Source: Bugula neritina
Lineage: Eukaryota > Bryozoa > Gymnolaemata > Cheilostomatida > Bugulidae
Reading direction: 5' to 3'
DNA: 64,000 nt
NCBI GenBank assembly: GCA_964035545.1
Contig: OZ037765.1
Span: 13,076,698 to 13,140,697 of the forward strand
Shown piece by piece: positions 1 through 64,000 of the stretch (the stretch's first letter is position 1; every line of letters starts with the position of its first letter). Made by a program: the position numbers and the translations under genes. Under the pieces are notes generated by a model. That model was not told where the DNA came from and made no database searches. It saw only the letters and a list, made by a program, of their open reading frames with translations.

Positions 1-1742
1 GGTGCGTCAACTACATTGACTTCTGTCCCATCAACTGCAGCTAACAAGGCACCGTTGGTAGACATATCTGGCAATGAGAGCGTGTCTCCCTCGTCTAGCA
101 ACTCTACTTCAGCCAGAGAGTCTGCCCAGACAGATTCTCAGCTGGTGAGCTAATTTGTTGTTTTATGTTCCCACTTTTTTCATTTCTCTGAACATTACTC
201 TCGACTAAAATTGAAAATATGTGAAACCTAAAAGTTGTTCCAGCTCCTTGCATATAATCCTGCTTTCTTGAATAAAGGTAATACACCTGTCATATTTCAC
301 CATCAAAATTATTTTTCACACCAGCTAAACAATGATTTTGCAATTCCCAAATATTTAAGCAAGTGTAGAGTTATCTTCTCTAAATTACTGATAGTAAAGC
401 ATAAACAATATCCAACTAAAAGTAAACAAGAATAGAAAGGATTCAGCTGCAATAGCTAACAATAGTCTGAAATTGTATTTATTGACGTTGCTAATTCCTG
501 GGTTGTTTTTCTTCGGTTCAATAGTTTAATATAATAAATAGTAAGCTTCTGCTGTAATTGTAACTTAAAAAAGGGTCCATGGCTGCAAGCATTACGGATT
601 TCTATTTAGAGAATGCAGTTGTTCATCAAATTCTAAATAGGAAAATTTCTTACAAAGCATTTTGTAAATAATAGCTTACGTACACTTGTGTTTTATTAAC
701 CAAATAATGATTGTGTGTGCCATAGCTGGTAGCCTCCTTAAATTCCAACTAAGGAAACTAATCTGTATTTTTTTATGTAGCAGTTGGGTGGAGACTTTCT
801 TTGCTGTATGTAGGGCTTCTTTTGTTGCAGCAGAGTTCAATAAAAGATGGAACTTGCAAAGAGCATCTGTTACCAGAGTTGGCAAAGGCAGTAAATATTG
901 AAGATGATAAATTAATGGAGCAGGACACAAAAATGGAACTGCTAAGTCCACAATCTGTTCGGAAGTTATCTGTTGAAGATGTTGGTAGAAATGATGAAGC
1001 GAAAGCTTTGTCAACTAAAAGTAAAGGTGGTAGCAATTTAGAGGCCAAGATGAAAGAATATATGAGATCCAAAGTAGATTCTTCAAATCAGTCTGAACAG
1101 TCCAAGTCTGTTGGCCAATCAGAAAAGTCTTTCCCTGATGGCTCTACTGTTATAAGTGAACCGGCTGAAAATAAGAATTCTGCTGGCCATTTATTTCTTG
1201 CAACATCCGAACATTGTACTGTTGGGGCATCCAAAGCAGACTCTACCATATCTCCAGCTGGGAAGTCTGTAAGCTCTTCTCTAAATTTTCAAGTTAACAC
1301 TTCAACAGTAACCTGTGCTTCTAACACAGTGTTTGGAGACATTATTGAAAAAGTAGTTAATAGTTCCTTGGGAATTTCTGATACTGAATATTCCAGTCAA
1401 AATCGGAACAAAGCCCCCAATGCCATCCCATCTCTTATCAGTAACTTTGCAAATCCTAAATCTAAGCAACAGTTAGATGCCGGTACTTGTGACAACATGT
1501 CTGACATAGGCTCTGATAAAATACAGGCAATGTCAGCTTGTAAAGTGGTTCTCAACCCTCACAGTTTCCCTATCAATAATGATAGCTCAGGCATCAGGAA
1601 GAAAAGGTCAACTGAAAGCATCGATAAGCCTGGTTTTGTGACCGATAATGGCGTATTGGATATGAGTAAAAAAGTTGTAAGAAAACAAGAAGAGGATTCA
1701 GTTCATCAGAATAAGCGTCGAAAAGTTGATAAAACTGATTAA
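1..1742 (+). CDS. 3' end of an unrecognised, probably nuclear protein gene (two last exons)
   Basis: The window opens inside an exon: frame 1 is open from base 1 to 144 and is rich in Ser/Thr, ending at a GTGAGC donor. The last exon starts at 831 after a TTTGTTGCAG acceptor and runs in the same phase (0) to a TAA at 1740-1742. It encodes about 300 residues of low-complexity, Ser/Asn/Lys-rich protein with no recognisable fold. The very C-terminus is basic (NKRRKVDKTD), and RKKRS occurs earlier; both look like nuclear localisation signals. The acceptor is a NAGNAG type (CAGCAG), so one Gln may be optional. I do not recognise the family. Low complexity and the basic tail suggest a disordered tail of a chromatin or RNA-associated protein, but that is inference. 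The 5' part lies outside the window. Confidence 0.7.
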
Positions 1743-4035
1743 TGGTAGTATAACATGCTGATAGTCCTTTTATTATGGTCGATGCCAGATTTTGTTTACT
1801 AATATATTCATGGCCAGTTCAAAGAGCTAAATATAATTTTAAGGTTATTACATAATACGTTTATTACAATGTCAGCTATGGCTATAAAACTTTTTCTATC
1901 CAATAAAAGTATTTTTTTGCAGTCAGGTTTATACTGTAAGTTTGAATGGCAATGCTGCTATTTATTCACTGTTGATATATTTTTTATTATATGAATTACA
2001 AAGTTTTTTTAGATCACTATTAGAAAAGGATTATTTCAAGAGCTCTTTATGCAATGTAAGCCATTCCATTAGATTTTGGTAATTCGAAGGCAGATTATAC
2101 GCAGATTGTCATATTGAATATATGCATTTTTTAATTTCTATGGCTATATTGTTGACAAATCATCATTTATCAAAAATTATATATATGTATGTATGTATGT
2201 ATATTATATGTACATACATATAATATTATATATATATTCTATTATATTTTATATATATATATATATACTGTATATCTATTTCTTTTTCTATAGCTTTGAT
2301 TGTTAAATATTTATCCCTTTGATTTAGTTAGACTACATTGTATCTATAAACAAATATTTTGGAATAAATTTTTCTTCTAAGTAAGTAATTTGGGCATTTT
2401 ATCATATTTACAAGTTCTACTTTTTAGATAAAATTACTTGAGTATTTCGAAAACATCATTTTAGCAAGAGCTAACTAGATTTTATTTGATAAAATAGTTT
2501 CTAAAATACAGTATAATCTACTGAAGGACTTGCATGTTGCAGAGTTTGACTTCAAGATGATGCTAGTTCCCATTATTTTCTTGTTTGCACCAGTTCCTTA
2601 ATATGTATGTAGAAATGTTTCTCCCCAAGTCAACAATTAGCTAGCTAGCATTGTAGATGTTGAGATATAATACAGATTATTATTGTTGTACCAGAGAACA
2701 TAAGTTGCCATTTACGACCACATTTCCACTGAGGTCTTTTACATTGTTTATAGTTTTGATTTGCTGGTTATATGCAACTCACTCACCCGTGTGACTTTAT
2801 AATTGTTATTTGTGCGAGAACCCTCGATAAAAGGTTTTTTTAGGTGGCCAAAGAGTTTTTCACTGTTGTGGCATAGGAGCTATTATGGCTGGAAGCCCTT
2901 CCTAACCTCACCAATAGCCAATCACTAAGAATTGCAGCTAAGCCACTATGGTATAATCATAGTTAGCTATATGTAAGGTAGTTATAATATTACATGTAGA
3001 TTGTATAAGTTTAAAATAATGAAAAACTTTTTTTTGATATGAACATATCAAAAAAATACATTGTATAAAAGAGCAGTAGTGGGTCTTAATGCCAAGTTGT
3101 CACAGATGATTATTGTTGATTTTATTTAACGCTCAAAAGTTCACAATATTGGTTCAAACATTCGTAAAATATTATATATGTTACACTGATAGCGTGGTAG
3201 CTTGTTGTTTGTTTCTTTAAACATTAAGGATTGACTGTTGATGTGATAGGAAGGAATTGTCTATTTTGTTTTTACCAGCAGGTCTTGAGATAGTCCATTT
3301 GCTAATAGAACCCAGAACCACATCCCACTGCATGTAAAACTTGTTGATGAGTTTTAAAACTTTCTTAACTAAAAAGCTGGCAACAAGAAGAGAAACCCTA
3401 AACCAAGCTTCCCACCATTGAATATTATTACATTATAGTCTATACAGATCTTGAATATATTGTTTGTACTTGCATGTTGCATATACTTATTTTAGTACAA
3501 CTTGAAGTGTATATAATGAGTTAATAAAACACTAAACCCATAAAAACAAATTCACCCATAACTGATGTTGAGGTTTTTATGCAATGTTATAAACTAGCTA
3601 GCTTTCAAAGTTTTCAGCATAAAGTATATAGCTTAAAACAGCTGTGAGCCTGTGATCAAATGATTTATAGAGATTATGCTACTACCAAAGCACCAGACAA
3701 ATTGGAGTTAATCAGTTGTTGAAGTTATATTTAATAAATTTGAAGCACCAAAATACATGCTGGTAATCAACAATAAATTATTTTATATTATCACTTTAGA
3801 AAAAAAGTTTACTATATATATAATATAATATAATATAATATAATATAATACCAATGTTCAAAAATAGTCTAAACAATTATATAGTTACATAATTAATATA
3901 TCAGGTCAAATAAATAACAATTAATTTGTCTTGTGAAATTGAAAGCTAATTCAAGTACAGTACAATCTAAAATATCATAATATATCGATTTATATGTGGC
4001 CATTGGCTTTTTTACTATATATAAGATGTGTTTAT
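1743..4035. other. Intergenic, AT-rich, with simple repeats
   Basis: Apart from the 3' UTR of the first gene I see no coding sequence here. There is a TA/TATG microsatellite at about 2178-2272 and a TAATA pentamer run at about 3818-3850. The two flanking genes point toward each other, so this is a tail-to-tail spacer. Confidence 0.5.
1902..1907 (+). terminator. Poly(A) signal AATAAA of the first gene
   Basis: AATAAA lies 160 bases after the stop codon at 1742, followed by a T-rich stretch, as expected for cleavage and polyadenylation of the upstream gene. Confidence 0.5.
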
Positions 4036-5037
4036 TTAGTCAGATTTACATGTGTTGCATATAAATACATTCAAGATTCTCCTCCTAATACTTGGTGATC
4101 TCTTTTCTTTTACTGCGGTGCTAACTTTATCTGTAAACATAAGAGAAATTGATGAATTTATTTATATTAGTTAGATAAGTTCAACAAGATAAAATTCAAT
4201 ATACTTTTTATGTAGGGTAGAAAGTTTTAGACTATAGTATGATCATTTAGCTGCTAAAGGATGGGTCATTTGATTTTAGCTTATAATATATACAGATGAA
4301 TATTTTACTTACAATAAACACTCCTGCAGTCACTCATGTCTCCATCAAACTGGAATCTACTGCCTATCAAATCTTTATTTGTCAATATCCCAGTTTCATT
4401 GTACTCAATAAGTTTGTCTGGTAGCTTTTCACCTCTTTGAGGCAGATTTATAGATACATCACTAATGCTTCTAACAGGAAGCATGAACTTTTCTTCTGCT
4501 TGAGGTGCTATCGGAGTTTGACAAAGATGGAGTTGGTTGTCAGCAACAGTTTTGACATCGGTATTCATCACCGGCTTGTTACTTTCAGTTTGATCTTTTG
4601 TGTCATCATCAACGGTTGTTACTATTGAGCTTGGTTTGATGAACATATTTTTCACTTCATACTTTATCGACCGTTGTATGAAATTGCGGTGAATTTTCCT
4701 ATATATAAGACTGAGCTCATAGTCATAGGCTTCAGTAAAAGCTACTAACTTTGGACTAGCTCCCATATTGTGATTCCTTGGAGGCTTATTTTGACCTCTT
4801 TGTCGTGTACTGCAAAAATATATATTTCAAAATCACTATGCTTATTTACAAGAACTTTTTTCAAATCTTGCAATTTTCAGAGCATAAATTAGTAATTACT
4901 AATACTGAATTAGTATACCAAATCATGAAAAAATTGCTAACTTACCTAAAAGTAGCATTACGGTAGTACATAGCCATTACAAACAAAACCCAGAACACTT
5001 GACCAAAAAGTGCTTCTCTGGGGAGCAAAACTTCCAT
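4036..5037 (-). CDS. Small three-exon gene, putative single-pass membrane protein, family unknown
   Basis: Exons on the minus strand: 5037-4946 (ATG, donor GTAAGT), 4809-4313 (acceptor TTTTGCAG, donor GTAAGT) and 4130-4036 (acceptor TTTACAG, stop TAA). Phases fit (2 then 1) and give 227 residues. Residues about 11-25 (from FGQVFWVLF) form a short hydrophobic segment near the N-terminus, a possible membrane anchor or signal anchor. A basic patch follows, then a Tyr-rich amphipathic stretch (YDYELSLIYRKIHRNF), a Ser/Thr/Asp-rich disordered middle, and a Cys-containing C-terminus. I do not recognise the family. Exon 2 alone has an internal ATG and reads to a stop four bases into the intron, but splicing gives a longer consistent product. 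AATAAA overlaps the stop codon on the minus strand (4036-4031). Confidence 0.6.
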
Positions 5038-6339
5038 AGTTTTTCAAATAACTGTTATCAACTGTGAAGTATACTGTAATTTTATTCTACATTGATCTAT
5101 AGATGAGCAATTAAAAGCAAAATCTGACTACGTTGTGTTAAAGTTGTGTTATAGCGTTGTGTTAATTCGTCACGCCAAAGATGAGTGTCTTTCATAATGT
5201 AATGAATATGTATATAACTGATGTATTATAATTATGCACATTATGTTTATATTTTTGATTTGTTGTACTGCTCTTAGTTTTTAATGCATAGATATAGTAA
5301 ATATATAAGAAAACCACTTTTGAAAATATAAACCAATGTCTGTAAATGCAATACCATTTTATAACATACATTATAGTTTAGCATATTATGCTTGTGTGAC
5401 TAGTTACCAAACACATGCAGTTGTATTAAACAGTTTCAGAGCATATACAAGTAATGTAAACTTTTCAACTAAACACAATTAATGTAGATTTTTCCTGAAA
5501 CAACTGTCTGTTGAATATACATTTAATTGATAAATTATGAGATTGCAGTTTAATCCTATAATCACATGGGTACAAGTAGGTCATATTCATAGTTATCATT
5601 TATATTGCATAACTGTGTTTTATACTAACTGAAAAATGAATAAAACACGTACAAAATAACTCTTTATGAAATTTTTGTTTTACAAGAAATGTTTATGCAG
5701 TATGTAACATTCTAAAAAGAAATGAATAAATTTTAGATTTTTCTGAAAACATAACTTTTTAGTTATTTCTAAGTCATCTAACAGGAATAAAGTGTATAAT
5801 TAAATTTTTTAATTTGGGAATTTGTAGCAAAACCATGCAAAACTCAGCATACATTTTCCACAAATCAACTGATAAAGATATTTACTGTGTTCCTAGTCGC
5901 ATGGTCATGTATGCATGAAGTTAAATTACTTATGGGTTTTTAGTCTTAAGGTGCTATATATCAAAGACTGTCTACGAAAATAAATACTAGAAGCTGTCAG
6001 TCACTTTAAAGAAATCTTTTAGTGTTTCTTTATGGGCCGTTGTCATGTGTTCTTGTACAAATATTTTAAAAAAAACACCATGCAATGTTGTTTAGTAGGT
6101 TTCAAATCATTTCAGTCTTGTAAGGAATTTTTACTTAGCATTTTACTACATTTACTTCTTGTTTTTCAAGCTTAACAGATGCTTAAAAGTAGCTTAGCAG
6201 AGTACCTACTATAATATTTTATACACGTACAATAAAAAACGCAAATATAGTAGAAAACTCCAATACTTAATTTATCTATTTACGCAGCAGTTAATACCAA
6301 ATACAATGTCACTCTAAGCAATTACGGAGTTACTTTCTT

Positions 6340-6605
6340 TTGTTCAAGATGCGTAGCGATGTTTCTACCAAAGATAAAAATGTGTATCCGCACGCTATTG
6401 GATAAATGCTATTCCATTCAGACTGCATGCACCTGAAGACACCCAATAGCTTAATTATGAAGCGTACCTCATTAACGGACTACTTCATTGTAAAATTAAA
6501 CGTATGCTCACCGTTGTTTTAAAAAGTGGTGTCCGCATGTGGTGCTCGGGTTTGAAACGTCCTTGGTCAGTGCTGCTGGTAATTGCAGCTAAACAGTAAC
6601 TGTAA
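6340..6605 (+). promoter_or_regulatory. Candidate promoter / 5' noncoding exon of the TALE gene
   Basis: This patch has many more CpG dinucleotides than the surrounding DNA (GCGTAGCG, CCGCACGC, AACGGAC, ACGTCC). It contains ATTGG and CCAAT boxes on opposite strands and ends in a good donor (AACT|GTAAGT at about 6600). It is the only stretch in the 10 kb upstream region with promoter-like composition. There is no direct proof that it is used. Confidence 0.25.
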
Positions 6606-6880
6606 GTAGTAGTACTAATGCTAATAGTAATTACTCGGTGCTCTCGTCACGGAAACCAATTTGAAAAAAAAATCAAAATGTTAGCTAGCAGTAGCTGGAT
6701 ATATTTCCAAAAACATACTAGTATTAGTATTAAATAATTAATATTAGTAATACTGTATTAGTGTAACTATAACTTGAACTACAACTACAAGATTAATTTT
6801 AAGTATTAGTATGACTATCACTATGAGTATTAGTATTACTATTACTATTAGTATTAGTATTATTATTAGTCTTACTCTTG
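6600..6880. repeat. Degenerate AGTATT/ACTAAT simple-repeat tract
   Basis: Dense irregular repeats of AGTATT, ACTATT and AGTAAT. The same motif family recurs at 7500-7680, 32415-32475, 35445-35563, 36110-36390, 42928-43010 and 50860-51150. Confidence 0.7.
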
Positions 6881-7154
6881 TTCTTAGAAAATAAGAAATG
6901 GATTTGAAAATTAACCATTAACTTTTAAGTTTAACTTGAACTTTAAGTTTAAGCAATGCAGATTTAAATTGAAATTATATCTACTTAGATATTATTTGAT
7001 ATAACATTTAATAGTTGTAGTTAAACTTAATTAGTAAATAAAATATATATAATAAAGTATGTTTAATATTTACTCATATTGATAATGAGTAAATATGACT
7101 TCTTCAAATTCATACTTCAATTAAATTTTAATTATTATAATATTAATTAATATT

Positions 7155-7377
7155 ATTATTATTATAAAATTAAACATTAGAATCCTCATAATCATTGTCA
7201 TATTAATAATGATAATCTGAATATTAATATTTATATTGAACCTAATAAAAATATATGCATAATATGATATTATGCATATATTTTTATTAGGTTCAATATA
7301 AATATTAATATTCAGATTATCATTATTAATATGACAATGATTATGAGGATTCTAATGTTTAATTTTATAATAATAAT
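7155..7377. repeat. Perfect 111-bp inverted repeat with a one-base centre
   Basis: Reading outward from base 7266 (G), bases 7265 down to 7155 are the exact complement of 7267 to 7377. Within the arms are non-repetitive words such as GAGGATTCTAATG and its complement CATTAGAATCCTC, so this is not simply AT-repeat self-complementarity. It could extrude as a cruciform or be transcribed into a long hairpin. There are no flanking coding features. Confidence 0.9.
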
Positions 7378-10300
7378 TAAATATCATTTACAATTATGAA
7401 TTATAATTACATTTACTTTTAGTTTTACTGTCCTGATTAATTCAGAATGAGAATCAGAAAGTGTAAATGTTGAATGTAGTTGTACTTGTAATTGTATCAC
7501 TATAACTATAAGTCTGTAAGTATTAGTATTGCTATTACTATTATACTATTATATATACTATATTACTATATATACTAGTATACTGTTATATTGTTGTAAA
7601 ATTTAGTATAACTAAATCATAAGTATAAGTACAAGACCACTAGTACTAGTGCTAGTAGTTACAGATTTAATTAGTATTATTATATAATTTTTATTATACG
7701 TTATAATTCATATTTGTTGACCATTGAAGTCTGAATGTTATTGTAATACTAATTCATGTTTATCATCACCACCATAATTATTTTGACGATTGTGGAAGTA
7801 GTATATTGAAGTTGCAAGTGAAAACTACGCCTATTAGTATTAGTATTACTTCAAGTTCATCTAATGATATTATAATTATAATTTTGTTGTTTTTATTAAT
7901 TGATTAATGTTGATTTATATTCAAATTGGTACTCACCAACAATGAAGATTGTGGTGAATGAATGATTGCTGTGGCTTATTCTTAAAGCTGAAAATCAGAA
8001 TGATGATGAAATGACTCCTCAGTTTAATGTCTGATACTGATAGTAATGGTAATAGGCTAATAGCCTAATACTCTTTTGGTTATGCCAGTGAGCAAACTAA
8101 AATTTATAATTACTATTACTTATAGTAATACTTATAACCTGTTAGTAATAACCCTGGCATTAGTAATTGCAAAAGTGAGTAGGGGTTAGCTTATGAATTA
8201 AGAACAAGTTAACTACATTTAATAGCTAGACTAAATAAGGGAGTTAATCACAATCATAATGATTAGAATAGATAATCATGCATCTACTGACTGTCATTAT
8301 TATGATTATTTCTCTTGTACTGACACTTGTAGTTGTACTGAATCCTCGGCCATGATATTTTTGAATTTGTAGTAAATTAATGCTCATAATTTATTTCAAC
8401 TTTTCAGTAACAAGGTAGTAATTACACCATATTGAGTGTCATGATCATCACGCTGTATAGTATAAATATGTGAGTAGTCAACAGTCTCAACGTTAACAAC
8501 CTGAAGCATGTTCATCACTTTGAATCTTAAAAACTTTAAAAACTATTACCACTCATATTGGCTCAATCTCACAGTTAATGATAGGTTAGTGGTACTCAGT
8601 TATTATGCAATTTAATTACAATGCTAGGTTTGAAACTAAAATGAACAAACAGAACGTAGGTTGAAGTGAAGTATACGAGTGAGATTAAGTAAGATGCCTA
8701 CATGAAGCTTGACAATATAGAAATATTAGGGAGTTGAATAATAAATAAATAATCCAAGAGCTGAATTTAAGTCACAACAAGTCAAGCTAATATCTAGCTA
8801 TGTTAAGTCACGGCTTATGCACAGGTTTAAGGCGACCAATAATTTAAGCCAACTCTGCCAATTTAATTCTCATTTGAAGTTATTATTTAAAATAAGCAAC
8901 TTTGTAATAATCATGAGCCTTTAAAATTATTTGTTGATCTGCTAGCAATTGATAAACAACGACAGGCGTTTAGCAGTCGAAATAGAATGAACAACTTGGT
9001 AGTTCTGGTTCTAGCTTTTTAAGATTGTTTTAATAATCAATAAATGCAAAAAATAGTTATTTGATAGGAAACCTCAATCTACTGCAACATCTATTAAATT
9101 TTCCTAATAATCTGAAATTATTGTTGAATGTTTAGTTTTTAGTAAAACAAAGCAAAATATAATTAGTTTGCTTATCTTCCTTAAAATTCTTGCTTTCAGT
9201 AAGTCAACTTCAATCAAGAGATTCTAGCAACTATGCCAGAAAGTCTTTTCAAACTCAAAATGTGAAAATTGCAGGTTGTGCACCTTCATCTTTTGCTATC
9301 TTATCTCAAGTAGATGAGTATTAATCAGTACCATAATCTATATTTGTCCAATTTTACTGACATATTTGGTATGCAACTATTTTTTTATTTTCTAAATTGT
9401 CACTACTAATTTTCTATCAATTTGTATTATTGTAAATTATCGCTTAGGCTATTGACGAATTGCAGCTTTTTAAAATACTGTATTTATAATGAAAATCTAG
9501 TAAAAATAATAGCTTATGCTTGGAAAAATAAAACTAATATTTTAAAACTAATTCTCTTCGCTGAGTCCACGGGATGTTATCATCGCTGTAGAAGATGATG
9601 GTTTTGTTAAATCAGCGCAGATTGCTAAAAATGCATGTTTTTTGACAAGGAAATGTAAGATTTTGTAAGATATCCCATGTTTTGCATTCTTTGTCTAACG
9701 GTGCTACAACAGAAAAGTTGGTATAATAATGTGCCAAATATTCTACTGATGTTACTGCAAAAACATTTTATCGTGTTTGGATATGTTGCAGAAATAGCAA
9801 ACGATTTTAAAAGCAGATTTTCAGCATGGCATATTTGTAAAAGTTTCAGGATTTTACTGGTAGTTAGCTAGCAAGGAATATGGCAGATATATTTATATAA
9901 TATGCCTCTTGCAGCTTTTATTCTCCTCAAACTGAAATACAATACTCTTAATAATGATTTAAAATGTATGATTAATAAAGTGTCTGGCTTCATTATGTTT
10001 TAGTCTTGAATATCCCCTATAAAATAAGATATAAAAGTAGCATAGTTGAGTTTAGGTAGTTTGCTAAGAGTAACCTTATACTTAATATCAAACAAAGCTA
10101 ATTACACACCTCACTATTGATTCTCTGCCAGTTAGAGGCATAATAATGGCCACTTATACTAGCTGCAATCAATGTTCTCAATTCGCACAGCTTACTAGTT
10201 TCACTGGTGGTTTCAATAGTAACTTGAAATAAGTTCCAAAATGTATGATTGATTGAATACCTGATTCGGTTTAGCTGTACGAAACCACATTGATAACTCT

Positions 10301-13300
10301 GGAAATATGTGGCATAAAATATAACAATATTACTGCATACTCATAGTGGTCAGCTAAGTACTTGCAGGGAACCTAAAGTATATATTAGAAGCAGTTGACA
10401 GTATTGTTGTTTGGATTATCATTACTACTTAGGTAGGATTCTTACCACAGTGATGCCTCAAACAATGACATCTTCTGTCTAAATGCTAATTGTAGCAGCT
10501 AACCAGACGATTGAGTGGTTGTAGATGTACAGAGAAAGTTTATTCAACTTTTATGCTATGAAAATATTTTTAGTCCAGTCACTAGTGCAACATTAACTGC
10601 CAAGCTTTCGAAGTCTATTGAGTACTTCATATATTTTACATATTTCTATTTGATCCTGGGTGGGAAAATAGTAAACTACATTTAAATCATCTGCAACAAG
10701 ATACTTTTCTTGTCTGTTTTTAAAATAGGGCTGCAATCTAGAAGTGTGGTGGCAGAGAATGCTGTTAGTTTCAATCAGCCAAGAGCTTACCTTTCATATT
10801 TATAAAAATTGAAACTTGTTTGGGGCTGAACCAAATGTATTTTCAACTCAGTGTCCAGGAGCTTAGCTCACACCACTTCCTGTGAAGACTTATAATCGTG
10901 CTATCAAATTTCAAAGCTAAATAAATGACTGTTACATTTCACAGACCCAATTTTTTATCTTGTATTAATCCTTGACATTTCGTAATTAGTTTGCCATCAC
11001 TACTTTCAGTATCTAGAAAGTATTTGAGAATCAAAAGTGGGTCCTGCCTACCTTTTATATTTTCTATGAACAGCCTGAAAAGAAATTTCCAGTGTGGTTG
11101 TTGTATTACCCATCTGACAAATACTTGCTTATATGAGATGCTGTCTGAAATTGTCCCAGTACTGCTCTAAGAAAGTATCTTTTCAATCAATTTTAGATTT
11201 TCATAATATAACTGCTTTTTAATTTAACAGAAATATGAAATTGAGTAATTTTATGATTGTCATATTTTAAACTTATCCTGTGTAATGAATGTGGTAGTTA
11301 TGATATGGTGTCTATCTTAAAGCTGCTGTCAAGTTTGTTGTGACTAGGACAGCTGCCATGTGATTGCAATACTTACACAAGTTTATACTGTCAGAATTAC
11401 AGTTGTAGGTGGTTAGCCAATCTATCTTTGTGAAATGCTCCCCTCCAAACTGTCTTAGCCTGCCTCTCAACTGGATCTTCTCCTAACCCTCCCAACATGG
11501 CTTCCAGCACTAGTAAAACTCTAACCCAAAAAGATCGGAGCTCTTTGAAGTCTTATAGGGTGGGTATCGGAGAATCGTGTGTTCAGCATGTTTGAAAAAT
11601 TCATTGCAGAACTTCCAAACATGAATCATTTACATTATTCTGGCCATGCTGTAAAGCAATGAGCCGTAGGAGCATTTCACCAGCTCTCACTGCTATTGAT
11701 CACCAGTTAATTGTTGACATCTGATCGTGTTCTTCAAACTGACCTGCTTGACCACGACTTGTAATTATTCTAATAAAGGTTTACACAGTATAAAACAATT
11801 TTTAAATTTTTTTTTACAAAATATCAACAAAAACACTTTTCTGCCCTTAAAAATTGTTTTTTATTATTCCTAGTTTGTTTATTTAAAAACATGGTTTACT
11901 TGACCCCTGTCAACCATAAATTTTATTTACTGCTAATTTTATTTTGACAGTCTATGGTAAGTTAAAACATCTCATATTCATGAAATCATGAAGGTTGGCT
12001 AATAATATAGGCCAGAATTTGTTTTCCCTGAAAAATAGTTCTGAATACTTCATGAAATATCTTCTGTTGGGAATGGGGTAGGGAAAAGCAGCTGTTATGG
12101 TAGAGTTTTATTTTAAATTATGTTAGTTTTATGTTACTTTATGGCTGTTTATAAGTGTGTGTAGAATAGGTGGCAAAATACTATGCAACTAGCATTGAAG
12201 ATATCTGCTTTTTTTTTCAAAATATATCGTATGTTGGCTTACCAATGCTGGGTTTGTTTTAAGTCCTAATACGAAAATAGACAAAGATCTATGCTACGCT
12301 AGAAAGTCACAAAGCTATCTATTGTTGCTTTTGAAAAGAAATCAATTAACTGATTGTAATAACATTAGCCAAAGTAATGCTAATAATCTCTAATGAATCA
12401 AATTCAATATTACAGCTAGGGTTGTTGACAAGAGCTAAGATTTATATAGCAACAGGTCTATGATATCTTGCAGATTGTATACAATTTTATTAAAGCCTCC
12501 TTTGTTCTTATTCACTATGCAAGTTGATGCTGCCGCCTAGCCACTACTGTAGAATCAATGGAGAGTGGTATTTGCTCGTCACGGTGTTTTGTGTAATGGT
12601 AATCATTAGTTTATCAAATTGGCTTTATATGGTTTCTTCCAGTCTCGCAATAAACGAAATATAGAGCAATAATGCCACTGCAAGATTCTGCAATCTACAA
12701 TATTATATACCACAGAACTATGTGTTGTGGTTAGTTTCTTGCTTACCTCCTAAAACTTTATACTCCAATACAGGAGTTAAAGTCGGATTTTACTTCAGCT
12801 TATGATATATTTAAATTCAATGACAGTTCGGAACCTACAAAAACTAGCTGGCCTTAGGCCTCTGAAATCTTTTTTTAACTGCTTCTGGTGATGTATCACA
12901 GTCTAGCCACAGCCGCACACCTTAACACACGTGTAGAAAAGACTGCCTTTTGTGTTTCACAAATATGTGGCACCCAGCTAGGCTAGTTTTATTTCTTAGG
13001 ATTGGTTTTGACACAGATTATAGTATGTGATTAAGAACATTGTAAGCAAGCAGGTAAGTGGTGCTTGACCAATCTCGGTCTATCATCTAATAATCTCAAC
13101 TATTACTGGCTTTGACACTACCATCTCCAGCTAAACAATTTATGCAAATGGATGCTAATTTTACAGTTTGTAACGCAAAGCAATTTCACTTTATTTATCA
13201 AACTCAGACTGAATTTATTGGCACAGCATAGAACACTACAGTCATTTCCCTAGTTTTACTTAATGATAACTAAACAACCAGCAAATGAAGTGCATTCAAG

Positions 13301-15181
13301 GAGTTTGTGAACCAGAACTTAGAAAGTGGATCTACTCCAAATTACATTTTGACTCACTGCTGCAAAAGTAGTTAGTGGTGATGAAACTAAACTCCTTTTA
13401 GATGTGCTTTATAGAGCTACCAGAAAAGCTCAGTTCATGTGCTTGTTTTCTAAGTGGTTGAAGTTTTAAAGGAATATATCTTTAGTACGTGGTTAGAGGT
13501 ACAATTGTTTTTTCTAAAACTATTTCATTAGTTACACTTATCTGTTCAGTACATTGATTTAATCACACCATCAACTTGCTGATAATTTATCCACCATGTA
13601 GGTGAGCAAAATTCTTAAATGTGAGAAGTGGTTCTTCAGTTTGCTATACTATACTCTTCTATATCATGTTCCTCTACACTTATATATATATATATAAATA
13701 ATAACTTACTTATTTGGGAGAAAAAGAATAATGTTGCTTATATACTCAACTAGTTAAGTTCGTTATTGCTATAGTTTTATACATGTTCAGTTCTTTGCAG
13801 ATCTACAATTTTGCTAAAACACGCAAACATGATTATTAACCTGGTAATTGGGCTCAGACATCTCCATATTCAAGCATTTTCATTTATTAGATCAGTAAAC
13901 TTGTATATCATTGAATCATTAGTCACTAGAGATGTCATGTCTTATTAAGTATGGTTAGTCTCCTGTGGCTTTCTTACCTAACAATATCCGCTAGACTGTT
14001 TTCAATAAAAGTTACCTTTTTGCTTAAGTGGATAATACCTCTAATCTTCCTGAATAGTTGAACAGTTATAAGAATGGCTGTTTGAACCTTAGTGAATCAA
14101 TGGTACTTTGTCTTTTTTACTGTTTTTTGAGTTTCATCTTGACAGTTTTTCAACCCATGCTGGGTCCATAACCTATGGTTGTTGGTTTAATTAGATTGAC
14201 GCTGTCCCCATGCATCGGATAAAAACTCCATTGGAATAATTCAAAGTATGGCTGTAAGCCACCCTCTGGTTTAGTTTATTTAACTTTCTCCATCCTTCAG
14301 AAGTCTACACAAACCAGTAATTGACACTTCCTGCATTTCTAAAAGCTGCCAAGTTGAAGCTACAGATCTAGAATCTAATAAATTTATTACTGTACTGCCC
14401 AATTATTCTTTCTACCTGTAAGAATGTTGAATCCACATAACAGCAGATGCAGAGGTTGCTGGTGTTTTATCTCCCATATTAAACCATAACTCATGAAAGT
14501 AGTAGAGTAAATTATTTATTAACTTAGCATATTTATAGATGGGGGACTCCTATAGTGTAATCTGTGCATTTTCCAGAAATCAAATTCTCTCGGAAACATT
14601 TACAAAATATAATTAGACTTCTTGCTGGACCTACTATTTAATTTGATTGTGCTATACTCAACAATTTAATTATTGCACGCCTGAACTAATATCAGGTTTA
14701 AACTTGTCTGAAAACTATTAAATTAGAGATTATTTCTTAAAGGCATGTAGTTATCCTTCTACTAAATATTTCACTGCCATCTGCTGGCTAGCAGATGTTG
14801 AGTTTTCTTAAAAGGATTCAAACTGGAAAACACTAAGATTATTTTCTATTCTAATTTTCAGTCAAAAATCAAATTTTTTTGAGTTGTTTTGCATTATAAA
14901 AGCAACTCGTCAAAATTATTTTCTAGTGATAACATACTTTAAGAAATGTTATAGAAATATTGATCATTTAGCAGTGATATTTGTCTGTTTTGTAAGTGCA
15001 TTAGGCAACCTATAAGTTACTAGGTCCGGGTCCAAGTTACAACCAAAGTTAATAAAGGAATTATTTTCCTAAAATATTATTTGAGTTTTTTCCCCCCAAC
15101 AGCAATTGAAGTAATTTGTGAGCCTCTTTACCTAGTCACTAATGTATCATCATTCACCTGTTGGTTGTTTTGTTATTCTAG

Positions 15182-18100
15182 GATATGGGGTACAGGGAGA
15201 AACCTGCCACTCCTAACAGTCCTTCAGGTACTACCGTCACTACAATGTATGATCACCTGCTCTCCCCTCCATCACCTGCGGAAGAAGAAGAGAAGAATGA
15301 GAGGTTGAGGAATGACTTACTGGATGAGATATGCAACGACATGGGTATAGATGACAGCATGGATCTGGATTTTGATGATGACTTTTGTTACAATGGTCAA
15401 CAGAAGCCTGGTCAACGACTAGCCATGAGTGGAGCATCTGCTAAAGCGTGTGAAAGTGATGCACGTAGGACTTCTGCTAACAGCTCCACTGGCTACTCCA
15501 CATCTGATAGTCTGTGTGCTATTGCTAAACTAACCCACAGTATCCCTCATGAAAATAATTCAGCATCTGATGTTGAAGCTAAACAACGCCGTGAAAGTTT
15601 AGAAAATGCTTCGGTCAAACAAGAGCCCACGTCCCAGACGGAGAGTGAACTTAGATTTTGTAATGTCAACGATACTGACCAAGGTAAAGCAGCAGCCGCT
15701 GCTGCAGCTGCCAATAAGCTTGCTATGCAAAGACAGCTGAATGAGACGGCAGCGGCAGCAGAGGCAAAAAGAAAAGAAAGTGATGGGATGTCTCAGTCTG
15801 AGCTAGCTGAGCCAGGGTGTAGCTCAAGTGAATTGCAGGGTAGCAGTGCACAGCAGTCCCTGGCTGGACAAAACAGGTAGGGGTTATCTCCCTTAACATC
15901 CCTACTTCCTCTTCATTGAACATTTTACACCTTCTTTTGAAAACAAGTGGGAATTTGCCCACCAATGATCAAATGTCTTAGCAACTGTAAATAAATCAGA
16001 GCAATAATAACCTCCCTATATCAGATGTAGCACTATTGGGCCTATCCACTTTCATAGCCCCTTCCTATAAGTTACTATCAACACCAGACAGACCTTGGGG
16101 TTTATCTATAGTACAAAGTTTATACACAGCACCCAATACACCACCAGTAACCCTCACTGTAGACTATTGGTTAGCAACATGTAACTTTATATAAAGATGT
16201 TGAATGCAGCTCAAACAAGCGGTTCAGCTGATGTGTAGAAAGAGTCTATTCTAGCGATATGATAGAGTCCTCGCCCCTCTTATTATGCATTGCTATTATT
16301 TTGCCCAAGGTAATTTCATTGAAAACCCACTGAGATGCCAAATTATTTTCTTGGCTAGCTATTGTTGTTAATGAATACAATATTAAGTTAATTTTGCCCA
16401 CAATAAGAGCTACTTATTTGTGTTGACTGTTTAGAAAAAAAGCAATGAATGGGCTGTCACATCTCTGAGGGGAAATAGAATCCTTTCATTAGCAGAATTG
16501 AAATTGATTCCGTGAGATTGCCTAGCACACATACATTTCAGAATTTGCATAATACCGAGCATAGTATAGTATATTGTTTGAACTTGAGGTAAAACTTTCC
16601 ACAGTGGAAGCCATGGGAGTAATAGTTGTACTGTCCCTGCCCACTGCAATCTATAAGGGCTTTACAATACACCCTGGCTAACCTATTTCATACTGCTTTC
16701 GTGAACCAGTTGTTTTGGTCCAACTATAAATAAAATAAAACATATTGAGCGTTCTTATCAAATGTGTAATTTTACAAGTTCTTTGGCAAGACTACTTCCA
16801 GCAGTTTGTAAGTCAATTATAAGTGATGTCTCTAAATCGTAGTGTTCACTGTGAAGTGATGCCTGAGTGAATGTGTTCATTTATTCAGTGATTCATGGCT
16901 AATTGACTTTCTTCACTGAGTTAGTAGAACACCTGAGACTTGTCTAGATTACAACATGACTCACATTCTAACCTTCTTAGACATACTTGTACTCGTGAAG
17001 CCTCTCCAACTCTAAATCGTGGTGTTACTTATGTTCAGTTTACAAATGTCTCAGCCAAGCTGTCACAGTGGGCAATGAAGTACTGCTGATTATGCCATCT
17101 TGTTACTCTCATGTAAAAGCAATGCTGTAACCACAAAGGGCTGTTTTATTTTAAAACGTATTGAATTCTGGCAACTAGCAGTGAATTTTAACAATAATTG
17201 TCCACCAACTGTAGTTTTTATTGTGGTATTTTGCCTTTTATTTATTTCTAAAAATACTTAAAACATCCATAAATATGTTTTCTGAGTAAATACTAAATAG
17301 CTGTTAATATGCTGGATATATTTTTATCTTATAAAATGGAGCTTGAAAATTGTATTTAAGTATAAAGGTCTTGTAAGAAGGTCCTTGGTCTATTCAAGCC
17401 TAAGTACTAGATTATCCAGTAAAAACCTCAAAAATCACAGAATGGAATTACATATGATAGGCATCAGCCTGGGTAAAATATTCTATGTATGTAGTAAGCC
17501 CTATAATAGGCAGTCATGCATGCGAAGCAATAATACCATGCAATCTGTAAAATTACAGTTGATTGTTTGTGAGAAGAATCGGTGAACATGTAGTGCGTCC
17601 CTATAGAGAAAAAGTGTCATCTTAAATCCTGAATTAATGAACTGTTTAGCTAGTAGACACCTGTCTACTTGTGGTGTGGGTCTGTGTGTGTCTCAGTGGC
17701 ATTTGTTAGAAGCATCTACTGATAAATACCCAAGATAGCATGGAGAGTAAACTGCAGTAAGATATCAAGTGCCAACTTGCTCTAGTTGGCCACTGCTACG
17801 GAAAAATTGGGTGTGAACAGCTGCTGTTACCAATTTTTTTACAACTCAAGTTCAAATCCTTGAAAAGTATAGTAAATAAATGCAGATTATCATTTGGACA
17901 CTTGGCTGTTGAAATCAGAAATCACAAAAACAGATACACCTTAAAAAGTAATGTTTTTAACTGAAGATTTTATTGCTGGCACAATTATGTGCATTGAATA
18001 GGTGATGAAATTACCTGTGAAGCCAATATACATACTTGCTTTCAAGTAACTATGGAGTGCACAGCTATTAGAACTAGTTTAATATTTTATCCAGTTTCTA

Positions 18101-21100
18101 AAAAATACTTTTATTTCACAGAAAACATTCCAAATAGGTCAGTCTTCAATACCCCAATCGTTAAACAACAACTACAACATTAAACTACCTTTAGTCAGAA
18201 AAGTCTATTCAATGATTCAGGTTCGAATGATTAATTTAGTTTAAAGGTGTTTTTACCTTTTTCTGAAGTTTCAGTTATTTCAACCTAATTTAAATTCAAA
18301 CACCTTTTTATAGATTCACTGGGACTTATTGAATTGTGGGAAGCTCACTCTAATAGCAGTAATTGATTATTGTGACCTCATGCTCTTTAAAAAGTAATGT
18401 ATCATTTAAGCAAATTGTATAGAAGGAATAGTAAAAAACCTGTTTAATGATAAGATTTCACAATATAGCTGAGTATTGAGGTGTTCTTTGACTAATGTAT
18501 CTAGTAGAAAAAACCATTGTTATATGGTAATAGTTGATGAAAGATTATTATCACTGTTCGTTGAAAGGTGACCGAAGGGCATCAATTTTGTATGCTTGAA
18601 GGTTTGATGAAATTCTTCCCTTAGCAGAATTAAATTCCGGACTGAAAGTTGTGAGGATATAATCCCACCCTTTGTTCCAACTAAATATTTCAAAACTTGC
18701 CAATTTTTAATTTGGTGGAGAAAAGTTGCACTCCCAACAGACACTTTGCTACCTCAGCTTCATTTTCTCTGTGAATGAAAAATGCTAGTGAATAAGTGAA
18801 TATGCTGTAAGAGCCCCAACAGCATGTGTGTTAGTGAAAACAAGCTAGGAGAAAGTAAAACTTTGACTAATCAATAAGGTCTGTTGATTTTATTACCACA
18901 GAAAGTGAAAGTTCCTTCCATGTTTGCATTTCTGTTCATTAGATTGAGTTATTTATTAGAGGTTTCGAACAATTCAAGTTTAATGTAATTATAGCCACTT
19001 AGCCACATCACTTTGTCCAGTCTAATGACTTATCAATTTCAGTTTGTCTTGTACTGCAAGGCAGCGAAACTGCATGGCCAAACATCAACTACTCTCCTTG
19101 AATTTTTCAAGTGAAGTGATGCTCAATTTACTGTAACCTGTATGATGAGTCATCCACAGTAAATACTTGAGGCATACAAAGCAATACTTGAGAGTGATAA
19201 TTTAACTATATGCAATCTATCTATTGTCCATTAGAGCAAGTTATTGCTGGCTAAACATTAGGCTATAAAGGGGGGGGGGGGGATGTCCTTAGCCTTTACA
19301 ATGAAATTATTCTGCCTCTAGTTACTGGACAAACTTTTTTTCCATTTCTCTTTTTCACCGAAGAAGATTTTAAAAATTTGGTTTCAATTAAAAAGCACTG
19401 AAGATAACCATATTTGTTTGTATGATAAGGCCAGAGTTATGTTGAACTCTTCTCATACCTGATACATTATATATACATATGGGTTGAACTAACAGACATT
19501 AAGAAGCAATTGTCTGATATTTTTCTAACGTTTGCTATTACTGCAGAGGGCAGCCACCGCAGCAGCCACCCCAGCAGCAGTATGTCGACTATTCCTACCA
19601 GGATGACTATGCCATGGAAGACATGACGGCACCAGACACAATGATCAACTTCTCCGAGCTGCCCCAACAACCTAACTACTACCAGTGCCCTCAAACTGCT
19701 CAAGACAACCTTGCCCTTGGCTTCAACATGTCCTTGCACCAGTCCAGCCATCCCAGTTTCTCCCAGCCACAGCCCTTCACACCCCATCAGTATAGCATGT
19801 CTAATGTAAGTCTTTCTGGTCAACTTTTGTCTGACTGGCAGCGGGCAGCAGGTGCTTGATGGGCTTGCTGCCCACGAAGGTACTTTTAAAATTATTTCGT
19901 AGTTGATGCTACTACATAAGTCAGATTTACTATGCAATGATGAGCTTTTTTAGCTGCAAAACCTTAGAGGCAGTCAACAAATATTGTTTATTAAATATTA
20001 CCCAATGAAAATTGATAATAATTATAATTCAAAATGTATTCAAAACAAGTGTTGCTGTTGCCCTTGTATGACACGTTACAGCTGTATTATTGTGGTGTAT
20101 TCTACACTAATGTACCTGTCAATCTGCTCTACCTGTTGGTATGGTGCTAGTCTTATAACATCTGAATGGTTGTTTGGTAGGCTGGCAGGGGTGCTGGTGG
20201 ATTGTGGGGAGTTCCAGGTCAACCTGGCGTCTTCAATGGCTCAGACATGTCCAGATCATCCACTCAGCAGCTCTTACAGATGCACTCTTCATTTCAGGGC
20301 ACTTCCGGTACATCATATATTGTCTTTTGTTTTAGTTATTGCTTCACTGACACTTGGATAATATAACAGGAGATAGTTTGAACTGTGAAAACTCTTCTTT
20401 TAGCAAATGAATTTGCACAAATGTGTAATCAAAGAAACTTACAATATCTTTTCTATTTGCTAAAAAGGATATTTTGCCACAAAACCAATATTTTAATGCG
20501 CCATGTTGCAGCTGTTGGCTTGTTTCAGGTCCAATGCACCCATTTCAGTCATACCCAGGCACACCCCAGGTTCCCCCCTCGCCATCAGCCAACTCTCAGC
20601 CGTCATTTCAGCGCTCCGAGTCATTTCCAGGTGCTCAAGTTTCGTCAAACTCATTCGGAGCAGTCCCAGGGGTCAGCCATTCTCAGCCCGGTGCACCACA
20701 GCAGCCACACGCTGCCTCTTCGCCTGGCTCAGCTTCCCAGAAGTCCTCAACACCTGGTTAGTTCTTGTTCACAGGCAGCTTGCTGAGATATATCCTTGAA
20801 ACTTGGCCCAATTCACTCACTATTATTGTTAAGTTATCATACTATGATTAGTCAATGTATTAAAAACTAGCATTTTTTGTTTATGTTGCCATGGACATTT
20901 AATTATTTTCACACATGCTGAACTTGCTGGGAATATATTGTACAAACAGTAGAATGTTTTACACTGAGCACACTGGCTGTAATGTTGAGTAGCTAGACAA
21001 TAATTATACTGATTTCTGTAGAATTGGTGAAAATAATTTCTATTCTTTATGAATTTGATGGATTGGCAGATTCTTATGACAAAATCTTAACAAATGAGCC

Positions 21101-24100
21101 ATTAATTGGTGACACGGACTATATTTATTATAACATTATTATAATATACCTAATATTCTGATATTCTGATGATAAATAGTGCTTTATTTATGATGAAAAT
21201 TACCAACAGTTAATATAGAAATTTGACTTGACTACAAAAGTGGCATTTGCAATCTAAATCCTGTAATGTTAGAATCAACTTCGAGTTATTATCTAATGGT
21301 TTTTTTAATAATTGTTGTATAACATAACAGTAATAATATAAATAACTTAGACAGTGTGAAAAAGCATGAATGATATAATATAAAGCATTATTATGTTATT
21401 TCTGTTTGCAGCACCACCCACACCTATAGCAGTGTCCTCGGCTTGTCTCACCTCATTTTCTACAGCCTCTACTAACAACAAACAAATCTTCATGAGACAG
21501 CTGGTAGCAGATAATAAGTCTAACGCATTCCGATCTCACCCCCTTTTCCCTCTGCTCCGAGATCTCATCATTGCCGACATGAACTATGATAGCCCAGGGT
21601 TTCCCCACTCTCTCATCCGTAACCTCCCCCCTGATTTCAACAAGCTCTTGAGGGTAAGTAAGCTATGCTGTACGTATGCTAGTAAGTGTTAGAAACCGAT
21701 AATGTCCATATATTTGCCTTTGTGTAACAATATGCCATTTCTTCAAATTTTAAAAAATTAAAGAAATTGAGGTTAGACCAAATAGCACAACACCGAACAA
21801 CTTTGTAACTCATAAAAGTAAATTTTTGTGGGAAGACCAACTTATTTTGGGTGTGTGCCTGTCTATTACTCCTGTTCTTGGACTAGCTAATAACTTAACA
21901 GCTGAGTACTTTGGTTGATTAAATTGTATGCCTTGAATTAATTATCTTTCTACGGTCACTTCATCATTAACTTCACCTGTAGGTAATGGAAGCAGCCCCA
22001 ACTTAGCTTTGCAATGTACCATGTATCACCTGCTATTATTATTTAGGACTTATTTTAATTAAATAGTAGTCACAGTTATCTATCATACCTGATATATAGA
22101 ATGACATCTTCATGATCAATGATCCTTTGATTTGTCTACTATTTTTATGGAATAAACTGATTCTATAAGCTAACCAAGAGTCTAGGTATTGATGAAGAAC
22201 CAATAAATGGTGATTTATTAGTTAATTTACAAATATCAGCTTTAAGAGGCGTGTAATCCTGATTACCAGTTTATCTAATTATTGAGTGTGAAATTTTTCA
22301 GAATTACCAATCTCGAAATCCAGATATGGAGAAGCATTACCACATCCCGTCGGTGAACAGTGTGGTGATGGATGCACTGAACTATGCCCATCACAGTCTC
22401 ATGGACAAGATAAGGCAGAAGAAGACAACTGTAGATGTAGGACAGCGGTCCCAGCCTGTCACTGCACCCTCCCTCACTCAAGAGGGGACTGCCATGTCCT
22501 CTCCTGCTATTCTAGCCTCATCTATGACTCGTAAACCCTTACCTAGTGGTGAATACTGTGAAGATCTATCTAAACATGATATTTCTAAGGTATACATTGT
22601 CATGCTGACCATCAAAGTCAACCTCATTAACTTGCATAGTATCTGCAAGAATGTACGAATCTAGATTTTTTATGAATAATAAGTCTCACTTTATCTCCTT
22701 TTTTAGACAATTAACTGCTGCGTTTTTTCTAAACATTAATTTGGAGTAGTTAGTGAAAAGTGAATGCATTATAGAATATCGGAAACTTTAATTGAGAATA
22801 AATTGTTATTTAAGACTATATAACTCAGCAATGATGGTGGATAGTGTTTCACTGCATCTGCATGTAAAACCAGAATTAACTGGGACTTTCCCAGTTGATT
22901 CTGGATTGAGGAATGAGTGTGGATGTGCTTTAAGGACTCTACGAAGGAATAATATTTGTTATGTTGGATTTTAGGGCCCGAATAGTTATGGAGTGATGCA
23001 GTCGCCAGTTACTGGAGAATCATTTAGACCTCGCAGGGTAAGCAACTCCTAATCTACACCCACAACACATGACACTGCTGTGTATAGCACATGATATATG
23101 TTTGTACAGCTAGTTGATCCAAGACTAATCAGTAATGACACTGACTATTGCCTTTCCAGCTGCACACATGTGGAATAAATCATTTACTTAAGGCTGTGTA
23201 CCCGCTATAGCTGATTACTGACACTTGCAGATGCACACACTGTGTATACAGCATTAGAAGTATAATCTTACTGTTGATCTGCTAACTCTGTAGGAATCTG
23301 GATCAGTGTATAACTGTGATATGGCTCCACCTACCCCAGGCTCCACTTACAGCCAGCCGCTAAGTGTGGATACGGGGTGTAACAGTCCCAACTCAAGCAG
23401 GCATCCCGTTAACCTAAGTACTACCTCTCAGCCTCCCACTCCACTATACAACCCAGCTCAGGGCACGCCCCACCAGTACCATCATCACCCACAAGTACGT
23501 TTCTAGAGAGAGAAAGTTGACAGCTGCCAGTTGAAGTTGTACTGATAGCAGATTTTGTGCTGTTCACTGAATATAACAAACCAAAGAAAACAATCAGCCG
23601 AAAGACTACTTGTTCTCAGTGCTTTGATTAGGTTACCTTCTCTGCTGTAATGATAACTCAGTGAAGAGTTGTCAAACATATTTTAATTTCAGCTTTTTAT
23701 TGCCTTTCAATTAATTACGGCTCACGAAATACCACCTAGTTTTTTAGGCCATACATGGAGGGGTTAGAATATGATATGCTATCAGTGTTATCATTGGACA
23801 TTGTCAAATATTACTATTTGTTATGAAGCTAATATTTGTTAATCTTTTTCTATGTGTTGAGTTGAAACTACACTGTATTAGCCATCATTTGGAATTTCGT
23901 TCTGTAGAGTGGATTTTCACGACCTGGACATCCGCCTAATCCTCGAAACCCCTACATGACGGTACACGGCGGGCCACCATGTCCCCCTCCCAACTATACA
24001 GTCTCCCCTAATGTGAGTATAATACAGTCGCAGTTGTGTGTGTAGCTGGGTGGAGGGTTGGTGGACAGATCCTGCTCTCTGTACGATATACACTAGAAGT

Positions 24101-26745
24101 GATGGATACTTACATTATAATTACTATGCTAATCACCTCTTTGTATAATAATTAGCATTCCTTTAGTGAGTTACTCAGTATAGTGGTTTGTATAGCAGTT
24201 TGCTCTCATCCAGGCTCCCACTTATACTCAGTGTAGTTTATATCCTTGAGTAGTTGGGCTTGCCTGCTGTGTATTATTTATATCAGTGATAGTGCAGTCA
24301 GCTTTGTTTATACACTAATTAGTTGGTTAAGGATGGTTGCCAAGCCAACTATTTATGACGTTGAACCCTCTTACCACGCTCTCATAGAATAATTTATAAA
24401 TGGAAAATACCCATATTTTTATATATATTTTTATTTATTTTCCTGGAAACACTATATTACAGTAAAGCTACCCACATGTGTACCATGTGAATGCTGGCTT
24501 GTGGGCTGATACCAGTATAATAGTATTCTAGTATGTAATTATAGCATATCTCAAACTACCACAACTGTAGTTTAGTTAATAATTTAAAACCATATATAAA
24601 TACATTATTTGCCAATTCTTTGCCAATCCTTCGCTTATTTGTTAACCCAAATCTACCTCCTGTGTGTTGAGTAGCAGTTTATACTTGTTCAATGATTTTA
24701 CAGATAATTTATTTAGAATTGCAGCAGCGCTGGTATATCCAACAGTAGTAGCACCATGTGGAGTATGTTATGCATCACTCATTGGTTACCTGTATGCTTG
24801 TTACTACGTGCTTCACCTGCCTACCAACTGACTGTAGTGTTGATAGTTGCACTTGCCACCTTGTCATTGTTACTGTATGCCGTCTTCGTTGTTGTTTTTT
24901 CTTATGCACAATTTATGCTCTCTGTGCCCGGCTGGCATTGTTGTAATTATTGTTATTGTAGAACCCACCTTTGTCAAGACATCAGCAAACAATGTATGAG
25001 CTAGGGCTGCCCCCTCCTGGCCCTGGCATGTATGCTGATCCCAATTCCTACCATGACCCTTATAATAATTGTATGCCTCCACCACCTGCTGCCCACATAT
25101 CTAGACTACACCAAGTAAGTATTAGTCTGTGCCAACACTCTGCAGGCAGGCATTGTGCCCTACAAACTGTGTTGCACACAAGTATTTATGTTATTTGATG
25201 AAGCAATTCGCTCTGTTTGCTTAGGTGAGCATGTTTATTTGTATAGTATGTTAGATTTTCATGTTTAGTGTGAATGAATAGATAGTGTATCTCAGTTAAT
25301 GTTGTTTTGACATGACAAGCACATAAAATATTCTTGTCCTGAACCATTATTAACTAAATAAATGTTATCTGTCATAAATTAGTATAAAAAACTTGAATAG
25401 TGCAGGTGTAAGTATATGTAGATAGATGGGTAAGTAGGTAGTTAGGATTACAACAATTGATTATAAAGCAGCGAAATAGTGTGTTGTGCAATAAAGAAAA
25501 TATACTTGTAGTCTAGAACGCTATATAAACTTTTAACTTTGTAACTAAACCAAAAATAATTGTTTGCGTTTGTGTGCGTGTATATAATATATTTTTGGCT
25601 TTTGTATTTTTTGTTTGGCTCTTGGATTTGACCCGATTTTGTTGTTGTTTATATCTTGTGTTATAAGTATTCATCTCGGGCTATAAACATCTAGTAGAAC
25701 TTGATGTAAATGACAAATTACTATATGTGTCTATCTCATGAATTAGTTTTGCTGACATAAACACACTTTCAATCACCTAACCTCCAGTTAAAATTCTCCT
25801 TGATATAACATAACAGCATTTATCAATTAGCGTGCTGTAGTTGATCCTCCCTAATGAGAACCCACTTGAAAGGAATATTAAATACTGAAGGTTTTGGTGC
25901 AGTTTTGAATTTAGTTGATTCTCTTTTAGATGGGCCCGGATCGGCATTTGTTGTATATGAATAACATCAATGACGGTAGTCTAGTTAAAACTATGATAGA
26001 GAGCGGAAAAGATATGTACGACACACTGTCGGAGGCTGGCAGTGTGATGAGTGCTCACTCCATGCAAGGGTATGTCCACATCCCATCTGATGTCACTGTT
26101 AAATATAACAAATATTATACTCTACAAGTAAAATTTAATACATTATTTATTGTACACCATCTATTATAATAGTCTTATGCGATTATCATGTAAGGTAGTG
26201 GAAACTCTACAATATTCTTTATTCTTCCTGCATATTTTTCCAATTATTAGGTTAATCAAATAAGGAATTTTTGATTTGCCATCACAAAGTTTATTTTAAT
26301 ATTTGTGTCAAAAAACCTTTCTACAATTAACATTATGATATAGTCTGTTGTGTAATAACACTGCTCAATATTTCTTTGTACCTATGGTATAGTGACGTGG
26401 CTCTTTATATGTTGGTAGGTTCTGTATTTCAAATAGACACTTTATTTTGATCTCGGATTCCTCTAAAAAAAGTCATTTTCATTGTGATATCTTTGTAGAT
26501 CCATTAAGGGACAAGCGCAAGGCCAAGGAAAAACAACTGAAGGCAGAAAGCATGCTAGCCTGCCAAAGGAAGCTGTTAATATCATGCTGAATTGGTTGAG
26601 AGAGCACCAAGAGAAACCTTATCCAAATGATGATGAGAAAGGCATGCTGATTAAACAAACTGGTTTAACTATAACGCAGATAAATTACTGGTTTACCAAT
26701 GCTAGACGACGTCTCTTACCTAAATGGAAAGGTGAAGACATGTAG
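15182..26745 (+). CDS. TALE-class homeobox transcription factor gene (Meis/PKNOX/TGIF-like), 12 exons
   Basis: Exons: 15182-15876, 19547-19805, 20181-20307, 20529-20756, 21412-21653, 22302-22589, 22975-23037, 23294-23494, 23908-24012, 24962-25114, 25930-26069, 26499-26745. All have AG acceptors and GT donors, and phases agree at every junction. From the ATG at 15185 (G at -3 and +4) to TAG they give 914 residues. The N-terminus is acidic ([12 protein letters not shown]) with a poly-Ala tract, then long Gln/Pro/Ser-rich regions like activation domains. Residues about 474-485 ([12 protein letters not shown]) resemble the MEIS-A motif. Residues about 520-555 may correspond to MEIS-B. The homeodomain sits at the extreme C-terminus. 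TALE proteins bind DNA as dimers with PBC partners in the nucleus. Whether it is a Meis, PKNOX or TGIF orthologue cannot be settled by eye. A 5' exon upstream of 15182 is implied. Confidence 0.88.
21412..22589 (+). other. Exons carrying the MEIS-like N-terminal domain of the TALE gene
   Basis: Exon 5 (21412-21653) contains [12 protein letters not shown], matching the HPLFPLL core of the MEIS/PKNOX N-terminal domain, which contacts PBC-class homeoproteins. Exon 6 (22302-22589) contains [18 protein letters not shown], a helical segment that may be the second MEIS block. The order matches the family, but the spacing to the homeodomain (about 300 residues) is longer than in vertebrate MEIS. Confidence 0.55.
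26499..26745 (+). other. Homeodomain-encoding last exon of the TALE gene
   Basis: Encodes about 82 residues with the TALE homeodomain at about residues 850-912. The PYP of the three-residue loop extension is present ([11 protein letters not shown]). Helix 3 reads [19 protein letters not shown], keeping W48, F49, N51 and R53. Position 47 is Tyr and position 50 is Thr, whereas Meis/TGIF have Asn and Ile. Only a few residues follow the domain before TAG. Confidence 0.9.
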
Positions 26746-27206
26746 TCTTTATTTTGTATATTTGGATATATTTTTACTCTTTCTGGTTACTTCGTATTAC
26801 AGCTTCGTCTAGAAGCTTTTGAAACTTGTAGTTTTTGTACATATTTCAAGTTTGTCTATATCACTTAATGACACATTTCTAGTACTAACGCCTAGTCAGT
26901 GATTTGATATTTAGCACATGTAGTCCAGTTAGTAGCAATTCATGGATATTCTTTTTTATTATGATGTATCGTTGCTAATCAATTCTATTGATTTTCTCCC
27001 AAATTTTAGCATACCTTTTTTACAATAAGTTTTTGAGAATCGTAGTCTGTTAACGTACAATTTTACAATTGTATAATTTTACATATAATATCATTAGCAG
27101 CTCACCATTGAGGTCATCTTGGCTCCTATCAACCTTAATATTTTTTGCGTAAAGAATGATACTCTTTTAAGACACTTGAATGCAAAGCCATTGTGAACTT
27201 GTTGAA

Positions 27207-27212
27207 AATAAA
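27207..27212 (+). terminator. Poly(A) signal AATAAA of the TALE gene
   Basis: AATAAA lies 462 bases after the TAG at 26745 and before the convergent PPM1G 3' end. Confidence 0.45.
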
Positions 27213-27530
27213 ATGTGTACTACTTAATAATATATATTTTAGTTATGTCTCCATTACTCAAGTGTAGGCTAAGTTGTATTTAAGTATATAGTTCTGCGAT
27301 GTTCATTAAAGACTTTATATTTAAAGTTGTAAGCAATTTAATAGCCACAGAAATTTTTAACAAAATAAAGTTCATGCAAAGTATTGACTATATGCTATAT
27401 AACAAGTATAATTCAGAACAGCTTTAAAATAGAATAATTGTACACATAAAATGGAAACTATGAAAATGCATCATATGGAGTTATATTGCATGAGAATGGA
27501 ACATACACTAAATGTACATCAAAACTTTGT

Positions 27531-27536
27531 TTTATT
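27531..27536 (-). terminator. Poly(A) signal of PPM1G
   Basis: AATAAA on the minus strand, 45 bases beyond the PPM1G stop codon at 27581. Confidence 0.45.
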
Positions 27537-27580
27537 GTCAATATTTACAATTTTTTTAAATTTTTACATAGATATTTGAA

Positions 27581-30500
27581 CTACATCTGTTTTGGTCTTT
27601 TAGTGGGTGGCTCTTCTGCGCCCTGTGATGGTAAATCATCTGAAATTGTGTGGTCAAAACCGGTACTGGAAGTTCGATGATTTTTAGGGTCAGGACGAGT
27701 AGACTTTTGAAGGTCAATAATAATACAAGTCATATTATCACAACCAGTGCCATCCCCGTCTACTGTGTCTTCAGCCAATACACTGTGAAACAACTGCAGA
27801 AAGCACAGAGAAAGGATAACTCCAAATTCACACTAAATGCACTCTGGATTATTAGCATACTAATACAGTATATACAGTAACAAAGATACAACACAGAGAT
27901 ACCAGAGACACCTATTATACATTGGAGAGGCGTTATGGAAGTGGAAAGGTCACAGTAAACAAATACTTTGCAACTAAAAACAATCTTAAAACGGTGCAAT
28001 GGTTCAATCCAGCTACTCTGTCCCTCTATCTAACCAAACACAAAACATTTAAATATTTACTCATAAATTCAAGTAATAAAAATACTCGTATTAAGTGAAC
28101 CAACTAACCGCCATTAGCAAATCATTCAAAAATGGAGAGAACCTATTTTATAAGCGATGTATATTAAAATATGAATTTTGTATTCCTATAATGAAACATC
28201 TTCCTTTTAAGCATAATTCAACATTTTGACATGCTGATTCCTGGCCAGTATAAAGTTAATTCAAAATTATTTTAGCTGCACTTACATCTTCACATATTTG
28301 AGATATTTTATCTCCTCTTTCCAATTTCTCCTTCACAAAATCCACACATTGTTGGCTGCTCAATGAGTTCCAAATACCATCACAAGCAACTATGATAAAA
28401 TCATCATTCGGCGTCAGTGTTTGTATCTGTACATCTGGTAGAGGGGTAATCATCTGCTCTTTCAATTCTAAAGCCCTGTTTCTTTTGTAGTTGTGGTCCC
28501 CTGCAAATAACTTGTCGCAATGAAAGCTGTTGAAGGCAACAAAACTCCTTTTGTTAATGTACTATGCATTCCAGTACTAGGAAAATGTAGCCAGATACAG
28601 ATACAGAAAACAGCTGGGCATCATAACCATATCCATTAAACTATCTAGCAGTCTAAAGAGATCAGAAGTGAATGTAATACAAAGTAATTTAATAATTAAT
28701 TTTCATTCAAAATAAATGAGCGAAAATGACTAAAACTACAAAATTGTAGCTTTGTAGCTTGACAACACATGAACAAAAAAAATTTAGAGTTGATCATATT
28801 TAAAAGGTTTCACAATATATAACAACGATAGTTTGTGAACTGATATTTTTTGTCTTTCATTAAACTTTTGCTTTAAATTTTCTGAGACATTACAAAGGAC
28901 ACCACGAGGTAATTAAGTGAAATTTAAGAAAAAAAAATAATTAGTTCATATAAGACTTTCAAATTATGAGACAACTAAATTTAAAAAACGTGTCAGAAAA
29001 TATGTATGTAACAAGAAAAAAAAATGTTACATTACGCCAACAGCTACAGTAAATATGCTAGTGGTTGTATTACCACTTACCAATTGCTCTGGAGAGATTT
29101 AAATTTCCGTTGACTCGGCCATCAAGTGTAACAAACCCACCGGCTTTGTCTATTCGTTCTTTTTCTACGGCATCTTCAGGCTTATGGTCTACTGACATAT
29201 CTATAGCCTTACCACTTCTAGAGAGAACACACCTGGAGTCCCCGGCATTGGCCACATACAGCTTATTGTCTCGTATCAAAGCCAGGCAAGCTGTACACCC
29301 ACTATCAGAGCCAGGAAGCTAAAACAGAGTCTAATTCCTGAGCTAATGGCCACAATTAGCTAAGATGTTGAGTGTGATACCAAAAATATACTTAATTAAT
29401 TTAAGCGGTGCATATATGGACATAAACTGTATAAACGTGAGATCCTAGTTTTCATAAGCAAAACTTGAATAAACATAATTAGCCAATGCAAAATTTGTGT
29501 TTCTCACAAAAAATTATTAGCATTGCAATCAACGGTTTAATTAATATAGATCTTGTAGTTTAAATTACTTATTGTTAGGTTTGAATTAAATGACAATATA
29601 GACTTAAATTCAAACTTTATTTGGCTTGCAGCACTTTTTGAAATCTGGACCAGTCTGAAAAGTGGAAACACCATAACTTATATCCAATATTTTATCTATT
29701 GCAATAAAAAGAATTTAAATTGTTACTCTTATTTTTCAACTTTTTGATTTAATTTTTACCTAAATTCTGAATTTAAGTTGGACTATTTATTATGTATTGT
29801 CTAGTCACTGCAACTAGCTACACAGAAACCGTTTTATTTCTTAAATAAATTATTTAATGGAATTTATAATATCACACATATTACAGGGTGTTGAAAAGTT
29901 TACATAGTCATTTAATATATTATTCATCGATCAAAGACAAATGAAGCTGTAACTGGGCTGCTAAGTTGTAAGAAAATAAATAAGCAAATTTCAATTATAT
30001 ATAATTTAGTTGAGCCTTACAGTCATGCCACTTAACGCTGAACCACATTAGACCAAATCTTGATTAAATTTGTAGTTTGTTATTTTCCAGTTTAACTCTA
30101 ACTAACTATTGGCGTAGTGTTAGTGCAGCTGTACACAGATCATACTGCCATATCTAACTGATGATTACATCATGTTGATAGACTACAAAACACACCTCCA
30201 CATATTCGTCTGACTGAGTGAATTTGATAGCCATCTCCTGGCTGACCTTCACCTCTTCCAGATCTTCTTCCTCTCCGTCCTCTTCACTGTCTTTATATAC
30301 AACAATAGTTTATGGGTACAGTGTATCTACTACAGGACACTACACACTACAGGTACAGTATATCTACTACAGTACACTACACACTACAGGTACAGTATAT
30401 CTACTACAGCACACTACACACCTAGGTACAGTGTATCTACTACAGTACACTACACACCTAGGTACAGTATATCTACTACAGCACACTACACACCTAGGTA

Positions 30501-33500
30501 CAGTGTATCTACTACAGTACACTACACACCTAGGTACAGTGTATCTACTACAGTACACTACACACCTAGGTACAGTGTATCTACTACAGGACACTACACA
30601 CCTAGGTACAGTATATCTACTACAGCACACATACACACTACAGGTACAGTATATCTACTACAGCACACATACACAGTACAGGTACAGTATATCTACTACA
30701 GGACACATACACAGCACATTACACACTACAGGTACAGCACAGGTACAGTACACTCACCACTATCTGGTTCTTCATTGTATTCCTCTTCACTACTTTCTGA
30801 AGAATCAGATCTAAAAACCAAACAAAGTGATACATCTTACAACACTAAGGATGGTTGAACAGCAGCTGGACTGGAGTAGTGTGCACAATGCAGTGTACTA
30901 TCTGTGTGTACTTCGAGCAAGTGAATTTACTCAGTCAAATTGTCTTCCCTTTCCAGACTTCATCTAACATGTTCATCAGGCACAGTTACACCTCCTACAC
31001 GCAGCTAGAATTAGACCAGTAATCCCAACATAAATTAATGCAGTCCAGTAACCTGCAGCAAACATCTCACTACAAGTTTAGTGCTAATAGAGAATGTAAT
31101 GGCGGCTCCCGGCTCACTGAAACAAGCTGTGGACATCAAACATACTAAACACTCTGACATAGACTAATCAGACTTACGATGTATCCATCTTGAGGGAAGA
31201 GATGCCACCACTACCGGCAGTTGCTGCCTGTGAACCACTAGAGCCGGCTGCCGCAGAGCTCGAACTCCCAGCCTGTTCTGACGAGTCGGCAGCAGCTTCC
31301 TCTGTCTTGCTGGAACTGGTTTCTAGAAAAACCCCAACCAATATTACAGGCGAGCCACACTTTACAGAGATAGTGCAGATATTAGACAATTTTTCCAACT
31401 TTGTGCAAGCACCATTACTGTGTGTATAGTGTGTACCAGTATTAGAAGGGGCCTTAACCGCTCCATTGGTCAGTTTGTGCAGAACTTCTTCAATGGGTGT
31501 AGACGCGTCTTCCAACAAATTAGCTGTCTCATCTTCGTCTAAACACATTGGTAATGTTCTATATAGAATAGGCTTACAGACACAATATATTACATGCACC
31601 AACAAGAAAACTAACTGCTTGAGTATTCAACACTGTTTCTCATCATATGCAAGCACACACTTAATTTCATGAATACAATAGAAAATAATCTGGTAACCTC
31701 CTTCATACTGTTGAAACATAACTACAAACATTGGAGGAGAACTTTTTAAAGCAATTTTCTCACAATTTCTCACTTGAAAGACCGTAATACAAATATATAA
31801 CTCAGCTACAGCTGCATGATGAAACTGTCACCCATAAGAGTCATCCCAAGTTTTATTAAAATACTGTTTATCATACATATATATATATTGAAAATAAGCT
31901 ATTCATATTGTCAATTGTCTATTACTCCAATTAAGATAAGGTTATATCTGAGTGGCATATGTTTTTTTCACTTAGTAGTACATATAGCTAATGTTCCAAG
32001 TGCTTAAACTACTTGAGTGAAAAACCTGTGTATTGCAACAGCTAAGAATAATGTGTAATAAAAACTAACATTAATCAGCATTACTTATTTAATACAAGTT
32101 AGCTTGAAATTGCAAGTCATCACAGGTCAATAAATTAATTGACGACATCAGCTTACAATATACTTGATCAAATCAATTTGCTTGGGAATACAACTCTCCA
32201 GTAATGCTGCAATTATGATGATATATATTACTACATATTTTTTAGAAATCTAGAATTTCTAAAAAGGTAAAAGAGAAGTTTTAATAGTATAAGACAGCCT
32301 CGATTAGCCTCAGAAATAGTATGGAGTGCCAACCACCTGTGCTTCCCATATAGTTCATATACTCATGGAGGTAACGATTGTCAGCTACTGATGGATAGCA
32401 ATGTACAAATAAAAATCAAATCCTAATACTAATGTTATTACTAATACTAATACTAATGTTAATACTAATACTGATATCCCAGTCACTAACCGCAGTCGAT
32501 AGGAGCACTGTCATCAAACTCATCATCTTCTCCATTGTCATCACCGACAGCCTGTGTCTTGGCTAACTTGAGTACATTCGGAGGAACTGGAGACTCGGGT
32601 CTGTTGGCCAACTCTTTTAGTTGCTGCACAGTTTCATCTGATGTCAAATGCCTGTCAAACTCAATGAAACCTTTGATGAGTGCCTCTTCTATGCTATTCT
32701 TTTTATATTCATCTAACTAAAAAAAGTCATCACCAACCAATGCTAAGCTACGAAAGAAACACAAAAGTGTAAATATACTTCAACAAGAACTGAGGGGAGT
32801 TAAAAAGATGAAAAACAAGATATAGCTAAAAATGTAAGCCCCTTAAGTATGATCTAATGTACAGAGAATATAACTGTTACTATACCTGCTTTATAAAATC
32901 AGGAAAATGCTTAGAACAATACTCTGCCACCTCTGATCCTGCATATAACAAAGCTTGTTTCAACAAACATGCATATATGTATGTATATCAATATAATATA
33001 ATATAAAATCTACCCCAACACTTAAACTACGCAATCATACAATACCTATATTTTAAGCAGAATAAAAATTATATATCTAATGTAACATGAAAATCTATCA
33101 ATTTCTTTTGACAATAAAACTAAAAGAACTTTATGCTTTGATAAAATACTATTACTTTACAAATTTGTCTTAAATTAATTAATTAACAATGCTAATAATG
33201 AGACCCACAGAAAAGTGAGACTGGATAGTAATAAAACAGCTGAAAGAAAGCCAAAATTGTTAATATATACATTGAACAGTTAGATGAATAAAAACAAAAT
33301 TTTGATATTGCAGCAGATGACTAGTTTGTTGGGTTATTAGCTATAAAAAGCAGAATTTTTAAAACAATTTCTAACCAATTTACAGTAGAAAATATAGATC
33401 AGAAACAGGAAATACTACCTCCATGTCCATCATACACTGCATAGAGCATGCTCTCAGTCTCGGTATCAAAGTCTGGACAACAGTTTAAAGCATCCTGAAA

Positions 33501-33746
33501 AAACAAATTTTAAATGTCACAATGAAGAAGACACAATAAACATGTTTTTGGTAGCAGAACCTGGCAAATGCAAGCTTGCAGACACAAAATTGTTTGTAGA
33601 GAAATTCTTCACGTTACTAATTACATAAAGCATACCTCTTGAGTTCTCCGCCACCCCTGCATGCTAGAGGCTCCATAGCGCACCCGACTATTTTCAGAAT
33701 CTACACTTTCACATTTAGTGACTGGTGTGGATTGATAAGCACCCAT
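27581..33746 (-). CDS. PPM1G: Protein phosphatase 1G (PP2C-gamma), complete 11-exon gene
   Basis: Minus-strand exons: 33746-33636, 33494-33419, 32938-32886, 32716-32491, 31538-31437, 31322-31178, 30810-30758, 30290-30196, 29318-29081, 28500-28286, 27793-27581. Phases match throughout and give 508 residues, close to the length known for animal PPM1G. The start [11 protein letters not shown] resembles the myristoylation-type PPM1G N-terminus. Metal-binding PP2C motifs are present: QED-A across exons 1/2, VYDGHGG at the exon 2/3 junction, ANAGDSRC in exon 9, VACDGIWN in exon 10 and [11 protein letters not shown] in exon 11. Between the two halves of the catalytic domain lies the PPM1G-specific Ser/Glu/Asp-rich insert (exons 6-8). 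The C-terminus ends PPTKRPKQM, a likely nuclear signal. The enzyme is a Mn/Mg-dependent Ser/Thr phosphatase of the nucleus that acts on splicing factors and histones (family knowledge). Confidence 0.95.
30306..30745. repeat. 36-bp minisatellite filling a PPM1G intron
   Basis: About ten tandem copies of a 36-bp unit built around GGTACAGTATATCTACTACA, with variants (CTAGG versus ACAGG; GCACAC versus GTACAC; later copies shortened). It occupies nearly all of the intron between exons 30758 and 30290. The period is divisible by three, so both strands show long spurious open frames. Confidence 0.92.
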
Positions 33747-35563
33747 TATCACTTCATTAGTGTAACTCTTGTCATAAAGTGTGACCTAAACTGAAAAAAA
33801 ACATATGAGTAAAAAGATGCTATTTTTTATGTTATTATTCTGCTAAATTTCTTTAATACAAGTAATTATAATTAAACATTTTTTCTAAACATGCTATGAA
33901 CTATCTGCAATGCTATTGATTACCTGTATACCCCACCACACTTAGAGAATCAACAGATAAAGTTGCCTTTGTTCCAGGCCAGCCCGATTGCAATGAATCA
34001 ATATAATATTTTTTTTAATTTTATGACAATTGTAGTCATATTGTAGACAGCAAGAGATAGATGAAGATTTATATTTTTAAAAAGGTAAAACAAATGCAAT
34101 ATTTGTGCATTAATTTGTTTTTTATTTTCAAATCAACACAAAATATCCGACATTTTACGAAATCAAAGATATTTACTTAGGATGTAGAATGAAGAGACTG
34201 CATGCTCTTTTTTCTGGTACACTATTTGTGTAAAATATTGAAGGATTTTAATATAAACATTGAAATTTTTAAAAGCTAAAAGGGCAGAGAAAGCAGATTA
34301 CCCAACATGCTTTCACACTTCTGTTTCATGTATATACCTGTTAGTTCAGACATGTCAAAACAGCTGTGCAATTGCAAAAATATTACTTCAAAAAGTAGGC
34401 GCTTAGTTACTAAGCACTGGTAAAAGTTTAAATGCTGTGAAGTAGGACTCCAAACATTCCCAAGTAAACATTTTCATGATTTTGATTCAGATAGAATCAT
34501 TTGAAGCTGTAAATTAGGAGTATTAACATCAGCTAAACAACTATGAAAATTTTAGGCCATCTATTTAATTTTCGACTACAGAATATTACAAAGAAAGTCC
34601 AACAACTAGCATGAAGCGTTCAAATACAGAATAACATTTATCACTTTTATCAATACACTTGTTTGCAAAAGTACCTACCTAAAATTTCTTGACTCGGGTT
34701 AACTTGCTAACGCTACTGATTTGATTTGCTAAACTTATTAAATTTGTTAAAAGTAGATCATTATGATTTAATATTAATAGCGCTTTAAGTTCAACTCAAT
34801 GGCAAACCATTAAATTTAAATTCAAGCAAATTTTAGGTTTCAGATTGGCAATAAATTTGAAATTATATATATGTTGATAAAAAGTTGCTTAAAAACTTGC
34901 ATTTTCAAAGTCAGTTTTTGTCATTGAGTTATTTGTAATCTGCCAATTTTTTTGCATAAGTTGCAGTATCACTATGATTTGATTTAGATTTAATTTGACT
35001 TCAACTCATCCCTGTGTATAAAAGTGAAATTATAAGACTAAGTAGTGCTGTCAGTGTGACATCAATAAAATATAAGACAGAGTATAACTATAAGTATAAG
35101 CATATCAATTAGAAATGGAAATTGAATAATAAATTTAGTAGTACCCTGAACCAATGGTAACAGTAACTCACCTACTAACTTCAACTGTACTACATTTAGT
35201 TTTACTATTACTGTTGGAACTTTACATAAGCTGGGAAAGCTTTTCCCTAATGCATGATAGCTTTTTACTGGCATAAGAACCCAGCATTTTTCACTTATGG
35301 ACACTCGAGTCTCACACTTGAAACTTGCAACTTATAACTTATGATATAACCTTTTTTCATATTGCTATTTTCTTTCCGTCTGCGACAATAAATATTTCTA
35401 TACACATAAAACACAACAATTACTAATACTGAGTTTTACTAATTTAGTTATTACACATTAATCATTATCATTATGACTAATATTATTAATCACGAACTAT
35501 TACTGTATTAGTATTACTATTATTAACACTATTCGTAAACTATCGCCATTAGTATTAGTAGTA
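33747..35563. other. Upstream of PPM1G, AT-rich, no gene seen
   Basis: Contains the presumed PPM1G promoter just above 33746, but I see no clear TATA or CpG patch. The right end (about 35445-35563) is made of AGTATT/ACTAAT-type simple repeat. No coding exon could be supported. Confidence 0.45.
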
Positions 35564-36074
35564 TGGGTTACTGCTGTTTTGTACACAAGTCGTTTCGTAT
35601 ATAAAAATGTGGTCATTTCATATACAAAATGTGGTAATTTCATATACAAAATAGTCATTTCGTACACAAACTGCTATCCATTTTCTACACAATATGAATA
35701 ATAAATTAATCCACTAGATAACCACATGAGTGATACTAGTTTACTTATTTATTGCATCCCAGCTCTCGCTCTCCCAGCCTGCTTTTAAAACAAAAAATAG
35801 ATTCACTAACTATGTGCTGCCATCTACTGATAACAATATCTAAACCAAAAGAGCAGTCCCCTAGCATTTACATATCACAATAATAAATAAGCATGCGGCA
35901 AAATTAAATGTGCAAGTTACTAATACTTGTAAGCAGTACTGTATGGCTCATACATTGAATAACAAAACTAAATAATTATAAAAATATGTATTTGAGTTAA
36001 TTTAAATTGATGTGTACAAAACGACCTGAAAAAGTGGGTACAAAACGACTTGCGTACGAAATGATTTGCACCCA
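35564..36074. mobile_element. MITE-like element with imperfect terminal inverted repeats
   Basis: Begins TGGGTTACTG and ends GATTTGCACCCA, so both termini read TGGGT inward. Further in, both arms carry AAGTCGTTT next to GTAC (left about 35581-35600, right about 36033-36055 in complement), with extra internal copies of the ATTTCATATACAAAA word. The flanks are GTAGTA on both sides (35558-35563 and 36075-36080), a possible 6-bp target duplication, although the surrounding simple repeat makes this uncertain. No coding capacity. Likely a non-autonomous DNA transposon, superfamily not assigned. Confidence 0.5.
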
Positions 36075-36109
36075 GTAGTACTTCAACCATAAGACCTACT
36101 GGTTAGACT

Positions 36110-36390
36110 TAGTGTTACTAGTGCAACTATAAGTAATAAGTATTACATTCACTGTTTAGTAATACTAATACTAATAGTAATAATAGTAGACAATAGTATT
36201 ACTATTAGTACTACTAATAGTAATACAGTAACAGTAATACTATTACTATTAGTATCGACTTTACGTTTAAGTATATTCATTATGATTAACTTCAACACAT
36301 TTAGTGATTTACAGTCATAACATTAACTGTATTACTAATAGTAATACTAATAGTATTACTAATACCATAACCATAACTCTATAAATATAA
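36110..36390. repeat. AGTAAT/ACTAAT simple-repeat tract
   Basis: Irregular runs of TACTAATAGTAATAC-type sequence beside the MITE and the Gypsy insertion. A similar tract follows at about 36440-36560. Confidence 0.6.
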
Positions 36391-36648
36391 GATTAAGTAC
36401 TACCGCTTCCGAACAGGATAAGGCGGAGAGAGGTGAGAAAAAAGATTAGGTACTTAGTACTAGTAGTAGTAGTATCAGTACAACTATGACTATAAGTATA
36501 AAACTATCAATATCATTATTAGTATTACTATTAGTATAACTATAGGAGTATAACTATAAGTTATAAGTTAATAACTTCTTCAAAGTTAATTATAATAAGT
36601 AAATAACCCAGTCTAAATTCTAAAGTCTATAACTATAAATATTAATAT

Positions 36649-37364
36649 TGTGGTAAAATTGTGTATAGTAACTAATGCTTGTATTCCCCTTACTATTATT
36701 ATCTTCATTCCCATGGAATGCGTGTTTTCTTAGATATACATCATTACTTAGCTATCGTATTGTAACAGCTAAGTGTTATGTTGGCAATGATAGGATTAGC
36801 TATTATTCCCAGCTACTTATTACTACTAACGTGACTGGATTAGCTATTGTTTCTGACGGCTCACAGGAACACTTATATAATCAAGATAACCGGGATTTCC
36901 CTGCGAAGTTCGCTCGATTCGAGCGATTCCTTTGTTCTAGCCCTGCGAATCCCCTGCGATTCGAGCGAATTCCCTCGAATTCGCTTGGAACATTCTGGGG
37001 GAATGTTTCCCAAAGTATAAAAGGAAGCCCTCAACACAGTAGAGTCAGTCTTCAGCCAGCAGCACAACAGGACACATCTCGGAGCTACCAAGCCAGGACA
37101 ATAACACACTTAGTTAATTATCTTATACTTTGTTTACCAGTTTACTAGTAAGTTTTCCATACATGTAAGGAGTTGTCCTCCCTAACTGCTATTTTTGGAT
37201 TTATATATATTATGGAGTAAATAAAGGGGATTGTGAGTATTACATTTCTTATTTATTGTGCATAAATACCCTCCTACAAAGAGTCACTGTGTTCAATCAG
37301 CTAACAACCCACACCAATAATTGCATGCAGCGAATCATAACATTCTACGCATAAAATTATTACA
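36649..37364 (+). repeat. 5' LTR
   Basis: 716 bp, TG...CA termini. Contains a TATA box (TATAAAAG, 37016-37023) and AATAAA (37220-37225), consistent with a promoter and a polyadenylation site. Upstream of the TATA box are short TCGA-centred palindromes (about 36908-36985) and a heat-shock-element-like inverted repeat (36987-37010). The 157-codon open frame inside is present in both LTRs and is not taken as a gene. Confidence 0.97.
36987..37010. promoter_or_regulatory. Heat-shock-element-like inverted repeat upstream of the LTR TATA box
   Basis: GGAACATTC, then GGAATGTTTCC in inverted orientation, ends 6 bases before TATAAAAG. The first half fits nGAAnnTTCn; the second is a near match. Control by HSF is an inference only. 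Confidence 0.35.
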
Positions 37365-37365
37365 C

Positions 37366-37384
37366 TGGTGGCAGCGGTGGGATT
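37366..37384 (+). other. Primer-binding site complementary to tRNA-Leu
   Basis: TGGTGGCAGCGGTGGGATT starts one base after the LTR. Its complement AATCCCACCGCTGCCACCA matches the 3' end of animal tRNA-Leu (AAG-type) including CCA, as I know that tRNA. It would prime minus-strand cDNA synthesis. Confidence 0.85.
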
Positions 37385-37433
37385 ATCGTCTGGTACAGAC
37401 TAAGCTGATGCTCCCCTACGGGGAGAGACAACA

Positions 37434-38534
37434 ATGGATCCATTGAGGCCAGCGCCAGAGCTCGGGCCTGATGATGAACCAGCAGGAGGACGCTTCACCC
37501 TAGAGACATTGATTCGGACTCTCTGGGAAGACAGGGCAGCTGTACAGGCTCCACCTGGTGACAGGTTCCGCCTTAAAGCGCCAGTCTTCGACGGTGAAGG
37601 AAATGTAGAACAATTTCTACAGGAATTCCGTGAGGTGGCCGTGGCCTCCCAGTGGCCGGCCCAGGTGGAATTACTGCAACTACGGTCCTGCCTGACAGGT
37701 CGAGCCAAACCCTATGCGGTAGGCCCGAATAGGGACCACATCATTGAGGCTCTGCGCGGCCGCTTCGGACTTACCGTCCGGGACGCGAGAGCCCGCCTAC
37801 AAGGACTCCGACGAGACCCTAAGGTCTCACTACAGGATCACGCCAACAAAGTGGAGCAGCTAGTCCAGGTAGCCTACGGTAACGTAGACCTGGAGTCACG
37901 CCAGGCCATCACCTTTGATATCTTCCTGCAATCGCTCAATAACCTGAGCCTGCAACGGTATCTCTTGGCAGCTGGGGTCGACACCATTGAGGCTGCTCTG
38001 ACCAGAGGAAAGGCGTACTACCAGATCGGCGGGAGTCAGGACTGTGACAGCAGTGCCCGACGAGTCGAGTCAGACTGGGGAGAGGCTGCCGAAGACATTC
38101 GGCCGAGGCCTCAAGTAGCGGCCGCCGCCACTACACCCCCAACCCCACCCGAACTCTCCATGGTATTGGAGGTGGTGGACAAACTGCAAGAAGAGATCGC
38201 AACATTGCGACGGGCCCAAACTACTGACAGACCGGATCGGTCATACGGTAGTCAGCCCAACAAGGACGCTCAGTTAGAGCCTAGGGTAGCAGCTACTGCA
38301 CCTACCCCATCGACCTCAGCCGAAGTCTCCATGGTACTGGAGGTGGTGCGAGATCTACAGGCCGAAGTTAAGGCCCTGAGACGGGCCCAAACTACTAACC
38401 GGCCGAATCCGCCACGTAGTAGTCGCCCCGAAGGGTCTTCTCTCACGTGTTGGAAGTGTGGGACAACAGGTCATGTGCAACGAGACTGTCCCCGAGGACG
38501 CAGCGGTCCGTTAAACACCCAAGGCCTGCGGTAA
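37434..38534 (+). CDS. gag: Gag of the Gypsy element
   Basis: 366 residues from the first ATG after the primer site. Residues about 45-205 form a retrotransposon Gag capsid-like domain (motifs APVFDGEGNVEQFL, LQGLRRDPKVSLQDH). Near the C-terminus is a CCHC zinc knuckle, CWKCGTTGHVQRDC, which binds the packaged RNA. Between them a 57-residue segment is tandemly duplicated: SMVLEVV...LRRAQTT occurs at 38157-38230 and again at 38328-38400, each with a predicted coiled-coil heptad pattern. The reading frame ends just after a slippery site that leads into pol in the -1 frame. Confidence 0.95.
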   Translation: MDPLRPAPELGPDDEPAGGRFTLETLIRTLWEDRAAVQAPPGDRFRLKAPVFDGEGNVEQFLQEFREVAVASQWPAQVELLQLRSCLTGRAKPYAVGPNRDHIIEALRGRFGLTVRDARARLQGLRRDPKVSLQDHANKVEQLVQVAYGNVDLESRQAITFDIFLQSLNNLSLQRYLLAAGVDTIEAALTRGKAYYQIGGSQDCDSSARRVESDWGEAAEDIRPRPQVAAAATTPPTPPELSMVLEVVDKLQEEIATLRRAQTTDRPDRSYGSQPNKDAQLEPRVAATAPTPSTSAEVSMVLEVVRDLQAEVKALRRAQTTNRPNPPRSSRPEGSSLTCWKCGTTGHVQRDCPRGRSGPLNTQGLR

Positions 38535-38553
38535 TCTCCGCCACCCGCAGGCC
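38510..38553 (+). promoter_or_regulatory. -1 programmed ribosomal frameshift signal (slippery heptamer plus hairpin) between gag and pol
   Basis: GTTAAAC at 38510-38516 sits with TTA AAC in the gag frame, i.e. an X XXY YYZ-type site (GUUAAAC is a known -1 slip site in some viruses). A 6-base spacer follows (38517-38522), then a perfect 9-bp GC-rich stem (GGCCTGCGG 38523-38531 with CCGCAGGCC 38545-38553) and a 13-base loop. The gag stop codon lies in the loop. A second small hairpin (GAGTCT/AGACTC) follows at 38554-38567. A slip here leads directly into the pol frame. Confidence 0.8.
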
Positions 38554-40639
38554 GAGTCTCCAGACTCACCCGAGGAGGGTTTACTCTGCACCCAGGGAGG
38601 CGCAGACGAAACCCCCCTCATCCGAATGGCAAGCTCCCCGGAGAACTTGGAGGCCGAAAGGCCTGCCCGAACCTCCAGCTTGGCCACTCAACAACCGGTT
38701 CGCGGGGTTACCCGAGGAGGTTGTGGAGGAGGATACTGATTCCGACCGGGATTTCCCCCGACTGCCCTCCAAACCTCAGAAAACCCCCGTGGTCCCTAGG
38801 ACGTGTAAGAGGCCTACCGTCCAGACCCAGGAAGTGTCTCCCCCAGAGACAGACTACTCAAAGCACACCCAACCATACGGAAGCAGCTATTTCCTGCCCG
38901 GCAAGATTGCGGGCAAAGCTGCCACCTTCCTGTTGGACACTGGGTGCACCACAAACCTTCTGAGTAGGCGTCTCTTCGACACTCTTGGCGCTCGGGAGCG
39001 GGAAAGCCTCAAGCCGTATAATGGTGAGCACGGTACGTTGGCGGACGGATCAAGCATACCATTTTACGGCCTCATCTCACTACCCGGAAGAGTTCGGGAT
39101 CTCGTAATCCACGAGACCTTCATAGTGAGTCACCTGAAGGAGGATGCTATTCTTGGCATGCCCTTCCTTGAGGAGCACCAATGCCACATGGACTTCAACA
39201 AGTCAGCAATAGTGGTGGATGGCAAGGAACTGACCTGCGTGGATAAGTTCGGCAGGCCTCTGGTAGGAGGCGTACAGGTGGTCCGGGACAGCCTAATTCC
39301 CGGGCGCTCTCAGGCTACACTCCTGTGCAGGGTCAACTGCAAGGAGATCTCTGAGCTAGGGGTTGTGGAGGGCATGCACGGAAAGGTACAATTGGCAAAC
39401 AGCCTGAATCGGCTAGACTGCCGTGGAGAGTTCCTGGTGCAGTGCATCAACCCCTACGCGGAGCCGGTGAAGTTATCGGCTGGTTCACTGGTGGGCAGGT
39501 ATCACTCGGTTCAGGAGACTGATGTTGGGCCCACACTCGATGCGACGTCGGAGACACCGAGTCGCCCCCTGGAGTCTGGCATGGGACCAGTCCCAGCGCA
39601 TGTGGCGGAATTATACAAGGGAGCCTGTGGTGGTTGTGGAAGTAACGTGGAGCGCCAACGGATGGCCCAGTTACTTCGAGAGTACCAAGATGTATTCAGC
39701 CAAGGAGACGAGGACATGGGGTTGACTAACATAGTGCGGCACGAGATACCCCTAGTAACAGGGACTGCCCCCATACGACAACCCACTCGACGGCTGGGCC
39801 CGGAAAAGGAGAGGGAGGTTAGCCGGCAAGTCCAGGACTTGCTTGATCGGGACCTGATTGAGCCAGCCCACGGTGCGTGGAGCTCACCAGTCGTTCTGGT
39901 CAAAAAGAAGGATGGGAGCTGGAGATTCTGCGTTGATTACCGCAAGTTGAACAGCGTCACCATCCAGGATGCCTACCCCCTCCCCCGGATAGACGAGTCG
40001 CTAGATGCCCTCGCGGGAAGTAGATACTTCAGCACGCTGGACCTACTGAGTGGATACTGGCAAGTACCCCTCAGTCCTGATGCACAGGACAAGGCCGCGT
40101 TCATCACCCGCGATGGCCTCTGGAGATGGAAGGTGTTGCCATTCGGGCTGACATCCGCCCCGGCCACCTTTCAGCGGCTCATGGAGCAGGTCCTCAGTGG
40201 GTTACACTGGAAGACGCTGCTAGTCTATCTGGACGACGTCATTGTTATCTCGCCAGACTTTTCGACTCATGTCAGTCGTCTGCGCGAGGTCTTTGACTGT
40301 CTCCGGGTCGCCGGGCTAAAGCTTAAACCCTCGAAATGTGCTCTCCTGCAGCAGGAAGTCAAATATCTCGGACATGTGGTCAGCCGGGACGGCGTTGCCA
40401 CCGACCCCGAGAAAGTACGGGCCGTACAAGACTGGACTGTTCCCCAAGATATCCATGAACTAAGAGCGTTCCTAGGACTGGTGGGATATTACCGGCAGTA
40501 TATCCCTGAATTCGCAGGTATGGCACAGCCATTAAATCGGCTAACCGCCAAAGGAGTCCGGTGGCGTTGGACTCAGGAAGAACAACAGGCTTTTGATCAT
40601 CTCAAGGCCCGGCTAGTGGAGGCACCCATCCTGGCTTGA
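38516..40639 (+). CDS. pol: Gypsy pol, first part: protease and reverse transcriptase
   Basis: Open in the -1 frame relative to gag from 38447; the likely entry is the frameshift at 38510-38516. The aspartic protease has LLDTGCTTNLL with the DTG triad at 38936-38944. Reverse transcriptase follows with FCVDYRKLN (finger/palm), the LPFGLTSAPATFQ motif, and the catalytic YLDD box at 40226-40237, then the connection toward RNase H (LRAFLGLVGYYRQYI). The frame stops at a TGA (40637-40639), exactly where the RNase H domain should continue in the +1 frame. That marks a small indel, so this copy would make RT without RNase H. Confidence 0.95.
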   Translation, partial: HPRPAVISATRRPSLQTHPRRVYSAPREAQTKPPSSEWQAPRRTWRPKGLPEPPAWPLNNRFAGLPEEVVEEDTDSDRDFPRLPSKPQKTPVVPRTCKRPTVQTQEVSPPETDYSKHTQPYGSSYFLPGKIAGKAATFLLDTGCTTNLLSRRLFDTLGARERESLKPYNGEHGTLADGSSIPFYGLISLPGRVRDLVIHETFIVSHLKEDAILGMPFLEEHQCHMDFNKSAIVVDGKELTCVDKFGRPLVGGVQVVRDSLIPGRSQATLLCRVNCKEISELGVVEGMHGKVQLANSLNRLDCRGEFLVQCINPYAEPVKLSAGSLVGRYHSVQETDVGPTLDATSETPSRPLESGMGPVPAHVAELYKGACGGCGSNVERQRMAQLLREYQDVFSQGDEDMGLTNIVRHEIPLVTGTAPIRQPTRRLGPEKEREVSRQVQDLLDRDLIEPAHGAWSSPVVLVKKKDGSWRFCVDYRKLNSVTIQDAYPLPRIDESLDALAGSRYFSTLDLLSGYWQVPLSPDAQDKAAFITRDGLWRWKVLPFGLTSAPATFQRLMEQVLSGLHWKTLLVYLDDVIVISPDFSTHVSRLREVFDCLRVAGLKLKPSKCALLQQEVKYLGHVVSRDGVATDPEKVRAVQDWTVPQDIHELRAFLGLVGYYRQYIPEFAGMAQPLNRLTAKGVRWRWTQEEQQAFDHLKARLVEAPILA

Positions 40640-42227
40640 CCCGACCAAACAGTATATCTTGGATACAGACGCTAGCGACCACAGTATGGGGGCTGTGTTG
40701 TCCCAGGTACAAGGAGGTACCGAGGTAGTGGTGGCGTACTACAGCAAGGCCCTCTCCTCCGCCGAAAGAAACTACTGCACGACCAGGAAGGAACTCCTAG
40801 CAGTAGTTAAGGCGGTGAAGCATTTCCGGCCATATCTATATGGTAGAACGTTCAGATTACGAACTGACCATGCATCACTGATATGGCTGTGCAAACGGGC
40901 CGAACCCTCCAGCCAGGTCGCCAGGTGGCTCGAAATACTTGCAGAATTCTCATATCGGATTGAACATCGCGCCGGCCGGAAGCATGGAAATGCTGATGGT
41001 CTGAGCCGTCGTCCAGAGAGAGACTGCAAGCAATGCCTCCATATAGAGAAGCGGGACGGGGGACCCGCCCGCTCGGAAGTCGAGACACAACTGAAGGAAG
41101 CAGAAGCCTACAGGTGGGAACAAGGCCGACTGCAATCCGATGTCCATTCAGATGCTGTCCAGGCCCTTCGGGTCAACCCCACCTTAGCCAGAAATGTCCA
41201 GGACTTGTGCCGATTACAGGAAACCCTGCCGGGGGTAGTGGGAGAGATATTCAGGGCCAAGAAGGAGGGGCGCCGGCCAGGTGAGGAGGAGCAGCGGCAG
41301 AAGGGCGTTGAATTCCAACAGTTCTGCCACCGCTGGGACTCCCTCAAATTCAACTCAGACGGATTGCTAACCATCTCCTTGGCAGCAGACAGGCAACACC
41401 AGGAACGGGAGCGGGTTGTGTGCCCACACCCCCTCCGGAGAGAGCTCATCTGGGAGACTCACAAGCAAGCCCATGCGGGGACCAGTAGAGTGATTCGGTG
41501 CCTACAGATGCGGTGGTACTGGCCAGGGATGACAAGGGATGTGAGGCTACAGATCCGGCAATGTGAAATCTGCCAGGCGAGTAAGCATGGCCGTTCTACC
41601 GAGACCACGGGACGGCGCAGGCTGTACGCCGGTCGCCCGTGGCAGACAGTGGCAGTCGACTTGGTGGGTCCCATGCCGACGTCCGCTCGTGGAAACAACT
41701 GGATTCTGGTACTAACGGATCATTTTACTAGGTGGGCAGATGCCTTGGCAATCCCGGACGCCTCCGCCCCGACGGTAGCCCGAGCTTTAGATCAGCACGT
41801 TTTCTGCTATTTCGGGCTACCGGAGCAGATCCACACAGATCAAGGGGCACAGTTCCAATCACAGCTGATGAGGGACCTCTGTCGGGTATGGGGGGTCAAC
41901 CAAAGTAGGACCACCCCCTACCACCCCCAAGGAAATGGCGTAGTGGAACGCAACAACAGGATGTTGGGGGACGCCCTGAGGAGTCTACTACTAGGGAAAA
42001 GCCAAGAAGAATGGGACGCCGTGCTACCCCAGATCATGCGTGCATATCGCAGTACTCCCCACTCTAGCACCCAGGAGACACCCAATTTCCTAATGCTAGG
42101 CCGGGAAACGCGGGTCCCGGATCATCTCACGTACCACGTCCCCCTCCCAGAGGGACCTGTCCACGAATACGTGAGAGAGCTGGTTGATAGGATGCGGACG
42201 GCCCATGAGGTCTTAAAGAATTCCTGA
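40640..42227 (+). pseudogene. pol: Gypsy pol, second part: RNase H and integrase, cut by the nested transposon
   Basis: Continues the pol protein in a shifted frame. RNase H starts at LDTDASDHSMGAVLSQ (from 40659). The integrase zinc-binding domain has HKQAH and CEICQ (about 41460-41575). The catalytic D, D and E are in VAVDLVG (about 41656), HTDQGAQF (about 41833) and VVERNNRML (about 41945). From 42217 the reading frame is that of the inserted DNA transposon and meets TGA at once. The pol sequence resumes in frame at 47041. Confidence 0.93.
42213..42216. other. Left TTAA target-site duplication of the nested transposon
   Basis: TTAA here and at 47037-47040. Removing the element together with one TTAA joins the Gypsy integrase reading frame without a gap or shift, which confirms the duplication. 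Confidence 0.93.
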
Positions 42228-42370
42228 CACACTTTACTTATATAGCATGAAAATATTCATCTATGTCTTAGCTATCATTTTAACACTCTTTTAGGGTTTC
42301 AGGTCTAAACAATTTTGTTTTATAACAGTTTTAGTGCATGCATGTCCAAAAAACTTCGAGAATTTTTTTC
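42217..42370. repeat. Left terminal inverted repeat of the TTAA element
   Basis: Outer 61 bp nearly identical to the complement of the right end, followed by a diverged stretch and the shared word TTAGTGCATGCATGTCC. Confidence 0.9.
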
Positions 42371-42674
42371 GCCCTTCTGTGACGTATTACACCGCAGTTG
42401 CGAGAAATAGATGGAAACGCCGCCTGTAAGACATTCGGAAAATAAGTATAGGCTATATTTTCCGTTGCATGTAACCTTAGTTTTAGCATTTTTAATTTAT
42501 CGGACGTCTGTCTAGCCCCCCAATTAGTATTTTTTTGTGGAATTTAGGTTTTATTTCATAAACAAATTTCGCGGCAATAAATACATAGCTACCAACTTAC
42601 CGTGTCCGAGTCTGTGCAGTGTAATTGTGATAAAGATAAACCTAATACAGAAATAACATAAATACGATATCAAT

Positions 42675-44407
42675 ATGAACATATCTGGCTCTGACGAAGA
42701 ATACTTAGAGCACAGTGAGAATCGCAATGAGTATGACTATGACAATCACACTCACGCTGTCACTGAGATTTCTGAAGTAATGGGCTATCAGTTTGAGCCG
42801 TTTACCTTTACGTATCAAGATGAAAATGGAGATGATAGTCATGACAAGGATTTTACTGTTACTGATGAGCAACAGATGATAATATTTATAATTTTACAGT
42901 ATCAGTACGATTTAATTTTATAAACTATAGTGTTACTAATACCGTAATACTAATAGTAATAGTAATACTAATAGTAATAGTAATACTTTAACTTTAAGTT
43001 ATAAGTATAAGCTAGTATAAGTTATAAATTATTATAATTATAATATTTCATTTTCATTTTGTAATCGTAATTCCAATGCTCAATGCCAATGCTCGTATTG
43101 ATCCTGGCTTAATTAGTTAATATAGCTGAGTTTTGTGCTACTAAAGCTTTAGAGCAAGCATGATATCAAATTACAAGCTAAATATTTGATGATTGCTATC
43201 GGTTTATATAATATTATTAATAATAAAGTGATAATCATTAAATTTAATGATTACAAATTCCAGTCAAGTAATTAAATATTTGATCAATACTAATTTTGTT
43301 ATTACTACTACCAATACAGGTATTAGTATTAATTATTTGTAGTTAGATTTACCTGATAATTTAAGTCAAGGGAAAGACTGTATTTTTATAAATGCATAAT
43401 AATGATAATTATTATTCACTTTTATTGTAATTGTGGTTATACCGATCCTTAACAAAATAAGTTAATCACATACATAATCATGTCAAACTTGCATTCACGA
43501 TGATAGCATTTAGTATTTTATTTTTAAGCCCCCTATTTCTCTGAATTTCTGCTTTTATAGTATAACATATAGTACTAACAACAATAAAATATTTTAAAAT
43601 TTCTGAAAATTAGTTTATTTCATAGCAAAAATTATGAGTTTGTTTTAATATAAAAAATCTAATTAATTTTCAACTATAAATATAAAAATAGTTTGAACAG
43701 TAATGCAAACTTGGAATATTTTAAAACCCATGATTTTAAAGTATTTTCAAACTTCAGCCTCATTGGACTCAATTTTCAATACAAAGAAAAATACAGGAAA
43801 CAAATTTAGACACAGTAATTAATGGACTTAATGTGGATGATACTGGTAATAACGTTTTTAGAAAAGCTTGTTTGTTTTGTAGAAAAATATAAGGCCAGCC
43901 ACGGAGTGGTGCACTTGCCACCGCTGCCAAAATCAGCCTACAGTGGAACAGTCTGTTTGTTGCCGTGATCATGCTGCAAACCTTCGATTAGATAGCAGCA
44001 TGGAATGTATAACACAGCACCCGGGAGTACAGCAATTGACGCAACCAGCTGTATTAGAAGTTGCATACAGCAGCTACCTGAGATATCATGGTTAGTCAAT
44101 TCCTACTGTAGATCAGTAACTGTCATTGTTAGTTTTTCTAGATAGTCTTACTTGATTATTTAGCCAATCATTTATTTTGGTAGATGATTTGTTTGATGAG
44201 AAGGCCCATTCTCTCAACACTAAAAAAAGGTTCTGCAGCTACCGGTTTTTGGTGTTCTGGCTGTTTCCAGATATTAAAAAAGGTGAGAGACGCCCTTTAC
44301 CAGCTTGCTTATATGATTGGGTGCAAGCTACATTCCCCCCAACTGGTGATGAGGAAGAATTTGCTGAATGGATGTTCAGCAAATTCGTGTACAATGAAGA
44401 TTTATGA
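42675..44407 (+). CDS. P2X7-receptor-type cytoplasmic (ballast) domain protein in the TTAA element
   Basis: Three exons proposed. Exon 1 (from ATG 42675, to about 42870) is acidic and contains GYQFEPFTF, like the YxFEP segment that precedes this domain in animal proteins. Exon 2 (43883-44090) gives RPATEWCTCHRCQNQPT, a CC pair, CITQHPGVQQL and VLEVAYSSYLRYHG. Exon 3 (44184-44407) gives YRFLVFWLFPDIKKGERRPL and ends at TGA. The Cys spacing and the order WCxCxxC...PT...CC...CITxHPG...AYxxY match the cysteine-rich zinc- and guanine-nucleotide-binding C-terminal domain of vertebrate P2X7 (known structure). There is no channel domain. The exon 2/3 junction is in phase; the exon 1 donor is uncertain (a weak GTTACT fits the phase). 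Role in the element unknown. Confidence 0.75.
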
Positions 44408-44545
44408 ACATTAACACTCTGGTGATTTTTAGTAGCAGTCAGTTGCTACTGCCTCTTGTAGTGTGTACAGCTTACTATGAGAATAAACCTCATTATTAAA
44501 GTTACTGTTATGAATGTGTATTAGTAAATAAAAACCTTGCTAACA

Positions 44546-44665
44546 ATTTAATTTAGCCATGTATCAATGCTTGGAAGCTGCACACCATGATTGTTCTAGA
44601 CTTGACCTAGCCATGGTAGGTCAGGTGCTGCAGCCACTTTGTAGAAGCTATGTAGAGCAATCAGG
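44546..44665 (+). other. Possible extra exon in the TTAA element
   Basis: After a TTTAG acceptor there is an open stretch starting MYQCLEAAHHDCSRLDL and ending at G|GTATTG. It looks coding in composition but has no recognised family, and it lies beyond the stop and AATAAA (about 44482) of the P2X7-like gene. Could be an exon of another product or chance. Confidence 0.25.
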
Positions 44666-45055
44666 TATTGCAATATTCCTAGTACACTAGAATATGTTAT
44701 GCAATGTAATATAATATAATATAACAATATTGTTTTTATGAAACTTTGTGACATAGTATAACTTTTACAAATTTTTACCAATATATTGTTTTATTTATTG
44801 CTATTTATTGTTTTCACATTGCTATTTATGGCTCTAATAAAGTACCAACAAAACCAAACATACAGCTGCTCTACAGTGAAAACGAATATCTACATTTCAA
44901 TGGAAACTAAGACTACAAGTAGATATATTGTCCAAATTTATTTTTGACACACCTTGAGGTGGAAAATTAAAAATATTATTTCCATTACACAAAAATATTT
45001 GGTTTTTTGTTGCATTAGAACATGCATTTTAAATAAAAATAAATATGGAGAAAAG

Positions 45056-46294
45056 CTATGAATTCAGTTTTTGAGCTAAGTGAACAATACTATTTCGCCA
45101 TATTTCTATATACCAGCATTGAACAGCTTTGCTTCTAATCTTTTTCTGCATCCTTTTAGGTGTTTGCACATATTTGTTGTGTCCTATTTCTTTCTGTAGG
45201 CCCTTCTTTTCTGGCTTACGATGGAGAGCTGGTTTTTTTGTTTGACTTGGCAAAGCTCTAAAATATTATTATATATGAAGGTAACTGGAAAAGTATTATT
45301 GAAACAGCTGCAGAAAATCTCAATTGCTGTCTATATCATATTTCAATTTTATTGCTCAAGATCGCATTTTCAATATTATAATCTTTACAGAAAACCAGGG
45401 TCTGTTCTTTTTAACCAGCGAGCTTCTTTAGGTGTGATAGTGGCCGCCTGCTGACTTTGTTTCCGAGGAGTTAATGGAGTGCATCCAGTTGCACCCTCAG
45501 TTTCCACTAAATGAATAGTTGGGACTGCTGTTTTCTCTAAATGCAATCTAAAGAGTAAATCAAAGACAATGAATTTTTATTCTTTCAATAAGTGAACAAT
45601 ATTTACCATTAATTTTTACTGGTATTGATGATGGGCACCATTACCAGTATCATACTCATAGCATGAGTATCAGTGCGTATGAATCATAATATTAATGGTA
45701 TGTATCCAAGTGACTATGACACATTCTGATAATCATAAGTCTTTCATATTATCGCCATTATAAATGAATTTCCTTACAATAACGGTTATCGTGTAAATCA
45801 TAAATGCAAACTTGTACTTGCAAGTTTATGTCATAGTCACATGAAATTGAATCAACACGGTCATGACAATCCTATTGACTTATACCAACTTGTAGTAATA
45901 CTTGATAGTTATAGTTATACTTATTGTTGAAAATCAACATTAAAAAAACTATCATTAGCCTATCGTCTAATTATATCACAATCACTAAGTCATTAGTCAG
46001 TATCACTATGACTATGAGTTTGAGTGAGTTATTCACTTACATGTTAATGAGTTTTGCTTTATACATGCCCATGTTTGTAAATTGTTCATCACCAAAATGC
46101 TGAAAACACAAACGAGAGTTGTTATCAGGCAGAAAGTTTTTTCTTTTCGTATTGACAAACTTGGTCCATTTTTCACCACACGCAGTATCAGCAGGCCATT
46201 TAAACATGTGTTTTTCCTTGTACGAACACATTGCAGCTTCACACACTCTTCTTTTGCATTTGCCTTTAGAACTTGAAGCCATTCGTGTAGTCAT
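45056..46294 (-). CDS. THAP zinc-finger protein in the TTAA element
   Basis: Minus-strand exons: 46294-46041, 45547-45396, 45255-45056; phases fit and give 201 residues. Exon 1 encodes a THAP-type C2CH finger: CEAAMC, then W at KWTKFV, and CFQHF for the CxxH pair. Exon 2 begins with the AVPT signature (LEKTAVPTIHL) that closes the THAP fold, which confirms the splice. Exon 3 is strongly basic (KKPALHRKPEKKG, KRMQKKIRSK). THAP domains are sequence-specific DNA-binding modules of P-element, Kolobok and domesticated proteins. Here no catalytic domain follows, so it may bind the terminal repeats as an accessory factor or repressor (inference). An alternative start is Met5. Confidence 0.8.
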
Positions 46295-46879
46295 GTCGAC
46301 AGTAAGTGTAACTAGTAATATAGGTAATAAGTTTGTTCATTAGAGTCCAATGGCAATATGAATATGAAATCTAATTTATATAGATAGCGAGCGACTACTA
46401 CTAGTAGTAGTACTACTAGGCACAGGTTATATTGGTAATATCCGGTTACGGTAATGATAATCTATTTGGAAGCGTAATAAGTTACATAATTGAATATGCA
46501 ATTATTTGTAATGTTTTATAGAAAAGTTTACCACTCGTTGGATTTAGCTAATTTCTTTCAACAATATCGTGTTATCGCCGTACTTAGCCACCCGTTCTAA
46601 TTACATCGTGAGGGTGAGGCTATTTCATTTTTCCGATGCTCAAAATTTCTAACGGAAGTAACTTTAGCTCTTAATATCAATAATAAAATGGTATTATTTG
46701 TTTTTTTCATTGAGCCTTAGTTGTACTCTGTGTTTTAAAATTTATGTCAGTTTAGTGATTTATCTGTGTGTTGCAGTGGCTAAAAATAAAACGCTGTGAA
46801 AGTATGCAATTATTACTATTAGTTATATAGTAACTAGGACTCGAAGCAGACCGGAAACCGGCGTAATACGTGTGCACTG

Positions 46880-47036
46880 AGAGCTTAGAAATCCGAAAGT
46901 TTTCTGGACATGCATGCACTAATCTTGTTATAAAACAAAATAGTCTAGCCATCCACCCTTAAAGGGGTGGTCTAGTGATAGCTAAGATATAGATGAATAT
47001 TTTCGTGCTATATAAGTAAAGTGTGTCAGGGATTCT
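46880..47036. repeat. Right terminal inverted repeat of the TTAA element
   Basis: Complement of the left end; the outer 61 bp differ at three positions, all transitions. Ends GTGTCAGGGATTCT, then TTAA (47037-47040). Confidence 0.9.
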
Positions 47037-47040
47037 TTAA

Positions 47041-49193
47041 GGGAAAAACAATGGCAAGTGCGAGGGGAAGACTCGGACGAGCCCCCACTCTACCAGGCTG
47101 GCGATTGGGTATGGATGATTAGTTACAGGAGGAAGCGCGGACAGTCGGCTAAATTACAGCCCAAGTTCGTGGGACCATACTGCATCATCGAAGTGCTACC
47201 CAATCACACGTACCGCGTAGAACGCTCCGGACAGATTTCCGTCCAAAGCGAGAAACGCTTAAAACCGTACTGGGCCAGCCCTGGGGCAGTAGGACAAGCA
47301 CCACCACTCCTGGAGCCAGCACGACGACCCACCGGGGGAGGAAGGGCGCCCCCCACCCGAGAGTGGGAACTTCCCTATAACATACCGGAGAGAAACCCCG
47401 AAGCACAAGAACCACCCCCCACTGTGCAAGAGCCCCCCGAGCAAGCAGCACCTCAGGCGCCCCCACCAGTAAGACCACCCCCCGCCATACCAGAGAGGTT
47501 AGACCCACCTACCCTGGAAGTAGGAGAGAGTAGAGCCACCAACCCTGGGGGACAGGCCACTTTGCCAGACACAGAAGGCCTAAGGCGTAGCCAGAGGACT
47601 CGAAGACCTCCTGGGTACTTAGGGGAATATTACTGTGGCCAGATAGGGAAAGGATACCCTAGCTCGGAGGACGAAGGGCCCCCCTTGTATTACAACTATT
47701 CACCACCCAACCATACCACCAGGGAGGCTCGATATCGGCAGGGGATCACTTCGATGTTCCTCACCCAGATCGGACAAAAACCCGATCCCGAAGTTGGAAA
47801 AACCCAGGCGAGGGACTCTCGCGATAAACCACTAACGCATACTTCGTTCATTCCAATCGCAGCAAGCACACACGCCACACGGAATTTAATCTCTCGCCAT
47901 CTAACAAATATGGATATTACACCCACTCACCTGAATGTTGAAGAAGAGTCTAGCGCACACCCTGGTAAGTCCACTAGACTAGAATTACCTCCTATACCGG
48001 AGAATTGTCTAGGCGGTGATGACCGTAGGAACTCGAACTCTGATTCCCAGAGTAAGTTCGAGATGTGGAGAACTCACACTTGGAACTCTAGAGGGTCAGA
48101 CTCAGAGTCACCCAACAGAGATTATCTACTTGACCAGGACATCCAGAGTATCACTCTACCCCCACCTCGGCAGCTCGCAGTATCGCGACGAGTGCCATAT
48201 AAGGATATCACTAATAATAGAGTGAGTCAGCCATCACGAGTTGGAGATATCGGTCAGACTCGACCAGCTCAACTCTCTATTTCTGTTGTAGACACCGACA
48301 AAGTCGTAGAGCCTGCCTCTACGACTCTCACCTCATTCGGAAGATCCTCCGAAATCGCGACACCCCAGGAACAAGTAATGGAGGGAGATACAGAGACCCC
48401 TGCCACTGTCGTCGATATTGGACTAGATGAAGGGGAGGAACAGTCTATCCTGACCTCATCTGAAACTACAGACCCCCCTCCAGAACTAGGAGGAGCTGGA
48501 GAGCTAGGATTACCACGCGTTTTCAGCACCCGGTCTCACTGGACCAGCACCAAGACGCGGATCCTGATAGCTGAGGCCTGCGGGGAGCCTAGTAACACCA
48601 AGTGCCCCACCTGTGGGCGGAGCTTTACCTCACACAGGCGACTACGGATACACATCCAACAACATTACGTTAACTCATTCTGTCCGTGTGGGGAGTTTAG
48701 CTTTCAGCGTGACTACGTGCTCAAGCACCAACGTATCGGCCGCTGCCACACGGGCAGAATTTTTGATGTAGATGCGGACAATTACCTAGAATTCAGGGAC
48801 CTGATTCTCCCCCACATCAGCGATCCCAAGAAGAGGGAGCTGTTGTCCCAAGGGTTCCCGGCCTGTCGACCCACTAGGCAGACGCAACCGCCAGAAGACC
48901 CCCCAAGTTGTGAGTTGCCACCCACCCAGCCTCTCCGGGTAGTGGTAACTCGAGCCGAAGCCACTACAGAAGGAGACCGCTGGACGCCACGAGAAACGGC
49001 CCGAACTAGAAGAGAACGGCGTAGACAGGGCGCACCGAGGCCGCGTAGTACCACTCCCTATACTACTAGGCACACACACCGTGGGCCACCGGAGAGTCTG
49101 GAGGATGTATATCGTGGCCTGGACAGGATCTCTGAGGAACTAGGACGCATACGACGCAGACTGCAGGACCTGGAGCAGCCCGCTCGACCCTAA
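47041..49193 (+). CDS. pol: Gypsy pol, third part: integrase C-terminus plus long zinc-finger extension
   Basis: Resumes the integrase frame right after the second TTAA. First comes the GPY/F-type C-terminal module (GDWVWM, KFVGPYCIIEVLPNHTYRV, RLKPYW). A Pro-rich, probably disordered linker of several hundred residues follows, including RRSQRTRRPPGYLGEYY. At about 48599-48665 there is a C2H2 finger, CPTCGRSFTSHRRLRIHIQQH (C-x2-C-x12-H-x3-H), and at about 48680-48750 a second Cys/His cluster, CPCGEFSFQ...KHQRIGRCH. The last 30 residues (LDRISEELGRIRRRLQDLE) look coiled-coil. No signal peptide or membrane segment, so this is not an envelope gene. The extension may help RNA/DNA binding or target choice (inference). 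Confidence 0.9.
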
Positions 49194-49395
49194 TGGTGGC
49201 ACGTCTCTTTATGTAAATATATATTCTTGTGTGTATTAATTCATTATCCCTTAACATTTTCTATCTTATATATTTTTGTTTGTGTGACTAGATTAGCCAT
49301 TCCAGAACTCCCTTACATGTATTTTCTTTTATTTTCTTCTTTTTTTTATTATTATTATATTTTTTTAATTATATCAGAAAGGGGTTGTACTTTCT

Positions 49396-49409
49396 GATGG
49401 AGGGGAGTG
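49396..49409 (+). other. Polypurine tract before the 3' LTR
   Basis: The purine run GATGGAGGGGAGTG (with single Ts) directly abuts the TGTGG start of the 3' LTR at 49410, the expected place for the plus-strand primer. Confidence 0.7.
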
Positions 49410-50125
49410 TGTGGTAAAATTGTGTATAGTAACTAATGCTTGTATTCCCCTTACTATTATTATCTTCATTCCCATGGAATGCGTGTTTTCTTAGATATAC
49501 ATCATTACTTAGCTATCGTATTGTAACAGCTAAGTGTTATGTTGGCAATGATAGGATTAGCTATTATTCCCAGCTACTTATTACTACTAACGTGACTGGA
49601 TTAGCTATTGTTTCTGACGGCTCACAGGAACACTTATATAATCAAGATAACCGGGATTTCCCTGCGAAGTTCGCTCGATTCAAGCGATTCCTTTGTTCTA
49701 GCCCTGCGAATCCCCTGCGATTCGAGCGAATTCCCTCGAATTCGCTTGGAACATTCTGGGGGAATGTTTCCCAAAGTATAAAAGGAAGCCCTCAACACAG
49801 TAGAGTCAGTCTTCAGCCAGCAGCACAACAGGACACATCTCGGAGCTACCAAGCCAGGACAATAACACACTTAGTTAATTATCTTATACTTTGTTTACCA
49901 GTTTACTAGTAAGTTTTCCATACATGTAAGGAGTTGTCCTCCCTAACTGCTATTTTTGGATTTATATATATTATGGAGTAAATAAAGGGGATTGTGAGTA
50001 TTACATTTCTTATTTATTGTGCATAAATACCCTCCTACAAAGAGTCACTGTGTTCAATCAGCTAACAACCCACACCAATAATTGCATGCAGCGAATCATA
50101 ACATTCTACGCATAAAATTATTACA
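49410..50125 (+). repeat. 3' LTR
   Basis: 716 bp, same length as the 5' LTR; I read only one substitution. Followed by the ATAT target duplication at 50126-50129. Confidence 0.97.
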
Positions 50126-50350
50126 ATATAACTATAGGCTACTATAAGTATAAGTATAACATTAACTATAACTGTAGAACTATAACTAAAACTTATAAGT
50201 TATAACTATAAGTATAAATATTACTATAACTATAAGCTATACGTATACGTATACTTATACTTATAGGTTTAACTGAGTCTAAAGTAAAAGTATAACTATA
50301 AGTATAACTATAAGCTAAGGCTAAGCTTACAGTTACAGTTAGTGTTACTT
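50126..50350. repeat. ACTATAAGTATA-type simple repeat
   Basis: Irregular repeats of ACTATAAGTATA and its complement, continuing the tract into which the Gypsy element inserted. Confidence 0.6.
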
Positions 50351-50473
50351 CTAGTCCTAGCCTTAGTAATATTATTATAATTAGAACTATAAAAACATAG
50401 CCATTATGATTATGATTTTCACTTTGGGTATTACGATAGAGGTAATATTACGTTGAGATAACAATAAAATTTA

Positions 50474-50746
50474 TTGAATTTGATTTCAATTTCAACATGG
50501 CCAAAGCATACAGTAATTCTTTCTTTAGAAAAGGAAATCGATCGGGCTAAATTGTTATTTTCCCATGAGCACGGCGAGCAGTCGTCGCTCCCTAATTTTA
50601 AGGACACTCTTAGCTGGGTTTTCCAAATATTGAAAAGGCGAGTAGAAACTGAAAACGTTGATGCGTTACGCCTGACAGAAAAAAGTGACTGCGAAGTATT
50701 ATTATCATTATGTACTTATCGGGCGCATGCATTGCCACGAGCATAG
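50474..50746 (+). other. Orphan open frame, possible exon or transposon fragment
   Basis: About 75 codons ending ...TYRAHALPRA have more even base use than the AT-rich surroundings and amphipathic composition (SLEKEIDRAKLLFSHEHGEQ, WVFQILKRRVETENVDALR). No known family recognised, no clear splice sites. Likely a relic or a single exon of an unknown gene. Confidence 0.3.
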
Positions 50747-50859
50747 GATATTTTCATAAGAGAAAAGTGGGATAAGCAGTTAGAGTTTTTAACGTTTGCT
50801 CACTCTCAGTGCTACTACTTAATACCTATATCTATGTAATATCTCTATCACGAATATCA

Positions 50860-51150
50860 CTATCAGTATGACTATGAATATCACTAATACTAATAGTAGT
50901 ACTAATAGTAATACTAATAGTAATTAGTAATTACTAACAGTAACACTAACAGTAACAGTAAAAAGTGACAGTATCAATATTACTATTACTAATAATATTA
51001 CTATTACTAATACTAATAGTAATTGTAATAGTATGATATTGAGTATCACTATCACTATGAGTGTATGACTATAACTATAAGTATAAGTAAAATTTAAGTA
51101 TGGTTAAACTAAAACTTGAAGGTGATGTTATGCTAATACTAATAGTATAT
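50860..51150. repeat. ACTAAT/AGTAAT simple-repeat tract
   Basis: Irregular hexamer repeats of the type seen elsewhere in the window, next to the 3' end of the LINE. Confidence 0.6.
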
Positions 51151-51349
51151 GAGTATGAGTATCAGTTACCTGTCGAAATACCTGTCGAATTCTTCTTCAC
51201 ACTGGACAACCCAAATGGGTCAAAGGGGTGTGCCACATTCTTAACCAAAATTTACATTTTTAGGTCAGTAATCAGTAAGTGTGCTTAAAACTAGTTTGCA
51301 GTAGAGTCAGAACAAGTAAGGTTAACCTGTCTGTGGTAAGTATGCTGTA

Positions 51350-51763
51350 TTACATTGTGTTGCTGTCTGTTATTGAGGATTTAATCTTCATGTCTCTGAT
51401 GGTTCTTGGTAGAAAACTATTGTGATAATTGCTATAATTAGTCGTAACTGATCGAGAAACTCCTTGGGCCTGGGATCTGGTTAGAACTGTGGATGATGTT
51501 TTGTTGACTATGTGATCATAAGATTTGGAGAGTGCTGGGTGGTGCTCCTCCTTGGACAGAATCTGGATAAGCAGGCAGAGGCGCTTGTTCCTCCTGGATG
51601 CCAGCGGGGTCAGCCCAAGCTTCTCGATAGTTGGACTCACATCTTTCCGTCCTTTTATGTTGGCGATAAAACGAACAGCATCTGTCTGTACATTCTCTAG
51701 AGTGGCAATATCTTTCTTGCAGACGGGGTCCCAGACTGCGCATGCATATTCCAAGTGAGGCAA
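51350..51763 (-). pseudogene. LINE ORF2 C-terminal region
   Basis: 137 codons, continuing in a different frame: PHLEYACAVWDPV, VQTDAVRFIANI and LPRTIRDMKIKSS, the segment typical of the C-terminus of CR1/Jockey-type ORF2. Ends at TAA at 51350-51352. Confidence 0.85.
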
Positions 51764-51831
51764 ACATAGTGTTTTGTATGCAATGAGACGAGCGTGTTGT
51801 GGTGCCCAAAATAGAGCTCGTTTGATTATGC

Positions 51832-52908
51832 CTAATTGTCTCTTTGCTTTGCAACTTTAGTGTTAATGTGAGCATCAAACTTACAGTCAGATTTGAGCAG
51901 AACTCCTAGATATTTTGCGTAATTAACATGCTCCAAGACTGAACCGCTTAGTGTGTAGTTTGGTAGATTTTGCGTTGGGTTGATAGCCATAATCTTACTT
52001 TTGGAGATATTGAAAGACATGCCCCACTTGTTGGCCCATATTCCTAACTTGTCGAGATTATGTTGAAATCTTTTGGCATCAAATGCAGAATTGACTGGCT
52101 GATACAAAAGAGTATCATCGGCGAAGAGTCCAACAGAACAATTAAGGGAATTTGGCAAATCATTGATGAAGATCAGGAATAGGATTGGTCCAAGCACGGA
52201 TCCTTGTGGAACTCCTGATGTTACCGACAGTGGTTCTGAGATGTGACCCTGAAGGACAACGCATTGAGATCTGTTCGTCAAGAAGTCTGATATCCAGCTG
52301 AGAAGATAATTGTCAATATTGCCAATTGCCGCCAGTTTCTGCATCAGTAGCACATGGGGTACTCGATCAAACGCTTTTGTAAAGTCTAGAATTGCAGCAT
52401 GGACACTTTGACGGGTGTCAATAGTTTGGAGTATGTCCTGCATTGTAGCGCATAATTGTGTTTCACACGACAGATCTTTTCTGAAGCCATGTTGACGGTT
52501 GTGTAATAGTTTATCAACTTTTTCGAGCAGAAATTTCAAAACAAGATGCTCTAGCATTTTACAGGGTATACTGGTTAGCGATATAGGGCGGTAGTTATGA
52601 ACACACTCCTTTGGTCCAGATTTGTGAAGAGGAGAGACATTGGCTGTCTTCCAGCTAATTGGGAGGTTTCCAGATTGCAGTGACACATTGAAGATGCGAC
52701 TGAGGCATTCAGCAGTTTGCTCTGGAACAATATTCAAATGTGCTCTGCAGATTCCATCAGGACCGGGAGCTTTACCAGGTTTGAGCGTTTTTATGAGGCT
52801 CAGAACGCCCGCAGGGGTGATGGCTGGGACCTCGGGAAAACTTTGAGATTTTTTTGCAGTAAGCTGAATATCACAACTAAATTGTTGGTGAAAATAGTTA
52901 TTGAGCAA
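51832..52908 (-). pseudogene. LINE reverse transcriptase domain
   Basis: 358 codons with the standard LINE RT blocks: KPGKAPGPDGI, NYRPISLTSIPCK, HGFRKDLSCETQL, LDFTKAFDRVPH, SGVPQGSVLGPILFL and the catalytic FADDTLLY. The frame breaks after FDAHINTKVAK. Confidence 0.94.
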
Positions 52909-52945
52909 GTTGGCACAAATTTTGGGGTCTGTTACATGTTTCCCT

Positions 52946-54142
52946 TCAGGTGCGACGAGTGTGATTTTGGTTTTGAGATTGGGTGAGTCCTTTTAAGTGT
53001 CTGTAGAAGGGTTTATTGTTTCCTTCTTTCAATGGCTGACACACTTGTTTTACAATGTATGACCTCTTAGTCTCACGGTAAGTTTTCTTGGCAAGTCTTT
53101 TATGAGAGGCCGCTGCATTCTTGTCAAAAGAATCTTTACTATGTAGATAGCGATTATAAAGTTTCCGCTGTTTTTGTGCAACTTTGCGACATTCCTTGTT
53201 AAACCAGATGGGCTCATTCAGATACTGTTTGATTCGGCAGTTTACAACTGGTACGTGGTCGCTAACAGCTTGTTGCAGATTCCGTGAGAAGTGAGTCCAC
53301 ATGTCATTGACCTCATCCATATTTGAGAGATCTTGTCCGATTCCTTCCAATACATCTTGAAACTGCTCGATGTCTGCTTTGTGGAATTGTTTTAGAGATC
53401 TATAAGTAATCGCATCTTTCACTGCGTGAGCTAAATGCATGTTTACAGTAACAATTGCATGGTCGCTAAGCCCTGGGAAGAGAACTCTATGTTCTAGATT
53501 ATCCGGTTTACTAGCACAGATGAGGTCCAGCGTATTCCCATGGATGTGTGTAGGTTCAGTCACAAGCTGATGCATGTGCATCTCTAATAAGATGTTAAGG
53601 AACTCCTGGTGAAGCTTCTTACATTGTGCGTAAGGTTTGATAGTGTTTAAATGCCAATCTATACCAGGTAGATTCATATCTCCTACCAAAATGAGGTGAT
53701 GGGTTGGGAATTTCTGACTTATTGTAATTATGGAATTTTTCAAAGTGGATAGGTCTCTAACTGTTGGGGGACGGTAGTAACATCCAATGATATACTCTTT
53801 TATTCGAACAAATACAAGTTCTGTATCATCTGGATTTTCAAAACCTACAGTGTGACTATTGAGCTTGTGGTCCACAGCGATGAGAACCCCACCACCATGA
53901 GAATTTCTGTCATGTCTATATATTGCCTTATTATTATAATCAAAAACCTGACTATTTGGAAAAGACGAGTCTATATGTGTTTCGGTAAGACAAACTAAAT
54001 CAAAATCACAGGTTATAGCAGAAAACTCTTCAGTTTTTCCCTTTAGGGATCTTGTGTTCGCAAGGAATAAGCTTATTTTGTCACTTGATGTCTGTTCTGT
54101 GCGGTAGGGTTCGTGTACTTCCATTCCCCCTGAAGCTGACAC
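52946..54142 (-). pseudogene. LINE apurinic-type endonuclease domain
   Basis: About 398 codons. Motifs of the exonuclease/endonuclease/phosphatase fold: LFLANTRSL (N), CLTETHIDSS (E), HGGGVLIAV, LVGDMNLPGIDW (DxN) and LSDHAIVTV (SDH). The enzyme would nick target DNA for target-primed reverse transcription. The frame is lost at the junction to reverse transcriptase. Confidence 0.92.
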
Positions 54143-54648
54143 TGGATCTTGTTATTTCGTATGCGGTAGTCAGAATCCGGGTTGTTTCTCTTCATCTCTC
54201 TGACAGTTTCTCGTAATTTAAATTGCTGGTCTCTGGTCTCCTTACTTTCATCTAGTTTACAAAATATGTTTTCGTGTCGAAGTGATGCATTTACCCTTTT
54301 CAGGAATTCCCATTTAGTCATTTCATCAGCAGATTCCAATTTAATGGGCCGAGAAGTTCCAGAAGTTTTGGTGTTGAGTCGGAAGGATCGAAGAGGAGCT
54401 TTTGTTCTTTGGAAGCAATCTTTCTTCATCAATTCCGTGATCAGGTCATGGGCGTGTTTGCCTTCTTCCTCTGAAATACCATACAGAATGGCGTTGTTCT
54501 TCCTTATTTCCGCCTGCGACAATTCAAGATTCTTTGCAAACAGCTCTTTAGCACTGTCATTGGCTTCCAAACTTTTCTTCATACTCTCTGCATTTTGCTT
54601 TACGGCCTCTGCATAGCTTTTTTCTAGTTTTTCTAGCCTGCCATCCAT
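54073..54648 (-). pseudogene. LINE ORF1 fragment
   Basis: 191 codons. A predicted coiled coil (LEKLEKSYAEAVKQNAES) is followed by an RRM-like region with NAILYGISEEEGKHAHDL and a basic C-terminal part, the usual build of LINE ORF1 RNA-binding proteins. It overlaps the endonuclease frame by about 70 bases, which may be the natural ORF1/ORF2 junction. Confidence 0.75.
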
Positions 54649-54729
54649 TTCAGCAGTTGTATTATTAATATTAGTATTTCAAGTTAGCAGTATTACCTAT
54701 TGACCACGTCTTCCATAGGTAATAAAATA

Positions 54730-56484
54730 GGGGAGAGTGAGGTAGTTTGAGACAGGTTTTTACAGTTGGCCCTATCCTAAAATCATTTTCATGTTTTAAA
54801 TTAAAACCATAAAAAATTACTGCTATTGCAATTTACTTTCATCACCAGAATATTTTTTGTTGTTGCATCTATTGTTTTCATTTGAATTGAAGTTGAAATT
54901 TCTGTCTCAAATTGCCTCACCGTAATTATGGAGGGTAGATTGAGACAACATGTGTGGGTAAACTACGACAATGGTTTTGTTGATTGGGTAGATTGAGACT
55001 AGCTATGAAACATTGACAAGTGGAAATAAATATGTGGGTAGAATGAGACAAGAAGTTTTATTTCAGTTTATAGGCTAATTATGATACAGGTAATTGTACA
55101 TTTACATCCTAGTCTATTTACCTCAAGTTCATGTTAACAGGGAATACCACTGTAGGAAAACTGTAGGTGGAGTTTTGTCTTGCTGTTCCTCCAAAAGTGG
55201 CTGGCTTCGGCAAAAGTGCTTTAATTTGCTGAAGCTCAATCAAATTAATGTCAGGTATTTGTGGTACTACAAATCTTGTCACGTCGTCGGTGGACAGTTT
55301 AGACTCTCTCATACTGCTGACTATAACACCTTGCTTTTCCTTGTTTTCTAGCACTTTTGAAACATAATACACTTTTCGGATTTTATTGAATGTGTACTCT
55401 ACCAAGCAAAAATCACCTTCACCACACCTGCCTTCCATCTCTACATCTAAATCAATTACCACAATATCTTCGGTTTCCTTGATACCGTCAGCCTATTCAT
55501 CGTATTCATCATCAGAGTTGTCTTGCACCATTCCCACCTTAATCATTTTCGCAAGAGGCTTATCCTCTTTATCGGAGCTCGATAAGCCTTCATCAGTCTC
55601 CGAGCTGATTTTTTCTTTGAAGCCTTTGCGAATGAAGTGGTTTTGTTTGCTGGCTCGACCATAGGTGATAGAGTAAACCCAATACTTTTCCGTTTCTTGT
55701 TTCTACCTTTAGCAGGGTGCAGCTGATCAGATCCCTTCGATAGATATGGTCCAACCATCTCTGGAGATTTCTTCCTTTCCATCTCACCGTGACATTCTGT
55801 AATACCAGTGTCACTGTTAACAGGTGCTGTAGATGTGGTAGGTTTGTTTTGATCAAGGAATCCAGTCATCCAGTTTCGACCTGCCATTTTGTGAGTGTGC
55901 CAATTATCTGGCACTACTAGATTATTAGCTTTTGCAAATTCAAAAGCAAGAGCTTGTGCATCTTTCAATGTCAAGCCATAATTTATCTTTGAGCAAGTAA
56001 TAAGGTATTCTGAAATTTTGCCTTCCAGCTGTGAGTCGAGAACTCTTCTTATATACTGGCTTGAATTCTTGATGTCCTGGGTTATCTCTAACCTTTTTCA
56101 CATAACGTTGAAGGGTCTGAAATGGGGCACCTGTTCTTTCAGCCACCCTTCACAACAAGCTCAACGGTCAGCTCCATTGTTGACTCCTCAGCCCCCTCTC
56201 GCTTTCTTTTGTAGTTTCTAGGCATAGTAGCTGTATCTAAAAATGAGTTTGATAGTAAACATCCAATTTGACTTAAGTTATCTAAATTTGTTCGAACCAA
56301 TATGCAATGGGGGTCACATATGTGGGTAGTTTCAGACTCGGCCTTGGGTAATTTGAGACTTAATCTCAAATTACCCAAATGGAGTAGAATGAGACAACCC
56401 ACATATTACATATATAATGTGTCCAGTTTAAGACAAGTCTCAAACTACCCACAATAAAGATGTGTCAATCTACCCACTGGGGCG
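54730..56484 (-). mobile_element. pogo/Tigger-like DNA transposon relic
   Basis: Flanked by TA on both sides (54728-54729, 56485-56486). The left end reads GGGGAGAGTGAGGTAGTTTG and the right end, in complement, CGCCCCAGTGGGTAGATTGA, so the termini share AGTG-GGTAG-TTGA. The word GGTAGATTGAGACA and variants are repeated several times inside each end (54940-55050; 56320-56475), as expected for transposase-binding sites. It carries a broken CENP-B-type transposase gene. Confidence 0.7.
55118..56225 (-). pseudogene. CENP-B/pogo-type transposase relic lacking the DDE core
   Basis: Starts MPRNYKRKREG (ATG 56225-56223), the usual start of psq-type helix-turn-helix transposases. The HTH continues in another frame (AERTGAPFQTLQRYVKKVRD), and the CENP-B-like segment in a third (GLTLKDAQALAFEFAKANN, AGRNWMTGFLDQNK), so there are two frameshifts (about 56143 and 56000). 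Directly after this comes the tail region (SPEMVGPYLSKG, GRNKKRKS), and then a C-terminal part (GDFCLVEYTFNKIRKVYYV, ALLPKP). The roughly 200-residue DDE catalytic domain that should lie between is absent. Non-functional as a transposase. Confidence 0.75.
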
Positions 56485-56486
56485 TA

Positions 56487-57379
56487 AATGATGGCAGTGA
56501 GTTCACACTACTACATGGTGAGAACTAATCACAGAGCATTCATGATAATTTGAAAAGTTGTAATATACAGATAGCTTATTTGTTTTCTATAAGGTTTCAA
56601 CTGATAAACTAGCAAATGCTGGAGTTATAAGCTCTCAAAAATTGCTAGTGTAAGCTATCACCCCTGGTTCGTAAACAGGCACAATGTGGTCTTCAGTCTC
56701 TACTGATGTTTTTATTGGTAAAACTGTCGTGAAAACTACAATTAATGAAATTATGAATATGATATAATAAATAATATGTGATAAAACTTTTATCAGTGAT
56801 AATTGGACACTAACTAATCAGCTTCAAATAAAGAGCAAGCCTTGCTATAAAAATCAGTATACACCATCTAAGTTATTGAAATTGATATTAAAAGGATAAT
56901 AAAAATGCCATATGATTGTCAAAAATACTACAATAAAAATAATTATCTTGTTAGCCCATCCAGGAATGAAGCTTATAACTGTGATGTTAATGTAGTAGGT
57001 ATTTATTCTCTACTTTGATAATATTGATTTGAATGCAACAAAAATTTAACATAATATAAGTGAAAGGCTACTCAGCAGTTTATGCTACATGTTTGCTGGC
57101 TGAAAGTGTAGCATGGAATGACGGCTGAGAGTAAAATATATTTCAATGAATAAATCATTTCAGGAAACTGATGGTGTAAAAGCTATTTATATAACTTAGT
57201 CTTAGTGATATACATATGAGGAAATCATGTTGACTTTTGTATGCAGTTTTGTCATAGCCGTAGAAGAAAACAGCTACATATACATGACTAATGTGATGTT
57301 TTTCTAATTATAAGCAAGTTGGTTAACTTTGTTTTGATGAGAGCAAGAAATTTCACTGGCATTCCAATTAATTACACTC
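56487..57379. other. Non-coding AT-rich spacer
   Basis: No gene, recognisable repeat or LTR end found by eye. It could contain the decayed 3' end or LTR of the BEL element to its right. Confidence 0.4.
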
Positions 57380-58048
57380 TCACCTGGAATTTCTAGGAGT
57401 GACTTGTAATTTTGAATGTATGTCTAGTTCGATCTGACTAGTACAACTAATTTTGATATTGGCCGAGTTAAACAGACTCTTTTCTTGGAGTCTTTGGGGG
57501 TATGTTTTACTACCAACAAGCACCTTAACTGATCTAACAATGCTTCCATGGGACAGGTTGCATTCTACGACACGTGCTAAAAGCCACCAATTTCTTACTA
57601 CATTGTCGTCACACAACAGAACGATATCCCCCACCCTGATCTGTGGTACTTTGTTTACCCATTTTTGTCGCGACTGTAAGTAGAGCAAGTATTGCTTGCA
57701 CCAGCGTGTCCAAAATTCATTTGCCAACTGCCGTACCACTCTCTAACGTTTCCTAGCATTTATGTCTGCCTCCTCAAATGTGCTTGGAGCTGGCAGAACG
57801 CCCGACTTCATAGTCAACAGCATATTTGGGGTGATTGAAAACATATCATCAGTTGTTGAAGTTAATGGTTGACAGTTTATGATGGCCATCACTTCATAGA
57901 ACAAAGTTCGTAGCAAGGAAGTAGAGAGCCTCCCACCATGTCTCGTTACAAGGCGCTGTAGCACAGAACGGATAGTCCTTATCTGCCTTTCCCACACTCC
58001 TCCAAAATTGCTAGAGTGAGGAAAGTTGAAATTCATTGTGATGTTCAT
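57380..58048 (-). pseudogene. BEL integrase core end and C-terminal domain (element B)
   Basis: 58048-57743 encodes the end of the integrase core with SNFGGVWERQIRTIRSVLQRL (the conserved E is in GGVWER) and INCQPLTSTTDD...TPNMLL. 57739-57380 encodes the BEL-type C-terminal module with EFWTRWCKQYLLYLQSRQKW, VGDIVLLCDDNVVRNWW and ARVVECNLSHGSIVRSVKV. The two lie in different frames. Confidence 0.88.
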
Positions 58049-58254
58049 AGATTTGAGTTTACTGTCAGTCCCATCACTTCTTAGAAGACTCGCAGCACCA
58101 ATGAAGTTGGTACCTTGGTCCGATTGAATCGTCTAAATTGGACCCCTGATGGCTACCACAGTCCTGACAGCATTTATGTCCTTTAAAGTTCAATATAAAC
58201 AGCTCGTGAGGCCATGCATGTGACTATCAAGCCATATCGTTTTGATTCCTTTCT

Positions 58255-58440
58255 ACCATTTTGACAATAAAAGGGCCAAAACAATCTAATCCACAGTGGG
58301 TGAAAGGAGGGGCTTCGTTGACTCTCACTGATGGTAATGTCGCCATTTGTGGTGTCAATAGTTTAGCTTTGATTCTTTTACATGTTACACAGAGACGTAA
58401 CTTTGATGAAATTGTGAATTTACCACCGATGATCCAAAAT
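58255..58440 (-). pseudogene. BEL integrase N-terminal/core start (element B)
   Basis: Open minus-strand stretch of about 62 codons: FWIIGGKFTISSKLRLCVTC (zinc-binding CxxC), MATLPSVRVNEAPPFTHCGL and DCFGPFIVK, where the D is the first catalytic aspartate of the BEL integrase family. It ends in a stop soon after. Confidence 0.85.
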
Positions 58441-58510
58441 ACCTGTGATCATATTTTAGACAGAGTATACTCTAAGGCCTAAGCCAAGGTGTCCCAGTTT
58501 TGCATGCGCG

Positions 58511-59040
58511 TCATTTATGAGTTACAGTTTTATTGACTATTGTTGTTTTGTTGCATAAATTGTCATCATGTGTGTTGTTTGTAGCTAGACTACCCATGAT
58601 AACCCACCCTAGGTCAGTACGTACGTCAAATGGTTCATCGTCTGCGTCGTTTCCCACTAATACTTCTCTAGGTTTGAAGGCTAATGGGCAATAGCCTCCA
58701 ATGAGTAGCCCTGCTGAAATTTTTTGTCCCTTGACCATATTTTTTGCTAAGTCTTCTAAATGTGGCCAGGCGGTAAGAGCACCTGCCTGCCGAATAGACT
58801 CATACTTGGCAGGTATTGGTTCTGCAGAATACACATTTGGAAATTTCACCTCCTTACTACAGCTATATCTTTTGATGATTAGGTCATTGGTTACCATTGT
58901 ATCTAACTCAAAGTTTTAGTGTGTCATTGTTGCCATTGGCAGTTTTGTTGGTTTTTGATACATGTGAGTTGTTCAACAATAGAATTGGTTATGTAACATG
59001 AGTCGCTGCCTGAGTCAAGGTTGGCATATGTTAATACTTT
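58511..59040 (-). pseudogene. BEL aspartic protease region (element B)
   Basis: At about 59025-58920, NLDSGSDSCYITN carries the catalytic DSG (59016-59008); a stop follows. 58897-58511 continues with YSAEPIPAKYESIR, GLLIGGYCPLAFKPREVLVG and VRTDLGWVIMGS, the conserved second half of BEL protease (DUF1758-type). It is followed by the integrase part with no RT. Confidence 0.85.
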
Positions 59041-59209
59041 TTTGTGGGGATCTTTGAAACCCAGACAGGAAGAGTTATATACATGAGTGTTTGTGATGTA
59101 TTTATAGAAAGATTATTGCATACTGTGCCATCTTTATTTTGGTTTGAACATTGCGTTTTACTTTCATCTGCTTGCTTTGTAGGTTGTGATGTGTAATTTT
59201 GGTGAAATA

Positions 59210-60110
59210 TTGTGGGATGAGCTTGCTTACAAATCTCACAGACTGGTTTCATGCTGCAATTTTTGTAACTGTGACCGCTTACGGCACATTTGAAACATAA
59301 GCTGTTGCTAGCAAGGAAGTCATTTACTTGTTGCGCAGGAAGTTTTGCTAAATTTCAGCAGTAGGCAGTGTGATGTTTCCATCTGGGTTATTTGTTTGAG
59401 AGGCAATATACACATTCTGGTTCTTTTTTCTGCTTTTGATCAAATGACAGGTTGTTTCGTTGTTTTGCTGACTGGCTATCAGTGTTTTGTGACTTATTAG
59501 CATGTTTTTGTTGATTTATGACTGATTCTGAAGTGTTTGAAACTATTGGTGCTGGTAATGTTATTTCAAACTTTAATGTAATTGAGTGTTTACTGTTGTT
59601 TTGTTTGGTAATTGGCTTGAATGCAGCTTTACTATGCCCACTTTTACATTTTTCTCTCAGATTGCTACAAGAAATTTTAGCCTCATCTGCAAATTTATGG
59701 AAGGATGGGAACACTTTCCTCTTCCTCCTCTGCTATGGCATGTCTTAACCATTGTTCTTGAAGATTGTTTGGCAGAACACTTGCTAGATTTTTGTTCTCC
59801 CGTTTTCTGTCAATGACTTTCAAACCAGATATCAGCCTTGAGGCAGATAAACATTGGTTAAAGAAGTAACTGTAACTCTTGAGAGATTTAGCATCAGTTA
59901 CTGTAGACCATGCTTCTAGTCGATTTATAAACTGCTCTTCGATCAGCTCTTCCGAACCAAATTTGGTTTCAAGAGCATGTAACGCATCTTGATATGCATT
60001 TGCACTTTGCAGTGAGAAATAACCCCTTATAGCCTGCTTGGCATCACCATCCACATACTCTCTCAACAAATGGAGCTTCTGTAAATCGGTGTATGTATCG
60101 TATCTAATGT
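59210..60110 (-). pseudogene. gag: BEL Gag (element B)
   Basis: 60110-59695: LLREYVDGDAKQAIRGYFSL, ALHALETKFGSEELIEEQFI and NNLQEQWLRHA, the DUF1759-type capsid region. 59714-59388 continues it (FHKFADEAKISCSNL). Around 59310-59215 there is a CCHC knuckle, CFKCAVSGHSYKNC, followed by CEICKQAHPTIFH, the two-step motif usual in BEL Gag. Frames change between pieces. Confidence 0.85.
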
Positions 60111-60115
60111 AAATT

Positions 60116-60380
60116 TATAAGCAGCATATCTTGCACTGTTACAGCAGCACATCATAGCTATTGTTACACCCCACCTTAATTTTGTAAAAATTAAAAATAG
60201 AATTTACAATTTTAGTTTAGTTTTTGTTTATTTATTATTTATTGTTTTTGTACAGAGTGGCATAAAACTATATAATGGCTATTTTAAAATAGGGATATTA
60301 TAACTATACAGTGTAACCTCATACAGTGAAAGTTGTATATTTCTACTATAGCTAATCTTGCTTTTGTTGCAGCACTAGCT
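60116..60380. other. Spacer between the two BEL remnants
   Basis: AT-rich, no coding. TGTTACACCCC at about 60164 could be an LTR end of element A, but I could not find a matching partner. Confidence 0.3.
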
Positions 60381-60389
60381 TCTGTACGA

Positions 60390-61143
60390 ATCTTTATAGT
60401 ATTGTCCCAGCGTTGGTCTTTACTTTCAATCTTTTGATCCTGCCATCATCACTTCTCAAAGTTTCCTTGACTAACCCATGGGGCCATTCACTTAGTGATA
60501 CGTTGTCTTCTATAAGCATGACCACATTTTCCACTCAAACATCACGTTTTTGATTCTCCCACCTTTGCCACTTGGTAATGGTTGTTTGACTATCCAATAT
60601 GTCAATAAACTTGTAGTCCTCTTGTGAGAGCAAACAGCTGCCATCATTATCATCAAAGGTAACATAAGTCGAGTGAACCTTTTGTTTGGTGTGTGAGCTA
60701 TCTGCAACACCAAACACAGCCACGCCAAGCTCTGTTCGAAGAACGTATGGCCGGTTACCATCCCCTTTGACAGCTTCTAATGGATATGAGGCTATTGTGC
60801 AGTTGGCTCCAAGCAACAGACTTACTGGTATGTCCATTGGAAGTGCTAGTTCACTGGCCAAGTGGCTGAGGTGCGGTTGCTGTAGTATATTTGTGTGATT
60901 AGCAAATTCTCCCGTGGAGTTGGGTATTTAACTCAATTCATAGGCAGATGAAAGAACTACTTCACCGCTGTAGTATCCTTTAATTAGCATGTTGCCAAAG
61001 ATGTTGAATTCTTCCTTTTTAACTACCTCAACCATTGTTTCCACATCAACCGATTTTCTTCCAAGCTTTCGTGGCTTCCGTTTTTTGGCTAGGTCTTTTG
61101 TCATGTAAGAGTGATTTGATGTGGAGTCGAGAAATGCATACAC
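60390..61143 (-). pseudogene. BEL protease fused by deletion to integrase tail (element A)
   Basis: 61143-60928 begins MYAFLDSTSNHSYMTKDLAK. The active-site triad reads DST instead of DSG, so catalysis is doubtful. 60861-60650 has VSLLLGANCTIASYPLEAVK and VLRTELGVAVFGVADSS, the protease second half. The frame then runs into ITKWQRWENQKRD, which fits the integrase C-terminal helix, and at about 60530-60400 VVMLIEDNVSLSEWPHGLVK and SDDGRIKRLKVKTNAG, the integrase tail. Confidence 0.8.
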
Positions 61144-61155
61144 CAGAATCTTGGC

Positions 61156-62351
61156 TCAAGGATTAGCAGTAGTTGACACATACACAGGCATCTCCATGTT
61201 AAATATCATGTTATGTGTAGGCGTTCTCGTGTTCTTAGTTGAGAGCTTGGTTTGACCTTTATGATTTTGTGCTGGAGGTGGCGGTTGAATGTCAGGCCAT
61301 TCTGCTGCACTAGTAATCCTGTTGGAAGTCTGGGTAGTTGAACAGTTAGTTGGTGCTGCTTGGATGTCACTTCTTCTCATTTCTTGTTTATCACTCTGCT
61401 GTACTGATAATGGCTGTTGAAAGGCGTATCTCCTAGGCCTTTTGTGCTTTGATCCTTGGTTCTCTTCATCCCTTGTAAGTTTAATTTCTTGACTGATTTT
61501 ATTGACTAGTTGGCGCATGGACTTGCCTCCTGATTGGCTGGTTTTGGTTTGGTTCTGGTTATGGATGCTTGGTTTGCTCTCTCATTGCCAATTAAATTTT
61601 GAAGATTGTCTCGAAGCTTGACATCAGTGTGGGGGTGTTGTGGGGGTAGGCTACAGGTTTATCGAGTCATTTCTGATCACATGCACCTCTAGATTGTTTT
61701 CATCTCTCACTAGATTTCTGATCAGTGGTGTGATTTCCGCAACGGCCATTTGTAGTTGCCGGGCTTGCTCTTCTACCAGTTGAACTTTCTCTCATCTAGG
61801 TATCCTTCAAATCTGCGATGCTCTTCTTTCAATAGCTTCTTCTTACTTGCTAGCTCTTCTTGTTTCCTGCATTGTTCTTCTTGAATAGCCATACTTTGTC
61901 GTATCTCTAGAAGATATTCGGTGATTTTACCGACCTCGATAAAAAACTCAAAATGTTTCTCTATTTTTTTCCACCTCTTTGTCAGATGGTTGTAAAAGTT
62001 TAGCATCATCAGATGTAATTGACTCAGCTTTTGTTTCTATTTCAGTAACACAACTGTCAACAGTATCTAACATAAAAACATCATTATGGCATCTTGTAAG
62101 AAAACATCAACAGCTTGAAGCTTTCTATTTAGAGCAGCATATAGTGAAAATGCCGGTTCATTTTTCTGGCCCCATTTGTTAAGATTAGAAACTTTAATTG
62201 TGCGTACAAGCCCTTTTTTGGTTGGCACCACAACCTCACTTTTTGCATTGCTAGTGCATGATTTGTTGCTCACTGGTCGTATTAGTGAAGCTGCTAGATT
62301 CTTGCCAGAATTGTCATCTAGATCAAGCAGGCTAATATTTGCTTTGGCCAT
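61156..62351 (-). pseudogene. gag: Gag-like region of BEL element A
   Basis: 62351-62067 starts MAKANISLLDLDDN and contains KKGLVRTIKVSNLNKW. 62009-61773 is a strong coiled coil rich in Glu/Lys/Gln (EEQCRKQEELASKKKLLKEE). 61518-61156 is basic and Gln/Pro-rich. The position before the protease suggests Gag, but no DUF1759 or zinc knuckle is clear, so the family call rests on context. Confidence 0.5.
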
Positions 62352-62880
62352 TCGATTAAATTTGGATTACAGCAATAAATTACAAATACCATTCACTATA
62401 AAAGCTAATGTGCTGCTATGTGCAATAAGTTGGCATTAGATCAGGATGTAAATATAATCATGAGCCAACCAAAACTTGATTGTTTTGGTAATTGATTACG
62501 TGCTAGGCTAGCAAGCCTTACAACTGCAACGTGAGTTTCTGCCACACAACTGGGTCAATCTCACAGTGGACCAATGGAAGCTAATGAACAATTCCAGCCA
62601 CCGATAAGATGCCAGAACACTCATCATTAGCCCTACCCACACTAATTAGTGCTGGTTTGTTGGAAGCACTGATACCTAATTAGCTTTACTAACAAAAAAC
62701 TTTTTGAAAATACAAATAATAGCAGAAATAGTAAATATTCTAGATATTTTCATGAAAGGTTAAAATTCACTGTTTAGCGCTCTTCATATAATTAAAATTG
62801 CAATTTACACAAGAAATTAATTCAAAATTTGAAGTTTATGTGGTAAATATGTTATTAAGATGTACAGATGCACCTATCTT
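62352..62880. other. Non-coding stretch upstream of BEL remnant A
   Basis: No coding frame. It may hold the 5' leader or LTR of remnant A; a primer-binding site was not recognised. Confidence 0.3.
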
Positions 62881-62908
62881 TTAGTACCTTCCCGTATTAT
62901 AGCTTTAT

Positions 62909-63185
62909 CGGGCGTCACAAGGTGTCTCTGGACTTTGTTTCAGGTGTGGCTCTACAAGGCGTCACAAAATGTCTCTCTGGACTTTGTTTCAGGTTTGGTT
63001 CTAATGGCGTCACAAGGTGTCTCTAGACTTTTTTCAGGTGTGGGTTTATAGAGCGTCACAAGGTGTTTCTCTATACATTGTTTCAGGTGTGGCCCTACGG
63101 GGCGTCACAAGGTGTTTCTCTAGACTTTGTTTCAGGTGTGGCGCTAATGGCGTCACAAGATGTCTCTTCAGACTCCACTTTGTTG
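62909..63185. repeat. 48-bp minisatellite, about 5.5 copies
   Basis: The word GGCGTCACAAGGTGTTTCTC recurs at intervals of 46-49 bases (starts at about 62912, 62959, 63007, 63053, 63102, 63150), each followed by GACTTTGTTTCAGGTGTGG. Copies have diverged. Confidence 0.92.
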
Positions 63186-63257
63186 AATATTTCACATTTT
63201 TGTTTGGCCTGCTAGCAACTGCAAGCTTATCAGAGTGGGTCTGGGAATTCCACTGAT

Positions 63258-64000
63258 GTTTGTTTGTTTGTTTGGTTTATTTCATCAAAGGTATTTAATA
63301 ACACAAGGACATTAGAAAATGCCAAGGAGGCGATGATGAGGCCCATTGCGCTATAGCCTAGCTAGTCATGCGCGGGCCAACACGAGCTGACAGCGACTCT
63401 ATCCAGAAAAATACAAAAAAAATACAACTATTCTAACAGATAAAGCCTCAGCTTCCTCCCAAATTCATTAGGGTTGCTAATTGACCGTAAAGGGATTGGC
63501 AGTTCATTCCATAGTGCCACCTCCTGATAACAGTTTCTTCTGTGACCTGCTGCTGTTTGAGAGTGAGGAAGGGGGAGATTTATGAATGATTGACGTGTAT
63601 TGATAGAGTGAGTGGGAAAAAAATTGTCAGAGTAGAAAAAAGAATGAGCTTTCTTTAACACTTTAAAACGGTAAATCTGGTATATTGAGAGAACTTTATG
63701 CTTAGTAAATAGAGGCGCTGATGGATGGTCAAACGGTTTTTTGTTCATGATACGCATTACCTTTTTTTGAAAAATAAAAATCTTGTTTAGATGGGTATTA
63801 GCTGCATTTCCCCAGGCCTCTGCACAATAATTTAACTTGGAATTGATGAAAGAATTATATATCAAAAGTAAAATTTTTTGAGGGAGATATTCAGAACATC
63901 GGTATATTAATCCACTAAGTGGTCGTAATTTTGTAAGTAGGTTTGAGATGTGCAAGCTCCAATTTAAATTTTTATCTATTTGTACACCTAGAAAAGTTAT
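63258..64000 (-). mobile_element. 3' end of a second LINE, running off the window
   Basis: A minus-strand reading frame enters from beyond base 64000 (ITFLGVQIDKNLNW) and ends at 63428. Then come a 3' UTR, an AATAAACC motif and an (AAAC)n tail (about 63275-63258), a typical simple-repeat LINE terminus. The clade (CR1, RTE or other) is not fixed. Confidence 0.85.
63428..63995 (-). CDS. C-terminal part of LINE ORF2 (post-RT region)
   Basis: About 190 codons without a stop. Begins FLGVQIDKNLNW, the conserved block after RT; then YNSFINSKLNYCAEAWGNAA, IFQKKVMRIM and VALWNELPIPLRSI, the usual C-terminal features of LINE ORF2. The RT itself lies outside the window. No frameshift in the visible part, so this copy may be younger than the LINE at 51-54 kb. 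Confidence 0.85.

Follow-up and report, generated by a model that had tools for sequence, protein, structure and literature searches.

Kolobok DNA transposons are described as making TTAA target duplications and as having 5'-RR and YY-3' ends (PMC9587614), and the transposases of the Xenopus Koloboks are reported to combine a THAP domain with an AVPTIF box (PMC6004289). One lineage, Kol0, is described as encoding a second protein, KolX, in addition to its DDD/E transposase (Kojima and Bao, PMC9587614); KolX resembles the cytoplasmic ballast of P2X7, and P2X7 is inferred there to have arisen by KolX capture. Internally deleted derivatives of DNA transposons have a described source in abortive gap repair via short direct repeats (PMC8700633). 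In the P system of Drosophila, the KP element is reported to have lost catalysis by internal deletion and to have kept its DNA-binding 5' end, and deleted copies are reported to outnumber full ones (PMC12393704, PMC8700633).

We compared these systems with an element at positions 42217-47036 of the window, the 64,000-nucleotide stretch of Bugula neritina DNA analyzed here. An earlier note had described this element as a TTAA-flanked transposon with a P2X7-type gene and a THAP gene, and its account of the ends agrees with our results: TTAA stands on either side, and end-to-end comparison recovered the outer terminal inverted repeats (TIRs) of 61 bp at 58/61 identity (coordinates in Table 1). 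The element is a genuine insertion into a Gypsy retrotransposon, since the interrupted Gypsy frame is open again once the flanks are joined (...AHEVLREKQWQVRGED...). TTAA flanks each of the 19 extracted copies of the family at either end, that of the window among them, and the termini AG...CT conform to the 5'-RR and YY-3' pattern of Kolobok. TTAA, RR...YY ends and a KolX with likeness to the P2X7 ballast are shared with Kol0, as represented by Kolobok-1_XT, and so would be the putative DDD/E transposase of two relatives described below, L014 and C6 (PMC9587614). This match to the published descriptions (PMC9587614, PMC6004289) places the element in a known kind, where the name Kol0 rests on features rather than on phylogeny; the window copy differs from Kol0 in having no catalytic exons. 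Taken together, the element is very probably a non-autonomous, internally deleted Kolobok of the Kol0 kind, whose convergent two-gene parent lost its catalytic exons in at least five deletions and whose deleted copies spread.

The P2X7-type gene lies on the forward strand. Its four predicted exons, when joined, matched P2RX7_C (PF20478) with 47.6 bits (cut-off 23.5), confirming the domain that had been proposed for it, whereas single window exons alone remained under the cut-off with 18.9 and 16.9 bits. A sequence search of the PDB gave a best E of 0.0022 against P2X7 chains, and the domain part of the predicted window protein holds eight Cys, where the ballast fold has seven conserved ones. 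Scanning for PF20478 across the genome was uninformative, as it returned 0 matches in the own genome and also in 0/14 control genomes. The gene is KolX, the second protein described for the Kol0 lineage (PMC9587614), and thus not the odd stand-alone P2X7 gene for which it had been taken. Its frame is open and the predicted splice phases fit, in line with the earlier reading, except that exon 1 ends at an AT donor in the window copy where 19/19 other copies have GT.

The gene on the reverse strand carries a THAP domain (PF05485), as had been claimed: in copy L014 the THAP exons, once joined, scored 32.7 bits over 87/87 positions (cut-off 23.9), and a single window exon reached 26.1 bits, above the cut-off. 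An AVPTIH box agrees with the AVPTIF-type box of Kolobok transposases (PMC6004289). The reported absence of a DDE core from the window copy also held in all six frames and in a Pfam search of seven ORFs, neither of which revealed a hidden transposase inside this copy; Pfam gave no piggyBac transposase match in the window pieces or in the L014 core. The reading as a non-autonomous TTAA element of Kolobok type is borne out. All exon models used here are predictions.

Searching the genome with the element termini, as had been suggested, revealed a multi-copy family. The left end (284 bp) gave at least 29 matches in the 216-Mb own genome, for at least 23 of which identity was no lower than 96%, and right ends accounted for at least 12 further rows of the same search; since 40/300 candidates were scored, the left-end count is a lower bound. 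A mid-element stretch from the THAP side was found at 23 places at 84% or more. For the comparisons below we used 20 copies, namely the 19 extracted copies (window included) plus L030 and C5long (L021+L029), minus the 1.15-kb L027. Places outside this set are C5:127200-131738, C1:34836506-34849095, C7:9003065, C3:27818230, C5:16406419, C5:7535169 and C2:7694461, together with the diverged C9:5870394, C2:17744700, C1:24413951 and C5:8607382.

One copy of 7419 bp, L014, whose ends agree with those of the family at about 96-98% or more, contains an extra 2.58 kb between KolX and the THAP gene, coding on the THAP (-) strand. In gene order, this segment holds an acidic exon, a CNVCGG exon, and then exons with TTDRH, DTWH and SELESFH, so that, with motifs read by eye, the second D, DTWH and E are present and the first-Asp region is absent. 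Pfam gave the catalytic part a weak Mutator-type similarity (20.5 bits, cut-off 26.5) and NCBIfam gave no match, so the assignment as a catalytic core rests on motifs and architecture. The first-Asp region is replaced by a 101-bp stretch that is inverted and 100% identical to the left flank of L014 itself, a fresh repair footprint as expected of abortive gap repair. L014 has a frameshifted KolX and an open short THAP frame, after which further exons follow. A genome search with the segment matched at two places, one being L014 itself and the other a decayed 84% fragment, and thus detected no other family copy with catalytic exons; no intact transposase of the window family was found in this assembly.

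Searching the own genome at the protein level detected related cores on C5, C6, C1 and C4. In the sister element on C6, of which 9.3 kb was read, KolX exons show 55% and 69% amino-acid identity, and synonymous sites are saturated between its KolX and that of the window. This KolX is convergent with a gene that holds THAP, an AVPSIRF exon, GDGRCDSPG, TTDRH, DTWH and SELEAFH, in which all three catalytic motifs can be read by eye; stops occur inside some of the matched stretches, some of them perhaps intronic, and the frames are putative. The earlier note had named an intact Kolobok or piggyBac transposase in other copies as grounds against its reading, and such grounds largely exist: L014 combines a Kolobok core, though one missing its first-Asp region, with the two genes, and the C6 relative has all three motifs. 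The ends of the C6 element were not found in a search for TIRs; mobilization of the window family by the C6 family was rejected as a candidate on these missing TIRs and for want of a convincing match to the window-family ends. Among other relatives, L034 (C5:7800461) is a decayed core fragment at 84%, L022 matches the left end over 376 bp only, within 9.8 kb, and L031 (C4, about 2.1 kb, 73-80%) has ends and interior pieces with no tested exon above chance. A mariner-like ORF, recognized by eye, lies upstream of a further sister Kolobok core, L041 (G000:C1:11884762-11887944).

These relatives bear on how the two coding units of the window should be understood. A two-component transposon, in which separate THAP and P2X7-domain proteins work without a DDE transposase, would account for a window copy that shows these two units only, and both predicted frames are sound, splice sites included, in 6/20 copies. 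We consider it very improbable, however, because the THAP exons of L014 run into DDE exons, the C6 element has a THAP-DDD/E gene, and broken versions of each unit are frequent among the copies. The THAP "gene" is instead what the window copy retains, at the 5' end, of a THAP-DDD/E transposase gene after deletion of the catalytic exons, and the separate small THAP gene of the earlier note is not supported.

It would be conceivable that the 2.58-kb segment is not the ancestral middle but foreign DNA that entered a two-gene element in L014, given that only one family copy contains it. The strand and the exon order of the segment, however, carry on from the THAP gene, and the sister element has the identical order. 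Moreover, the six distinct junctions of the short copies remove overlapping parts of it, and L019, L023 and L026 keep pieces; such an origin is thus extremely improbable. No TIRs or target duplication bounding the segment were seen at the aligned junctions.

We placed the deletion junctions by pairwise comparison with L014, relative to which 19/20 copies show deletions that fall into six junction types (Table 1). The main junctions have microhomology overlaps of 3-7 nt. Only type A contains the interval of another type (that of B or L023), so that at least five deletion events were independent, barring recombination between copies. Larger deletions take both genes wholly or partly in L027 (382/6673), L047 (1215/6510) and L049 (about 224/7245). 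The 12.3-kb C5 copy (L021+L029) resembled a longer autonomous form but belongs to type B and owes its length to a nested Gypsy. The 8.0-kb L047 is an old deletion, likewise with a Gypsy nested in it.

Table 1. Features of the window element (window positions), inverted flank copy of L014, and deletion junctions (last retained/next retained position, numbered on the L014 element).
Feature	Position	Strand	Remarks
Left target-site duplication TTAA	42213..42216	.	
Left terminal inverted repeat	42217..42356	+	vs right end: 61 bp 58/61, 140 bp 119/140
KolX predicted exon 1, with YQFEP stretch	42675..42875	+	donor AT here, GT in 19/19 other copies
KolX predicted exon 2	43797..43845	+	
KolX predicted exon 3, WC-C--C and CC stretch	43899..44090	+	acceptor is the least certain boundary
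KolX predicted exon 4, up to stop codon	44184..44407	+	
Deletion junction, 5-nt overlap	44493..44497	.	absent part: L014 element positions 2295-4876 (catalytic exons)
Transposase gene predicted exon 3, probably reads into a stop codon since the following exons are deleted	45056..45257	-	
Transposase gene predicted exon 2, AVPTIH box of THAP domain	45389..45547	-	
Transposase gene predicted exon 1, main part of THAP domain	46041..46294	-	
Right terminal inverted repeat	46897..47036	-	
Right target-site duplication TTAA	47037..47040	.	
101-bp inverted flank copy inside transposase gene of L014	L014:5172-5371 and 9198-9298		
Junction type A	2423/5270		7 copies
Junction type B	2474/5030		8 copies
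L019 junction	2265/4687		single copy; second deletion 4906/5171, 30-nt overlap
L023 junction	2614/5114		single copy
L026 junction	2167/4621		single copy; end of KolX clipped
Window junction	2294/4877		single copy

Types A and B occupy 7 and 8 sites, so these copies moved after their deletion, and copies already deleted have spread. Pairwise differences within group A (n=7) are 0.08-0.75% depending on the region, which indicates that this spread is recent; we did not use middle-region distances, which come out too high where junctions of different deletion types are misaligned, nor the KolX figures of L026, inflated by its clipped end. The parent would have carried KolX (P2X7-ballast type, +) and a THAP-DDD/E transposase (-) in convergent orientation with their 3' ends meeting mid-element. 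At least five separate deletions took the catalytic exons out of the middle, probably through interrupted gap repair following excision, and the deleted copies would have been mobilized in trans by transposase made elsewhere and acting on their TIRs, with the leftover genes mostly riding along. Internal deletions between short repeats, in copies still mobile in trans, are likewise described for abortive-gap-repair derivatives (PMC8700633), where the repeats are 5-8 bp compared to 3-7 nt here; unlike the derivatives described in that source, L014 has a filler of 101 bp copied from its flank.

The earlier note had also raised the possibility that intact genes are kept under selection. KolX is open with GT/AG sites, as judged on predicted exons, in 11/20 copies and has stops, frameshifts or a clipped end in 8/20, which brings the damaged copies to 9/20 when the AT donor of the window is counted. 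The short THAP frame (204-206 aa predicted) is open in 12/20 copies, L014 included, and broken in 8/20. Synonymous/nonsynonymous substitutions in KolX were 2/2 for A vs B, 4/1 for A vs L019 and 5/18 within B, and in the THAP part 3/4 for A vs B, 0/7 within A and 9/11 within B; these counts are small and mixed. With KolX damaged in 9/20 copies, the window copy among them, and the short THAP frame in 8/20, the data lend no support to the idea that selection has kept the cargo.

The placement of the deletions is nevertheless uneven, as all six main types spare every THAP-side exon, and KolX as well but for its end. Assuming a parent of 7.97 kb, in which 550 bp stand for the region that L014 lacks, and allowing 45-nt clipping, we calculated that a uniformly placed deletion would spare both genes with a chance of 0.10-0.18, giving a product of 1.3e-4 for five deletions and 1.3e-5 for six. 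On the same assumed parent, the deletion centers fall at 3669-4139, around the element center at 3985. Deletions centered mid-element are what two-ended repair would leave, and the genes converge there. Selection may have contributed to the pattern but need not be invoked for it.

The same observations bear on a regulatory reading modeled on KP. The P element belongs to another superfamily and makes 8-bp duplications. As in KP, internal deletion removed catalysis here and left the DNA-binding 5' end, and deleted copies outnumber full ones (PMC12393704, PMC8700633); the window family differs in also keeping a second gene, KolX, and a repressor role in it is only putative. Deleted P elements that retain the DNA-binding part are regarded as repressors, with preferential mobilization of deleted copies as the rival view (PMC12393704). 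By analogy, deleted copies might have spread or been kept because their short THAP protein binds the TIRs and blocks the transposase. All six main deletion types take out the catalytic exons while leaving the three exons on the THAP side in place, the short frame is open in 6/7 copies of group A as well as in the majority of the set given above, and the low product calculated for five deletions points the same way. Against this, the central position of the deletions is expected anyway from repair at both ends, the short frame is broken in the remaining 8/20 copies, the THAP substitutions of group A are all nonsynonymous, and larger deletions removing both genes wholly or partly exist (L027, L047, L049). 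On balance, self-regulation of this type appears unlikely. Equally doubtful is the broader proposal that Kolobok here repeatedly made KP-like regulatory derivatives (at least five deletions keeping the THAP end and KolX, one of them clipped) which displaced autonomous copies, with KolX possibly still supplied as a trans-acting cofactor.

If the element is, as we judge very probable, a deletion derivative of Kol0 kind, the apparent transposase-less transposon is explained as a two-gene Kolobok of a known kind that has lost its catalytic half by deletion. No Kol0 deletion derivatives retaining both genes appeared in the titles and abstract openings among the 15 of 1,101 matches listed, within an incomplete coverage of the literature. 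The young and well preserved set of derivatives, with readable junctions and flank-derived filler, could be used to study break repair in Kolobok, and equally to ask whether THAP-only remnants regulate their parent, cf. P/KP. The window element also adds one mobile KolX, a gene thought to be ancestral to the tail of the P2X7 receptor (PMC9587614).

Other repeats were noted in the window. The Gypsy hit by the insertion has, at 47016-49193, a long ORF behind the integrase that encodes a C2H2-type zinc finger and, after it, a second Cys-rich stretch; the Pfam score is weak (18 bits), and a comparable stretch occurs in the Gypsy nested within copy L021+L029. At 51832-54678 (-), ORFs resemble by eye a non-LTR retrotransposon (endonuclease, reverse transcriptase), and a tandem-repeat ORF at 30214-30858 (+) is probably a minisatellite.
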